The position numbers were made by a program, and so were the translations under genes. This document shows, piece after piece, positions 1 through 47,698 of a DNA stretch of 47,698 nucleotides. This stretch comes from a virus, in the IMG/VR virus record IMGVR_UViG_3300036832_000055, positions 1-47,698 of that record. One strand, given 5' to 3'. Position 1 is the first letter of the stretch; every line of letters begins with the position of its first letter. Under the pieces are notes generated by a model that was not told where the DNA came from, searched no databases, and saw only the letters and a program-made list of their open reading frames with translations.

Positions 1-292
1 TGACCTCGGTCCTCGGCGGACCGACGCAGCGGATCACGCGTCCGGGGACGCGCTACGCGGTCGATATCACGCTCCCGACGCTTGATCCGGACTGCGCCGC
101 GCTCTGGCTCGCCGCGCCGCTAGAGGCCGACGCCGAAGGCGACACGGTCGGTCTCGTCATGCCGCAGACGGTCGAGGCGGCGAAGACAATGACCGGCGTC
201 GTCGGCGGCGGGACCGCCGGGACGAGTACAATCAACCTTCAGGGAACGCACCCGCCGCAGGGCGCGTGGCTCTCGTTCGCGCTCGGCGGTCG
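1..292. repeat. Terminal overlap, left copy (matches 47407-47698)
   Basis: These 292 bases recur at the right end of the window with an offset of 47406. The copies differ at left-copy positions 128, 143, 152, 155, 158, 228, 230, 236, 251 and 260. In the reading frame of the gene that crosses the junction, all but the 228/230 change (ACA Thr to GCG Ala) are synonymous. The sequence is therefore a circular or circularly permuted genome of about 47,406 bp whose ends come from slightly different strains. Confidence 0.93.
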
Positions 293-491
293 GCATTACC
301 TTCATTTTGTAACCCGGCTCGGAACGTCGACGGCGAACGTCTCGCCTGCGCTCCGGGTCACGCTCCCGAACGGCTCGCCGCTCGAACTCGTCTCGCCGAT
401 CCTAGAAGGCTATCCGCCCGATCCGCCGACGTGGGAGATCGAGTTTTTCCGCTTCACGGCGCAGAGCTTCACGCTTCAGGAGAACGCTTGA
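1..491 (+). CDS. Tail protein downstream of the tape measure, 3' part (gene continues from 47337)
   Basis: This is the C-terminal part of a gene whose start lies at 47337 at the other end of the window; joined across the overlap it would encode about 186 residues. The frame is open from base 3 and stops at 489-491. The protein is beta-rich with many Gly and Thr, and has no motif I recognise. It sits between the tape measure and the tail-hub genes, the position of a distal-tail or minor tail protein in HK97-like siphophages. The TGA stop overlaps the next ATG, indicating translational coupling. The role is inferred from position only. Confidence 0.75.
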   Translation, partial: TSVLGGPTQRITRPGTRYAVDITLPTLDPDCAALWLAAPLEADAEGDTVGLVMPQTVEAAKTMTGVVGGGTAGTSTINLQGTHPPQGAWLSFALGGRHYLHFVTRLGTSTANVSPALRVTLPNGSPLELVSPILEGYPPDPPTWEIEFFRFTAQSFTLQENA

Positions 492-1114
492 TGCCTGATG
501 ACGCCGCGTTCCGAGGCCAGTTCGACGGTCCTTCCCTTCTCCTGTTCGTCGGCGTCGAGATCGCGCTGATCTCCGGCGGCTGGCTCCGTCTTTTCGGCGG
601 CTCCGGCGAGATCACGGTCTCCGGGAAAAACTTCCTCGGCGATGATCCGACGTATGGCGTCCTCGCGGCGCTTGAGCCGGTAACGGACGGGATGGGCGAT
701 CAGGCTCCCGCGCTCCGGGTCACAATCAATCCGAAGACCGCCGACGCCGGAGCGGAACTCGCCGGTCAGGATATGCAAGGGAAGACCGTCCTCGTCTGGC
801 TCGCCGCGCTCGACCGGACGACCGGGACGAGTATCGACGCGCCGGTCCTCGTTTACGCCGGGGAGGTCGATCAAGGCGTCGTGACGGTCGGTCAGGGAAC
901 GCGCGCGGTCGCGCTCGATACCGTCTCGGTCTGGGAGCGGCTGTTCGACAATGACGACGCCGTCCGGCTGACGAACGCCTATCACCAGAAGTGCTGGCCG
1001 GGAGAGACCGGGTTCGAGTTCGTGACCGCCGTCGCGCGTCAACTGCCGTGGGGTCAGGACCTCCCGCTCCCGGCGGTCATTAAGGACACGCTCTATGTTC
1101 GTCCCCCGGCTTGA
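491..1114 (+). CDS. Minor tail / baseplate hub protein
   Basis: 207 residues starting at the ATG that overlaps the upstream stop (TGATG). An open frame upstream of 491 is shadow sequence of the previous gene. The protein is beta-rich and acidic, with several Leu-Val-Gly strands, and has no catalytic motif I can recognise. Its place between a distal-tail-like gene and an NlpC/P60-like tail peptidase matches the hub-assembly proteins of siphophages and gene transfer agents. It overlaps the next gene by 20 bp. The function is inferred from position. Confidence 0.75.
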   Translation: MPDDAAFRGQFDGPSLLLFVGVEIALISGGWLRLFGGSGEITVSGKNFLGDDPTYGVLAALEPVTDGMGDQAPALRVTINPKTADAGAELAGQDMQGKTVLVWLAALDRTTGTSIDAPVLVYAGEVDQGVVTVGQGTRAVALDTVSVWERLFDNDDAVRLTNAYHQKCWPGETGFEFVTAVARQLPWGQDLPLPAVIKDTLYVRPPA

Positions 1115-1577
1115 GCCGACCGGACCGACGCCGCCGCTCGTCCGCCGGGTCGAGATCGCGCAAGCCGCGCTCGACAGGTTTCAAGGCGAGCCGTTCGTCT
1201 GGGGGAAGAACGATTGCGCGCGGCTCGCGGCCTTCGTCCTGACGCGCGCCGGTTACAAGCCGAAGCTCGCGCGCTTCGGATCGTATTCGTCGGCGCGGAG
1301 CGCGCGGCGCGCGCTGAAGTCGCAAGGCATGACGTCAATGTCCGACGCGCTCGATAGCATCGAGGGATTGCTCCGCGAGCCGCCGCTCGGCGCGCTCCCG
1401 GGCGACCTGATCGCCTTCCCGGCTGGCGAGGAAGGCTGGGACGCGTTGACCGTCGCGCTCGGTAACGGTCGCGTCCTCGGGTTTCATCCGGACGTCCCCG
1501 GCGCGGCCTGCTCGGTCCTCGCTATCGGCCTCGAACACGCGCTAGCGGCTTGGAGTGTCTCCCCTTGCCTGTCCTAG
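1095..1577 (+). CDS. Tail-associated NlpC/P60-like cysteine peptidase (DUF6950-like)
   Basis: 160 residues. The segment FVWGKNDCARLAAFVL near residues 34-49 has the Asp-Cys of NlpC/P60-type and DUF6950 proteins, in which the Cys is the nucleophile. It is followed by GDLIAF near 101-106 and VLGFHPD near 123-129, which supplies a candidate catalytic His. Such proteins sit at the tail tip immediately before the central hub in many alphaproteobacterial siphophages. There they are thought to cut peptidoglycan during DNA entry. With no separate endolysin found, it is also the only cell-wall hydrolase candidate in the genome. It overlaps the next gene in another frame. Confidence 0.75.
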   Translation: MFVPRLEPTGPTPPLVRRVEIAQAALDRFQGEPFVWGKNDCARLAAFVLTRAGYKPKLARFGSYSSARSARRALKSQGMTSMSDALDSIEGLLREPPLGALPGDLIAFPAGEEGWDALTVALGNGRVLGFHPDVPGAACSVLAIGLEHALAAWSVSPCLS

Positions 1578-4546
1578 CGCCTATCGGCTTCGCGATCATG
1601 GCCGGAGCCTCCGCGATAGCCGGGTCGGTCATGGTCGCGCTCGGTTCCGGCGCGCTCGCCTCGGCGGTCGGCGGCGCTATCGTCGCCGCCGGTCAGTTCG
1701 CGGGCGTCCTTCTCGGGACCGGCGGATTGATGGCGGCGGCGAGCGCGTGGGGGACCGTCGCGCTATTCGCCTCGACCGCGCTAACGCCTAGACCGAAGGT
1801 CGGTCAGGGCGCGGCGGGAACGCAGGTTAATTTCCAAGCTGATCCGACCGCCGGAGTTCCGCTGATCCTCGGTCGCTCCGGAACCGCCGGGAAGATCGTT
1901 CATGCGAATACGGTCGGTCAGGCTCACAAGAACAGCCACCTTTACTATCTCGTCGCGCTCTCCGGCGGCGTGATCGACGGCGTCGAAAGCCTCTCCTGCA
2001 ACGGTCAGATTTGCACGGTCGCCGATCCCGGTCCCGGCGGCGGCGTCATTACCGGACCCGATCCCTATACGAACTCGATGGACCTTCGCTGGTCCTACGG
2101 CCTCAAGCCGGAACCGGCCTATATGCAACCTCCGGGGTTCCCGGCGGATTGGGCTCCGGAATGGACGTCGGACCATCTGACGAGCGGCGTCGCCTGCGCG
2201 TGGTGGTCGCTCAATTATTCGACGAGCGCCTTCCCGTCCGGCATCCCGTCTCCGATGTTCGTCATCCGAGGTCCGCCGGTTTACGACCCCCGGAAGGACG
2301 ACACGATCCCCGGAGGATCGGGACCGCAAAGGTCGGATGACGAAACGACTTGGACGAAGGCCGGTTACGATAACCCGTTTCTTCAGGCGCTTACCTACGC
2401 GCTCGGTCGCCGGGATAACGGGAAGCTGACGTTCGGGATCGGCGCTCCGCTCGATACGCTCGATCTCCCGGCGTTCGCTGAAGGCGCGTCGGTTTGCGAA
2501 GCGAACGGCTGGACGGTCGGCGGCGAGATACTCTCGACCGATGCGAAATGGGATTGCCTGAAGACGATCCTTCAGGCTGGCGGCGGCGAGCCGATCCGGC
2601 TCGGCGGTCGGCTCTCCTGTATCGTCCGGACGCCGCGCGTCGTCCTCGCGACAATGACCGGTCCGGATATGGTCGGCGAGGTCTCGATTACCGGGAGCAA
2701 GGGTCGGCGCGACCGCTTTAACGAGATCATTCCGACGTATCGCTCCGAAGCGAACGGCTGGCAGATGGTCCCCGGCGGCGCGGTCACGGTCGATAGCTAT
2801 GTGACGGCGGACGGCGAACTCCGGAGCAAGGGCGGGACCTATGCGCTCGTTCAGGACCCGAAGCAGGCGGCGGAACTCGCCTGTTACGACATAGTCGACG
2901 CGCGCGAGTTCGAGCCGGTCGTTCTCCCGGTCGGACCGAAGTTCGCGGCGCTTCAGCCGGGAGACGTCTTCCAGATCACAGAGCCCGAGTTCGGGATGGC
3001 CGCGCAGGAGCTTCTCGTCGAGACCCGCGCGCTCGATCCGACGACGGGACAGGTCACGCTAACGTGTCGGTCGGAGACGCCGAGCAAGCACGCTTACGCG
3101 CTCGGTCAAACGCCGAACCCGCCGCCGATCCCGGGTCTGACGCCGCTCGATCCGACGTGGGTCTCTATCCCGGACGAAGGGTCGTGGTCCGCTTGGGGCG
3201 GCGTGATCCAAGGCGTCGACGGTCAGCAGGTTCCGGTTATCGTCGTGACCGGTCACGTCGACGATACGAACGTCGCGAACGTCCTCGTCGATATCCGGCT
3301 AGAGCTTTCCGCCGGGACCTTCGGCGATTGGATGACGACGACCTGTCCCGCCGGAGTTCAGCGCGTCGAGGTCCGCGCCGTGATCCCCGGCGGGACCTAT
3401 AACGTCCGGGTTCGATACAAGACCGTCCGGCTCGTCGAGGGGATCGAAGGGATCGACCTCGGCCTCGTCACGGTCGGAACGCTCGTCTCCGGCGGCGTGA
3501 CCGATATCGGCGGGATGACGCCTCAAGACCTCGTCGATCAATTGAACGCGACGACCGATCAGGGGAACCAGTTAAGCGACGATATGACGACGGCGTTCGA
3601 TCAGATCGCCGCGACCGACTCGCGGGTCGATCAGGTCGCCTCCGACGCCGATTATTCAAAAACCCGGATCGACCTCGTCGGTGTCCTCTCGTCGGACGGT
3701 CAGTCCTTCCAGATGGCGGATACGACGCTTCACGCCGCGTCCGGTCAGACTTGGATTGATTACCGGACCTCGACGCAGTCCTCGATTAACGCGAATACGG
3801 CGGCGATCTCGACCGAGCAGACGACGCGCGCGAACGCCGACACCGCGATCTCGACGAACCTCTCGACCGTCTCGACGAAGGTCGACGGAAACACCGCCTC
3901 GATTACGACGCTTCAGACCTCGGTTAACGGCCTGAACGCGCAATACGTCCTCTCCGTCAACGCGGGCGGCGAGGTCTCCGGGATGAAACTCGCCGCCGGA
4001 GGCGGGACGTCGAGCATCGCCTTCATCGCGCAGCAGATCGGTTTCTCGGACGGCTCGTCGAACGTCTTCCCGCTCGCGGTCGTCGGCGGGAAGGTCATCG
4101 CGACGAACTTTCAGGCTGACGATATCAAGGCGAATACGATTACCGCGAATATGATCGTCGGCGGCGCGATCACGTCGACAATCGTTCAGACCGGCGGACA
4201 GCAGCCAAACGCGACGTTCGGTCCATCAGAAGACCTCCGATTTAACTACACGAGCATCGGCGGGGTTATCTCGCTCACGGTCTATGGCGAACTCGGAACG
4301 ACGACGAGCGGAGCCGCCGGAACGGTCTTCACGCTCTACTGTGACGGGACCGACGCCGGTCACGCTATCGGCTCCGGCTCGCTCTGGTGTCCCGGAAATT
4401 GGGGCGGTAACGGCCTGACCTTCCCGGTCGCGCACCAGCCTGCCGCCGGGACGCATACCTATGTCCTTTGGCACCAAGGGACGAGCGGCTCCGGGACGTC
4501 GCAAATCAATCGGACCGAGGTCATTCTGACGGAGCTTAAGCGATGA
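1565..4546 (+). CDS. Central tail hub / host-specificity (J-like) protein
   Basis: About 993 residues. I choose TTG at 1565 because GGAG lies 9 bases upstream and the product then begins MPVLAPIG, typical of the family; TTG 1550 and ATG 1598 are alternatives. The first 80 residues are hydrophobic and Gly/Ala-rich. The middle is a large beta-rich hub, and fibronectin-like segments follow near residues 520-640. A coiled-coil region rich in repeated Thr/Ser/Ala/Asn occurs near 690-800, resembling the DUF1983 tail of lambda J-like proteins. A beta domain ends the protein. It would form the tail tip spike that contacts the receptor. The stop overlaps the next gene (ATGA). Confidence 0.85.
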   Translation: MPVLAPIGFAIMAGASAIAGSVMVALGSGALASAVGGAIVAAGQFAGVLLGTGGLMAAASAWGTVALFASTALTPRPKVGQGAAGTQVNFQADPTAGVPLILGRSGTAGKIVHANTVGQAHKNSHLYYLVALSGGVIDGVESLSCNGQICTVADPGPGGGVITGPDPYTNSMDLRWSYGLKPEPAYMQPPGFPADWAPEWTSDHLTSGVACAWWSLNYSTSAFPSGIPSPMFVIRGPPVYDPRKDDTIPGGSGPQRSDDETTWTKAGYDNPFLQALTYALGRRDNGKLTFGIGAPLDTLDLPAFAEGASVCEANGWTVGGEILSTDAKWDCLKTILQAGGGEPIRLGGRLSCIVRTPRVVLATMTGPDMVGEVSITGSKGRRDRFNEIIPTYRSEANGWQMVPGGAVTVDSYVTADGELRSKGGTYALVQDPKQAAELACYDIVDAREFEPVVLPVGPKFAALQPGDVFQITEPEFGMAAQELLVETRALDPTTGQVTLTCRSETPSKHAYALGQTPNPPPIPGLTPLDPTWVSIPDEGSWSAWGGVIQGVDGQQVPVIVVTGHVDDTNVANVLVDIRLELSAGTFGDWMTTTCPAGVQRVEVRAVIPGGTYNVRVRYKTVRLVEGIEGIDLGLVTVGTLVSGGVTDIGGMTPQDLVDQLNATTDQGNQLSDDMTTAFDQIAATDSRVDQVASDADYSKTRIDLVGVLSSDGQSFQMADTTLHAASGQTWIDYRTSTQSSINANTAAISTEQTTRANADTAISTNLSTVSTKVDGNTASITTLQTSVNGLNAQYVLSVNAGGEVSGMKLAAGGGTSSIAFIAQQIGFSDGSSNVFPLAVVGGKVIATNFQADDIKANTITANMIVGGAITSTIVQTGGQQPNATFGPSEDLRFNYTSIGGVISLTVYGELGTTTSGAAGTVFTLYCDGTDAGHAIGSGSLWCPGNWGGNGLTFPVAHQPAAGTHTYVLWHQGTSGSGTSQINRTEVILTELKR

Positions 4547-4941
4547 TGCCGGGTGCTTATTCTCTCAGGGTCTATCGCGGCGATACGACGGTCTGGAACT
4601 TCACGCTCTGGGCGGACGCCGAGAAGACGATCCCCATCGACCTGACGAATATGCTCGTCGCGGCGGAAATCCGGACGTCGACCGGCGCGGAACCGGCGAC
4701 GCCGCTCGCGCTCGTCGTGACGCTCCCTAATCAGATCATGGCGACGCTCTCGCCTGCCGCGAGCCGACCGCTTCCCGCAAGCGCGCGCTGGGACCTGCAA
4801 CTGACCGAACCCGCTAACGGTCGCGTTTCGACGATCCTCGCCGGGACGGTCTCGGTCTCCGGCGATATCACCGAAAGCGACGCCTCGCTCCGGATCGTCC
4901 CGGCGCATGACGTCGGTTATTCAGGCAGGGTCGCGGGATGA
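4543..4941 (+). CDS. Small beta-rich protein between tail hub and tail fibre
   Basis: 132 residues beginning at tandem ATG codons, 4 bp overlap with the hub gene and 4 bp with the tail fibre gene. The sequence alternates strands such as YSLRVYRGDTTVWNFTLW, with the look of a compact Ig-like or baseplate-upper-protein-like fold. I see no enzyme motif. Its position suggests an adaptor joining the central hub to the side tail fibre. The assignment rests on context, so the function remains uncertain. Confidence 0.75.
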   Translation: MMPGAYSLRVYRGDTTVWNFTLWADAEKTIPIDLTNMLVAAEIRTSTGAEPATPLALVVTLPNQIMATLSPAASRPLPASARWDLQLTEPANGRVSTILAGTVSVSGDITESDASLRIVPAHDVGYSGRVAG

Positions 4942-7340
4942 GCGAACCGACCGTTCAAGCCGAATCTATCGAGACCGTCCTCGTCGAGGTCGCGCCTGAT
5001 ACGACCGTCGTCGTCGAGGCCGAGCCGCTCCCGGCTCAGAGCGTTTACGTCGACGCCGCGCCGGGAGGGACCGACGTCGTCGTCGAGGCCGCGTCGACCT
5101 CGGACGGGACGGTTAGCGTCGACGTGATTTTCGATTATCCGCCGTCCGGTCCTCCCGGTCCGGTCGGTCCCGAAGGTCCTCCCGGCGTTCCCGGCGTCGA
5201 CGTCGTCGATACCGCGAGCCTTCAGGACGGCGCGGTCACGACGCCGAAGATCGCCGACGACGCCGTGACGAGCGCGAAGATCGAGGACGGCGCAATCGGT
5301 ACGTCCGAGATCGCGGACGGCTCGGTCATAAACGGGAAGCTCGCCGCGAACTCCGTCGACGCGCCGCAGATCATCGCGGGCGCGGTCGGTACGTTCGCGC
5401 TCGCCGACGCGAGCGTGACGACGCCGAAGCTCGCGGACGGAGCGGTCACGGCTCAGAAGCTCGCGGCGGGAGCCGTGACCGGCGCGGCGATAGCGACCGG
5501 CGCGGTCAGTAGCGCGCAGATCGCGGACGGCGGTATTCAGACCATCGACCTTGCGGACGGCTCTGTGACCGCCGCGAAGCTGGCTCCCGGCGCGATCTCC
5601 GGCGGTTCGCTAGCGGACGGGTCGGTCAGCAGTACGCAGATCGCGGACGGCGGTATTCAGACCATCGACCTCGCGGACGGTTCGGTCACGACGGCTAAGA
5701 TCGCAGGCGCGGCTGTTACCGGCTCACAGATCGCGGCGTCGTCGATAACCTCCGGACACCTCGTCAATGGCGCGGTTACGAACGCGAAGATCGCAAATCA
5801 GGCGGTCGATAACGCGCAGCTTGCGCCGTTCGCGGTCACGGCGAACAAGATCGCAAATCAGACGATCACCTCGGCGCAACTCGCGGACGGCGCGGTCACG
5901 ACGCCGAAGCTCGGCGCGGGCGCGGTCGATTACACCAAATTCAGCGGACCTTATCTGGCGCTGAACGCTGCGGCTGGTGCTTCCTTCCGGGAAATACAGT
6001 TCTTCTCGACCGCTTCCTTACCGCCAGCCGGAGCGGCGAAACGCTGGACGATCACGGCCAACTCCAGCGCCGAGAGCGGTGGCAATAACGGGTCTGATTT
6101 CGGGATCAGCCGATACGACGACGCCGGAGCTTTGCTTAGTACGCCGATCTTCATTAACCGCGCTAACGGCGGGGTTACGGTTGCCAATAACTTGCAGGTC
6201 AACGGGACGATTGTCTCTAACAGCACGATTCAGGCTGGGTCGCAGTTAACGTGCGGAGGTTATGCAGTTATTGGCGGCGGAACGATCTATCTAGAAGGAC
6301 CTAACGCAGGCTCTAAAAACATATTCTTTAGGACAAACGGATCACCGCGCTGGGCTTTTGCCTGTGACAGCAACTCCGAGACTGGCAGCAATGCCGGGTC
6401 TAATTTTGTTCTTTATCGCTATGACGATGGCGGCAACTATATTAACGCGCCATTCCAGATTAACCGGTCAAACGGGATACCTTACCTCTCCTGCGCGATA
6501 CTTACCGCCAACGCCGCCTTAGGCGGCGGCGGTATGCTCAGATTTGATGCGCCAAGCGCGCAGACCAATGGGCTTTCTTGGTATCTTGACGGGCGCGAAT
6601 ACTACCGATTGGTGACAGACTATAACAATAATAACCTAACATTTCAGGTCTGGAACGGCTCAGGCGGCTGGATTTCAGACCCTATTGTTATGCCTCTCGC
6701 CGGAACATCACTAAGTCTTAGCGTTCCGGATACATATACTAACTCACTTCATGCCACCAACTTTGGCGCTAGCGGTACGCTGACCGTTAGCGGCGCTGCA
6801 AGTATTGGCGGAACCCTGAATGTCGGCGGCGCTATTACGGCTGCTTCAGGCGCTAATACTGTCGCTAATCAGGTCATGGTCGGCGTTTATGTAAATGGCT
6901 CGTGGTATAACGCGCAATCAATGGGCGTATCGCCCGGCGGTACGACCGGCGTCGTCGTCTATAACAATAGTAACAGTTCGACTTGGTCGATGGCCGCATC
7001 TGACCGTCGATTGAAAGAGAATATCCAAAAACCTAGCCTTGACCCGCTCGCCTTGGTGCGGAACCTGCCGATCTGGTCCTGCGACTATATCTCGCCGGTC
7101 AAGCCCGATCCCAAGGTCGACGATCCTGAAGTCTGGACCGTCCCTCCGGAGCATTGGTCGTTCTCGTTCATGGCGGACGAGGTCGAGGCCGCGCTGCCGA
7201 ACGCGACGATTAAGGACGAGGACGGCGTTCCGATTGCGCTTCACCCGCAACACCTGATTGCGACGCTCTGGGCGGCGGTTCAGCAGCTAACCGAGCGCCT
7301 AGAGGCGGCGGAAGCGAAGCTCGCGGGGTCGGTTCACTGA
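4938..7340 (+). CDS. Tail fibre with collagen-like stalk, repeat shaft and S74 chaperone domain
   Basis: 800 residues. Near residue 70 there is a collagen-like stretch, GPPGPVGPEGPPGVPGV. Residues about 95-330 are a long series of imperfect 15- to 20-residue repeats of the type ADGAVTTPKIA, a shaft pattern. A receptor-binding region with much lower GC follows (about bases 5990-7010). The C-terminus carries SDRRLKENI near residue 690 and WSFSFMADEVE, the peptidase S74 intramolecular chaperone that trimerises the fibre and usually cleaves itself off. The mosaic composition suggests the tip was exchanged by horizontal transfer. Confidence 0.9.
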   Translation: MSEPTVQAESIETVLVEVAPDTTVVVEAEPLPAQSVYVDAAPGGTDVVVEAASTSDGTVSVDVIFDYPPSGPPGPVGPEGPPGVPGVDVVDTASLQDGAVTTPKIADDAVTSAKIEDGAIGTSEIADGSVINGKLAANSVDAPQIIAGAVGTFALADASVTTPKLADGAVTAQKLAAGAVTGAAIATGAVSSAQIADGGIQTIDLADGSVTAAKLAPGAISGGSLADGSVSSTQIADGGIQTIDLADGSVTTAKIAGAAVTGSQIAASSITSGHLVNGAVTNAKIANQAVDNAQLAPFAVTANKIANQTITSAQLADGAVTTPKLGAGAVDYTKFSGPYLALNAAAGASFREIQFFSTASLPPAGAAKRWTITANSSAESGGNNGSDFGISRYDDAGALLSTPIFINRANGGVTVANNLQVNGTIVSNSTIQAGSQLTCGGYAVIGGGTIYLEGPNAGSKNIFFRTNGSPRWAFACDSNSETGSNAGSNFVLYRYDDGGNYINAPFQINRSNGIPYLSCAILTANAALGGGGMLRFDAPSAQTNGLSWYLDGREYYRLVTDYNNNNLTFQVWNGSGGWISDPIVMPLAGTSLSLSVPDTYTNSLHATNFGASGTLTVSGAASIGGTLNVGGAITAASGANTVANQVMVGVYVNGSWYNAQSMGVSPGGTTGVVVYNNSNSSTWSMAASDRRLKENIQKPSLDPLALVRNLPIWSCDYISPVKPDPKVDDPEVWTVPPEHWSFSFMADEVEAALPNATIKDEDGVPIALHPQHLIATLWAAVQQLTERLEAAEAKLAGSVH
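5515..5671 (+). repeat. 37-bp exact direct repeat in the fibre shaft
   Basis: Bases 5515-5551 and 5635-5671 are identical (37 bp, period 120 bp) and begin CGCAGATCGCGGACGG. They encode the shaft repeat containing IADGGIQTIDL. The nucleotide identity is stronger than in neighbouring shaft repeats, which suggests recent duplication or gene conversion within the fibre gene. Confidence 0.85.
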
Positions 7341-7414
7341 TGCGCGGCTGGGCGACCTTCGCGCTCTGTCTCGTAATCGTTCTCTTGATGATCGGCCTGC
7401 TTCTCGGCGGCTGA
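7340..7414 (+). CDS. 24-residue single-pass membrane peptide
   Basis: A very short gene (MRGWATFALCLVIVLLMI, then GLLLGG) whose ATG overlaps the stop of the tail fibre gene. Nearly the whole product is one hydrophobic helix with a single N-terminal Arg. Start-stop overlap and codon use like the neighbours support it as real. Candidate roles are a lysis accessory peptide or a small spanin-like or pinholin-like product, but nothing in the sequence settles this. Confidence 0.5.
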   Translation: MRGWATFALCLVIVLLMIGLLLGG

Positions 7415-7440
7415 ACCTGAAAGGATTGGAGGACCGCAAA

Positions 7441-8913
7441 ATGGCTAAATCGAACGAGACCGATCCGAAGCCTGACGCCGATCCTAAAGCCGACGAAAGA
7501 GCCGCGACCGATAGCTGCGCGACTTGTCTTCACTACCTCGCGAGCAGCGACGGCGTTAGCGGCGCTTGTCGGCGCTTCCCGCCGGAAGGGACCGATACCT
7601 TCGCGTCTCCCGGGACGCCGCCGCTCCCGAACCAGCCGCCCGCGATGATGTATATCCGTTATCCGGTCGTTTACGCGGTCGAGTGGTGCGGCGAGTTCGT
7701 CGCCGGAACAGGTCCGGTCGCGCCCCCTTTCGGAGTTCCGGTGGCTGACGCCGCCGCGCTGCAAGCGATCCTAGCCGCCGACCCGTCGACGGTCGGAAAT
7801 CAGACCTACCGGCTCGCGCCGGGGGCTTACGGCACCCTCACGATAAACAATAAAGATTACAGCCAGTACCCTATCGCGTTCCTCGGGACGCCAGCCGTCG
7901 CGGCGACGGCGGAACGCGCCGCGACCCCGGGAACGTGGTTCGACGGCGTCGTCCTTACGTCCGCCGTGGGCGTGACGCTCGGCGAGTTCAATGTCGACAA
8001 TGCGGGTTCGGCGAACGGGACCGGCGTCAACGTCAATTACGGAGGGTATCTGACGTTCAATAAGGTCACGGTAAACGTATCCGCGCTTACCGGAAACGGA
8101 TGGTATTTCGATACGACCAGCAACATTACAATCAACGGTCAAGGTATATCCGACAATACCGATACGGATAACGTCGGTAACGTCATGACGTTTTACGACA
8201 GCAACCACATCAACATTAGCAACTTTACTTATACCAATTGGGGACCTGACGGCATATTGTTCGCCGGCTCAACAGACGTTGTTATAGATGGCGCGCTTGC
8301 CTATAACTGCACCTTCATCGATCAAGAACACCCCGACGCAATACAAGGCTTCATTTCGAGCCGGACCCAGAACCCTTGCGCTCGCGTCAGGATTCAGAAC
8401 TCGGCCTTCATGCGAGAGGCCGGGATGGAAAGCCAAGGGTTTTTCTTCGAGTGGACGAACGAGATAACCTATCGAGACTGCTATACGTTCGGCGGGATGA
8501 TTAACTCGTTCAGTATTAGCGGCGGCACAACCCACCTTATTAACAACACCTTCGGATACGGTTTCCCCGATTACGGCTCGCGGATTGGCGTCGGAGACGG
8601 CGCGGTCAATGCGACCGTCTCGAATAACGCGACCGGCGCGATTTATAGCGTCGGCGTCGGAGCCGGTTACGTCGAGATTAACAACACCCTCGGGTGCGGC
8701 GGTCAGCCGGACGACTATTCCACCCTCGATAGCTATCTCGCTCTGAACCCGGCGGTCCGGCGTCGACCGACGCCTTCGGGAAGGACGCTCGGACCGCACA
8801 CGCCAACGGCGGACGAAACCCCGGAGCAGCGCGAGAAGCGGCTGACCGCGAGGCTCGCCGAGATCAGAGCGACGGCGCTCGGTAACGAGATCGACCGTCC
8901 CGGGAAGCCTTAG
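7441..8913 (+). CDS. Right-handed beta-helix (tailspike-like) protein with N-terminal Cys motif
   Basis: 490 residues from ATG 7441, which has GGAGG at 7428-7432 with 8-base spacing. Residues about 22-80 carry a cysteine arrangement (SCATCLHY, GACRRFPP, EWCGEFV) that could bind a metal. Residues about 110-430 show repeating short Gly/Asn/Thr/Val-rich strands (for example NHINISNFTYTNWGPDGI), typical of parallel beta-helix or pectate-lyase-like tailspikes. The last 45 residues are charged and helical. It lies after the fibre gene and may be a second adsorption protein or polysaccharide depolymerase. I cannot identify catalytic residues. Confidence 0.75.
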   Translation: MAKSNETDPKPDADPKADERAATDSCATCLHYLASSDGVSGACRRFPPEGTDTFASPGTPPLPNQPPAMMYIRYPVVYAVEWCGEFVAGTGPVAPPFGVPVADAAALQAILAADPSTVGNQTYRLAPGAYGTLTINNKDYSQYPIAFLGTPAVAATAERAATPGTWFDGVVLTSAVGVTLGEFNVDNAGSANGTGVNVNYGGYLTFNKVTVNVSALTGNGWYFDTTSNITINGQGISDNTDTDNVGNVMTFYDSNHINISNFTYTNWGPDGILFAGSTDVVIDGALAYNCTFIDQEHPDAIQGFISSRTQNPCARVRIQNSAFMREAGMESQGFFFEWTNEITYRDCYTFGGMINSFSISGGTTHLINNTFGYGFPDYGSRIGVGDGAVNATVSNNATGAIYSVGVGAGYVEINNTLGCGGQPDDYSTLDSYLALNPAVRRRPTPSGRTLGPHTPTADETPEQREKRLTARLAEIRATALGNEIDRPGKP

Positions 8914-8916
8914 CCT

Positions 8917-9306
8917 TTGGAGCCGCTATCTAGGCCGACAGATGAGGCGGTCTCGCTGCTAGGCCGGTTTCGTCCGATGGTCGAGGTCGGCGGCGGCGAC
9001 GGAGCTTGGGCGCGCGCGCTCGGTATCCCGTCTTACGATATCGATCCCAAGGCCGAGAGCGTCATCCTCGGAAACCATCAGGACGCCGCCGCGACCGCCG
9101 CGAGCGCGCTCCTGATGGTCTGGCCTCCGGACGGGACGGCGGCTCAGGCTTGGGTCGAGGCGAAGGATTGGCGGTACGTCGTCTTTATCGGCAGTCCGCT
9201 ACGGGTGACTCTGAACCTAAGCCGATACGCGCTGATCGAGCGCCTCCGGCTCCCAGCCGGACGCAAGGGCGGGAATACAATCCTCGTTTACGAGAGACGT
9301 CCCTAG
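8917..9306 (+). CDS. Short SAM-methyltransferase-like protein
   Basis: 129 residues from TTG 8917; the next in-frame ATG would remove the first 20 residues. VEVGGGDGAWARAL (about 23-36) looks like class I methyltransferase motif I. It is followed by YDIDP (motif II acidic residue) and LLMVWPPDG (about 65-73, motif IV-like). The protein is shorter than a full class I methyltransferase of about 200 residues, so it may be a minimal or degenerate form. The substrate is unknown. It sits between the tailspike-like gene and a holin-like gene, which gives no hint of target. Confidence 0.55.
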   Translation: MEPLSRPTDEAVSLLGRFRPMVEVGGGDGAWARALGIPSYDIDPKAESVILGNHQDAAATAASALLMVWPPDGTAAQAWVEAKDWRYVVFIGSPLRVTLNLSRYALIERLRLPAGRKGGNTILVYERRP

Positions 9307-9318
9307 CAGGAGGGTCTG

Positions 9319-9495
9319 ATGGCGGTTTCGTTTTTGGTCTTTTGCGTCGCGGTCCTGATCGTCTGCGCGCTGCTCGTCTATGCGGTCCGGGTCGTCCCGG
9401 CGATCCCCGCGCCGTTCAATCAAATCCTTCAGGTCCTAATCCTCGTCATCGGCGCGCTTGTGATCGCGGAGCGCGCCGGATTATTCGCGGCGTGA
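9319..9495 (+). CDS. Two-helix membrane protein, holin candidate
   Basis: 58 residues with a strong GGAGG at 9309-9313, 5 bases before the ATG. It has two hydrophobic segments (about residues 3-24 and 36-50) separated by a Pro-containing loop (VVPAIPAPFNQ). Length and topology fit a small class II holin-like protein. It is the last gene of the forward tail operon, just before a terminator, a common place for lysis genes. No endolysin gene adjoins it, so the lysis role is an inference. Confidence 0.55.
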   Translation: MAVSFLVFCVAVLIVCALLVYAVRVVPAIPAPFNQILQVLILVIGALVIAERAGLFAA

Positions 9496-9571
9496 GCCTC
9501 TAGGAAGCCCGGAGAGGCCGGTCAGGCGCTCCGGGGTACTACCCTAGCCGCGATAGGCTCCGAGCGGGCTA

Positions 9572-9597
9572 GCCGCCGCGCCTAGGCGGTCGTTTTT
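9572..9597 (+). terminator. Rho-independent terminator after the tail operon
   Basis: Stem GCCGCC (9572-9577), 7-base loop, GGCGGT (9585-9590, one G-T wobble), followed by CG and five Ts. It ends forward transcription of the late operon and overlaps the 3' end of the convergent reverse-strand operon. Confidence 0.7.
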
Positions 9598-10223
9598 GGC
9601 GCAAATCCCGGAGGCGGCGGCAAACCCCACGAAAAGACGGTTTCGCGAAGATGAGCGCCGAGCGGTCGACGATCCGGACCGAAGACGAAGCTCGGCGCTC
9701 CGACCATCCCGTCGCTCATCGCCCAAGGGTTATTCTCGACCTCGATCATTGAGCCGTCCGGACAGATGACGTGCGACGTAATCGGGACCTGACCGATTGC
9801 GACGAGGCAGTTCCAATGCTCCGCGAGCGTGACGAAGACCGTTATCGCCCAAGGCGAGCGCCAAGCGTCGGGACGCTCCGGATCGACGTGAACAGTCACG
9901 ACGGCAGGCCATTCGTCGAGTTGATTGAAGGCGAGAAGAAACCCGCAATCGGCGGGACGGAGCCATTCCGGGAGGACCGTCTCGGTCGCCCGCCAAAGGC
10001 AATAGAACCCGCTACAGACCCTAGGTCGGCTCGGATAGATCGAGCAGGACCGACCCGGCTCGCCGCAAAGGCTTGAGCAACGCTGACCCGGCGGCTTCCG
10101 GAGTTCGGCGATCCCCGGCGCGATACAGCAGAGATCGCAGCCGTCGCAGGACCGAGCGGTCGTCACCCGTTCCGCGTCCCGCGCCGCGCGCCGCTCGCGC
10201 ATCCGCTTCAGCGCGTCAGCCAT
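9582..10223 (-). CDS. YkgJ-like cysteine-cluster protein
   Basis: 213 residues. The N-terminal third contains SCDGCDLCCIAPGI (about residues 25-38), RCSSLCGEPGRSCSIYPSRP (about 48-67) and RVCSGFYCLW. This is the Cys-rich cluster of YkgJ/CxxCxxCC proteins, which are thought to hold Zn or an Fe-S cluster. The C-terminal half is hydrophobic and mixed, without recognised motifs. It is the last gene of the reverse-strand accessory operon and overlaps the gene upstream of it by 8 bp. Its role in the phage is unknown. Confidence 0.7.
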   Translation of the reverse strand: MADALKRMRERRAARDAERVTTARSCDGCDLCCIAPGIAELRKPPGQRCSSLCGEPGRSCSIYPSRPRVCSGFYCLWRATETVLPEWLRPADCGFLLAFNQLDEWPAVVTVHVDPERPDAWRSPWAITVFVTLAEHWNCLVAIGQVPITSHVICPDGSMIEVENNPWAMSDGMVGAPSFVFGPDRRPLGAHLRETVFSWGLPPPPGFAPKTTA

Positions 10224-10596
10224 TCCCGAACCCCCAGAAACTTTGTCTGAATCCGGCGATCTCCGGCGGGATACCGTCGACCCAAGAGACGAGCGCCGCC
10301 ATTTGGGTCAGTGTCAGCGGGAGGTCGTCGTCCTCGCCGTATTGATCCGCGCCGGTAATCATCGCGGGACCGGCGAACGGCTCCGGGAACCCGGCGAGCC
10401 GCCACCACTTAAGGCCGCGCTTGTAATAACCTTGATCGTCGACCCAGACGCAGGCGAACCCGCCGTCCGTCCGGCGCATCGCGGAATGATCGAGGTCCGG
10501 GGTTCCGACCGCCGCGTAAATATCCGGGAGACCGTCGAAGCGTAGCGCCTCGACCGTCCTCGCCGCCGGATCGATCCGGTACGCGAGGCGGCTCAA
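10216..10596 (-). CDS. Hypothetical phage protein
   Basis: 126 residues with overlaps to both neighbours (4 bp upstream, 8 bp downstream), which supports translation as part of the operon. It is acidic and Trp-rich, for example KRGLKWWRLAGFPEPF near residues 60-75, and has segments resembling small phage proteins annotated only as DUFs. I see no signal peptide, membrane segment or catalytic motif. The function is not recognised. Confidence 0.65.
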   Translation of the reverse strand: MSRLAYRIDPAARTVEALRFDGLPDIYAAVGTPDLDHSAMRRTDGGFACVWVDDQGYYKRGLKWWRLAGFPEPFAGPAMITGADQYGEDDDLPLTLTQMAALVSWVDGIPPEIAGFRQSFWGFGNG

Positions 10597-11081
10597 TTGA
10601 ACACCCGGGGAGGCAGGAGGTCGCCGAGCGCGCCACCGGCACCCTTCCAGAGTTCCGGATTTTCGTCGAACGGCTCAAGGCGACGGACGCCGCCGTTCCG
10701 TCCCCGGACGATCTTCTGAAGCCGGACCGCTTGCGCGCCTGACGCCTCGACGACGAGCGTAAAGATCGCCTCGACCCGGTCCGGCGAACGCGCGAGATCG
10801 CCGTTCTGATAGTCGTCCGGGACGTCGCCGCGCCGGGTCCAAGTCTCGAACCATATCGCGTAACGGATCGCGTTCTCGATAATCATCGTCGCGCGGAGAA
10901 GCGCGAGGGTAAGCTCTCGCCCGACGTCGCTACTCCAGCCGCAGGGGAGCGAGGTTTGCGCGCCGTCCTCGCTGAAGATCAGACAGGTCGGAACGAGCGG
11001 CAAGGTCGGATTGCGCCGGAACCAGATCGCGTGATGCGCCGCGAGCGTCTCGGCGAGTTCCTCGGTAGAAAGCGCGTTCAT
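10593..11081 (-). CDS. Hypothetical phage protein
   Basis: 162 residues, overlapping both neighbours by 4 bp. Predicted mostly helical, with an acidic and polar C-terminus. The central segment (IIENAIRYAIWFETWTRR) is amphipathic. Nothing in it matches a family I can name. Operon position among small accessory genes, next to a membrane protein and a ribbon-helix-helix-like gene, suggests a host-takeover or regulatory function, but this is speculation. Confidence 0.65.
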   Translation of the reverse strand: MNALSTEELAETLAAHHAIWFRRNPTLPLVPTCLIFSEDGAQTSLPCGWSSDVGRELTLALLRATMIIENAIRYAIWFETWTRRGDVPDDYQNGDLARSPDRVEAIFTLVVEASGAQAVRLQKIVRGRNGGVRRLEPFDENPELWKGAGGALGDLLPPRVFN

Positions 11082-11242
11082 CGCGTCACCACATGAAGGA
11101 CGAACGCCGCCGAGATCAGGACCGTCGCGACGGCGTTCAGGAAGACCGCCGCGACGACGCAGAGGACGAACCGGCGCGGGAACGTGAAGGCGATAACGAC
11201 CTCCGGCTGATCGCCGCCGGACGGCTTGAACGGTCCGTTCAT
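11078..11242 (-). CDS. Small membrane protein
   Basis: 54 residues from the ATG at 11242-11240, which overlaps the stop of the upstream gene. A longer open frame exists but would run through the neighbour. One long hydrophobic helix (RRFVLCVVAAVFLNAVAT and onward) fills the C-terminal two thirds, and the N-terminus is polar. It would be an inner-membrane peptide. Candidates include superinfection exclusion or lysis accessory roles, with no direct evidence for either. Confidence 0.55.
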   Translation of the reverse strand: MNGPFKPSGGDQPEVVIAFTFPRRFVLCVVAAVFLNAVATVLISAAFVLHVVTR

Positions 11243-11460
11243 GTAAGCGCCTCCGGGATCGGCGGGAGGCCGTAAGCCTGAAGCGCGAGGCTCCAAGCGT
11301 AATGGCCTAGCTGCTGAACGGTCAGGTTCTCGCGGTCCGCTAGCGCCTTGATCGCGTCCCGGCTCTCCGGCGTGACCCGGATTATCATTTGAACCGTCGT
11401 CGGGAGCGCCTTCGCCGAGACCGGTCGAGGCTTCGCGAGGGTATCGGTCGACTTCGTCAT
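11239..11460 (-). CDS. Ribbon-helix-helix-like small protein
   Basis: 73 residues. The segment TTVQMIIRVTPESRDAIKAL followed by ADRENLTVQQLGHYAW (about residues 21-56) has the beta-strand plus two-helix pattern of Arc/MetJ or CopG-type DNA-binding proteins, preceded by a flexible Lys/Pro-rich N-terminus. It is probably a small transcriptional regulator acting as a dimer. Its target is not visible. It overlaps the downstream membrane-protein gene by 4 bp. Confidence 0.6.
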   Translation of the reverse strand: MTKSTDTLAKPRPVSAKALPTTVQMIIRVTPESRDAIKALADRENLTVQQLGHYAWSLALQAYGLPPIPEALT

Positions 11461-11472
11461 TTGAGATTTTCC

Positions 11473-11676
11473 TTAGCTATTGAGATTTGAGTTCAGGTCC
11501 CGGTCAGGACGACGCGACCGGCGACGCGATACGAGACGGCTATAGAGCCGAGCCTCGCGAACGAGGCTTTCAAGGCGTCGTTTTTCCCACTCGAAAGCGG
11601 TCCCGGCGCTGATCCGGGTCTTGATCGCGCGCGCCTCGACGAGCCTTCGCCAGACGATTGCGCGAGGGTCGGTCAT
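11473..11676 (-). CDS. Small basic hypothetical protein
   Basis: 67 residues, Arg-rich, with a predicted long helix and a C-terminal tail ending in a repeated Leu-Asn-Ser motif (LNSNLNS). It overlaps the upstream gene by 4 bp. A nucleic-acid-binding role is possible from its charge. No family is recognised. Confidence 0.5.
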   Translation of the reverse strand: MTDPRAIVWRRLVEARAIKTRISAGTAFEWEKRRLESLVREARLYSRLVSRRRSRRPDRDLNSNLNS

Positions 11677-12353
11677 AGCGCGCGACCGACCGGAACGCCG
11701 TCCTCCGTCTCGGTATCAATGAAGCCGATAACTGAGCGCGGCCAGAAGGCGAGATCGTCGGCGTTCCAGACCCATTTCTCGGACGCGGCGAGACGCTCGC
11801 GCGCCTCGCCTTCGCCGATCTCGACGCCGTCCTTCCAGAACTCGACGGCGAGCCACGGTCGTTCGGGTCGGAAGCGGTGTCGCTCTCCCGGCTCCTGATC
11901 GAAGACGACCCGGCGAGCGCGCGCGAGGACGAAGAACGGCGGCTGCTCCGGGATCATGCTCTCGTCCGAGAGCCACGCTATCCCGGGAGGCCAGCGACCG
12001 AACTTCGCGAGCGCCTCGTCGACCCGTTTCGTATAGCGACCGGCGATATACGGACAAACGCGGAGCGCGTAGGTCGCGCACGCCTTGTGCATCGGCGGAT
12101 CGAGAAACGCGCCGTGTTCGTGAAACGCCGCGCCGGGTCCGCCGATCAGCCAGTTCTCGCGCTCTAGCTTCTGACCGCAGATTCCGCAGACCTTCCGGCG
12201 CGCGGCGACGCTGACCCGCTCGGTATCATTGATGACGAAGAACGGTCGACCGTCGAGGTCGCGCTGAACGATCCAAGGGACCGGATAGCCGCGCCGGTCG
12301 CGCTGAAGCAGCCGCATTTTCCCGGGGATCGGGACCGTCTCGACCGGTTTCAT
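11673..12353 (-). CDS. Zinc-ribbon-like phage protein, paralogue of the product of 26580-27218
   Basis: 226 residues from the ATG at 12353, where it overlaps the upstream gene; a longer frame is shadow. Conserved features are GYPVPWIVQRDLDGRPFF near the N-terminus, CGICGQKL (CxxC) near residue 56, then C..YALRVCPY about 40 residues later. The same order (GYPTPWFVPW, CWVCGRRL, CARFAATACPF) occurs in the 26580-27218 product, so the two are paralogues within one genome. The Cys/His spacing suggests a structural zinc site. The function is unknown. Confidence 0.65.
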   Translation of the reverse strand: MKPVETVPIPGKMRLLQRDRRGYPVPWIVQRDLDGRPFFVINDTERVSVAARRKVCGICGQKLERENWLIGGPGAAFHEHGAFLDPPMHKACATYALRVCPYIAGRYTKRVDEALAKFGRWPPGIAWLSDESMIPEQPPFFVLARARRVVFDQEPGERHRFRPERPWLAVEFWKDGVEIGEGEARERLAASEKWVWNADDLAFWPRSVIGFIDTETEDGVPVGRAL

Positions 12354-12574
12354 GGCCGCTCGCTCCGGGTCGTCGTCGCCGCGACCTCGCGGCAGGCGGT
12401 CCGCCAATCGACCCCGGCGGCGTCAAGCTCCGCTCTGATCTCGGCGATCAGGGACCAGCGGACGCGAGCGGCTCTCGCGAACCGGTTCGGATGCTCGGGA
12501 GCCTCGATTGCGGCAAGCGCCGCGAGAAAGGCGAGCCGATCCGTATTCTTGAAGTTCAGGGTTCGCGCGGTCAT
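12350..12574 (-). CDS. Small hypothetical protein
   Basis: 74 residues starting MTARTLNFKNTDRLAFLAAL, with 4-bp overlaps at both ends. The long frame extending upstream is a shadow. Ala-rich helices dominate, followed by a Thr/Arg-rich tail. No motif is recognised. Confidence 0.55.
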   Translation of the reverse strand: MTARTLNFKNTDRLAFLAALAAIEAPEHPNRFARAARVRWSLIAEIRAELDAAGVDWRTACREVAATTTRSERP

Positions 12575-12918
12575 TGGACCGGACTCCGGATGATTGTGAC
12601 GTAGGGACCGAGCTTCCGCCGCTGAAAGGCGTCGTAACGGAAGACCCGTCCGGTCCCCGGATTGATTGCGGGAGGCTCGTCGAAATAGGTCCGGACGGTC
12701 CCCATCCGATAAACCTGATCGACGATAAAACCCGCGTCGCGGACCTCGCCGAGGAACCATCGCGGGAGACGCCAGCGGCGCTCGCGGAGGTCGCGCATCA
12801 GGTCGGTCTCGACGATCCCGGCGAAAATCTCTCCGGTTTCTTCGATGACGAATTGACGGCGATGGTCGGCGATACAGTCGCGGATCGCGGCGGCGAATAA
12901 GGGGTTTCGCGCTTTCAT
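12571..12918 (-). CDS. Hypothetical protein
   Basis: 115 residues with 4-bp overlaps to neighbours. It contains IADHRRQFVIEETGEIFAGI near the N-terminus and RVFRYDAFQRRKLGPYVTII near the C-terminus, a mixed alpha/beta composition. No catalytic signature or family is recognised. It is expressed with the accessory operon. Confidence 0.6.
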   Translation of the reverse strand: MKARNPLFAAAIRDCIADHRRQFVIEETGEIFAGIVETDLMRDLRERRWRLPRWFLGEVRDAGFIVDQVYRMGTVRTYFDEPPAINPGTGRVFRYDAFQRRKLGPYVTIIRSPVQ

Positions 12919-13205
12919 CGGTCGCCCCTGATCTCATTAGCTGTCGCGTGAACCTCGCGAGCGCGTTCCGGCGTCGTGACGTATCCGGGACAGGCGCTCG
13001 GCGGGATCGGCGCTTTCGCGTCGGCGAGGGTCGAGCGGATGAGCCACTGATCCCACGCGACCTCTCCGTCGCCGTGTTGCGGCATTGATCCTTCGGAGCA
13101 AGGCTGACGCGAGGCGTAATCGTCGAGGACGGCGTCGCGGTCGCGATGACCGGAGATCATAAAGGCGAGGATCAGCGCGCCGAAGGTTAGAGCGACGTAT
13201 TTCAC
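12915..13205 (-). CDS. Small membrane-anchored or exported protein
   Basis: 96 residues from GTG at 13205, which overlaps the upstream stop. The N-terminus (KYVALTFGALILAFMISG) is a hydrophobic segment that could be a signal anchor. The remainder is polar, with two Cys residues (QPCSEGS and SACPGYV) that could form a disulfide in the periplasm. It may be an exported phage protein, for example for exclusion. No family is recognised. Confidence 0.55.
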   Translation of the reverse strand: MKYVALTFGALILAFMISGHRDRDAVLDDYASRQPCSEGSMPQHGDGEVAWDQWLIRSTLADAKAPIPPSACPGYVTTPERAREVHATANEIRGDR

Positions 13206-13540
13206 TGAGCGACCTCCCGGAAGCCGACCGGCGCGACGCGGAAGCGCCGCGAGCCGATCTCGAAAACGTCGCCGACCATCGTCGAGCGGAGGCCGTAGGT
13301 TTTCCCGTCGATCACCGGGAGCGGCGCGGCGACCTCGATCTCGGGTCGATAGTCGCCGTTCGACGAGCCGTCCGAGAGCGTCGGTCCGCGCGACCATGAG
13401 CCGTCAAGGTTCTGGATAAAGCGCCAAGCGCGTTCGAGCGCCTGATCGACCGGCGTCTCGTCCGGGACCGTGATCCGCGCGACGAGCGTCAGCGCGTCCG
13501 GATTGTTCGGGAAATCGTGATGGTAAGCGTTAACGAGCAA
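13202..13540 (-). CDS. Hypothetical phage protein
   Basis: 112 residues. Contains ERAWRFIQNLDGSWSRGP (about 35-52) and YGLRSTMVGDVFEIGSRRFR (about 82-101), a pattern I associate with small cytoplasmic phage proteins of unknown function. It is the first gene downstream of a stem-loop that probably terminates the preceding transcript, so it may have its own promoter. No catalytic motif is seen. Confidence 0.65.
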   Translation of the reverse strand: MLVNAYHHDFPNNPDALTLVARITVPDETPVDQALERAWRFIQNLDGSWSRGPTLSDGSSNGDYRPEIEVAAPLPVIDGKTYGLRSTMVGDVFEIGSRRFRVAPVGFREVAQ

Positions 13541-13582
13541 AATAGTCTCCGAGGGTTAGCCGCGTTCAGGCGGTGTCAGGAA

Positions 13583-13620
13583 CAGGAAAGGCGCGCTTGC
13601 TATCAGCCTGCAAGCGCGCC
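13583..13620 (-). terminator. Reverse-strand stem-loop terminator
   Basis: Perfect 11-bp inverted repeat GGCGCGCTTGC (13590-13600) and GCAAGCGCGCC (13610-13620) with a 9-base loop. In the reverse transcript it is followed by TTTCCTGTT, a weak U-rich tract. It lies between the 13645-13893 and 13202-13540 genes and splits the accessory operon into two. Confidence 0.65.
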
Positions 13621-13644
13621 GGGTTATCAGCGTCGGGAGCCGGA

Positions 13645-13893
13645 TTAAAATTCCTCCGGATCGTCGTCGGGATCGTATTCGTCGAGGTCCTCGTCCTCGT
13701 CGGGATCGTCGGTCCCGATCAGGTCGCCGTCTTCGTCGCGGAGGCCGGACGCGATCTCGGCGGCGATCCGCTCTTGATGGCGACGGCTATCGGCTTCGCG
13801 GCGCGCGGCGTTCGCGGGATCGTCGTATTCCGCGAGGTTCTTCGCGCGGAGTTCCTCGAACAGTTCGTCTAAGGTCACGCGCTTGCCGGTCAT
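13645..13893 (-). CDS. Small acidic protein
   Basis: 82 residues. A helical N-terminal half (LDELFEELRAKNLAEYDDP) is followed by an extremely acidic C-terminus (DEDEDLDEYDPDDDPEEF). Such negatively charged small phage proteins can mimic DNA and inhibit host DNA-binding enzymes, but that is an inference from charge alone. It overlaps the upstream gene by 4 bp. Confidence 0.6.
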   Translation of the reverse strand: MTGKRVTLDELFEELRAKNLAEYDDPANAARREADSRRHQERIAAEIASGLRDEDGDLIGTDDPDEDEDLDEYDPDDDPEEF

Positions 13894-14213
13894 TGCGCGA
13901 CCTCACGCTCGGCGGCTCGCTCGTCGACGATCCACGCGACCGCGCGCTCGACGGTCATCCCGGGGACCTCGCGGAGATAGGTCGCCTCGCCGTAACCGGC
14001 AGGAGCCTGATCGACCGCCGCGAGCGCAAGGTTCAGCAGCCGCGACCAGACGAGGTCGGTCAGGAGATCGAGCGGCTTCGCGTCGAGTTCGCCGCCGGTC
14101 GCGATCTCGCAAAGGTCCCGGATTTCCTCCTGCGAAGGCGACGCGGCGGGAAAGTAAGCGTCCCGGATTTTCGGCGCGATCCGGTCGGCGGTCTCGTTTA
14201 GCGCAAGGGTCAT
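13890..14213 (-). CDS. Hypothetical protein
   Basis: 107 residues, mostly helical and acidic, beginning MTLALNETADRIAPKI. The start is preceded on the reverse strand by a CTGAAAGAGA leader also found before the next gene upstream. No family or motif is recognised. Confidence 0.6.
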   Translation of the reverse strand: MTLALNETADRIAPKIRDAYFPAASPSQEEIRDLCEIATGGELDAKPLDLLTDLVWSRLLNLALAAVDQAPAGYGEATYLREVPGMTVERAVAWIVDERAAEREVAQ

Positions 14214-14238
14214 AGGTCTCTCTTTCAGGGGATGAGGG

Positions 14239-14451
14239 TCAGTCGTTCGCGGTCATCGCGGCGAGCGCGGAGCGCGCCTCCGCGACCCAGCGGTCCGCGC
14301 TCATGCGCGAGGTGTAGGGAACCGCGACGGAGAAGGTATCGAACCGCTTTCCGTCATCGAGGACGAAGTAATGATATCCGTCGCCGCGAACGAGTTCGAC
14401 GAGCGGGTTAACCTCGCGTCCGATACGAGCGTTGATCTCTTTCAGGGTCAT
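14239..14451 (-). CDS. Hypothetical protein
   Basis: 70 residues, MTLKEINARIGREVNPLVEL then a beta segment YHYFVLDDGKRFDTFSVAVP. A leader containing CTGAAAGAGACC precedes the start, like that of the following gene. A small alpha/beta protein; no function is recognised. Confidence 0.6.
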   Translation of the reverse strand: MTLKEINARIGREVNPLVELVRGDGYHYFVLDDGKRFDTFSVAVPYTSRMSADRWVAEARSALAAMTAND

Positions 14452-14509
14452 TTCGGGGTCTCTTTCAGGGTCAGGTTTGAGGCTTGGGTTAGGGGTCGGA
14501 GGACCGGGA

Positions 14510-15193
14510 TCAATCCCGGTCCTCGACGATCACGCCCTCGTCGACGAGGGTCTGATAGGCGGCGGCGACGGTCGAGAACGGGACGCGGTTCCCGCTAAGG
14601 AACCAGTCGATCCGGACCCACGTCGTCCCGGCGTAGTTGCCGCAGAAGACGCGGTTCACGCTGACCGGGAGACCCTTCAGCGGCTCCCCCTTGCGGTCGC
14701 GGAGCATCCGACCGAGGTCGAGCGCGTCCTGATACTGACCGGCGCGGCGGTCGCGGAGCGCGGCGAAGTCGACGTTCGCGGTCTTCGCGAAGACGAGAAG
14801 CGGATGATCTTCCCGGACCGGCTTCGGCTCGACCTTCGCGGCCTTGATCTCGGCGCGGAGCGCGACGAGCGCCTTCACTTCCTCGACGAAGTCGGGACGC
14901 GAGGCGAGCGCGGCGGCTTGCTTGTCGCGGAACTGGTGGAGGTCGAACGGGATCGCGTCGAGAAGCGTCTGAACCGTGAGGTCCCGCTCGTCGCCGATCC
15001 AGAGGGTCGGAAGGATACGCTCGCGCTCGACGTCCCGCAGCGCGTCATAGGCGCGGTTCAGGTCGGCGAGAGCTTGCTTCCGGCGCGCTTCAGAAGCGAA
15101 GCCGGTCTCAAGCGAGGCGACCGCCTCGGCGGTCCATTTGGTAGCGCGAGCGGTCTGGTAGGCGATGCGCTCGTCGGAGGTCATACGGGTCAC
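14510..15193 (-). CDS. Hypothetical protein, first gene of the reverse accessory operon
   Basis: 227 residues. The N-terminal 150 residues are charged helices, for example ARRKQALADLNRAYDALRD. The C-terminal 60 residues contain VNRVFCGNYAGTTWVRIDWF and a possible winged-helix-like end (VPFSTVAAAYQTLVDEGVI). It starts immediately downstream of the palindrome-rich control region, so it is probably an early gene under direct regulation. No family is recognised. Confidence 0.65.
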   Translation of the reverse strand: MTRMTSDERIAYQTARATKWTAEAVASLETGFASEARRKQALADLNRAYDALRDVERERILPTLWIGDERDLTVQTLLDAIPFDLHQFRDKQAAALASRPDFVEEVKALVALRAEIKAAKVEPKPVREDHPLLVFAKTANVDFAALRDRRAGQYQDALDLGRMLRDRKGEPLKGLPVSVNRVFCGNYAGTTWVRIDWFLSGNRVPFSTVAAAYQTLVDEGVIVEDRD

Positions 15194-15222
15194 TTGCAGG
15201 GGTCTTTCTCGGTGCGGTTCAA

Positions 15223-15239
15223 CTAAGCCAAAGGCTTAG
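15223..15239. repeat. Inverted repeat CTAAGCC-AAA-GGCTTAG
   Basis: Perfect 7+3+7 inverted repeat about 30 bp upstream of the first gene of the reverse operon. Either an operator or a 5' untranslated hairpin. Confidence 0.6.
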
Positions 15240-15255
15240 GCTGCTATCGCGCTGA

Positions 15256-15270
15256 TATCAAGCCTTGATA
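15256..15270. promoter_or_regulatory. Palindromic operator candidate TATCAAG-C-CTTGATA
   Basis: Perfect 7+1+7 palindrome, with TTGATA on the reverse strand at a possible -35 position for the accessory operon. This fits a repressor site, but no further copy was found to confirm it. Confidence 0.5.
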
Positions 15271-15400
15271 ACAGACCGCACGATGAGGCGGGACGTCGCA
15301 TGGGGTCGATTCGGATTTACCGCGTCAGGATTGCTCGACCGGTCCGGGAGCGCCTGCGGCGGACGGACGCACTTTCGGGAGCATTTGTAATGTTTGCAGC

Positions 15401-15414
15401 CCGCAAATTTGCGG
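15401..15414. promoter_or_regulatory. 14-bp perfect palindrome CCGCAAATTTGCGG
   Basis: Self-complementary with an AT-rich centre, in the intergenic region upstream of the integrase. Operator or integration-host site candidate. Confidence 0.5.
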
Positions 15415-15544
15415 AAGCCTAGGAAATCATTAGGGAATTAGCGACGGGACCTTTTATCGGTTCCAATATATTGCAGCCCTAGGAAAAACAGGGGCTTAGG
15501 GTGTCTCTACCGAGGGAAAACGCCCAAAATAGCGGTTCGACTTA

Positions 15545-15565
15545 CTAAACCCGTCCTAAACCCGT
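15545..15565 (+). repeat. Tandem CTAAACCCGT repeats upstream of integrase
   Basis: CTAAACCCGT at 15545-15554 and again at 15556-15565, an 11-base period, close to one helical turn. Short direct repeats beside a P4-type integrase gene are typical of integrase arm-binding sites, so this may be part of attP. Confidence 0.5.
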
Positions 15566-15611
15566 GCGTCCGGAAACGGGAGCAAATCCGGGAGCAAAAC
15601 GAGAGCCTCGA

Positions 15612-17075
15612 ATGACCCAAAAAGAACGCGGCGAGAACGCCAATCTCATTACCGAAAACCCTCCGACGAAGATCGAAAAGCTGACCGATCAGCGGAAGCC
15701 GAGCGGGGTCAAATACAAGGTTTCCGGACACAGGGGTCTGCTGCTTCAGGTTCGCGGCGGCTCAAGGGTTTGGATGACGCGATACACCGATCCCCTGACC
15801 GGGAAAGAGGCGTTCTTCCCGCTCGGAGCCTATTCGTCGACGAACTCGCTCTTTCACGCGATCCGGGAGAACGACCGGGTTCGCGGCCTCGTCCGGGACG
15901 GGAAGTGTCCGAAGCAGGATCGCGCCGAACGCGATAGCGCGGCTCGCGTCGAGCTTCTCAAGGCGACGACCTCGCCGACCTATCGTCAGTATGTCCTCGG
16001 CCTGAAAGCCGACCTCCCGAAGAATCCCCGGAGCTATGCCGCGCTGATCCGCTACGGCGTCGATCTTCTCGCCGACGTCGCCGATATGAAGCCGCACGAG
16101 ATAACGTGGGCGGACCTGAAGCGCGTCCTCGAACCTCACTGGGAGCGGCGCGGGAAGATCGTTGAAAGTCTAAAATACGTCTCCCGCCTTCTCCGGATGG
16201 CGCAAGAGGACGGACTGATCGAGAACGTCGGCTGGCGGAACCCCGCAAGCCTGAAGCTCCTGCGCCGCAAGATCGGCGAGCTTCCCGAGCAGCAGCACCG
16301 CAAGGCGATCTCGCTCGACGATCTCCCGAACCTTCTCGCCGCGCTCCGGCGAGGCCGGAACGACGTCGGCAACCCGCTAACCTTCCTGATCGTCGAGCTT
16401 CTGATCCTGACCGCGCTCCGGTCCTCGGAAGGGACGCGGCTCCGCTGGTCATACGTCAATCGGGAGCGGAACGTCCTCGCGATCCCGCGCGCCGAAATGA
16501 AAGGCGATATGAAGGGTGCCGATAAGGCCGTGACTCATTTCGAGGTCCCGCTAACTCCGGCGATGATCCGGGTCCTCGACCGCGCGCGCTTCCTCGCGCC
16601 GCCGACGAACGAGAACGATCCGATCTTTCCGTCGAAGACCTCCGAGAAAGACGAGTTTTTCGACGACGGGACGATCCTCGACGTCCTGACGACCCTCGGC
16701 TTCCGGGACGACGACGCGCCTCCCGGCGAGCGGGTTACGATCCACGGCTTCCGGTCGGTCTTCGTCGGCTGGGCTCGCGCCGCGACCCGGGATCAATTAG
16801 GCGACGACGGGAAGCCGGTCGTTATCGACGGCGTCGTTCAGACTGACCGGCGGTGGTCGAAAGACCTCGTCCTGAATTGCATCGCGCACGTCGAGAAGGA
16901 TCAATCTGATCGCGCTTATGACCGGATGCTCCCAAGCGCGCCGCGCGCCGGGGTTATGGCCGCGTGGTCGACCTATTGCGAAACGTCCGAGGTCGTCTCG
17001 CTAGAGGATCATCGGGAACAATACCGGGCGGGTGCCTATGCTCGCGCTCGAAAGCGCGGTCCGCGCAGGCTTTGA
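15612..17075 (+). CDS. int: P4-type tyrosine integrase
   Basis: 487 residues from ATG 15612; an in-frame GTG at 15564 is upstream but lies in the repeat region. An arm-binding N-terminal domain (about residues 15-90, including KYKVSGHRGLLLQVRGG) is followed by a core-binding helical domain. The catalytic domain shows the tyrosine recombinase set: Arg in TALRSSEGTRL (about 273), HGFRSVF (HxxR, about 378), a His in LNCIAHVEK (about 423) and the nucleophile Tyr in RAYDRM (about 436). It would integrate the phage at a host att site. The 3' end overlaps a convergent reverse gene by 122 bp. Confidence 0.93.
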   Translation: MTQKERGENANLITENPPTKIEKLTDQRKPSGVKYKVSGHRGLLLQVRGGSRVWMTRYTDPLTGKEAFFPLGAYSSTNSLFHAIRENDRVRGLVRDGKCPKQDRAERDSAARVELLKATTSPTYRQYVLGLKADLPKNPRSYAALIRYGVDLLADVADMKPHEITWADLKRVLEPHWERRGKIVESLKYVSRLLRMAQEDGLIENVGWRNPASLKLLRRKIGELPEQQHRKAISLDDLPNLLAALRRGRNDVGNPLTFLIVELLILTALRSSEGTRLRWSYVNRERNVLAIPRAEMKGDMKGADKAVTHFEVPLTPAMIRVLDRARFLAPPTNENDPIFPSKTSEKDEFFDDGTILDVLTTLGFRDDDAPPGERVTIHGFRSVFVGWARAATRDQLGDDGKPVVIDGVVQTDRRWSKDLVLNCIAHVEKDQSDRAYDRMLPSAPRAGVMAAWSTYCETSEVVSLEDHREQYRAGAYARARKRGPRRL

Positions 17076-17262
17076 GATCGTCGCGGTGTATATGCTTTTT
17101 CCCGCCTAGCGAGAAAGGCTTTAGCTCGCCGGATCGGATGAGGTCATAAAGCGCGTCTCGTCCGATCCCGAGGACCTTCGGAGCCTCGGCTATCGTATAG
17201 GCGAACTTCTCGAACGCCGCCGGGAGCGTCGGGATCGGATCGGCCTCGATCTCCGGGGTCAT
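16954..17262 (-). CDS. MerR/excisionase-like helix-turn-helix protein
   Basis: 102 residues from ATG 17262. YTIAEAPKVLGIGRDALYDL then IRSGELKPFSLGGKKHIHRD is the winged helix-turn-helix of excisionase/DNA-binding domain proteins. The tail is basic and Pro-rich. Its last 122 bp lie antisense to the integrase 3' end, so expression of the two genes may interfere. It probably acts as a recombination directionality factor or a regulator of early genes. It overlaps the downstream end of the second such gene by 4 bp. Confidence 0.75.
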   Translation of the reverse strand: MTPEIEADPIPTLPAAFEKFAYTIAEAPKVLGIGRDALYDLIRSGELKPFSLGGKKHIHRDDLKACADRAFEREHRHPPGIVPDDPLARRPRTFRNRSTTRP

Positions 17263-17450
17263 CGCGCGGACCTCCCTCCGGCCTCTAGGAACCGTTCGAG
17301 GTCGTCGCGGTCGAGGATCGTTCGCCGTCCGACCTTGCGGATCGCGAGCCGTCCGGCCTTGATCTCGCGCTTTACGGTCCGGTCGGAGACGCCGAGGAAC
17401 TCGGCGGTCTCCCGGATCGAATAGAACTGTTTTTTCGTCGGGACGGTCAT
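17259..17450 (-). CDS. AlpA/excisionase-type helix-turn-helix protein
   Basis: 63 residues. FYSIRETAEFLGVSDRTVKR then EIKAGRLAIRKVGRRTILDR is a textbook excisionase-family helix-turn-helix with a wing. It is almost nothing but the domain, as in AlpA/Xis proteins. It is the second of two tandem proteins of this fold, so one is a plausible excisionase and the other a regulator. Overlaps both neighbours by 4 bp. Confidence 0.8.
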   Translation of the reverse strand: MTVPTKKQFYSIRETAEFLGVSDRTVKREIKAGRLAIRKVGRRTILDRDDLERFLEAGGRSAR

Positions 17451-17566
17451 CGGCTCGCGCCTCGGACAAGGGTCGGCGCGGACGCCGCGAGGAACGTCCG
17501 CGCCTTTCCGCCGCCAAAGGCCGAGCCGCGCCGGGGGGAAGGTACGTTTTCGGCCTTCGGTGTCAT
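17447..17566 (-). CDS. Possible 39-residue protein
   Basis: MTPKAENVPSPRRGSAFGGG followed by a short basic tail. It fills the gap between NinB and the helix-turn-helix gene and its stop overlaps the next ATG. There is no recognisable feature, and a shadow frame cannot be excluded. Confidence 0.3.
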   Translation of the reverse strand: MTPKAENVPSPRRGSAFGGGKARTFLAASAPTLVRGASR

Positions 17567-17583
17567 ACGGCGGAACTGTGATC

Positions 17584-17970
17584 CTACGCCGACCGGATAT
17601 GAACGTCGTGGTCGGCGATGAACTTGTGAATATCGTCGAGCAGGCTCGCGAACTCCCGGACCCGGAGCGCCGACGAGGACGTGTTCAGGTTCACGAATCC
17701 GCGACCGTCGAGCGCCGGGACCATCCGGACGCCGCGATCCATCCCGGCGAGAAATAGCTGCTTCCAATCGTCCGGCGGGAGGTGCTGACCGTGCCAAGCG
17801 ACCTGTTCGCTTATCTCGGTCAGGAGCGCCCACATCAGCGCGTTCTGTTCTAGCGTCCGCTTGTCCGGCGACGTGAACGTGACCGAGGTTCCGTCCTCCG
17901 CGCCCCAACACCAGCGCGCGGCCTTCTCGCGGCTGACGCGGTCGAACAATCTGATCGCGGCCTGCGCCAT
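17584..17970 (-). CDS. ninB: NinB-like recombination protein
   Basis: 128 residues. DKRTLEQNALMWALLTEISE (about residues 36-55), followed by WHGQHLPPDDWKQLFLAG and a C-terminal FASLLDDIHKFIADHDV, is the pattern of the NinB (Orf) family. In lambda this family helps the Red recombination system by acting with single-strand-binding protein. It lies beside a YqaJ exonuclease and near an ERF annealing protein, a coherent homologous-recombination module. The final residues after the family core are short. Confidence 0.85.
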   Translation of the reverse strand: MAQAAIRLFDRVSREKAARWCWGAEDGTSVTFTSPDKRTLEQNALMWALLTEISEQVAWHGQHLPPDDWKQLFLAGMDRGVRMVPALDGRGFVNLNTSSSALRVREFASLLDDIHKFIADHDVHIRSA

Positions 17971-18600
17971 TCACGCCGCGACCTCGCGACCGTAAAGCGC
18001 CGAGAGCTTTTCGACCGCGACGGCGATCTCGTCGAGGAACGCCGCGACCTCGGTCTCAAGCTCGATAATCTGCGAGACGTCGCGCTCGACCCGCCGGACG
18101 TGAAACTGCAATTCCTCCGGGAGGCGCGGGTCGAAAGAGACGTAATCGCACCAGCCGCGACCGGTACACGCCATCTGCCATTGCATCTGGATCAGATGAC
18201 CGCCGGGGATCGAAGCGCCGAGAAGCGCGTCGAGATGCGTCGCCGTATTCGGACACTTCACTTCGACGAGACCGTCCTCGTCGACGTATCCGTCCGGACT
18301 CGCGCCGGACCAGACGATCTCGGGATGATCGACGAACTCGGCTTCGACGACGAGAAGGCCGAGCCGTTCGGCGTAAACCGTCTTCGCCTCGTCCTCGTGA
18401 TTGATCCCCCATTGCATCGGCGCAGAGACGAACCCGTTCGTCGGCTGTCCGCTTAGGCGCTCGGCGATCAGTTCGGCGGCGTAGTTCGCGCGGCTCGCGC
18501 CCCATCCGGTTTTCGTCCGCGCGACGACGTCGGCGATCCGGCTCGCGGTCGCCTTCCCGAGCCGTTGCGCGTACCACTCCGGGGATCGTTGCAGGATCAT
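17971..18600 (-). CDS. YqaJ-type viral recombinase / lambda-exo-like exonuclease
   Basis: 209 residues. The N-terminal RSPEWYAQRLGKATASRIAD matches the YqaJ family start. Active-site residues of the PD-(D/E)XK fold are visible as WGINHEDEA (Glu), SGASPDGYV (Asp) and LVEVKCP (Glu-x-Lys). The family resects double-strand ends to give single strands for an annealing protein, here the ERF product encoded just upstream in the same operon. The start overlaps the stop of the preceding gene by 4 bp. Confidence 0.9.
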   Translation of the reverse strand: MILQRSPEWYAQRLGKATASRIADVVARTKTGWGASRANYAAELIAERLSGQPTNGFVSAPMQWGINHEDEAKTVYAERLGLLVVEAEFVDHPEIVWSGASPDGYVDEDGLVEVKCPNTATHLDALLGASIPGGHLIQMQWQMACTGRGWCDYVSFDPRLPEELQFHVRRVERDVSQIIELETEVAAFLDEIAVAVEKLSALYGREVAA

Positions 18601-18836
18601 AGGTCCTCCGGTCCCGTCGCGCTCTCGACGTCGACGGTTAGCTGATCGGTCGCGACGTCACCCGACTGCGTGACGACCGCGACGTCGATCAGGGGAGAGG
18701 AAAAGCAAGCGTCCGGGATAATGATCGCGAGCTTCAGCGCGATCTCGCCGACGCCTCGACGGAGGCGCGGCGGCGCGGTCTTGGCGAGCCGGACGCCGCC
18801 GGAATAACTGACGACGAGGATCGCGTGCGTAATCAC
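18597..18836 (-). CDS. Small hypothetical protein in the recombination operon
   Basis: 79 residues starting at GTG 18836 (overlapping the upstream TAG). Beta-rich, beginning MITHAILVVSYSGGVRLAKT. It is coupled to the exonuclease gene by a 4-bp overlap. It may be an accessory recombination factor. No family is recognised. Confidence 0.55.
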   Translation of the reverse strand: MITHAILVVSYSGGVRLAKTAPPRLRRGVGEIALKLAIIIPDACFSSPLIDVAVVTQSGDVATDQLTVDVESATGPEDL

Positions 18837-19039
18837 TAGCGCGCACCCTCACTACCGACGCGCATAGCGGCGAGGTCCAGCAGGAGCTTTTCGCGCGCAG
18901 TCAGAACGTCAGTCAGGACGCGCTTTTCGGGCTCGTCGGTCGCGTGCGTAAGCGCCAGTTTCGCGCCAGCGCCGATCAAGTCGCTTACGGCGAGGACGAT
19001 CCCGAAACGGATAGCGCGAGTGAGTTCGGCTTCGGTCAT
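18836..19039 (-). CDS. Small hypothetical helical protein
   Basis: 67 residues from ATG 19039, overlapping the ERF stop. Helical, with LTRAIRFGIVLAVSDLIGAG in the first half and LTAREKLLLDLAAMRVG near the end. It sits between ERF and the exonuclease genes. The function is unknown. Confidence 0.5.
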   Translation of the reverse strand: MTEAELTRAIRFGIVLAVSDLIGAGAKLALTHATDEPEKRVLTDVLTAREKLLLDLAAMRVGSEGAR

Positions 19040-19689
19040 CCTGCGCCCCCGATCAATTCGGCGTGGCGCTTCTCGTGGAGCGCGTCGAGCCGCGACGCCG
19101 CCTCCGGGTCCTTCGCGGCAAGCTCGGCGCGGAGGTCTTTCGCGAGCGCCCAAGCGCGATCCTCGTCCCGGATCGTCTTGACCTCGTTCAAGGTCTTTTC
19201 GAGCCGCGCGGTTCGCTTCTCAAGCGAAGGCCGCTCCGGCTCGCTCGGCTTCTCGCCTGTGATCGGCGGACGTCCGGAGCCGCGACCGACCGATCCCTCG
19301 CCGTCGTCGTCCTCGCCTCTCGCGGAGAGGCCGAGGATCGCCTGCGCCGCCTGCCGCTTTGCGTAGGTTATCGCCGAGCCGATCCCTTGCGCGTCGTTCT
19401 TGGATACCGGGACGACGTGCGGCGATTGAATGAACTCGCCGCTCGTATGCTGAAGCCGGGTCAAGATATGAACGGCTCCGGCTTCCGAGGTAACGCCTTG
19501 AAGGAAGCTGATCCCGTTCGCGTTCAGCGCGGGACGGGTCGCCGAGAGGATCGCGTCGAGGGTCGCATAGCGAGACTCGAAATGCGGGTTCGTCGCGTCG
19601 AGGACGACCGGGTCGAACGCGGCTTGCGCGACGGGAAGCGCCTTTGCGATTTCGCCGATCTCGGCGCTTGTCTCGATCATTCCGGTCAT
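19036..19689 (-). CDS. erf: ERF-family single-strand annealing protein
   Basis: 217 residues. The core runs from about residue 10 to 120 with ALPVAQAAFDPVVLDATNPH, FESRYATLDAILSATRPALN and ITYAKRQAAQAILGL, the ERF superfamily signature in which the GSAITYAKR motif is the most conserved part. The C-terminal third is a charged coiled coil. ERF proteins anneal complementary single strands during phage recombination and genome circularisation. The YqaJ exonuclease downstream would supply the single strands. Confidence 0.9.
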   Translation of the reverse strand: MTGMIETSAEIGEIAKALPVAQAAFDPVVLDATNPHFESRYATLDAILSATRPALNANGISFLQGVTSEAGAVHILTRLQHTSGEFIQSPHVVPVSKNDAQGIGSAITYAKRQAAQAILGLSARGEDDDGEGSVGRGSGRPPITGEKPSEPERPSLEKRTARLEKTLNEVKTIRDEDRAWALAKDLRAELAAKDPEAASRLDALHEKRHAELIGGAG

Positions 19690-20111
19690 GCGGCGGCTTC
19701 CTTCGGAACGGGTTCGGCGACAAACCCGGCGTGTTTGGCGGTCATGTGCCGCTGAAGGTCGGCGAAGGTCCGGTTACAGCAGGGACAGACGCCGCGACCG
19801 ATCCGCCGGTTCACCTTGGTTAGTTGGCCTTTGAGCGCGGTTCGCTGACGCTCGGCGAAGGTCAGCCGGTCGTTAAGATAAGCCTCGTTCTGCGCGAACC
19901 GGTCGCGCTCGCGTCGAAGCGCGTCGCGTTCCTGCTGGGCTTTCGTAAGCGCCGAGACCTTGAAGACGATCCGATGACCGTTCGGACAAAACCAGTGTTC
20001 GCTCTCTTGGTTTTTCCGGTCGAACATCGCGCGCGGCGCGGCGTAGTGAATGAAGCACTCGGGACAATGCTTGTCGATCAGGTCGTCCGGAAGCTCGCTA
20101 GGCGGCGGCAT
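19686..20111 (-). CDS. Zinc-finger protein with coiled coil
   Basis: 141 residues. An N-terminal CPEC...CPNGH pattern (about residues 16-46) could form one zinc site. A central coiled coil (LTKAQQERDALRRERDRFAQ) follows. A C-terminal CPCCNRTFADLQRHMTAKH is a C2H2-type finger (about 109-127). Related proteins occur beside recombination genes of alphaproteobacterial phages. Nucleic-acid binding is likely, and the exact role is unknown. Overlaps the upstream gene by 14 bp and ERF by 4 bp. Confidence 0.7.
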   Translation of the reverse strand: MPPPSELPDDLIDKHCPECFIHYAAPRAMFDRKNQESEHWFCPNGHRIVFKVSALTKAQQERDALRRERDRFAQNEAYLNDRLTFAERQRTALKGQLTKVNRRIGRGVCPCCNRTFADLQRHMTAKHAGFVAEPVPKEAAA

Positions 20112-20478
20112 CGGCTCCCCCGATCATAAGATCGAAGGCGACGCGCGCGATCATCGCGGCCTCGACGTCCTCTCCGAACATCGCGGCGATAGCCGCGTCG
20201 ATACACGCCTTGCAGGCCGGGAGGCCGGTCGCGATCCGGAAGGTCCGCGTCTCCGGGGAGGGTTCGACCCGCTCGCCGCAGCAGTCGCACGGATCGGGTC
20301 TAGAAGGGTCATGACGGGACAGGAAGGGACAGGAAGGGACACTATCTAGGGGTAAACCCGGAGTATTCGATCCGCCGTGTATCGTTTCGCAGAGCCGCGA
20401 GAAGTCGTCTTCCGGCATCATCCGAACCATCATAAGCAAGAGGACGTCCCGGATCGGGTCGTTATCTTGGTTATCCAT
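20098..20478 (-). CDS. Zinc-ribbon-like protein, first gene of the recombination operon
   Basis: 126 residues. Central DPCDCCGERVEP and GLPACKACIDAAIAAMFG supply four Cys in two CxxC pairs, a probable zinc ribbon. Both ends are helical, with Met-rich VLLLMMVRMMPEDDF near the start. It begins just below the operator-containing divergent region, so it is likely the first early gene on this strand. The function is unknown. Confidence 0.6.
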   Translation of the reverse strand: MDNQDNDPIRDVLLLMMVRMMPEDDFSRLCETIHGGSNTPGLPLDSVPSCPFLSRHDPSRPDPCDCCGERVEPSPETRTFRIATGLPACKACIDAAIAAMFGEDVEAAMIARVAFDLMIGGADAAA

Positions 20479-20581
20479 CGGGAAACCTCGGGAAAAGGGT
20501 CGAGCGCGAACTTTCGCGCTTGTATTCGTGGACCGTCAAGGCGAACTTTCGCGATCCCGTCACAAGTCGCGGGCTTAGGAA
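20479..20581. promoter_or_regulatory. Divergent early control region with two palindromic operators
   Basis: This 103-bp region separates the reverse recombination operon from the forward replication operon. It holds AGCGCGAA-CT-TTCGCGCT (20503-20520, perfect 8+2+8) and the shorter GCGAA-CT-TTCGC (20541-20552). The same 18-bp palindrome recurs exactly at 23919-23936. Two spaced sites between divergent genes are the arrangement of a phage repressor or Cro operator. I did not find a convincing -35/-10 pair. Confidence 0.75.
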
Positions 20582-20818
20582 ATGCCGATGCAAACCGCCG
20601 TCGAGGAAGGAATGGCGCGCGTCGCCGCGATAGCGGAACGGGTCGGCGTCGCCGAACTCGCGCGCGAGGCCGGGATGGCGCAATCGACCGTTAGGTCCTT
20701 CCGGGATCGCGGCTGGACCGCCGAGAGCCTGCTTCATTGCGAGAGGCTGATCGCCGCCGCCGAGCGGCTAGAGCGTAGCAACGCGCCTCCGTCGAGGCGT
20801 CATCGGGCGCGAGCCTGA
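20582..20818 (+). CDS. Small helix-turn-helix protein (Cro-like position)
   Basis: 78 residues. IAERVGVAELAREAGMAQST then VRSFRDRGWT (about residues 17-46) has a helix-turn-helix pattern, and a helical C-terminus follows. It is the first gene rightward of the operators at 20503-20552, where a Cro-like or repressor gene is expected. It may recognise those operators. The start ATG has weak purine-rich upstream sequence (TTAGGA). Confidence 0.65.
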   Translation: MPMQTAVEEGMARVAAIAERVGVAELAREAGMAQSTVRSFRDRGWTAESLLHCERLIAAAERLERSNAPPSRRHRARA

Positions 20819-20821
20819 CCG

Positions 20822-21334
20822 ATGCGCGTCCTCGGTATCGATCCCGGAGCTTGCGGCGCGCTCGCCTTCCTGACGATCTCCGGCGGACTCCCGGTCGATC
20901 TCGAAACGCTCGATATGCCGACCCTCAAGGTCAGAGGCCGATCTCAGGTCGATAGCTACGCTCTCGCGCGCGAGGTCGACGCGCGGCTGACCGTCGACGA
21001 CGAGACGCTCGCCGTCGCGATGATCGAGCAAGGCGGCGTCCGGCCTCAAAACGGACGGATCGGCGCGGCGACCTTCTGGCTCGGCGTCGGCGTGATCCGA
21101 GGCGTCCTCGCCGCGAACTTCGTTCCGATGGAGGTCGTCGCCGCGTCGGCTTGGAAACGGTCGCTCCGGGTCATCGGCGATAAGGACGGGAGCCGCGCTC
21201 GCGCGTCCTCGATCTTCCCGCGCTGGGCTTCTCAGTGGTCACGCGTGAAGGACGACGGTCGCGCCGAGGCGGCGCTAATAGCCCTTTACGGGGCGAACCA
21301 GCTTCCGGTTCTGGAGGCGCGGAAAAGTGCGTGA
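20822..21334 (+). CDS. RuvC-like Holliday junction resolvase
   Basis: 170 residues. MRVLGIDPGACGALAFLTIS gives the first acidic residue (Asp7) of the RuvC/RNase H fold. MIEQGG (about 68-73) supplies the Glu, and KDDGRAEAALIAL (about 140-152) the C-terminal acidic pair and helix. Phage RuvC homologues resolve recombination and replication branches before packaging. It lies between the helix-turn-helix gene and the primase-helicase in an early operon. Confidence 0.85.
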   Translation: MRVLGIDPGACGALAFLTISGGLPVDLETLDMPTLKVRGRSQVDSYALAREVDARLTVDDETLAVAMIEQGGVRPQNGRIGAATFWLGVGVIRGVLAANFVPMEVVAASAWKRSLRVIGDKDGSRARASSIFPRWASQWSRVKDDGRAEAALIALYGANQLPVLEARKSA

Positions 21335-21343
21335 GGCGCTCCG

Positions 21344-23182
21344 ATGGGACGGACGAGCGGCGACGGTCGGAACGGTCACGGTTTCGAGGACAATCTTCGA
21401 CCTCGCCTCTCGATTTATGACGCCGCCGCGAAACTTCGCGGCAAGGTCGGAAAGGACAATGACGGTCGCGACGTCATCCGCTGTCCCGGTCCGGATCATA
21501 GCGCCGGAGACCGCTCGCTCTCGGTCTGGATCGACGACGACGAGCCGGACGGCTTCGGCGTCTTCAGCTTCTCGACCGTCGACGCCGCCGATCCGCTGAA
21601 AACAAAGGATTGGGTCCGTCGCGAGCTAGGTCTCCCGAATTGGAAGCCGAAGGCGAAGAACGACCGCCGGGACGACGATCCTATCGTCGCGAAATACGCC
21701 TATCAGGACGCGGACGGAGCGCCGGTCCTTCTCGTCAGCCGGACGAAGCTCAAGAGCTTCTATCAGCAGCATATCGACGAGGCTGGCGCTTGGGCTTGGG
21801 GCGGTATCCCGGAGGCCGAGAAGGTCCCGTTCAAGCTCCCGGAATTGATCGAGGGGATCGCGACCGGGAAGGACGTCTATATCGTCGAAGGCGAGAAGTC
21901 GGCGCTCGCGCTGATCGAGCGCGGCTATATCGCGACCTGTAGTCCCGGCGGCGCGGGGAAATGGCCGAAGCACTTCGCGGCGTGGTTCGACGGCGCGCGG
22001 GTTATCATTCTCCCGGATCACGACGAGCCGGGACGCAAGCACGCCGAGAAGGTCCTCGCGAACCTCGACGGCGTCGCGTCCGAGGTCCGGGTTATCAATT
22101 TACCGGGACTAATCCCCGGCGGGGACGTTTGGGATTTTCTAGCGACCGGCGGCGACCCGGCGAGGATCGCGGATATGCGACCCGGTCCCGCGCCGCGCGG
22201 TCATACGGCGGCGGAACTTTGGGCGATGGCCTTTCCGGCGATCAATTACGCGGTCCCGGTCTATATCGCCGAGGGTCTGACGCTTTTCGCCGGAGCGCCG
22301 AAGCGCGGGAAAAGCTGGCTCGCCTTAGACGTTTGCTGCGCCGTCGCGAACGGCGGCTTCACGCTTGGCGATCAGCATTGCATCGAGGGCGACGTCCTTT
22401 ATTGCGCGCTTGAGGATAGCCCGCGCCGAATGAAGTCGCGGCTCAAGACGGTTTGCAGCCTCCCGGACCGACCGCCGAAGCGGCTAACGGTCTGGTTCGG
22501 GAAAGACCTCCCGAGGCTCGGGAACGGCTGCGAGGAAGCTCTCCGGGAGTGGCTCGAAAGCCATCCGGACCCGCGCCTGATCGTTATCGATACGCTGAAT
22601 TATGTCCGGCCTGACCGGGTCCGGGACGAGGACCCGTATAGTTACGACTATCGCTCGGCGACCTCGCTTCAGCGGCTCGCGAGCGAGTTCGGCGTCGCGA
22701 TTATCCTCGTTCACCATACGCGCAAGAGCGCCGCCGACGATTATCTCGAAAGTATCAGCGGAACGAACGGCCTAACCGGCGGAAGCGACGCGGTCGTGGT
22801 CCTCGAACGTCAAGGCGACGGCTCGACGGTCCTGAAGGGTCGAGGCCGCGATATCGAGGAATTTGAAATGGCGGTTCGGTTCGACAAGGAAACCTGCCGA
22901 TGGTCGGTCCTCGGCGACGCCTCCGAAGCGCGTCAGTCGGACGTCCGCTTGCGGATACTCCGTCACATGCGCGAGGCCGGATGGCTCCTGACGCCGGGAG
23001 AGATCGCGTCGCAAACCGGCCTCCGGCGGAATACCGTCGATCAGCGGCTTTTTCAGATGTTCAAGGCTGGCGAGGTCGTAAAGCTCGGTCGCGGGAAATA
23101 CGGCCTCCCGGACGTCATCCGCGACGGCGGGAAGCCGCCGGAGAATGACGAGGAAGGCGACAAAGGCGAGACCGATGATTGA
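21344..23182 (+). CDS. Primase (Toprim)-helicase/RepA-like replication protein
   Basis: 612 residues. An N-terminal CPGPDHSAGDRSLSV (about 48-62) resembles a degenerate primase zinc region. The Toprim domain includes VYIVEGEKSALAL (about 178-190) and IILPDHDEPG (about 221-230). An AAA/RecA-type helicase follows with Walker A FAGAPKRGKSW (about 315-325) and Walker B RLIVIDTLN (about 409-417). The C-terminus is a winged helix (LTPGEIASQTGLRRNTVDQR). This would prime and unwind DNA at the phage origin. A repeat cluster lies directly downstream. Confidence 0.9.
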   Translation: MGRTSGDGRNGHGFEDNLRPRLSIYDAAAKLRGKVGKDNDGRDVIRCPGPDHSAGDRSLSVWIDDDEPDGFGVFSFSTVDAADPLKTKDWVRRELGLPNWKPKAKNDRRDDDPIVAKYAYQDADGAPVLLVSRTKLKSFYQQHIDEAGAWAWGGIPEAEKVPFKLPELIEGIATGKDVYIVEGEKSALALIERGYIATCSPGGAGKWPKHFAAWFDGARVIILPDHDEPGRKHAEKVLANLDGVASEVRVINLPGLIPGGDVWDFLATGGDPARIADMRPGPAPRGHTAAELWAMAFPAINYAVPVYIAEGLTLFAGAPKRGKSWLALDVCCAVANGGFTLGDQHCIEGDVLYCALEDSPRRMKSRLKTVCSLPDRPPKRLTVWFGKDLPRLGNGCEEALREWLESHPDPRLIVIDTLNYVRPDRVRDEDPYSYDYRSATSLQRLASEFGVAIILVHHTRKSAADDYLESISGTNGLTGGSDAVVVLERQGDGSTVLKGRGRDIEEFEMAVRFDKETCRWSVLGDASEARQSDVRLRILRHMREAGWLLTPGEIASQTGLRRNTVDQRLFQMFKAGEVVKLGRGKYGLPDVIRDGGKPPENDEEGDKGETDD

Positions 23183-23212
23183 GGTCGCCGCGCGATCTTA
23201 CGGCTCGCAAAA

Positions 23213-23371
23213 GTTTCTTATGACCGACCCTAGGTTTAGAGGGGTCATAAGAAACAATCATAAGAAACTGAAGTTCAACGAAAACAGGGAGATAGCCTCC
23301 GATGTTCTCGGTTTACCCTCGATTTCTTATGGTTCTTATGACCCTATATAGAGGGGGCGGTCATAAGAAAC
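23213..23371. repeat. Iteron-like cluster of TCATAAGAAA motifs, origin candidate
   Basis: Six copies of the motif in both orientations: GTTTCTTATGACC 23213-23225, GGTCATAAGAAAC 23243-23255, TCATAAGAAAC 23258-23268, a partial copy TTTCTTATG 23323-23331, TTCTTATGACC 23333-23343, and GGTCATAAGAAAC 23359-23371. The first two form a 13-bp perfect inverted repeat. The stretch is AT-rich against a GC-rich genome and follows the replication gene. Either a replication origin with iterons or a multi-site operator. No convincing gene lies in it. Confidence 0.75.
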
Positions 23372-23390
23372 GCCGCGCGAGGCTGGTCCG

Positions 23391-23729
23391 ATGACCCTTC
23401 GCCTGACCCGTCCGAGGAAGCGGCGCAACGTGACCGAGACCCGGCTCCGGCTCGGATCGGCGGTCCTCAAGACGGCGAGCGAGGACGCGAAACACGGCGC
23501 GTTCTGGACGTGGCTCGATACCGGCAACCTCGCCGCCGCGAGCGTCTGTCATCGGCTCGAACGGCGCGGTCTCCTGCAAAGCGCCGACGCGCTCTTTCCG
23601 GACCTCGGCGGTCAGACCTATCGGCTCAATCACGCGACAGAACGGGAGGCGACGACGCCGGATGAAAAATCTTCAGCCTGCCGAGATCAGGACCGAGACG
23701 CCGATCCTTCCCGGGATGCCGTTCCTTGA
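23391..23729 (+). CDS. Winged-helix-like small protein
   Basis: 112 residues. A basic N-terminus is followed by HGAFWTWLDTGNLAAASVCH then RLERRGLLQSADAL (about residues 36-69), which looks like a winged helix-turn-helix ending in QTYRLN. The last 30 residues are charged and overlap the next gene by 68 bp. It starts 20 bp after the repeat cluster, so it may bind there, but this is unproven. Confidence 0.6.
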   Translation: MTLRLTRPRKRRNVTETRLRLGSAVLKTASEDAKHGAFWTWLDTGNLAAASVCHRLERRGLLQSADALFPDLGGQTYRLNHATEREATTPDEKSSACRDQDRDADPSRDAVP

Positions 23730-23856
23730 AGCCGCCGGTCGCCGCTGCCTTTGGCCGATCTCCGGCTCCGGCGCGGAGATGGTCGTTTGCGGCGAAAAAC
23801 GGACCGCGTCCTCGGCCTATTGCGAGGATCACAAGCGCCAAAGCACGCCGCGCTAG
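23662..23856 (+). CDS. GcrA C-terminal-domain-like protein
   Basis: 64 residues. PFLEAAGRRCLWPISGSGAE followed by VCGEKRTASSAYCEDH matches the C-terminal part of alphaproteobacterial GcrA (GRRCQWP...FCG...PYCxxH). In Caulobacter GcrA contacts sigma70-RNA polymerase and activates promoters with methylated GANTC sites. The N-terminal DNA-binding helix-turn-helix is absent, so this would be an interaction domain only. It might titrate or redirect host GcrA or RNA polymerase. GGGAGG at 23645-23650 may serve as its ribosome binding site. Confidence 0.7.
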   Translation: MKNLQPAEIRTETPILPGMPFLEAAGRRCLWPISGSGAEMVVCGEKRTASSAYCEDHKRQSTPR

Positions 23857-23918
23857 TCGAGCCGTCCGGGTTTTCCCGGGTTGCGAACCTCGGGTTTCGG
23901 GAGTTCCCTAGCTACCGT

Positions 23919-23936
23919 AGCGCGAACTTTCGCGCT
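23919..23936. promoter_or_regulatory. Operator palindrome identical to 20503-20520
   Basis: AGCGCGAA-CT-TTCGCGCT again, 22 bp upstream of the GTG start of a helix-turn-helix gene at 23959. The exact 18-bp recurrence 3.4 kb away indicates a shared regulator and suggests autoregulation of the downstream gene. Confidence 0.75.
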
Positions 23937-23958
23937 CCGTAGCGACCGGAGATCGTTA

Positions 23959-24348
23959 GTGACGGGAAACCCAAGCTATCTAGGTCGAGCGAAAGCGCCC
24001 GCTCCAAAGCGGGCGAACTTCATTCCCTCGACGCCAAATTATTTCAAATATCAGTGGCTCGACCGCGATCCGGATATGGACCTGATCGTCGGTATCCTCG
24101 GCGAGAGCGGCCTTAGTCCCGAAGACGTCGAGAACGAGACCGCGCGGCTAGGTCACAAGGTCTCCCGATGGACCGTGATCTCTTGGCTATACGGCTCGGT
24201 CAGGCGACCGCAGAACTTCACAATGACAATCGTCGCGATGGCTTGCGGCTGGACGAAGACGTGGGCTCCGGTCGCCTCCGAACCGATCTCCGAAACCAAA
24301 AAATCGGCAACCCTGAAAAAAGAGAAGCGATCCTATGTCGGCAATTGA
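23959..24348 (+). CDS. Helix-turn-helix regulator, candidate for the GCGAA-NN-TTCGC operator
   Basis: 129 residues from GTG 23959, with GGAG at 23948-23951. A longer frame upstream would run through the operator. GLSPEDVENETARLGHKVSR then WTVISWLYGSVRRPQNFT (about residues 50-88) resembles a lambda-repressor-type helix-turn-helix with the recognition helix at VSRWTVISWL. The C-terminal 30 residues are Lys-rich. The palindrome immediately upstream makes it the best candidate for the phage's early repressor or activator. It lacks the LexA-like peptidase domain of classical CI. Confidence 0.65.
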   Translation: MTGNPSYLGRAKAPAPKRANFIPSTPNYFKYQWLDRDPDMDLIVGILGESGLSPEDVENETARLGHKVSRWTVISWLYGSVRRPQNFTMTIVAMACGWTKTWAPVASEPISETKKSATLKKEKRSYVGN

Positions 24349-25171
24349 TCCCCTGAAGATGGCGCAATTCTTCGCGCTTCCCGGCGCGGCTGAACTCGTC
24401 GAAGCCTTCTCGGCGATCCCGCCGGGAGCGGTTCGGAACTCGGTCGTCAGCCACGCGCAGGTTCTAGCGCAAGCGGCGGGCTGGTCGCCGCCGATCCCTT
24501 TCGTCGTGAATCCGGAGGGTCGGATCGAGCCGCCTCGCGAGCCGAAGCGGCTAACGAGTCCGTTCTCGGAGGGTCTCGTTTCGGCGAGCGTCGAGGGTCA
24601 GATCGTCGAACGGATTTTGAAGGGCGAGGCGGATCACGTCGTCGCCGACGATCTCGGGATCAAGCTCGGCGTTATCACGCAATTGAAGCGCGCCGCTCGC
24701 CTAGGCGGCGTCGTCTTCCCCGGCGACGGACCCGCTAAGGGCTGGAAGCCGGTTCAGCCGAAAGGCCAGCGGACGAGCGGCAAGATCGCAACCGAGCGTT
24801 TCCCGGTTCCGTCGCCGCCTTACTGGTGGGAGGACCCAAATTCGCCGGTCTGGGATAACGGACGCTTGCTCCCGTCCTACTCCGAAACCGGCGACGGGAC
24901 GCTCGCGGCGGTCGGTCCGCTCGATTATCGGAATTACGCGACGATGACGTCCGCCGCCGCGCGTCATGGGATCACGCTCCGGGACTATATCGCGCAACGC
25001 CTAGAGATCATCCGTCGCGCCGAGGCTGGTGAAATGCCGCCGAAGATCGCGCTCGATCTCAAACTTAGTGCGTATGCCGTTTATTCGATCCTCGCGAAGA
25101 TCGGTCGCGGCGCGGCGCAACACGCCCGCTGGGCGTCTCCGATCTATCAGCGCGGCAAGCAAGCGGCCTGA
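24335..25171 (+). CDS. Two-helix-turn-helix regulatory protein
   Basis: 278 residues. The middle segment GQIVERILKGEADHVVADDL then GIKLGVITQLKRAARLGGV, and the C-terminal GEMPPKIALDLKLSAYAVYS then ILAKIGRG, each look like the short helix-turn-helix of GcrA or resolvase-type proteins. The region between is Pro/Trp-rich. It starts within the end of the previous gene (14-bp overlap). It may be a transcription factor acting on late or host genes. The family assignment is tentative. Confidence 0.6.
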   Translation: MSAIDPLKMAQFFALPGAAELVEAFSAIPPGAVRNSVVSHAQVLAQAAGWSPPIPFVVNPEGRIEPPREPKRLTSPFSEGLVSASVEGQIVERILKGEADHVVADDLGIKLGVITQLKRAARLGGVVFPGDGPAKGWKPVQPKGQRTSGKIATERFPVPSPPYWWEDPNSPVWDNGRLLPSYSETGDGTLAAVGPLDYRNYATMTSAAARHGITLRDYIAQRLEIIRRAEAGEMPPKIALDLKLSAYAVYSILAKIGRGAAQHARWASPIYQRGKQAA

Positions 25172-25174
25172 TCG

Positions 25175-25468
25175 ATGACGCCGGATCAGATCACGAAAAA
25201 CCTCTATTCGTGGCTGATCGCCGCGAGCCGCGTCGACCTTCCGATGGGGACGCGCGTCGTCCGCTGGGAAGAACTCGCGGCGCGCGATCCTGACCTCGCG
25301 GCGCGATGGCGTCGCGGGGTCGATCTGTTTCTTGAAGCTATCGGCGCGACCGATAACGACGACGGCGATCCGAATATCAATTTCGTCGGCGGCGCGCTCC
25401 CGGCTCAGACGCTCGCGCCGGACGACGAGGACGACGACGAGCCGGAGCCGGTCAGAGGGGACGAGTGA
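25175..25468 (+). CDS. Small acidic hypothetical protein
   Basis: 97 residues. A helical N-terminal half (WLIAASRVDLPMGTRVVRWE) leads into a strongly acidic tail (DDEDDDEPEPVRGDE). The TGA stop overlaps the next ATG. No motif is recognised. Its acidic tail recalls DNA-mimic proteins, but that is only an observation. Confidence 0.55.
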   Translation: MTPDQITKNLYSWLIAASRVDLPMGTRVVRWEELAARDPDLAARWRRGVDLFLEAIGATDNDDGDPNINFVGGALPAQTLAPDDEDDDEPEPVRGDE

Positions 25469-25833
25469 TGACCGACGATCCGCCGATCTTCGTCTTCGGC
25501 TCGAACCTCGCCGGACGTCATGGCAAAGGCGCGGCGCTATTCGCGCGGCACGAGCGCGGCGCGATCTCCGGGATCGGCGCGGGACCGCAAGGCCGGAGCT
25601 ATGCGATCCCGACGAAGGACTATCAACTCCGACCGCTCCCGCTCCTGAAGATCGCGGCTCATATCTCCGACTTCCTCGAATACGCGAGAACCCATCCGCG
25701 CGAGCGGTTCGAGGTTACGGCGGTCGGCTGCGGCCTCGCCGGATACCGTCCCGCCGAGGTCGCGCCGTTCTTCCGGCGCGCGCCACCGAACTGCGATCTC
25801 CCGCCGTCCTTCTGCGAGGTTCTCGGCCTATGA
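25468..25833 (+). CDS. A1S_2505-family phage protein (macro-domain-like)
   Basis: 121 residues from ATG 25468. IFVFGSNLAGRHGKGAALFA (about residues 7-26), GRSYAIPTKDYQLRPLPL (about 45-62) and VTAVGCGLAGYRPAEVAPFF (about 84-103) are the three conserved blocks of this small family, found in many phages and bacteria. The Gly-rich blocks resemble the ADP-ribose-binding loops of macro domains, so binding or removal of ADP-ribose-like ligands is plausible. Such activity could counter ADP-ribose-based host defence, which is inference. Confidence 0.75.
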   Translation: MTDDPPIFVFGSNLAGRHGKGAALFARHERGAISGIGAGPQGRSYAIPTKDYQLRPLPLLKIAAHISDFLEYARTHPRERFEVTAVGCGLAGYRPAEVAPFFRRAPPNCDLPPSFCEVLGL

Positions 25834-26051
25834 GAAACGATTTCGAGGTCTTCCGAAAATACCTCGCCGGTATCCGGTCCGGCGACGTACCCGGGAGCGA
25901 TCTCCGGATGAACGCCGTCCTCGCGGTCGGCGCGCTGATCGGCGCTGGATTACCCGGCTGCGGCGCTGCGGTCGCTCGGCTGACCGAGGAAGCCTTCCCG
26001 GTTTACGATTTCCCTTGGAGCGTCGACCGTGACAAAGCCTCGAACTCCTGA
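25830..26051 (+). CDS. Small hypothetical protein
   Basis: 73 residues from ATG 25830, overlapping the upstream stop by 4 bp and the next gene by 23 bp. FEVFRKYLAGIRSGDVPGSD then a hydrophobic AVLAVGALIGAGLPGCGAAV. The hydrophobic stretch might be a membrane helix or a buried helix. No family is recognised. Confidence 0.5.
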   Translation: MRNDFEVFRKYLAGIRSGDVPGSDLRMNAVLAVGALIGAGLPGCGAAVARLTEEAFPVYDFPWSVDRDKASNS

Positions 26052-26211
26052 CGCGATCCGCGCCGATATGCTCGTCGCGATCCGGGAAGCGGTCGAGCCG
26101 TTCGAGGTCCTGACCGACGCGGAGATCGAGGCGCGGACCGACCTCCCGCCGCCGATGGCTCGCCTGCTCGTCGCTTGGCGAAAAATCGTCCGGGAGAACG
26201 ACGACGAATGA
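26029..26211 (+). CDS. Small hypothetical protein
   Basis: 60 residues from GTG 26029. Helical: AIRADMLVAIREAVEPFEVL then LPPPMARLLVAWRKIV. Codon use matches the operon. No function is recognised. Confidence 0.5.
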   Translation: MTKPRTPDAIRADMLVAIREAVEPFEVLTDAEIEARTDLPPPMARLLVAWRKIVRENDDE

Positions 26212-26522
26212 AAACCGACTTTCCGACTAGTGTCGCACCCCCTTGTCGCACCCTTGACGACCGTATTCACGCAAGATGCGCGGAAGTAGAGCGAGAGTTA
26301 TCTCCGGCGACGAGGTCTCTCCGACGCGAGCGCGCGCGCGATCAGGAGCAAAAAATCGTAAAGCGCGAATATTCGCTGGAGTATTTCGGGCGAATAAATG
26401 CGCCCGCGCTAGCCCGGTTTTCTGGCTCATACGAGCCTGTTGACGGGCTCCGCGCTAGATTTCACGTCAAAAATCCGAGGCCGGTCCTCGGCCTTCCTAG
26501 CCTGTTCTACAGGGGTGCGTGA
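26208..26522 (+). CDS. Doubtful 104-residue protein
   Basis: An open frame from ATG 26208, whose start overlaps the previous stop. Codon use differs sharply from neighbours (TTA, AGA, AGT, ATA, GTA), and the frame includes a palindrome resembling the phage operator. It may be non-coding regulatory DNA that happens to be open, or a recently acquired small gene. Basic composition, no motif. Confidence 0.25.
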   Translation: MKTDFPTSVAPPCRTLDDRIHARCAEVERELSPATRSLRRERARDQEQKIVKREYSLEYFGRINAPALARFSGSYEPVDGLRARFHVKNPRPVLGLPSLFYRGA

Positions 26523-26579
26523 AATGGCCGGAACGGTGTTATCCCGGACCCTCCGAACCTGCCTTTTCTGGGTCGAGCG
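26212..26579. other. 368-bp stretch with regulatory character
   Basis: It holds the direct repeat TGTCGCACCC (26230-26239 and 26245-26254), an operator-like palindrome at 26365-26376, and a 19-codon open frame from ATG 26524 to 26583 ending on the next gene's ATG (possible leader). Base composition is more A+T-rich than its surroundings. Apart from the doubtful 104-residue frame I see no gene. Confidence 0.5.
26365..26376. promoter_or_regulatory. Operator-like palindrome GCGAATATTCGC
   Basis: Perfect 12-bp palindrome that fits GCGAA-NN-TTCGC, the core of the sites at 20503-20520, 20541-20552 and 23919-23936, with a TA instead of a CT centre. It is preceded by AGC as in those sites. Confidence 0.5.
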
Positions 26580-27218
26580 ATGACCGTTTCGCGCTTCCCG
26601 GACGCGCCGCCGCAGATCGCGGCGCTAAAGGTCGAGGCGCGCGGCTATCCGACGCCGTGGTTCGTTCCTTGGATCGAAGGCGAGCCGGAGTTCCGCGCTA
26701 TCGATCCGCGTCAGGTCGCTTACGCCGATCAGCACCGGCTCTGCTGGGTCTGCGGTCGGAGGCTCGGCGGTCTCCTAGCCTTCGTCCTCGGTCCAATGTG
26801 CGCGATCACCCGGACGAACCCGGAGCCGCCGAACCATCCGGATTGCGCGCGCTTCGCCGCGACCGCCTGTCCGTTCCTGACGCGACCGTTCGCAAAGCGG
26901 CGGAAGAACGATCTCCCGGAGGATTACCGCGCGCCGCCGGGTCAGATGATCGAGCGCAATCCCGGCTGCGTCGGCGTCTGGCTGACCCGCTCCTATCGGA
27001 CCGAGAAGCAACCCGAAGGCGGCTTCCTGTTCAAGATCGGTCCGCCGGTCGCCGTCGAGTGGTACGCCGAAGGCCGAGCGGCGCTCCCGGACGAGGTCCG
27101 AGAGAGCGTCCGGACCGGCTATCCGATCCTCGAACGAATGGCCGTCGCGGAAGGTCCTGACGCGGTCTCCGAGCTTGAGCGGCTCCGGGACCGCGCGATG
27201 AAACTTTTCCCGTCCTGA
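26580..27218 (+). CDS. Zinc-ribbon-like phage protein, paralogue of the product of 11673-12353
   Basis: 212 residues. ARGYPTPWFVPWIEGEPEF near residues 21-39, CWVCGRRLGGLLAF near 58-71, and CARFAATACPFLTRPFAKR near 88-106 give two CxxC/CxnC pairs. The same blocks in the same order are found in the reverse-strand gene at 11673-12353. A structural zinc site is likely. Duplication of an otherwise unknown protein in one phage, on opposite strands, suggests two related functions or adaptors. The reaction is unknown. Confidence 0.7.
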   Translation: MTVSRFPDAPPQIAALKVEARGYPTPWFVPWIEGEPEFRAIDPRQVAYADQHRLCWVCGRRLGGLLAFVLGPMCAITRTNPEPPNHPDCARFAATACPFLTRPFAKRRKNDLPEDYRAPPGQMIERNPGCVGVWLTRSYRTEKQPEGGFLFKIGPPVAVEWYAEGRAALPDEVRESVRTGYPILERMAVAEGPDAVSELERLRDRAMKLFPS

Positions 27219-27234
27219 AGCCGGAGACCCCGCG

Positions 27235-27564
27235 ATGACCTCGACGACGACGCCAGCAACCACGGAGGCGCTCCGGCGGCTCTGCCAAGACCTGATTGAC
27301 GCCGGACGGCTCGTCGAGGCGGGATGGGTATCGCTCCGGATCGCGGCGATCCCGCGAGACGCGTCGACAATTCAGCTAAACGAGATGCGGACGGCGTTCT
27401 TCGCCGGAGCGCAACACCTGTTCGTGTCGATCATGCGCGCGCTCGAAAACGGCGAAGAACCGACCGACGCCGATCTCCGGCGGATGGACCTGATAAACGA
27501 CGAGCTTCAGAAGTTTATCGACGAGTTCTCGAAAGCGCGCGGCTTGCGGGGATCGGATCAATGA
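27235..27564 (+). CDS. Hypothetical helical phage protein
   Basis: 109 residues, entirely helical: ALRRLCQDLIDAGRLVEAGW, then MRTAFFAGAQHLFVSIMRAL and LRRMDLINDELQKFIDEFSK. Proteins of this type recur in phages and prophages of Rhizobiales without known function. The TGA overlaps the next gene's ATG. Confidence 0.65.
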   Translation: MTSTTTPATTEALRRLCQDLIDAGRLVEAGWVSLRIAAIPRDASTIQLNEMRTAFFAGAQHLFVSIMRALENGEEPTDADLRRMDLINDELQKFIDEFSKARGLRGSDQ

Positions 27565-27800
27565 ACGAGCGTCGCGTTAGCGAAAAGGACGCCGCAAAGG
27601 TCGCTGGGGTCGTCCGCTCGATTTACGAGGAACTCCCGGACGGCGTCGAACTCGTCGTTTTCGTCCTGACCGATATCGGACCGGCGTTCGAGGCGGTCGT
27701 CGCCGCGAGTATCAGTCCCGACGCCTTCGCGCCTGTCATCCGGCGATGGCTCGAACGATACGACGCCGGGGAGGCTGGCGGGATGAGGGTCGAGATATGA
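27561..27800 (+). CDS. Small hypothetical protein
   Basis: 79 residues from ATG 27561, overlapping neighbours by 4 bp on each side. Alpha/beta, for example IYEELPDGVELVVFVLTDIG. No family is recognised. Confidence 0.55.
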   Translation: MNERRVSEKDAAKVAGVVRSIYEELPDGVELVVFVLTDIGPAFEAVVAASISPDAFAPVIRRWLERYDAGEAGGMRVEI

Positions 27801-27988
27801 GGCTGGATCGCGGCAACTGGTGGGACGAGCGGCGGATCGCCGTCGCGCGGATGATGCTCGCCTCGGGCTATGGCCGGGAGATCGTCGCGATGCGTCTCGG
27901 GATCAGTCGCGCCGCGCTGAAGGAAGCGATCTATCGCTTCAAGCTCGAACCGCCGAGGTCGAGCGGCGGACACGAAAAAGCCCCCTGA
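27797..27988 (+). CDS. Small helix-turn-helix protein
   Basis: 63 residues from ATG 27797. RMMLASGYGREIVAMRLGIS then RAALKEAIYRFKL (about residues 18-50) has the spacing of a homeodomain-like helix-turn-helix. The last codons lie in the stem of a terminator. It probably binds DNA. It is the final gene of the forward early operon. Confidence 0.6.
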   Translation: MRLDRGNWWDERRIAVARMMLASGYGREIVAMRLGISRAALKEAIYRFKLEPPRSSGGHEKAP

Positions 27989-28006
27989 CCGGGAAGGTCA
28001 GAGGGC
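27975..28006 (-). terminator. Terminator between convergent operons
   Basis: Arms 27980-27990 (GCCCCCTGACC) and 27996-28006 (GGTCAGAGGGC) pair over 11 bp with one G-U wobble in the reverse transcript. In the reverse direction the stem is followed by TTTTT, a good rho-independent terminator for the 28017-28633 genes. In the forward direction it may act more weakly. Confidence 0.8.
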
Positions 28007-28016
28007 GAGTTCGTCG

Positions 28017-28397
28017 TTAGGGTTTCGTGATCTTGGAGCGCGCGGTCGCGGCTCGTTTGCGCGCGATCTCCGCGACCGTCTTCCGTCGTTTCGAGGCGCG
28101 GAAGCTATCGCGTCTGATCCGCTTCCCGGTCTCGATCTCCCGCCACGTCAGGAAGTAACCGGCGACGTTGCGGGTCGTCGAATAGCAGAACCGCGTTTCG
28201 CGGCCTCGGGTCCTGACCGGCTTGAAATAGAGCCAGCGCATCGGACCGGAGAAGACCGTCGTCAGCTTGTTCGCGACCGGATCGGCTTTCGCTCGATCCT
28301 GATCGGCGCGCATCCCGGCTTGCTGGAGGTCCGACCAAAGCTCCGCGAGGGCTTCCCTCGTCCCGCGCGGAAGCTGGAAATCGCCGACGCCGGTCAC
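28017..28397 (-). CDS. Basic hypothetical protein
   Basis: 126 residues, strongly basic in its last 40 (RRDSFRASKRRKTVAEIARK). The central part is YFKPVRTRGRETRFCYSTTR. A possible nucleic-acid-binding protein. It ends just before a strong terminator and overlaps the gene upstream of it by 4 bp. No family is recognised. Confidence 0.6.
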   Translation of the reverse strand: MTGVGDFQLPRGTREALAELWSDLQQAGMRADQDRAKADPVANKLTTVFSGPMRWLYFKPVRTRGRETRFCYSTTRNVAGYFLTWREIETGKRIRRDSFRASKRRKTVAEIARKRAATARSKITKP

Positions 28398-28633
28398 AGG
28401 TACATATCCGAGGTCTCGTCGACCGAGACGACGAAGCCGAACTTCTCGCGGATATGAGCCGCGAGAGCCTCGGCGCGTCGCTTGGTATTCCGAGCCTTCA
28501 TTTGAGGATAAAGACCGCTTTCCTTGAGCTTATCGATCATTGGCTTCCGCTCTGACGAGCGAAGATTTAAGTCTAGATTGACTGTCCAATATGGCCGGCT
28601 GAAGGAAAGCGCACGTCGTTGCTGTGTTGCCAT
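28394..28633 (-). CDS. Small hypothetical protein under a strong promoter
   Basis: 79 residues. KPMIDKLKESGLYPQMKARN is followed by a helix and EKFGFVVSVDETSDMYL. A promoter with perfect -10 lies about 50 bp upstream, so this two-gene unit is probably expressed independently of the phage cascade, perhaps in the lysogen. The function is not recognised. Confidence 0.6.
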   Translation of the reverse strand: MATQQRRALSFSRPYWTVNLDLNLRSSERKPMIDKLKESGLYPQMKARNTKRRAEALAAHIREKFGFVVSVDETSDMYL

Positions 28634-28656
28634 TTGTTTTCTACTTTTTCAAAGAG

Positions 28657-28678
28657 CATCGGCCACGATTAGCCGATG
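28657..28678. promoter_or_regulatory. Inverted repeat near the reverse promoter start
   Basis: CATCGGC (28657-28663) and GCCGATG (28672-28678), 8-base loop, centred just downstream of the -10 element at 28684-28689. It is placed to act as a repressor operator or a 5' untranslated hairpin. Confidence 0.5.
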
Positions 28679-28683
28679 TGGCT

Positions 28684-28712
28684 ATTATATCACACTTTCG
28701 ACGTTACTTCAA
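28684..28712 (-). promoter_or_regulatory. Sigma70-type promoter, reverse strand
   Basis: On the reverse strand TTGAAG (28712-28707), a 17-base spacer, and TATAAT (28689-28684). The -10 is a perfect consensus, and the -35 matches four of six bases. It reads toward the 28394-28633 gene. It is the clearest promoter in the genome and lies in a conspicuously AT-rich gap. Confidence 0.75.
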
Positions 28713-28813
28713 TCCGCTGATTTCCGGTATTCGGATACCGCTAACCCGGCAAGGCTGCGTTTGTCGCCTAGCCGTGCTATCCGGTCGGTCGACGTGCTTC
28801 ATGGGATCAGGCG

Positions 28814-29362
28814 ATGGGAAAGAGCCGTCACAAGCCTGCCGATCCGCAGGAGATCGCGCGCCGCCGCGCCGAGCGGATCGCAACTGACGCCGAGATATCG
28901 CGGCTTCGATCTCAAGGCGTCGTCGTAAACCTCGACCGGGCTCGGCGGATCGTTTCGGCCTATCGGTCGAGTCCGTTTCACAAGCTCCGCGAGGCGAAGA
29001 CGATCACATCGGCGCAATCCTCGGCGTCGGAGCGGCTCTGTTACGATTGGGCGATCTGGCGCGGCCTCGACGGACGTCCCGAGCGGATCGAGGTTCACGT
29101 CGAGACCTACGGGACGACGGCGCAAGTTCTGACCGACCGGATGATCGCCGCCGGTCGACGGATCGAGAAGGTCCTCGACAAGGTCGGACCGCTCGACCGC
29201 GATCTCCTAGCCGCGCTCGTCGCCTCGGTCGTCGAGGATGACCGTCCGCTTCCTTGGCGCGATATCGTCCGGCGGATCAGCGGCGTAACGCAGACCGTCC
29301 GACAGGGTCAGATGATCGTCGCGGCGCTTGAGAACCTAAGCCGCGCTTACGCGCTCCGCTGA
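28814..29362 (+). CDS. Hypothetical phage protein
   Basis: 182 residues. A basic N-terminus (KSRHKPADPQEIARRRAERI) leads to a helical body including SASERLCYDWAIWRGLDGRP and VTQTVRQGQMIVAALENLSR. The C-terminal part resembles small helical DNA-binding or regulatory domains of alphaproteobacterial phages, but I cannot name the family. It ends 16 bp inside the convergent nuclease gene. Confidence 0.6.
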   Translation: MGKSRHKPADPQEIARRRAERIATDAEISRLRSQGVVVNLDRARRIVSAYRSSPFHKLREAKTITSAQSSASERLCYDWAIWRGLDGRPERIEVHVETYGTTAQVLTDRMIAAGRRIEKVLDKVGPLDRDLLAALVASVVEDDRPLPWRDIVRRISGVTQTVRQGQMIVAALENLSRAYALR

Positions 29363-30093
29363 CCGCCGAAAAGTATCGACGTCAGGCGCGGGTCGTCGAA
29401 TAGGTTTCGCTGCTCTGCGACCGGATCGGGCTCGTTTGACCCGGTCGGACTGAATAGCGGGATATCGAGCGGCTCCCATTTAAAGGTTCCGTTTCGCAAA
29501 GCCTCGCCGAACCTGATCCGCCTCGCCTCCTGCGCCTCGTATATCTCCTGAACGTAAGCGTTCGCGGCGGCGATCAGGCTATCCGGCGGACCGACTTCGC
29601 CGAACTCAAACCGCGCCGAGGACGCGAAGCTCGCGGCGATCTTGTAGAGCGGAAAGCCGATGCCTATCGGAGCCGGACAAAGAAACGGCCAGTTCCCTAC
29701 GGTGAGCCGCTCCGGGACGTCTTGGCCGTTAAGCCTCGGCGGTCGGATCATTAGATAAGAGCGGTCCATATCCGGAGCGCCGAACGCGAGATAAACGTCG
29801 AAACCGTTCGTTTCCGCGAGGTCGCGGGCGCGGAAGATCGCGGCTCTAACCTCGGCGTCGGTCATCGCCGACCGGTCGGGCTTGATCTCTAGAAAGGCGC
29901 GGCGATCCGAGAGCCAGAAGTCGGGAAGGCAGCCGCTATAACGAAGGCGGAAGCCCTCTGGCTCATACTCGAACGCCTCCATACTCGCAGTCAGAAAGAC
30001 CGCCCATCGCGCTTCGGTCCGCGACCTAAGCCAGTTCGGTCCATAATGGGTGTCGATTGCGTGTCCGCGCGCGCCTGTTCCTTGGTGCCTCAT
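29347..30093 (-). CDS. PD-(D/E)XK endonuclease-like protein
   Basis: 248 residues. LRSRTEARWAVFLTASMEAF (about residues 22-41), YSGCLPDFWL (about 51-60) and FLEIKPDRSA (about 66-75) give the E-x(n)-PD-x(n)-ExK active site of the restriction-endonuclease fold. The C-terminal region has no recognised domain. Similar single-gene nucleases in phages may cut host DNA or process replication intermediates. It lies on the opposite strand to its neighbours and is probably transcribed separately. Confidence 0.75.
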   Translation of the reverse strand: MRHQGTGARGHAIDTHYGPNWLRSRTEARWAVFLTASMEAFEYEPEGFRLRYSGCLPDFWLSDRRAFLEIKPDRSAMTDAEVRAAIFRARDLAETNGFDVYLAFGAPDMDRSYLMIRPPRLNGQDVPERLTVGNWPFLCPAPIGIGFPLYKIAASFASSARFEFGEVGPPDSLIAAANAYVQEIYEAQEARRIRFGEALRNGTFKWEPLDIPLFSPTGSNEPDPVAEQRNLFDDPRLTSILFGGQRSA

Positions 30094-30137
30094 AGTCCGA
30101 ACCTCCTATCGGGAAGCCTGCTATCGGAAGCCGTTCC

Positions 30138-30164
30138 GGTCGCTACGCGCAACCCCTAGCGACC
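30138..30164. promoter_or_regulatory. Inverted repeat GGTCGCTA...TAGCGACC between divergent genes
   Basis: Perfect 8-bp arms (30138-30145 and 30157-30164) with an 11-base centre, in the 112-bp gap between the nuclease gene and the HNH gene. The gap also has CTATCGG followed by AAGCC twice. A regulatory site for divergent transcription is likely. Confidence 0.5.
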
Positions 30165-30205
30165 TAACCCTTGTGCGGCTCTAGGTTTAGGCGGATATCT
30201 TCGTC

Positions 30206-31060
30206 ATGCGCGAGACTTCGCGCCGCGATCTTCGATCCGAGGAAGGGATCGCCTATCGCGGTTGGCACAAGACCCGGCGATGGCAAATCAAGCGCCGCGA
30301 ACAACTCCGATCCGAGCCGTTCTGTTCGATGTGTCTCGCGACCGGCGTTTACGTCCTCGCGACCGTCGCCGACCACGTCGAGCCGCATCGCGGCGATCCC
30401 GGCAAGTTCTGGAACGGCGCGCTTCAGTCGCTCTGCAAGCCGCATCACGACAGGGACAAGCAGCTTATCGAGCTTGGTATTCCGCTTGTCGGCGTCGACG
30501 AGGACGGCTGGCCGACCGATCCTCGGCTTCTCTCGAACGGCGGGACCGGCAACCTAAGCCGAGCGTTCGAGGATCGTCGTCTCCCGGCTGATCTCAAGCC
30601 TTCAGCAATCCCCCTGACCGTCGTCTGCGGTCCTCCGGGTTCAGGCAAATCGAGTTACGTCGCCGAGCGATCCAAACCAGACGACGTCGTGATCGACCTC
30701 GATGAGATCATCGCATCGCTATCCGGGTTGCCGCTCTATCAGGCGTCAAAGGCTTGGCTGACGGCGGCGCTCGACGAACGGAACCGCCGACTTCGCGCGC
30801 TTCATACTGACGTCGATCATCGCGCGGCGTGGTTCATCGTCTCCGCGCCTGATCCCGGCGAACGTCAGACTTGGGCTCGTCGCCTCGGCGGCGACCTCGT
30901 CGTCCTCGCGACGGACGCCCGAGAGTGTATCCGACGTATCCGCGCCGACCCGGCTCGCGCCGGTCATAGGCAGAGGATGGAACGCGGCGTTCGCGAGTGG
31001 TTCGAGGCTGCTGGTCCTGAACGCTCGCGTCGGGCGGGCGCGACCAAAACAGGATTGTAG
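30206..31060 (+). CDS. HNH endonuclease fused to a P-loop kinase-like domain
   Basis: 284 residues. The N-terminal HNH domain shows FCSMCLATG (about residues 37-45), VADHVEPHRG (about 53-62) and SLCKPHHDRDKQ (about 77-88), where the Cys pairs bind zinc and DH/HH form the active site. The C-terminal half begins LTVVCGPPGSGKSSYVAER (Walker A, about 137-155), followed by VVIDLDEI, like polynucleotide-kinase or AAA phage enzymes. HNH proteins beside terminases assist cos cleavage in HK97-like phages. The fused kinase could process the cut ends. It is the first gene of the late packaging operon. Confidence 0.85.
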   Translation: MRETSRRDLRSEEGIAYRGWHKTRRWQIKRREQLRSEPFCSMCLATGVYVLATVADHVEPHRGDPGKFWNGALQSLCKPHHDRDKQLIELGIPLVGVDEDGWPTDPRLLSNGGTGNLSRAFEDRRLPADLKPSAIPLTVVCGPPGSGKSSYVAERSKPDDVVIDLDEIIASLSGLPLYQASKAWLTAALDERNRRLRALHTDVDHRAAWFIVSAPDPGERQTWARRLGGDLVVLATDARECIRRIRADPARAGHRQRMERGVREWFEAAGPERSRRAGATKTGL

Positions 31061-31134
31061 GGGGGGCGCCCGCACCCTCGAAAATCGCAGGACAGAAGCC
31101 CGGTCGCCGTTTTTGCAAAAAATAAATCGCGAAA
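31061..31134. other. Possible packaging-site region
   Basis: A 74-bp gap with a G7 run into GGGGCGCCCGC and a palindrome TTTTTGCAAAAA (31110-31121). Its position after the HNH gene and upstream of the terminase block is where cos sites of HNH-containing phages commonly lie. Circular assembly hides any real ends, so this is inference from position only. Confidence 0.3.
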
Positions 31135-31674
31135 ATGAGGTCCCCTTTGACTGACCTCCCTTGGCCTGCCGATCAGGTCGTCCGACGCGCCGTCGCCGAG
31201 CTAATTCCTTACGCTCGTAACGCGAGGACCCACTCGCCGGGTCAGGTCGCGGAGATCGCCGGGTCAATCCGCGAATGGGGCTGGACGATCCCGGTTCTCG
31301 TCGACGAGAGCGGCGGGATAATCGCCGGACACGGACGGGTCCTCGCCGCGTTGCAGCTAGGTCTTGAGACGGTCCCGGTTATGATCGCGCGCGGCTGGAG
31401 CGAGGCTCAGAAGCGCGCTTACGTCATCGCCGATAACCGGCTCGCCGAGAACGCAGGCTGGGACGAGAACCTTCTCCGGATCGAACTCGGCGATCTCGAC
31501 GCGGAAGGCTTCGCGCTCGACCTTCTCGGCTTCGGCGACAAGCTCGCCGACCTTCTGATCGAGGAAGCCGCGCCGGACGGGTTCCCCGGCTTCGACGAAG
31601 GGATCGATACCGAGCATGAATGTCCGAAGTGCCACTTCCGCTGGTCAGGTTCGTCGAAGCCGGTCGACGCCTAG
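31135..31674 (+). CDS. ParB/sulfiredoxin-like nuclease-domain protein with zinc ribbon
   Basis: 179 residues from ATG 31135; TTG 31147 has GAGG six bases upstream and may be the true start. AELIPYARNARTHSPGQVAE, GWTIPVLVDESGGIIAGHGR and YVIADNRLAENAGWD are the ParB N-terminal (Srx-like) domain blocks, with GIIAGHGR the phosphate-binding motif. The C-terminal HECPKCHFRWSG is a zinc-ribbon knuckle. In many phages this domain is attached to a DNA methyltransferase. Here it is a separate gene overlapping one by 59 bp, suggesting the two work together. Confidence 0.85.
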   Translation: MRSPLTDLPWPADQVVRRAVAELIPYARNARTHSPGQVAEIAGSIREWGWTIPVLVDESGGIIAGHGRVLAALQLGLETVPVMIARGWSEAQKRAYVIADNRLAENAGWDENLLRIELGDLDAEGFALDLLGFGDKLADLLIEEAAPDGFPGFDEGIDTEHECPKCHFRWSGSSKPVDA

Positions 31675-32893
31675 CGCGCGGATACTCGTCGAGGACGCGA
31701 CCGGCCTAGAGAAGCCGCGAGCGGTCCGGCTCGGCGAGGGTCACGCCTTTATCGATTGCTCCGACGAACCCGCGCCGACCGTCCTCGCCGACCGTCCGGT
31801 CTCGTTCGTCGTTCAGCCGGGTCGAGGCTCGCGCCGGTCGCCGGTCGAGAAGCCGCCTTACGCCGTCCCGTCGATGGCCGAGATCGCGGCGATCAAGCCG
31901 AACGGCCTAACGGTCGCCTCGACCTTCAGCGGAGCCGGAGGATCGTCGCTCGGCTATCGGATCGAAGGCTTCCGGGTCGTTTACGCGAACGAGTTCGTCG
32001 AGGCCGCGCGCGAGGTCTATCGCGCCAACGCGAGCGCCGGGACGGTCCTCGACGGGAGAGATATCCGCGAGGTCACGGCGGACGACGTCCTGAAGCGGAC
32101 CGGTCTTAAGGTCGGCGACCTCGATATCCTCGACGGCTCGCCGCCTTGCGCGGCGTTCTCGTCCGCCGGGAAGCGGTCCGAAGGCTGGGGTCTAGAGCGA
32201 GCCTATTCGGATCGGACGCAACGGACCGACGATCTCTTTTTCGAGTTCGCGCGGCTTCTCTCCGGCCTTCAGCCGAGGACGTTCGTCGCGGAGAACGTCT
32301 CCGGCTTGGTCAAGGGACCGGGGAAAGGCTACTTCCTCGATATCCTCGCCGCGCTGAAGGACGCCGGATATCGGGTCGAGGCGAGGCTTCTCGACGCGCA
32401 ATGGCTCGGCGTCCCGCAGCGCCGGAAGCGGATTATCTTCGTCGGCGTCCGGAACGACCTCCGGCGCGCTCCGGCGTTCCCGACGCCGCTCCCGTATCGA
32501 TACGCGATCCGCGACGCGATCCCTTGGCTCGACGGCTCCGGACCCGCTCCGGAGACGGAGGCCGATATCGGTCGCTTCGCGGTCGGTCGCGAGTGGGACA
32601 ATCTCGGACCCGGCGAATGGTCGACCCGCTATTTTCAACTCGTCCGACCGGCGGTCCATGAGCCGTCGCCGACGATCACGGCGGACGGAGGGTCAGCGTC
32701 GCTCGCAGGCGTGACGCATCCGACCGAACGGAGGAAGTTCTCTATCGCCGAGCTAAAGCGGCTCTGCGGCTTCCCTGACGACTTCGTCCTCTCCGGGACC
32801 TACGCGCAACGCTGGGAACGGCTCGGTCGCGCGGTCCCGCCTCCGATGATGGCGCGGATCGCCGCGACGCTCCGCGACGAGGTTCTCCGATGA
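31616..32893 (+). CDS. C5-cytosine DNA transferase with motif X Asn-to-Arg, predicted carboxymethyltransferase
   Basis: 425 residues from ATG 31616; ATG 31875 is an alternative that still keeps motif I. The protein has motif I TFSGAGGSSLG (103-113), motif IV GSPPCAAFS with nucleophile Cys178, motif VI ENV (226-228), motif VIII QRRKR (268-272), motif IX-like SPTIT and motif X LGRAVPPPM. In ordinary C5 methyltransferases motif X reads GN-A/S-VP. Here the Asn is Arg405. From memory, Lys or Arg at the matching residue of M.MpeI (N374) allows use of carboxy-SAM. With a CmoA-like gene two genes downstream, I infer it puts a carboxymethyl group on C5 of cytosine. The recognition site is unknown. The stop overlaps the next ATG. 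Confidence 0.9.
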   Translation: MNVRSATSAGQVRRSRSTPSARILVEDATGLEKPRAVRLGEGHAFIDCSDEPAPTVLADRPVSFVVQPGRGSRRSPVEKPPYAVPSMAEIAAIKPNGLTVASTFSGAGGSSLGYRIEGFRVVYANEFVEAAREVYRANASAGTVLDGRDIREVTADDVLKRTGLKVGDLDILDGSPPCAAFSSAGKRSEGWGLERAYSDRTQRTDDLFFEFARLLSGLQPRTFVAENVSGLVKGPGKGYFLDILAALKDAGYRVEARLLDAQWLGVPQRRKRIIFVGVRNDLRRAPAFPTPLPYRYAIRDAIPWLDGSGPAPETEADIGRFAVGREWDNLGPGEWSTRYFQLVRPAVHEPSPTITADGGSASLAGVTHPTERRKFSIAELKRLCGFPDDFVLSGTYAQRWERLGRAVPPPMMARIAATLRDEVLR

Positions 32894-33693
32894 AGCCGGA
32901 CGTCCGGAAGGTCCTCTCGGCTTGGGCGCTCTCGATCCCGGAACACCGCGTCGCGGTTCTTCTCTCCGGCGGGATCGATAGCGCCTCGATCCTTTTCGCG
33001 CTTCTCGACGCCGGGAAGGACGTCGACGCCTATTCGTTCGCGCTCGCTGGCTATCCCTCGACCGACTTCCTCGCGGCGCGCGCGCTCGCGAGGTCGCTCG
33101 GGATCGGGTTCCGTCCGGTCTATCTCCCGCGCGATCTCGCGATCCTGAAGCGCGACGTCGTCCGGCTGACCCGGGAGATCGGCGCGAGATCGAAGACGGC
33201 GGTCGAGTGCTTCTGGCCGATGCTTTACGCCTATCCCGAGACCGCCGAGACCGTCGTCGCGAGCGGGATGGGAGCGGACGGCCATTTCTGCATCTCAAAG
33301 CGGGGGATGATCCATTTCCGGGACCGGATCGACGAGTTCCGGCGCGGCCTCTACGCAAACCCGGATTACGCGCAAGCGCCGCTCCATCACGCGTTCGCGG
33401 CGAGCCTCGGGAAGCGCGCCGAGATGCCTTACCTCTCCGACGCGATGCGCGCCGAGTTCCTCGGTACGTCATGGCGCTCGATCAATACGCCGCATCAGAA
33501 GCAGGCGATCCTCGACGCCTATCCGGAGCAGTTCGTCCGGATGAGGGTCCGTCCTCATACGAATTTGCAGCTAGGGGATAGCGGGATCGCCGAACAGTTC
33601 GAGGCGCTTCTCCGCTCGGATTGGAACCCGAGGAATCAAGCGCGCTCGGTCGTCGCGCTCTATAACGCCGCGCGCGACGGGAGGCTCGGATGA
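32890..33693 (+). CDS. Asparagine-synthetase-type amide ligase (no glutaminase domain)
   Basis: 267 residues. VAVLLSGGIDSASILFAL (21-38) is the ATP-pyrophosphatase PP-loop. ASGMGADGHF (124-133) corresponds to the TGDGGDE segment of AsnB, and KRAEMPYLSDAMRAEF and HQKQAILDAYPEQF match later AsnB blocks. The N-terminal glutamine amidotransferase domain (Cys2) is missing, so nitrogen must come from ammonia, an amine or an amino acid. The fold activates a carboxylate as acyl-AMP and forms an amide. Sandwiched between the cytosine transferase and the CmoA-like gene with ATGA overlaps on both sides, its likely substrate is the DNA carboxymethyl group. Confidence 0.85.
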   Translation: MKPDVRKVLSAWALSIPEHRVAVLLSGGIDSASILFALLDAGKDVDAYSFALAGYPSTDFLAARALARSLGIGFRPVYLPRDLAILKRDVVRLTREIGARSKTAVECFWPMLYAYPETAETVVASGMGADGHFCISKRGMIHFRDRIDEFRRGLYANPDYAQAPLHHAFAASLGKRAEMPYLSDAMRAEFLGTSWRSINTPHQKQAILDAYPEQFVRMRVRPHTNLQLGDSGIAEQFEALLRSDWNPRNQARSVVALYNAARDGRLG

Positions 33694-34424
33694 AGCTCCC
33701 CGGCGAAGGGTCTTGGACGTTCGAGAACGCCGAGGTCGCGGCGTCGTTCGACCGGCACGTCCGGGAACAGCTTCCTTGGTATGACCTCGCGACCGGGATC
33801 GTCGCGGCGGTCGGTCGGACCTTCATCCCGGAAGGCGGTCAGGTCGTCGACGTCGGAGCCTCGACCGGCAATATCGGACGCGCGCTCGCGCCGACGCTGA
33901 TCGCGCGCCGCGCCGAGCTTCTCGCGCTTGAGCGCGCCGGAGAAATGGCCGCGCGCTATTCCGGTCCCGGTCGGCTGATCGAGATCGACGCGACGGAGTT
34001 CGACTTCGCCGGAAGCGACCTGATCGTCGCCTTCCTCGTCCTGATGTTCGTCCCGGTCGCGAAGCGTCGCGGCTTTATCGAGCGGATGATCGACGGTCTC
34101 GAACCCGGCGGCGCGCTCGTCATCTTCGACAAGCTCTCCCCGCGCGGCGGCGAGGTCGGCGCGCTCTCGCTTAGGCTGACGCTCGCGGCGAAATACGAGG
34201 CCGGAGCGACCGCCGACGAGATCATCGCGAAAGAGCTTTCCCTTGCGGGCGTTCAGCGTCCGCTCGATCCCGCCGAGGTCGCCGGGTTCGAGCCGATCTT
34301 TAGGTTCGGCGACTTCGGCGGCTGGCTCTATCCGAAAGGTCCGAACGATGCCGCGCGGACGTCCGCCGAAGCCTTCAAAGCTGAAGGTCCTAGAAGGAAA
34401 CCCGGGTCGTCGCCCGATCAATGA
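33690..34424 (+). CDS. CmoA-like carboxy-SAM synthase homologue
   Basis: 244 residues. EGSWTFENAEVAASFDRHV (6-24) matches the GDWTFDERVAEVF start of E. coli CmoA. VVDVGASTGNIG (52-63) is motif I, and GGALVIFDKLSP (140-151) matches the CmoA block GGALVLSEKFS. CmoA converts SAM plus prephenate to carboxy-SAM for tRNA wobble modification; no CmoB lies here, so the tRNA pathway is unlikely. By my ungapped alignment from memory, E. coli Arg199, which contacts the carboxylate, aligns with Glu182, so substrate details may differ. The last 25 residues overlap the small terminase gene. Confidence 0.8.
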   Translation: MKLPGEGSWTFENAEVAASFDRHVREQLPWYDLATGIVAAVGRTFIPEGGQVVDVGASTGNIGRALAPTLIARRAELLALERAGEMAARYSGPGRLIEIDATEFDFAGSDLIVAFLVLMFVPVAKRRGFIERMIDGLEPGGALVIFDKLSPRGGEVGALSLRLTLAAKYEAGATADEIIAKELSLAGVQRPLDPAEVAGFEPIFRFGDFGGWLYPKGPNDAARTSAEAFKAEGPRRKPGSSPDQ

Positions 34425-34863
34425 CAGGGAGCCGCAGCCGATTGGACCGTTGACGAGGCCGGACTTCGTCAACGGCGACGCCGCGCGGGAGTGGGATCGA
34501 GCCGTCGCGGCGATGCCGCCCGGTCTCTACACGTCCGCCGACGCTCCGATCCTCGCGGTCTATTGCGTCGCATGGGTTCTATTCCGAAACGCTCTCGCGC
34601 AAGTCGCGCGGGAGGGAATGACGGCGGTCGGCTCGGCGGGTCAGAAGGCGGCGCATCCGGCGCTCGGGATCGCGGCGAAGCAGGCCGAGATCATCCTGAA
34701 GGCGGGGGATCGCCTCGGAATGTCTCCGGTCGCTCGGGTAAGGCTGACGGTCGGCGAATCGTCTCCGAGCGGCGGAAAGTTCGACGGCCTTCTCGGCGGC
34801 GCGCAGCTTCGGCTCGTAACGACGAACGAGCGGAACGGGTCTGCGCCTTCATCGAGCAGCTAA
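34348..34863 (+). CDS. terS: Terminase small subunit, P27 family
   Basis: 171 residues from ATG 34348, with AAAGG upstream. PRGRPPKPSKLKVLEGNPGR (about residues 2-21) is the P27-family N-terminal signature, followed by EWDRAVAAMPPGLYTSADAP and GLGMSP-type helices (DRLGMSPVARVRLTV). The small subunit binds the packaging site and hands DNA to the large subunit. It overlaps the CmoA-like gene by 77 bp and is joined to the large terminase in a different frame. Confidence 0.88.
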   Translation: MPRGRPPKPSKLKVLEGNPGRRPINDREPQPIGPLTRPDFVNGDAAREWDRAVAAMPPGLYTSADAPILAVYCVAWVLFRNALAQVAREGMTAVGSAGQKAAHPALGIAAKQAEIILKAGDRLGMSPVARVRLTVGESSPSGGKFDGLLGGAQLRLVTTNERNGSAPSSSS

Positions 34864-36356
34864 CCGTCCCGTCCGGGGTCGGCGTCGGTCGACCGGTCCG
34901 GCTCCGGGATTGGCAGCGCGCGTTCATTCATGACGTTTACGGTCCGCAATGGCCGGACGGCTCCCGCGTCGTCCGGCGCGCGATCTTCTCGCTCGGTCGG
35001 AAGAACGGAAAGACGCTTCTCGCCGCCGCGCTCGTCCTCGTTCACCTGATCGGACCGGAGGCCGAGCGGAACGGCGAAATCTATTCGGCGGCGAACGACC
35101 GGGAGCAGGCCGGTCAGGTCTTCAAGATGGCGCGGCAGATGGTCGAGGCCGAGCCGGAGCTTCTCCGGATCGTCCGGATCGTCGTCTCGACGAAGACAAT
35201 CGTCTGTCTCGGAAACGGGAGCTTCTATCGCGCGCTCTCTGCGGAGAGCGGAACGAAGCACGGCCTCAATCCGACCTTTGTCATCTTCGACGAACTCGCG
35301 CAGGCTCGAAACCGGGACCTTTACGACGTCCTCGATACGTCGATGGCCGCGCGCGCCGAGCCGCTCTTTCTCGCGATCTCGACGCAGTCGAACGATCCGG
35401 AGCATATCTGCTCGAAACTGATCGACGACGGTCTCTCCGGCGAGGACCCGACGACGGTCTGTCACCTCTACGCCGCGCCGGAGGACTGCGATCTTGAGGA
35501 CGAGGAAGCGTGGTATGCGGCGAACCCGGCGCTCGGCGACTTCCGCTCGTTCGACGAGCTAGCGGTCGCGGCGCGCAAGGCGAAGCGGCTCCCCGGCGAA
35601 GAACCGAAGGTTAGAAACCTCTATCTTAACCAGCGCGTCTCGCCGGTCTCGACGCTGATCTCCCGGAACGATTGGAAGGCGCGGAAAGGCGACGCGGCGC
35701 TCGTCGAAGGCGAAGCGATCTATCTCGGCCTCGACCTCTCCGCGAAGATCGACCTTTGCGCGCTCGTCGCGGTCTCGGTCGAGAACGGCTCGCGGGTCGC
35801 GGCGTGGTTCTGGAAGCCTTCCGAGTATCTCGCCGACCATGAACGGCGGGATCGCGTCCCTTACCCGCTCTGGGTCGATCAGGACCGGCTGATCGCGGCT
35901 CCGGGACGCTCGATCCATCCGAGGCTTGTCGCGCTCAAGATCGCCGAGCTTTTCAGCCGGTTCGAGGTCGTCGGGATGGCCTTCGACCGCTGGGGGATCG
36001 CGAACCTACTCCGGGAGTTCGACGAGATCGGACTAGAGGCGCGGAAGGATGACGAACCCGGCGACGGTCTCCGGATCGTCTCGTGGGGTCAGGGTTTCCG
36101 CGATATGTCCCCGGCGGTCGACGCGCTAGAGACCGCCGTCCTCCACGACGAGCTTATTCACGACGGAAACCCGATCCTAACGTGGTGCATGGGGAACGCC
36201 GTCGCGGTCACAGACCCGGCAGGCGGACGGAAACTCGACAAATCGAAAGCTCGGTTCCGGATCGACGGCGCGGTCGCTCTCGCGATGGCGCTCGGCCTGA
36301 AGGCGCGCGAGCGGGAGCCGGAGCCGGAGAAGGAATACCGGATGGTTTTCGTATGA
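34572..36356 (+). CDS. terL: Terminase large subunit (start uncertain)
   Basis: The conserved protein begins near base 34812 (NDERAERVCAFIEQL). No ATG, GTG or TTG occurs in frame between ATG 34572 and that point, and sequence before it is shadow of the small subunit. ATG 34572 is given only as a boundary. ATPase motifs: Walker A SLGRKNGKT, Walker B FVIFDELAQ. Nuclease acidic residues: LGLDLSAKIDL, MAFDRWGI and ARFRIDGAVALAM at the C-terminus. It powers DNA packaging and cuts concatemers. Translation may begin at a non-standard codon or by -1 frameshift from the small subunit. Confidence 0.9.
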   Translation: MGSIPKRSRASRAGGNDGGRLGGSEGGASGARDRGEAGRDHPEGGGSPRNVSGRSGKADGRRIVSERRKVRRPSRRRAASARNDERAERVCAFIEQLTVPSGVGVGRPVRLRDWQRAFIHDVYGPQWPDGSRVVRRAIFSLGRKNGKTLLAAALVLVHLIGPEAERNGEIYSAANDREQAGQVFKMARQMVEAEPELLRIVRIVVSTKTIVCLGNGSFYRALSAESGTKHGLNPTFVIFDELAQARNRDLYDVLDTSMAARAEPLFLAISTQSNDPEHICSKLIDDGLSGEDPTTVCHLYAAPEDCDLEDEEAWYAANPALGDFRSFDELAVAARKAKRLPGEEPKVRNLYLNQRVSPVSTLISRNDWKARKGDAALVEGEAIYLGLDLSAKIDLCALVAVSVENGSRVAAWFWKPSEYLADHERRDRVPYPLWVDQDRLIAAPGRSIHPRLVALKIAELFSRFEVVGMAFDRWGIANLLREFDEIGLEARKDDEPGDGLRIVSWGQGFRDMSPAVDALETAVLHDELIHDGNPILTWCMGNAVAVTDPAGGRKLDKSKARFRIDGAVALAMALGLKAREREPEPEKEYRMVFV

Positions 36357-36841
36357 GAATTACCCTCACGAACGGCGAGCTTCTGACGGCGGCGAGTATC
36401 GGCGTCCGTCGTCACGTTCAGGCGATGGTCCGGAACCGGAAGGACGCCTTCGGCTGCTCGGACGAGGACGGCTGGCGCTGTCATATCGAAGGCGCGGCGG
36501 GAGAGATGGCGGTCGCGAAGGCGCTCGGCGTCTATTGGAACGGCGACGTCGGTCCGCTCGCGCCGCTCGACGTCGGTCCCTATCAGGTCCGGACCGCGTC
36601 AGGGGATAGTTATCGGCTGCTCCTGACGGACGCGGATCGCGACGGCGATATCTTCGTCCTCCTGACCGGGGTCGCTCCGGGGTTCGTCATTCGCGGCTGG
36701 ATCGTCGCGCGGGACGGGAAGCGTCCCGAGTACATCGAGGATCGAGGCCGGGGTCCGCGCTACTTCGTCCCGCAATCCGCGCTCCGGCCTATCGAGGAAC
36801 TTCTCGGTCGAACGCCGACCGCTCAATCCGGCGCGGCCTGA
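36353..36841 (+). CDS. Possible restriction-endonuclease-fold protein
   Basis: 162 residues, ATGA overlap with the terminase. HIEGAAGEMAVAKALGVYWN (about residues 43-62), LDVGPYQVRTASGDSY (about 71-86) and a following strand-rich half resemble the E...D...xVR order of a PD-(D/E)XK-like fold, with the usual ExK altered to QVR. Proteins of this size between terminase and portal are frequent in these phages and usually uncharacterised. Nuclease activity is uncertain because the catalytic Lys is not evident. Confidence 0.55.
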   Translation: MRITLTNGELLTAASIGVRRHVQAMVRNRKDAFGCSDEDGWRCHIEGAAGEMAVAKALGVYWNGDVGPLAPLDVGPYQVRTASGDSYRLLLTDADRDGDIFVLLTGVAPGFVIRGWIVARDGKRPEYIEDRGRGPRYFVPQSALRPIEELLGRTPTAQSGAA

Positions 36842-36842
36842 A

Positions 36843-37322
36843 TTGAACCAGATCGAACACATCATCCGCTTTGCGACGCCGCTTCAGTTGCTCGTCGACG
36901 TAGCGGTTCCGCCGGAGCCATCCGGCGAGGTCCTAGCAATTGTCACCGCGACGCTGGATGGCGGCTTCGCGTTCACCGCGAAAGGTCAAACGATGGCTTA
37001 CACCCTCCCGGACGGGATGCAGGTTGCTCTCAAGATCGCTTACGAAGACGCCGAGGGTAACGCGGCCAAGGTCGACGGCGCGGTCGAATGGTCTTCGGCG
37101 AATGAGGATATCGCTCATGTGATCGTCGAGGGCTCTGACGGTTTGGACGTCACGCTTCTCGGCCTCAAAGTCGGAACGACGCAGATCACGGCGACCGCTG
37201 ACGCCGATCTAGGGGACGGGACTAGGAGCCTTATCACGACGCTCGACGTCGACGTCGTCGCTGGCGAGGCGGTCGCGGGGTCGATCACGCCGTCCGGCGA
37301 ACCCGAGACGATCCCGAAGTAA
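36843..37322 (+). CDS. Ig-like domain protein upstream of the capsid gene
   Basis: 159 residues from TTG 36843. Residues about 40-145 form a beta-sandwich: FAFTAKGQTMAYTLPDGMQV, VEWSSANEDIAHVIVEGSDG, TLLGLKVGTTQITATADADL, a bacterial Ig-like (BIG2) pattern. Such domains decorate capsids or tails and may bind cell-surface sugars. The position just before the capsid gene suggests a head decoration or accessory protein. Confidence 0.7.
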   Translation: MNQIEHIIRFATPLQLLVDVAVPPEPSGEVLAIVTATLDGGFAFTAKGQTMAYTLPDGMQVALKIAYEDAEGNAAKVDGAVEWSSANEDIAHVIVEGSDGLDVTLLGLKVGTTQITATADADLGDGTRSLITTLDVDVVAGEAVAGSITPSGEPETIPK

Positions 37323-37342
37323 AAGCCGACCGCCGAAAAAGT

Positions 37343-37373
37343 CGCCCGACGGATCGAGATCGCGTCGGGCGAG
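37343..37373. promoter_or_regulatory. Stem-loop upstream of the capsid gene
   Basis: TCGCCCGACG (37343-37352) and CGTCGGGCGA (37364-37373), a perfect 10-bp stem with an 11-base loop that contains GATC twice. No U-tract follows in the forward direction, so it is more likely an attenuator, mRNA processing site or stabiliser upstream of the highly expressed capsid gene than a terminator. Confidence 0.6.
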
Positions 37374-37414
37374 AGAGTTCGGCAACCCGACAGCCTTAGC
37401 AGGAGGATGGCGCG

Positions 37415-39424
37415 ATGCTCAATCGAGCCTTTGCCGCGCTCGTGGTCCGCTCGACGTCGGAAGGCGACGATAAGCGGACGTTTGAAGGCGTCGCGACGAC
37501 GCCGACGACCGACCGGATGGGCGACGTCGTCGACCCGATGGGCGCGAAGTTCAAGAATCCCCTTCCCTTGCTCCATCAGCACGACGCGGAGCGGCCTATC
37601 GGTCACGTCCGATTCAAACGCGCGACGCCGGAGGGGATCGAGTTCTCCGCGTCGATCCCGAAGATCGCCGAGCCGGGTCCGCTGAAGGACCGCGTCGATA
37701 CCGCGTGGGGCGAGATCAAGGCCGGTCTTGTCCGCGCCGTCTCTATCGGCTTCCGGGTCCTTCAGGACGGCGCGGAGTTCGTCGGCGACGGCGGAATCCA
37801 CTTCAAGGCGATAGAGATCATGGAGCTTTCCGCCGTCACGATCCCGGCGAACGCGGAAGCGACGATAACGAACATCAAGACCTTCGACGTCGGGACGCGC
37901 GCCGCGTCTGGCCTCCCCGTCGTCAAGACCTCGCCCGGCGTCTCGGGCTCTCCCCCGAAACCTCAAGCAAGGAAGGGCGCGGCGATGCCTCGTTCTGCTT
38001 CTGAACAGATTGAAGACTTCCGCTCGACGATGGCGACGAAGGTCGCTCGGATGGGCGTGATTATGAACGCCTCGAACGATAGCGGCGAAACGATGGATGC
38101 CTCGCAGGCCGAGGAATACGACGGCCTAAACGCCGAGGTCGACGCGCTTCAGGCGCAACTGAAGCGCGCCGAGAACCTCGAACGGGTTCAGGCGCTAACG
38201 GCGCTGCCGATCAATCGAGCGGTTTCGGTCACGACGTCCGCCGCCGAAGGTCTCGGCGCGACCGTCGAGACCGATCAGCGGACAGGCCGGATCGAGCCGG
38301 TCGTCCGGAGCGTCGAGCGGCTCGCGCCGGGTATCCGGATGGCGCGGATCGCTAGAACGATCCTCTACGCGAAGATGGTCGGACGCGATCCGATCCAAGT
38401 CGCCGAGGAAGAATATCCGAACGACACCGAGGTCCGGTCGGTCATCCAAGCGACCTATCGGCGAGCCGCTGTCCCGGCAGGTAACACTATCGATCCAAGC
38501 TGGGCGGGCGCGCTGATCTCGCACGAAGGCGGCGCGGTCGCCGACTTTATCGCCTTTCTCCGGCCGCAGACGATCCTCGGTCAGTTCGGCGTCGGCGACG
38601 TTCCTGATCTCCGGCGCGTCCCGTTCCGAGTCCCGCTCGTCGGTCAGACTTCCGGCGGTCAAGGCTACTGGGTCGGCGAAGGTAAGGCGAAGCCGATCAC
38701 GAAGTTCGACTTCAGCCGGACGCACCTCGAACCGCTGAAAGTCGCTTCGATCTCCGTCCTTACCGACGAACTCGTCCGCTTCTCGTCGCCTGCCGCCGAC
38801 GTGATCGTCCGGGATAGCCTGATCGAGGCGCTCCGCGCTCGGCTCGATATCGACTTTATCGATCCGGCGAAGGCGGCGGTCGCGAACGTCTCCCCGGCGT
38901 CGGTTACAAACGGCGTTACCGGTATCCCTTCGACCGGCGTCGACGCAGCCGCCGTCCGAGCGGATATCAAGGCGGCTTACGAGGCTTATGTCGCCGGGAA
39001 TAACGCTCTCCGGGGCGGCGTCTGGATCATGTGCGGCAACCTCGCCGCCGCGCTCGGGATGATGGTCAACCTGCTCGGCCAGCCGGAGTTTAAGGATATC
39101 AACCGGGGCGGCGGCTCTCTCGGTGGCTTCCCGGTCGTAACCTCCGATTACGTTCCGAATAACATCGTGATCCTCGTCAACGCGCCGGAGATTTATCTCG
39201 GCGACGAGGGCGGCTTCATGGTCGATATGTCCCGCGAGGCGTCCGTCGAAATGCTCGACAATCCGGTCGGCGACGCGCTGGCCGGAACCGGCGGCGCGGC
39301 GGCGACTATCGTCTCGCTCTGGCAAGAGAACTGCGTCGGACTGAAGGCCGAGCGGATCATTAACTGGCAGAAGCGCCGCCCGCAGGCTTGCGTCGTGATT
39401 ACCGGCGTCGCTTGGGGAAGCTAG
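37415..39424 (+). CDS. Prohead protease-major capsid fusion (HK97 type)
   Basis: 669 residues, with AGGAGG upstream of the ATG. Residues 1-165 are an S78-type prohead protease: LLHQHD supplies His and AVSIGFRV the Ser. Residues 190-669 are an HK97-fold major capsid protein with an N-terminal helical scaffold-like delta region (QAEEYDGLNAEVDALQAQLK). Its core includes RVPFRVPLVGQTSGGQGYWV and LRGGVWIMCGNLAAALG. A second ATG at 37985 has its own ribosome binding site, so capsid may also be made alone. The protease would mature the head and cleave itself off. Confidence 0.93.
   Translation: MLNRAFAALVVRSTSEGDDKRTFEGVATTPTTDRMGDVVDPMGAKFKNPLPLLHQHDAERPIGHVRFKRATPEGIEFSASIPKIAEPGPLKDRVDTAWGEIKAGLVRAVSIGFRVLQDGAEFVGDGGIHFKAIEIMELSAVTIPANAEATITNIKTFDVGTRAASGLPVVKTSPGVSGSPPKPQARKGAAMPRSASEQIEDFRSTMATKVARMGVIMNASNDSGETMDASQAEEYDGLNAEVDALQAQLKRAENLERVQALTALPINRAVSVTTSAAEGLGATVETDQRTGRIEPVVRSVERLAPGIRMARIARTILYAKMVGRDPIQVAEEEYPNDTEVRSVIQATYRRAAVPAGNTIDPSWAGALISHEGGAVADFIAFLRPQTILGQFGVGDVPDLRRVPFRVPLVGQTSGGQGYWVGEGKAKPITKFDFSRTHLEPLKVASISVLTDELVRFSSPAADVIVRDSLIEALRARLDIDFIDPAKAAVANVSPASVTNGVTGIPSTGVDAAAVRADIKAAYEAYVAGNNALRGGVWIMCGNLAAALGMMVNLLGQPEFKDINRGGGSLGGFPVVTSDYVPNNIVILVNAPEIYLGDEGGFMVDMSREASVEMLDNPVGDALAGTGGAAATIVSLWQENCVGLKAERIINWQKRRPQACVVITGVAWGS
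37970..37987 (+). promoter_or_regulatory. Internal ribosome binding site and start for capsid
   Basis: AGGAAGGG (37970-37977), 8 bases, then ATG 37985 in the frame of the fusion gene (MPRSASEQIEDF). It falls exactly at the protease-capsid junction and would yield a 479-residue capsid protein without protease. Confidence 0.65.
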
Positions 39425-39438
39425 GCGTTTCCCGACTA

Positions 39439-39478
39439 AGCCCGCCGCGCCGCCCCCCGCGCGGCGGGCTTTCCTTTC
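39439..39478 (+). terminator. Terminator after the capsid gene
   Basis: AGCCCGCCGCGC (39439-39450), 8-base C-rich loop, GCGCGGCGGGCT (39459-39470), a perfect 12-bp stem followed by TTCCTTTC. It probably gives partial termination so that capsid mRNA exceeds downstream portal and tail mRNA. Confidence 0.85.
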
Positions 39479-39494
39479 AGCGTGAGAGCCGGAA

Positions 39495-39734
39495 ATGACC
39501 AAGTCGCAGACCTACAGCACCCGTCACCTAACGGCGCGCGATCATAAGCTACTCGACGCGCTCGAAAGCGATCCGCGATACCGCAAGATCGCGCAGGCGA
39601 TCCGACCGCCGGAGGCTAAGGGGAAGGCCGCAGATATGACGGCGGACCCGCTCCCGAAGCCGAACGAGAAAGACCGGGTCGAGGATTTAGTCCCGCCGCA
39701 TCACCCGAAGCCGCTCCCGACGAGGTCGCGCTAG
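39495..39734 (+). CDS. Small hypothetical protein between capsid and portal
   Basis: 79 residues. A helical N-terminus (LTARDHKLLDALESDPRYRK) and a Pro/Lys-rich tail (PHHPKPLPTRSR). It follows the capsid terminator and its TAG abuts the portal ATG. Unordered and charged, it might be a scaffold or head-assembly factor, but nothing confirms that. Confidence 0.6.
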   Translation: MTKSQTYSTRHLTARDHKLLDALESDPRYRKIAQAIRPPEAKGKAADMTADPLPKPNEKDRVEDLVPPHHPKPLPTRSR

Positions 39735-41132
39735 ATGCGCCTCCCGGCGCTCTTTCAGCGCGCCGCGCCGCCGAGGTCGACGTCCGCCGAGACGGTCCCG
39801 TCGAGCGGCGGCGGATGGTTCCGGATATTCGAGAGCTTTACCGGCGCGTGGCAGCAAAACGTCGTCCTCGACCGCGAGACGATCCTCTCTTACTTCGCCG
39901 TTTACGCCTGCATGACGCTGATCGCGGGCGACGTCGCGAAGCTCCGGGTCAAGCTCGTCACGCAGGACGACGACGGTATCTGGGGCGAGACGACGAACCC
40001 GGCTTATTCGCCGGTTCTCCGCAAGCCGAACAGCTATCAGAACCGCATACAGTTCTGGGAAAGCTGGATGCTGTCCAAGCTCTCCCGGGGAAATACCTAC
40101 GTCCTGAAGCAGCGCGATAACCGGAATGTCGTCGTCGCGCTCTACGTCCTCGATCCGGACCGAACGCGCGTCCTGATCTCCGACGACGGATCGATCTTTT
40201 ACGAGCTTTCCTATTCGCGCCTAAACCGCGTCGGGATGATCGGCGCGACGGTCGTCGTCCCGGCTCGGGAGATCATCCACGACCGGATGAATTGCCTCTA
40301 TCACCCGCTCGTCGGGACCTCTCCGATCTGGGCGGCGGGGACCTCGGCGATTCAGGGGATGGCGATCCAGCAGAACTCGGCGAGGTTCTTCAAGAACGCC
40401 TCGCAACCCGGCGGCATCCTGACCGCTCCCGGCGCGATCTCCGACGCGACCGCGTCACGGCTCAAGAATAACTGGGAAACGAACTTTACCGGCGAGAACG
40501 CCGGACGCGTCGCGGTCCTCGGCGACGGCCTGAAATATGAGCGGCTCGCGCTGACCGCGCTTGAGAGCCAGCTTATCGAGCAACTAAAATGGACCGCGTC
40601 CGTCGTCTGCTCGGTCTTTCACGTCCCGCCGTACAAGGTCGGTCTAGGCGATCTCCCCCGGAGCTACACGGTTCAGGCGCTTAACGTCGAGTATTACAGC
40701 CAATGCCTTCAGGTCCTTATCGAGGCGGCTGAACTCTGCCTCGACGAGGGTCTCGAATGTCCGACCGGCCTCGGGACCGAGTTCGATATCGATAACCTTC
40801 TCCGGATGGATAGCACGACGCTGATGACCGTCCTTAAGGAAGGCGTTAGCGCGTCGATCCTCGCGCCGAACGAGGCGCGCGCGCGGGTCGACCTTCCGCC
40901 GGTCGCGGGCGGCGAGAGTCCGCTCTCGCAGCAGCAATATTATTCGCTTGAGGCGCTCGCGGAGCGCGACGGACCGCCGGGAACGCCGGGACCGGCGACG
41001 GCTCCGGATACGATCCCCGAACCTGACGATCCGTCCTCGGATACGGCGGATACGGTCTCGGCTGACGACGCGGCGAAGCGGCTCGGACCGCTGATCCTCG
41101 CGAGCTTCACGAAGGCGCTTCAAAATGCCTGA
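39735..41132 (+). CDS. Portal protein, HK97 family
   Basis: 465 residues. VYACMTLIAGDVAKLRVKLV (about residues 55-74), RIQFWESWMLSKLSRGNTYV, RNVVVALYVLDPDRTRVLIS and NSARFFKNASQPGGILTAPG are typical blocks, with FHVPPYKVGLGDL near 296-308 and a Pro/Ser/Asp-rich C-terminus. It forms the dodecameric channel at one head vertex, through which terminase packages DNA. The next gene starts 8 bp before its end. Confidence 0.93.
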   Translation: MRLPALFQRAAPPRSTSAETVPSSGGGWFRIFESFTGAWQQNVVLDRETILSYFAVYACMTLIAGDVAKLRVKLVTQDDDGIWGETTNPAYSPVLRKPNSYQNRIQFWESWMLSKLSRGNTYVLKQRDNRNVVVALYVLDPDRTRVLISDDGSIFYELSYSRLNRVGMIGATVVVPAREIIHDRMNCLYHPLVGTSPIWAAGTSAIQGMAIQQNSARFFKNASQPGGILTAPGAISDATASRLKNNWETNFTGENAGRVAVLGDGLKYERLALTALESQLIEQLKWTASVVCSVFHVPPYKVGLGDLPRSYTVQALNVEYYSQCLQVLIEAAELCLDEGLECPTGLGTEFDIDNLLRMDSTTLMTVLKEGVSASILAPNEARARVDLPPVAGGESPLSQQQYYSLEALAERDGPPGTPGPATAPDTIPEPDDPSSDTADTVSADDAAKRLGPLILASFTKALQNA

Positions 41133-41958
41133 TTTCGACGAACTAGCCGCCAAGATCGGCGCGGACCTCGCCGCAACTATTCAGCCACTCCTGAAGCGGA
41201 TGGAGGACGGCTTCGCCGCTCGGATCGAGGCCGCGAGCGTCCGGGACGCGCTACTCGACCGAACCGGCGCTCTGATCCTGACCTTCGGCGACGGCTCGAC
41301 CCGGAACCTCGGGATCGTCGTCGGACGCGACGGCGTCGACGGGAAGGAAGGACCGGCGGGAGCGAGCGGCGAGCGCGGAGAGCCGGGAAAAGACGGCGCG
41401 GACGGGAGGCGCGGCGAGCCCGGGGTCGACGGCAAGGTCGCCGATCTCGGGCTCGATCCCGAGCGTATCGAATACCGCCTTTCCGCCCTAGAAGGCCACG
41501 CGCTCACAGGGACGCTAATCGACCGAGACGGCGCGCTGATCCTGACCCTCTCGGACGGCTCTAACCTGACCGCCGGGAAGGTCGTCGGACGCGACGGCGT
41601 CGACGGGAAGGACGGCGTCGACGGGAAGGACGGCGTACCCGGACCGGACGGCCTCGGCTTCGATGATCTCGACGTGACGCTTCACGGCGACGGACGGACG
41701 CTCGTCCTCGCCTTCATGCGCGGCGAGGTCGTCAAACGGTTCGAGATCGCGCTCCCGGCGATGGTCTATCGCGGCGTTTACGAGCCGGATCGGCGATATG
41801 CTCCCGGCGATAGCGTGACGTTCGGCGGCTCGGCTTGGGTCTGCAACGCGCCGACCTCGGCGAAACCCGGCGAGACAGAACGCGCTTGGACGCTCGCCGT
41901 CAAACGCGGTCGCGACGGGAAAGACTTCGCCGGACCGCAATTGAAGGTAGGAAGCTGA
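41125..41958 (+). CDS. Collagen-like/carbohydrate-binding head accessory protein
   Basis: 277 residues. Two collagen-like G-x-y segments (GASGERGEPGKDGADGRRGE near residues 75-94 and GVDGKDGVDGKDGVPGPDG near 157-175) follow repeated ILTFGDGSTRNLGIVVGRDG-type modules. The C-terminus (YRGVYEPDRRYAPGDSVTFG then SAWVCNAP) resembles a CBM5/12 chitin-binding fold. It lies between portal and head-tail connector genes. It may decorate the capsid or connector and bind host glycans, which is inference. Confidence 0.75.
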   Translation: MPDFDELAAKIGADLAATIQPLLKRMEDGFAARIEAASVRDALLDRTGALILTFGDGSTRNLGIVVGRDGVDGKEGPAGASGERGEPGKDGADGRRGEPGVDGKVADLGLDPERIEYRLSALEGHALTGTLIDRDGALILTLSDGSNLTAGKVVGRDGVDGKDGVDGKDGVPGPDGLGFDDLDVTLHGDGRTLVLAFMRGEVVKRFEIALPAMVYRGVYEPDRRYAPGDSVTFGGSAWVCNAPTSAKPGETERAWTLAVKRGRDGKDFAGPQLKVGS

Positions 41959-42392
41959 TGGCCTCGCTCGTCTCCCAATCCGAGGCCGCGCGACAGCTTC
42001 GGCTCGTCGAGGCGGCGATGACGTCCGATCAGTTAGAGGACCTGAACGCGAAGGCCGAGCAGGCGTCGGCGGTCATTGTCGATTATCTCAAGCGTCCGTT
42101 TATCGAGGGACCGCTCGTCCCGACGCCGATCAAGCGCGCCGCGCCGAAGGATTGGACCGATCAGGTCCCGCCAGCCTTTTATCCGCCGAGCTACGGCTTC
42201 GGCGGTCTAACGCCGAGCGTCCCGCCGGTCCCGCCGGACCCTTGGACGCCTGCGAACGTCCCGACGCTCGTCAAGGCCGCGATCCTGATCGTCCTGACGG
42301 CGCTTTACGACGGTCGGACGCCGGAGGACGCGCTTCTCTCGCCAGCGATGACCGATATCCTCGCGCGGATGCGAGACCCGGCGCTCGCTTAG
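41958..42392 (+). CDS. Head-tail connector (HK97 gp6-like)
   Basis: 144 residues from ATG 41958. SEAARQLRLVEAAMTSDQLE at the start and the C-terminal TLVKAAILIVLTALYDGRTP with ALLSPAMTDILARMRDP match the helical gp6-type connector that stacks below the portal ring. A Pro-rich loop lies in the middle. It overlaps the previous stop. The function is inferred from family and position. Confidence 0.8.
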   Translation: MASLVSQSEAARQLRLVEAAMTSDQLEDLNAKAEQASAVIVDYLKRPFIEGPLVPTPIKRAAPKDWTDQVPPAFYPPSYGFGGLTPSVPPVPPDPWTPANVPTLVKAAILIVLTALYDGRTPEDALLSPAMTDILARMRDPALA

Positions 42393-42395
42393 GCG

Positions 42396-42569
42396 GTGTG
42401 GGTCCGGATTGTCCGCGAGCGGCGGCTATTTCCGACCGCCGATCATCGCGTCTCGGTTCATTTCCCGGAGGGTCTCGTCGTCTCGGTCCGCCGCGCTTGG
42501 GGCGAGACGCTGATCCGCGACGGCGACGCCGTCGAGGTCCCGACGCCGCCGCGACCGCAACGGAGCTAG
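42396..42569 (+). CDS. 57-residue hypothetical protein
   Basis: Starts at GTG 42396 shortly after the connector stop: VWVRIVRERRLFPTADHRVS then VHFPEGLVVSVRRAWG. Small beta-rich proteins occur at this point in related phages. Codon use matches the neighbours. The function is unknown. Confidence 0.6.
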   Translation: MWVRIVRERRLFPTADHRVSVHFPEGLVVSVRRAWGETLIRDGDAVEVPTPPRPQRS

Positions 42570-42573
42570 ATCG

Positions 42574-42930
42574 ATGCTTCAGAAGCGAAATCCGGCGCTC
42601 GCCGGGACGCTCCGCGAGAGCGTGATCTTCCAGCAGCACGCGCTCGACCTGAACGGCGACCGGCTCGGCGCTTGGACGGATATTTTCGCGGCTCCGGCGC
42701 GGGTCGTCGCGAAGACGCGCGGCGAGCAGGTTCTTCAAGAGCGGATCGCGGGGACGCAGCCGGTCGAGATCACGCTCCGGCTCGACCGCTTCTCCGCGAC
42801 GCTCGACACGGATTGGCGCGCGGTCTGGCTCGGCTGGCCGTTCGAGATCACCGCGATAGCGGTCGACGAACTCGCCGCGACCGTCTCGCTTCTCGCGGTC
42901 CGCGCTCGCGAAGTCGAGAACGCGCTATGA
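42574..42930 (+). CDS. Head-tail adaptor / head closure protein
   Basis: 118 residues. RESVIFQQHALDLNGDRLGA (about residues 14-33), WTDIFAAPARVVAKTRGEQV and EITLRLDRFSATLDTDWRAV form the compact beta barrel of SPP1 gp16/HK97 gp7-type closure proteins. It plugs the connector after packaging. It overlaps the next gene by 4 bp. Confidence 0.82.
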   Translation: MLQKRNPALAGTLRESVIFQQHALDLNGDRLGAWTDIFAAPARVVAKTRGEQVLQERIAGTQPVEITLRLDRFSATLDTDWRAVWLGWPFEITAIAVDELAATVSLLAVRAREVENAL

Positions 42931-43364
42931 CCGTCGAGGCGAGCGTCGAAGGCATCGAGAGCCTGACCGCGAAGCTAAAGGCGCTCTACGGATCGCAGCA
43001 CACAGGCGCGCTCCTGAAGGCGAACCAGAAAAGCGCGAAAGACTTTCAGGCGCTCGTCCGCGCGACCGCGCCGGTCGATCCTGAAAGCCGCCACGGACAC
43101 CTTGTCGACACGCTTGCACAAACCGAGGACGCGCGCTCGGTCTCGGTCTCAATCGGCAATGAGACCCACCGTTATCCGTTCCATCTTGAGGTCGGACACC
43201 GCGCGCGAGACGGCTCGCACGTCCCGGGGAAAGCCTTCTGGTTCCCGGCGATCCGCGTCCTCAAGAAACGGCGGCTAGGTCAGATCGTCCGCGCCGAGAA
43301 CGCGACCGTTAAAGCGATCATCGCGTCCGCCGGGACGCCGCCATCCGGGACGAGCGGGGACTGA
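42927..43364 (+). CDS. HK97 gp10-family neck protein
   Basis: 145 residues. VEGIESLTAKLKALYGSQHT, ANQKSAKDFQALVRATAPVD, then GHLVDTLAQTED and YPFHLEVGHRARDGSHVPGK, AFWFPAIRVLKKR are the conserved blocks of the gp10 family (tail completion/neck). It acts at the head-tail junction. A start-stop overlap couples it to the closure protein gene. Confidence 0.85.
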   Translation: MTVEASVEGIESLTAKLKALYGSQHTGALLKANQKSAKDFQALVRATAPVDPESRHGHLVDTLAQTEDARSVSVSIGNETHRYPFHLEVGHRARDGSHVPGKAFWFPAIRVLKKRRLGQIVRAENATVKAIIASAGTPPSGTSGD

Positions 43365-43368
43365 TGCG

Positions 43369-43806
43369 ATGGCCGATCCCGCCGCCGCCTTTCACGCCGC
43401 GCAGGACGCCGCGCTCCGTACCTCGCTCGACCTTCAGATGTTGTTCTCCGGTGGCGTGGTTCGCCTCTATTCGGTCGTTCCGGAGAACGCCCCGCTCCCG
43501 TTTATCCGGATCGGCGACGATCAGGTTATCGAGGACAGCGACGACTGCGTCTCCGCGTCGGAGATTTTCGCGCTCGTTCACGTCTGGACGAAGCCGGACC
43601 CGCCGGGAGTTCAGCTAGGACGGCAGATCGCCGGGATCATCCGCGAGACGCTCGCGCCGGACCTCCCGGTTGCGGGCTTCGATACCGTCCTCGCCTATTT
43701 CGAGAGTACCCGGCACCTGACTGACCCGGACGGGTCGAGCCACGCCGTCCTGACCTTCCATTACGCCCTTACCAGCACCGAAGCGGAGGCTCTCTCAGAT
43801 GGCTAG
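43369..43806 (+). CDS. DUF3168 tail terminator-like protein
   Basis: 145 residues. HAAQDAALRTSLDLQMLFSG, LPFIRIGDDQVIEDSDDCVS, SEIFALVHVWTKPDPPGVQL and SRHAVLTFHYALT-type strands match DUF3168. These are tail terminators/completion proteins that cap the tail tube. The gene overlaps the tail tube gene by 8 bp. Confidence 0.85.
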   Translation: MADPAAAFHAAQDAALRTSLDLQMLFSGGVVRLYSVVPENAPLPFIRIGDDQVIEDSDDCVSASEIFALVHVWTKPDPPGVQLGRQIAGIIRETLAPDLPVAGFDTVLAYFESTRHLTDPDGSSHAVLTFHYALTSTEAEALSDG

Positions 43807-44329
43807 CAACCCGGTTAAACACGCGCGCGGCGTGAAGCTGCTTATCATGGTCGGAGACGCCGGGACGCCGGAGGTCTTCACGGCGTTTTGCACGATCAAC
43901 GCCGCGAGGTCCGTCGTCGGCGAGGCCGCGACGAACGATTTCAATATCCCGGACTGCGACAATCCGGACCTGATGGGATGGCTCGCGCGCGAGAAGGTCT
44001 CGATTGCCTATTCGGCGACCGGCGCGGGTATCTTGAACACGCCCGACGTTCAGGAGTTCGCCGATTGGCTCGCCGACGAGAACTCCCGGAACTGCCAGAT
44101 CGTCGTCGACGTCCCGGCGACGGACGGCGGCGTGATCTTCGCCGGGGCGTTCCATCTGACCCATTTCGAGATTACCGGGAACCGGGGCGCGAAGATGGAA
44201 GCAACGCTAAACCTGATCTCTGACGGCGAGATCGTCGTCTCGGCGACGTCGACGACGTTCGAGGCGCGGGTCGGACCAGCGACACGGCGCGCGCACGTCA
44301 ATAAGGCGCTCGAAACCGAGGCCGCATGA
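43799..44329 (+). CDS. Major tail tube protein
   Basis: 176 residues. ARGVKLLIMVGDAGTPEVFT at the start, VSIAYSATGAGILNTPDVQE in the middle and GAFHLTHFEITGNRGAKMEA near the end match TP901/GTA-type tail tube proteins. It polymerises into the tail tube. The last codons overlap the chaperone gene by 4 bp. Confidence 0.85.
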   Translation: MASNPVKHARGVKLLIMVGDAGTPEVFTAFCTINAARSVVGEAATNDFNIPDCDNPDLMGWLAREKVSIAYSATGAGILNTPDVQEFADWLADENSRNCQIVVDVPATDGGVIFAGAFHLTHFEITGNRGAKMEATLNLISDGEIVVSATSTTFEARVGPATRRAHVNKALETEAA

Positions 44330-44799
44330 GCCGGGGCGGCGAACTCGTCCGCCTCTGGGGCGACGACGAGCGGACCTTCCGGCTCGGGATCGGCGAGTGG
44401 CGCAAAATTCAGGAAACGTGCGACGCCGGTCCCGCCGAGATCGCGGCTCGCCTCTCGGTCTGGGCGGCTTCCCGGAATCGGCACCCGAAGGCTAGCTTCC
44501 TCGATCTCCTAGCCGCTGGCGGTCTCGGCGGCTGGCGTGTCGACGATATCCGCGAGCCGATCTATCGCGGCCTGATCGGCGGCGGGATGGAGCCGACTAT
44601 CGCCGGTCGGCTGATGCGCGAGCTTCACGACGAACGACCGCTCGTCGAGAATATCGACCTCGCGCTCGCTATCGTCCTCGCCTCGATCCTAGGTCCGGGA
44701 GACGAGCCGGTGGGGGAGCCGCAAGGGGAGCCGCAAACGACGACGGTCTCCCCCGGGGAAAGCTCCGTTTCGCCGATTATTATGGAGCCGGTGCAGTAA
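44326..44799 (+). CDS. Tail assembly chaperone, N-terminal (GTA-family) part
   Basis: 157 residues. LVRLWGDDERTFRLGIGEWR then KIQETCDAGPAEIAARL and YRGLIGGGMEPTIAGRLMRE are the gene-transfer-agent family protein. It is the upstream part of the two-part tail chaperone (like lambda G). The last 35 residues are Pro/Glu/Gly-rich and overlap a second open frame at -1. Runs C5-G4-A3 at 44750-44761 offer a slip site. Confidence 0.85.
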   Translation: MSRGGELVRLWGDDERTFRLGIGEWRKIQETCDAGPAEIAARLSVWAASRNRHPKASFLDLLAAGGLGGWRVDDIREPIYRGLIGGGMEPTIAGRLMRELHDERPLVENIDLALAIVLASILGPGDEPVGEPQGEPQTTTVSPGESSVSPIIMEPVQ

Positions 44800-44945
44800 T
44801 CGGTTTCACGCCGCGCGAGGTCGACGCCTGCTCGCTCTGGGAGTTCCTCGCGGCGCGCGACGGCTGGGTCGAGGCGAATACGACGCAGGAGAGCGCCGCG
44901 CCGACGCCGGAAGAACACGACGCGCTGATCGAGAAATGGGGATGA
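44751..44945 (+). CDS. Tail assembly chaperone, -1 frame extension (lambda T-like)
   Basis: The frame at -1 to the upstream gene encodes RFADYYGAGAVIGFTPREVD then SLWEFLAARDGWVEAN and stops at 44945. This is the Rcc01693-type chaperone sequence. No ATG, GTG or TTG occurs in this frame near its beginning, so expression by -1 frameshift from the 44326-44799 gene is the simplest reading. The CCCCCGGGGAAAG run (44750-44762) is the best slip candidate. The product would guide the tape measure. Confidence 0.7.
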   Translation, partial: PRGKLRFADYYGAGAVIGFTPREVDACSLWEFLAARDGWVEANTTQESAAPTPEEHDALIEKWG

Positions 44946-44949
44946 CCCG

Positions 44950-47340
44950 ATGGCGACCGAAATCGACCGTCTGATCCTCAAGCTCGATGCCGATATCACC
45001 CGGATGGAGGACAAACTTAACAAGGCGATCCGCGCGAACTACGCAGCCGCGAAAAAGATCGAGGAAAGCTGGAAGGGAAAGGGTTTCGCCGACGCCGCGA
45101 AAAGCGGGTTCGAGAGCCTCGCCGATAGCGCAGGCGAGGCCGCGAAATCGATCCCCGGTCTCGGCGCTGCGCTCGGCTCGCTCGGTCCTGCCGGTCTCGC
45201 GGCGGCGGCGGGGATCGGCCTCGTCATCGAGGCGCTTAATAAGGCGAAAGAGGCGACCGAGTTCGGCGCGGAGATCAGTAAGACCGCCGACCGGCTGCAC
45301 ATCACGACGGACGCGCTTCAGGAATATCAATTCGCGCTCCGCGCTTCCGGCGGCGATCAGACCCGCGTCACCGAAGCCATCCAGACCTTCTCTGAAATGC
45401 TCGGTAAGGCCGAAGCCGGGATGCCTCGCGCGCTCCGCGCCTTCCGCGAGCTATTCGGAACCGGGTTCACGCCGCAGGACGTCACGAATATGGGCGGCGT
45501 CGAGAAGGCGATAACGAAAATTCAAGGCGCGATCCAAGGTCTGAACACGGAGCAAAAGGAAGGCATCCTCTCGCAGTTCGGCCTGACCGGCATGAAGGAA
45601 ATGATGGAGAAGCCGGTCGCGGATATCCAAAAATTTAAGGACGAGGCTCACGACGCCGGAAACGTCATGGACGCGGGCGTCCTGAAAAGCTCCCGGGAGA
45701 TCAACGAAGAACTAGAAACCGCCTTCAAGAAAATCGACGTCGATTGGAAAACGGCGCTGATCGAACTCGCGCCGCTCCTGAAGATCATCGTCGATAAGTT
45801 CGCGGAAATTACCGAGAAGGCGGCGAAGTTTTTCGATCAGTTCCAAGAGCTTCAAAAGCAGCAGGACGAGACGCTGGAGAAGCGCCGCGAGTTCCTCGTT
45901 CAGCGCACAACTTCCGCCGATCCGCTGCTCGATATCCTCCCGGCGAACAAGGGTCCGGGCTCCCGTCGCGAAGAAATGAAGCGCGAGCTTCAGGACGTTA
46001 CCGACGAGCAGGCGTCGCGGTGGTGGACGCCGGATAAGGACAAGCCGCCTCCGGCGACGCCTCCGGCGACGCGGTCGCTTTATGACGTCACGCCTCCGAA
46101 GAAAGTCTCCGACGAGACGGTCGCCTTCGATAAGACGGCGTTCGACGCCTATCAGTCGAGCCTGAAGGAATTGACGTCCGCGCAGCAGGCGCTCGCGACG
46201 ACGCTCGGCCAGCGCGCGACGTTCGAGAAGCAGGCGGTCGATCAGGAGCTTACGAAAAAGCTCGGAGACCTCGACGCCGAGGAAGCGAAGATTCGGAAAG
46301 CGATCCTCGACGGGAAGGTCGACGCGCACTCAAAGGAACAGCTAGCGGAGCTAGAACACGCGAAGACCCTCGCGACGCAGGCGGCGGTCGATAAGAAAAT
46401 CCTGATCGACAGGCAGACCTATAGCGCCGAGGTCGCGGACGAGGTCAGAGGCTTCGACGAGCGCGGTCAGATGCAGGCCGAGCTTCTGAAGGCGCAAGGC
46501 GACCACCTCTCCGCGACGGCGGCGCTTGCGACGACGGCGAAGGAACGGAACGCGCTAGAGCGTCAGGCGCTCGCGGATCAGCAAGCCGCCGACCGGTTGC
46601 TCGCCGATAACAAGATCGCGATGGCGGAAGTTCTGCTTGAGGCCGCGAAACGGGTCAGCAGCGATCAGGCGAACGATCCGGCGGTCGCGGAGGCGCAACG
46701 CACGCTAGATGCGGCGCGTCAGGCGCGCTCGATCCTGACCGGTAAGCAGGCGGACGATACGGCGAAGCAAACCGTCGCGCAGGAGGGTCCGGTCGCGGCT
46801 TACGAGCGATCAATCCAAGACCTGAACACGACGATGGCGCAGGCCGGGGTCGACGCGGCGAAGGCGCTCTCGTCCGGCCTCGCGGACGCAATCGTCAACG
46901 CGAAGTCGCTCGGCGACGTCGCCTCCAGCGTCTTCAAGCAACTGATCCAGCAGATATTGCAGGCCGAGCTTGAGAAGAACGTCACAGGTCCGATCCTCGC
47001 GCTGATGGGTCTCCCCGGTCACGCCGCCGGGACGCTCTCGTCGGCGTCCGGCCTCGCTCTCGTCGGCGAGAACGGACCGGAGTTCGTCAATCTTCCCGGC
47101 GGCTCTCAGGTCATCCCGAACTCCGCGCTCCGGGACGTCGGGATGGGCGGTCAAGGGATCGGCGGTCAGACAATCGTCTTCGACAATCGGGGCGCGATCA
47201 TCTGGGAACAGGCGGTTCGTTCGATGATGTCTTACGCCGACCGGAGCGCCTCGGTCGCCGGGGTTGGCGCGGTTCAGACAAGCCGACGCGGCGTCCCGAT
47301 GGAACTCGCGCGGTCGAGCGCGAGGACCCTCGGACGATGA
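44950..47340 (+). CDS. Tape measure protein
   Basis: 796 residues starting 5 bp after the chaperone extension. A helical N-terminus (ILKLDADITRMEDKLNKAIR) leads to a Gly/Ala-rich hydrophobic segment (IPGLGAALGSLGPAGLAAAA, about residues 68-87). Very long coiled coils with many Lys/Glu/Gln follow, and a C-terminal Gly-rich region (GLALVGENGPEFVNLPGGSQ). The GENGPE motif is typical of tape measures. At about 1.5 angstroms per residue the tail would be roughly 120 nm. The stop overlaps the next ATG. Confidence 0.93.
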   Translation: MATEIDRLILKLDADITRMEDKLNKAIRANYAAAKKIEESWKGKGFADAAKSGFESLADSAGEAAKSIPGLGAALGSLGPAGLAAAAGIGLVIEALNKAKEATEFGAEISKTADRLHITTDALQEYQFALRASGGDQTRVTEAIQTFSEMLGKAEAGMPRALRAFRELFGTGFTPQDVTNMGGVEKAITKIQGAIQGLNTEQKEGILSQFGLTGMKEMMEKPVADIQKFKDEAHDAGNVMDAGVLKSSREINEELETAFKKIDVDWKTALIELAPLLKIIVDKFAEITEKAAKFFDQFQELQKQQDETLEKRREFLVQRTTSADPLLDILPANKGPGSRREEMKRELQDVTDEQASRWWTPDKDKPPPATPPATRSLYDVTPPKKVSDETVAFDKTAFDAYQSSLKELTSAQQALATTLGQRATFEKQAVDQELTKKLGDLDAEEAKIRKAILDGKVDAHSKEQLAELEHAKTLATQAAVDKKILIDRQTYSAEVADEVRGFDERGQMQAELLKAQGDHLSATAALATTAKERNALERQALADQQAADRLLADNKIAMAEVLLEAAKRVSSDQANDPAVAEAQRTLDAARQARSILTGKQADDTAKQTVAQEGPVAAYERSIQDLNTTMAQAGVDAAKALSSGLADAIVNAKSLGDVASSVFKQLIQQILQAELEKNVTGPILALMGLPGHAAGTLSSASGLALVGENGPEFVNLPGGSQVIPNSALRDVGMGGQGIGGQTIVFDNRGAIIWEQAVRSMMSYADRSASVAGVGAVQTSRRGVPMELARSSARTLGR

Positions 47341-47698
47341 TCCTTCTCCCGGTCCTTCCGCGCGGGTCTATCGTCAAGCCGCGCCTCGTCCGCTACGGCG
47401 GCGACCTGACCTCGGTCCTCGGCGGACCGACGCAGCGGATCACGCGTCCGGGGACGCGCTACGCGGTCGATATCACGCTCCCGACGCTTGATCCGGACTG
47501 CGCCGCGCTCTGGCTCGCCGCGCCGCTAGAGGCTGACGCCGAAGGCGATACGGTCGGCCTTGTGATGCCGCAGACGGTCGAGGCGGCGAAGACAATGACC
47601 GGCGTCGTCGGCGGCGGGACCGCCGGGACGAGTGCGATCAATCTTCAGGGAACGCATCCGCCGCAAGGCGCGTGGCTCTCGTTCGCGCTCGGCGGTCG
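47337..47698 (+). CDS. Tail protein downstream of tape measure, 5' part (continues at base 293)
   Basis: Begins at ATG 47337, overlapping the tape measure stop: MILLPVLPRGSIVKPRLVRY. It runs off the window end; bases 47407-47698 duplicate 1-292, so the gene resumes at base 293 and ends at 491. The complete product has about 186 residues. It differs from the left copy by one amino acid (Ala against Thr). Role inferred as a minor tail protein from position. Confidence 0.75.
   Translation, partial: MILLPVLPRGSIVKPRLVRYGGDLTSVLGGPTQRITRPGTRYAVDITLPTLDPDCAALWLAAPLEADAEGDTVGLVMPQTVEAAKTMTGVVGGGTAGTSAINLQGTHPPQGAWLSFALGG
47407..47698. repeat. Terminal overlap, right copy (matches 1-292)
   Basis: Right-hand copy of the 292-bp overlap, ten mismatches to the left copy. 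See the left copy for positions. It marks the circular junction. Confidence 0.93.

Follow-up and report, generated by a model that had tools for sequence, protein, structure and literature searches.

What would a phage do with what appears to be only the sigma-binding half of a host cell-cycle regulator? The question is raised by a 64-aa open reading frame in the IMG/VR virus record IMGVR_UViG_3300036832_000055 (47,698 bp, classed linear), which was analyzed at its full length and is called the window here. GcrA couples the cell cycle to DNA methylation, one of its domains holding sigma70 and the other methylated promoters. In Caulobacter GcrA, methylated DNA is bound by residues 1-45 and domain 2 of the housekeeping sigma factor by residues 108-173, and the protein stimulates open-complex formation at methylated promoters (PMC7403470). 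The window carries genes for an integrase, ERF and YqaJ recombination proteins, a RuvC-like resolvase, a primase/helicase and a C5 cytosine methylase, together with an HK97-like terminase, capsid, portal and tail genes, a content that makes a temperate tailed phage the most likely source. The locus is summarized in Table 1 with its counterparts in two related contigs, IMGVR_UViG_3300048895_000139 (L102) and IMGVR_UViG_3300035691_000017 (L105).

Table 1. Features at the locus of the GcrA-like sigma-interacting domain (SID) gene; positions refer to the window unless a contig is named.
Feature	Position	Strand	Remarks
Primase/helicase with C-terminal winged helix, upstream neighbor	21344..23182	+	70-71% identical in L102 and L105
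About five 12-13 bp sites (TTTCTTATGACC), both orientations	23213..23371	.	Between primase and next gene
ORF of 112 aa, family unassigned	23391..23729	+	Overlaps SID start; homologue in L102
Ribosome-binding-site-like stretch (GGGAGG)	23640..23661	+	Before SID start
Putative stand-alone GcrA SID gene	23662..23856	+	ATG start, 64 aa, PF07750 match
18-bp palindrome AGCGCGAACTTTCGCGCT	23919..23936	.	Just 5' of the 23959 gene
Conserved downstream gene (listed ORF 23881-24348)	23959..24348	+	Probable GTG start at 23959, from alignment
278-aa helical protein, weak generic helix-turn-helix signal	24335..25171	+	Homologues in L102 and L105
SID gene in L102	12244-12459		71 aa, stand-alone, starts in ATGA overlap
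SID gene in L105	5330-5554		74 aa, stand-alone, strand opposite to neighbors

The sole Pfam-A match of the 64-aa product (MKNLQPAEIRTETPILPGMPFLEAAGRRCLWPISGSGAEMVVCGEKRTASSAYCEDHKRQSTPR) is GcrA (PF07750, E 3.2e-7), which is matched only once in the whole record and only across positions 90-143 of the 155-position profile, the C-terminal part that holds the SID. The window and L105 copies score above the 26.9-bit cut-off (31.3 and 27.7 bits), and the L102 copy falls below it (22.8 bits). All the elements of the motif (GRRC-L-WP, CG and YC-ED-H) are present, and a six-frame search of the window for the pattern C.WP..CG..YC..H gave a single hit, against none in 200 second-order Markov re-samplings. 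The NCBIfam GcrA equivalog NF050816 was matched at positions 111-147 of 173 with 17.4 bits, missing its cut-off of 280 bits, while in PHROGs an unnamed 151-aa family was matched by its C-terminal end. When the three SID copies were compared with eight phage GcrA-like proteins using hhalign, the probability was 96.6% (E 6.8e-10) and only the C-terminal domain was aligned; across 11 aligned SIDs, C-x-WP, CG and YC are invariant and the H is found in all but one. Families of the AsiA and gp39 type showed no similarity, as Pfam and PHROGs returned only GcrA and the unnamed family; P7 was likewise unmatched in Pfam.

The C-x-WP...CG...YC-x-x-H core, within profile positions 90-143, is held in common with GcrA of Caulobacter and other alphaproteobacteria (5yix and 7ye1). 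The 64-aa protein has low identity to the Caulobacter SID, and Caulobacter GcrA was the only sequence match in the PDB, a weak one (E 0.02); a PDB search with a SID alignment that contains the Caulobacter SID is circular. The AlphaFold model built from the three sequences is likewise weak (pLDDT 64.7), and Foldseek found no PDB match for it; its top matches in the viral library included several phage GcrA proteins, none of them significant with this weak model (E > 0.5). The N-terminal helix-turn-helix through which GcrA reads methylated GANTC is absent from the 64-aa protein, the match beginning at profile position 90. Whereas alphaproteobacterial GcrA is a 173-aa protein with an N-terminal DNA-binding domain and a linker, the window product is 64 aa long, has its own gene and contains neither. 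As judged from these profile matches, the 64-aa protein is a homologue of the GcrA SID that lacks the DNA-binding domain, and for that reason it is not a GcrA. The initial annotation, which had described the product as a phage-encoded orphan C-terminal GcrA domain with no DNA-binding helix-turn-helix, is thus borne out on both points, and also on the separateness of the gene, found again in L102 and L105.

Several observations argue that this is a gene in its own right. The L102 and L105 copies are 63% and 59% identical to that of the window, with 30 invariant residues, and dN (0.31-0.41) is well below dS (1.6-1.9), giving a dN/dS of about 0.2 that is approximate because dS is near saturation; this pattern indicates purifying selection. 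A ribosome-binding-site-like AACGG(G)AGG stretch stands 5' of the start in the window and in L102, where it takes the form GGAGG at the equivalent place. No helix-turn-helix was found upstream of the SID, and the in-frame upstream sequence is unconserved and is interrupted by stop codons in all three contigs. In L102 the gene order is that of the window (primase, 23391 homologue, SID, 23959 homologue, 24335 homologue). In L105 the SID lies at the equivalent locus in inverted orientation, and a different gene has been inserted next to it; the inversion relative to the neighbors shows an independent gene instead of the tail or a fragment of an adjacent frame. On comparative evidence, the SID gene is a real stand-alone gene kept in three related phage contigs. 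These relatives were reached through the neighboring primase and through a two-sequence alignment; with the 64-aa protein alone as a query, IMG/VR, the GTDB genomes and phage GenBank yielded none. One GTDB match (L106) falls in a gene for purine synthesis in a Bacteroidales MAG and was dismissed as chance. No GcrA match was obtained in viral records that have just the phrog_2072 protein or the cytosine methylase in common with the window, many of which are fragments.

From its Cys3-His pattern the domain would be a zinc knuckle, and it may be asked whether the resemblance to GcrA goes further than that. A knuckle derived from GcrA could have lost sigma binding and taken another role, for example on another phage or host protein, or the gene could be a slowly decaying relic. 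Short C..WP..C..YC..H proteins do exist outside the GcrA family: those of L119 and L120, considered as candidate relatives and set aside, have no GcrA similarity and look like an actinophage zinc knuckle, and the low similarity to the Caulobacter SID points the same way. However, the profile matches are specific to GcrA and not to generic zinc fingers, while conservation in three phages at the dN/dS given above speaks against a relic, so that we regard this explanation as improbable.

The neighboring genes bear on whether the missing DNA-binding part might be supplied by another protein. The initial annotation had taken the gene at 24335 to be the next large gene after the SID, had seen GcrA-like helix-turn-helix segments in it and had proposed that the two together replace a split GcrA. 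These proposals are not supported. A conserved ORF, with a probable GTG start at 23959, lies between the two genes; in Pfam, the 24335 protein gives only a sub-threshold match to the generic HTH_23 (E 0.017); and its profile, built with its relatives, aligns with phage GcrA at a probability of only 0.9% in hhalign. A split GcrA made of the SID and the 24335 protein was rejected, since the latter shows no GcrA-type DNA-binding domain; moreover, the two genes are not adjacent, the conserved ORF standing between them, and the L105 SID is inverted with respect to the 24335 homologue. As a separate observation, the homologues in L102 (12981-14150) and L105 (3753-5012) have a C-terminal part, with a further helix-turn-helix-like stretch, that is missing from the window protein.

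A looser partnership can also be envisaged, in which the SID and a separate phage DNA-binding protein, encoded by 23391, 23959 or 24335, form a split activator brought to phage promoters or to the replication origin. It would fit the presence of the 23959 and 24335 genes beside the SID in all three phages, the ATGA overlap between the 23391 homologue and the SID gene in L102, and the position of a second free SID, described below, after a replication gene. Nevertheless, the L105 record lacks the 23391 homologue and has its SID gene in reversed orientation, and neither the 24335 nor the 23391 protein resembles the GcrA DNA-binding domain (the latter has no match in Pfam, PHROGs or NCBIfam), which leaves such an arrangement quite unlikely.

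The DNA around the locus holds two kinds of repeated element. The array of short sites has counterparts at 11817-11985 in L102 and 6457-6617 in L105, with a conserved layout and 13/103 bp spacing, and the site sequence differs in each phage (TTTCTTATGACC in the window, CAATCTTTCACC in L102 and AGTTTCTTACGG in L105). Such an array appears to be co-evolving and iteron- or operator-like, and is perhaps a replication origin; the 23391 protein was rejected as its sole binder, because L105 has the array without the 23391 gene. The palindrome AGCGCGAACTTTCGCGCT has a second copy in the window (20503-20520) and precedes two operons; it is identical in L105 (5231 and 9246), and L102 retains the core GCGAA-NN-TTCGC at 12565-12576. 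The element is probably the operator of a regulator.

The SID gene directly precedes this conserved intergenic region, whose palindrome is common to the window and L105, and this position would suit a DNA-independent co-activator of sigma70. The SID, seated on sigma domain 2, would then help to form the open complex at phage promoters, with no need for methylated sites or any meaningful displacement of GcrA. In favor of such a mechanism, GcrA, RbpA and Crl all activate via sigma domain 2 by stabilizing the open complex, and Crl, which serves sigma S, works without binding DNA (PMC7403470). Against it, activation by GcrA itself depends on methylated promoters, which its DNA-binding domain recognizes (PMC7403470). 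What is published on GcrA would accommodate co-activation as well as competition with GcrA; we consider a co-activator role unlikely.

Our preferred interpretation, held tentatively and at a little under even chances, is that the free SID is a binder of sigma70 domain 2 that competes with host GcrA. The phage protein would fold as a small Cys3-His zinc-knuckle-like domain, bind domain 2 of sigma70 either in free sigma or in the holoenzyme, and take the place of host GcrA there. Since a free SID could not read methylation, competition with GcrA would be the simplest consequence: lacking the DNA-binding domain, it would give no activation at CcrM-methylated GANTC promoters, expression of the host's GcrA-dependent cell-cycle genes would drop, and phage promoters, which are nearly devoid of GANTC, would gain access to the released sigma70 holoenzyme. 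The protein would thus act as a natural dominant-negative competitor of GcrA, and it might give the phage a way to rival or circumvent the cell-cycle control of its host. In general terms this recalls AsiA, gp39 and P7, likewise small phage proteins that act on host sigma; these target sigma region 4 (PMC7403470), whereas the phage SID would target domain 2. Competition of this kind would add a phage strategy: in place of region 4, the phage would capture the site on sigma domain 2 at which the activators GcrA, RbpA and Crl work. Furthermore, a natural, selected and free sigma-binding half would be a ready tool to separate the two functions of GcrA.

The host of the window phage is probably an alphaproteobacterium. 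GANTC is the methylation site of CcrM, and the window contains 28 such sites versus 392 expected from dinucleotides, or 94 from a third-order expectation; L102 has 1 versus 84 expected and L105 has 0 versus 55, while the observed/expected ratio is near 0.8 in most of the other viral contigs fetched. This scarcity fits a host bearing CcrM and GcrA. In 11 named phages that do not belong to this clade and that either have alphaproteobacterial hosts or carry GcrA-type genes, the ratio ranged from 0 to 0.42, RDJL Phi 1 having 0 GANTC in 20 kb; the presence of a SID in these comparison phages was checked by tblastn only. A tie between GANTC loss and carriage of a free SID was rejected, given that alphaproteobacterial phages are depleted generally, and GANTC scarcity therefore marks a lifestyle and is no evidence for SID function. 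Restriction-type palindromes are also very broadly avoided in the window, with zero occurrences of CCWGG, CCGCGG, CGATCG, CTCGAG, GAGCTC, GGATCC, GGSCC and TTCGAA where dinucleotides predict 26-148 of each, and L102 and L105 avoid different sets. The C5 cytosine methylase is followed, within 31616-33693, by a weakly QueC-like protein (phrog_1550, E 2e-5), a possible DNA modification pair.

Full-length phage GcrA proteins are already known from phiCbK (gp222, PMC3556154), Agrobacterium phage Atu_ph08 (gp5, PMC6630229) and Pam5 (gp57, PMC9382816), and further ones were found here, including those of RHph_X2_24 and Yong-M4-211. They carry a phage-borne SID as the window does, preceded by an N-terminal region that varies among them and is helix-turn-helix-like in most, and the whole proteins are at least 164 aa long where measured, whereas the window SID stands alone. 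The four annotated plasmid-borne GcrA genes that were checked were also all full length, and no description of a stand-alone SID was found in the open-access literature. What appears to be new is the free SID without the rest of GcrA.

A second free SID was found in the 'Microcystis' phages Mwe-JY25 and Mwe-JY07, in which a 75-aa protein deposited as hypothetical (XAI95856.1) is encoded directly after the replication protein O gene. As in the window, the stand-alone SID lies in a replication module, but it is only 28% identical to the window copy and its surrounding genes are unrelated. Its PF07750 score of 22.6 bits is below the 26.9 cut-off, and a search of IMG/VR with this protein found nothing. 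A free SID, then, recurs in an unrelated phage. The wider proposition, that alphaproteobacterial phages have repeatedly made the GcrA SID into a stand-alone sigma domain-2 competitor, uncoupling sigma70 from the methylation-read cell-cycle program, seems possible though somewhat doubtful. More SID genes of 60-75 aa may be hidden in phage genomes as hypothetical proteins.

Mwe-JY25, Pam5 and Yong-M4-211 were deposited as cyanophages and carry GcrA or a free SID. All three are depleted in GANTC (ratios of 0.16-0.25) and resemble alphaproteobacterial phages in this respect; their true hosts may be alphaproteobacteria present in the cultures. Lastly, in Podoviridae ct2G2228 (MW202785.1) a full-length GcrA gene at 2144-2683 was apparently missed in annotation, and the overlapping 'replisome organizer' CDS probably has its annotated start too early.
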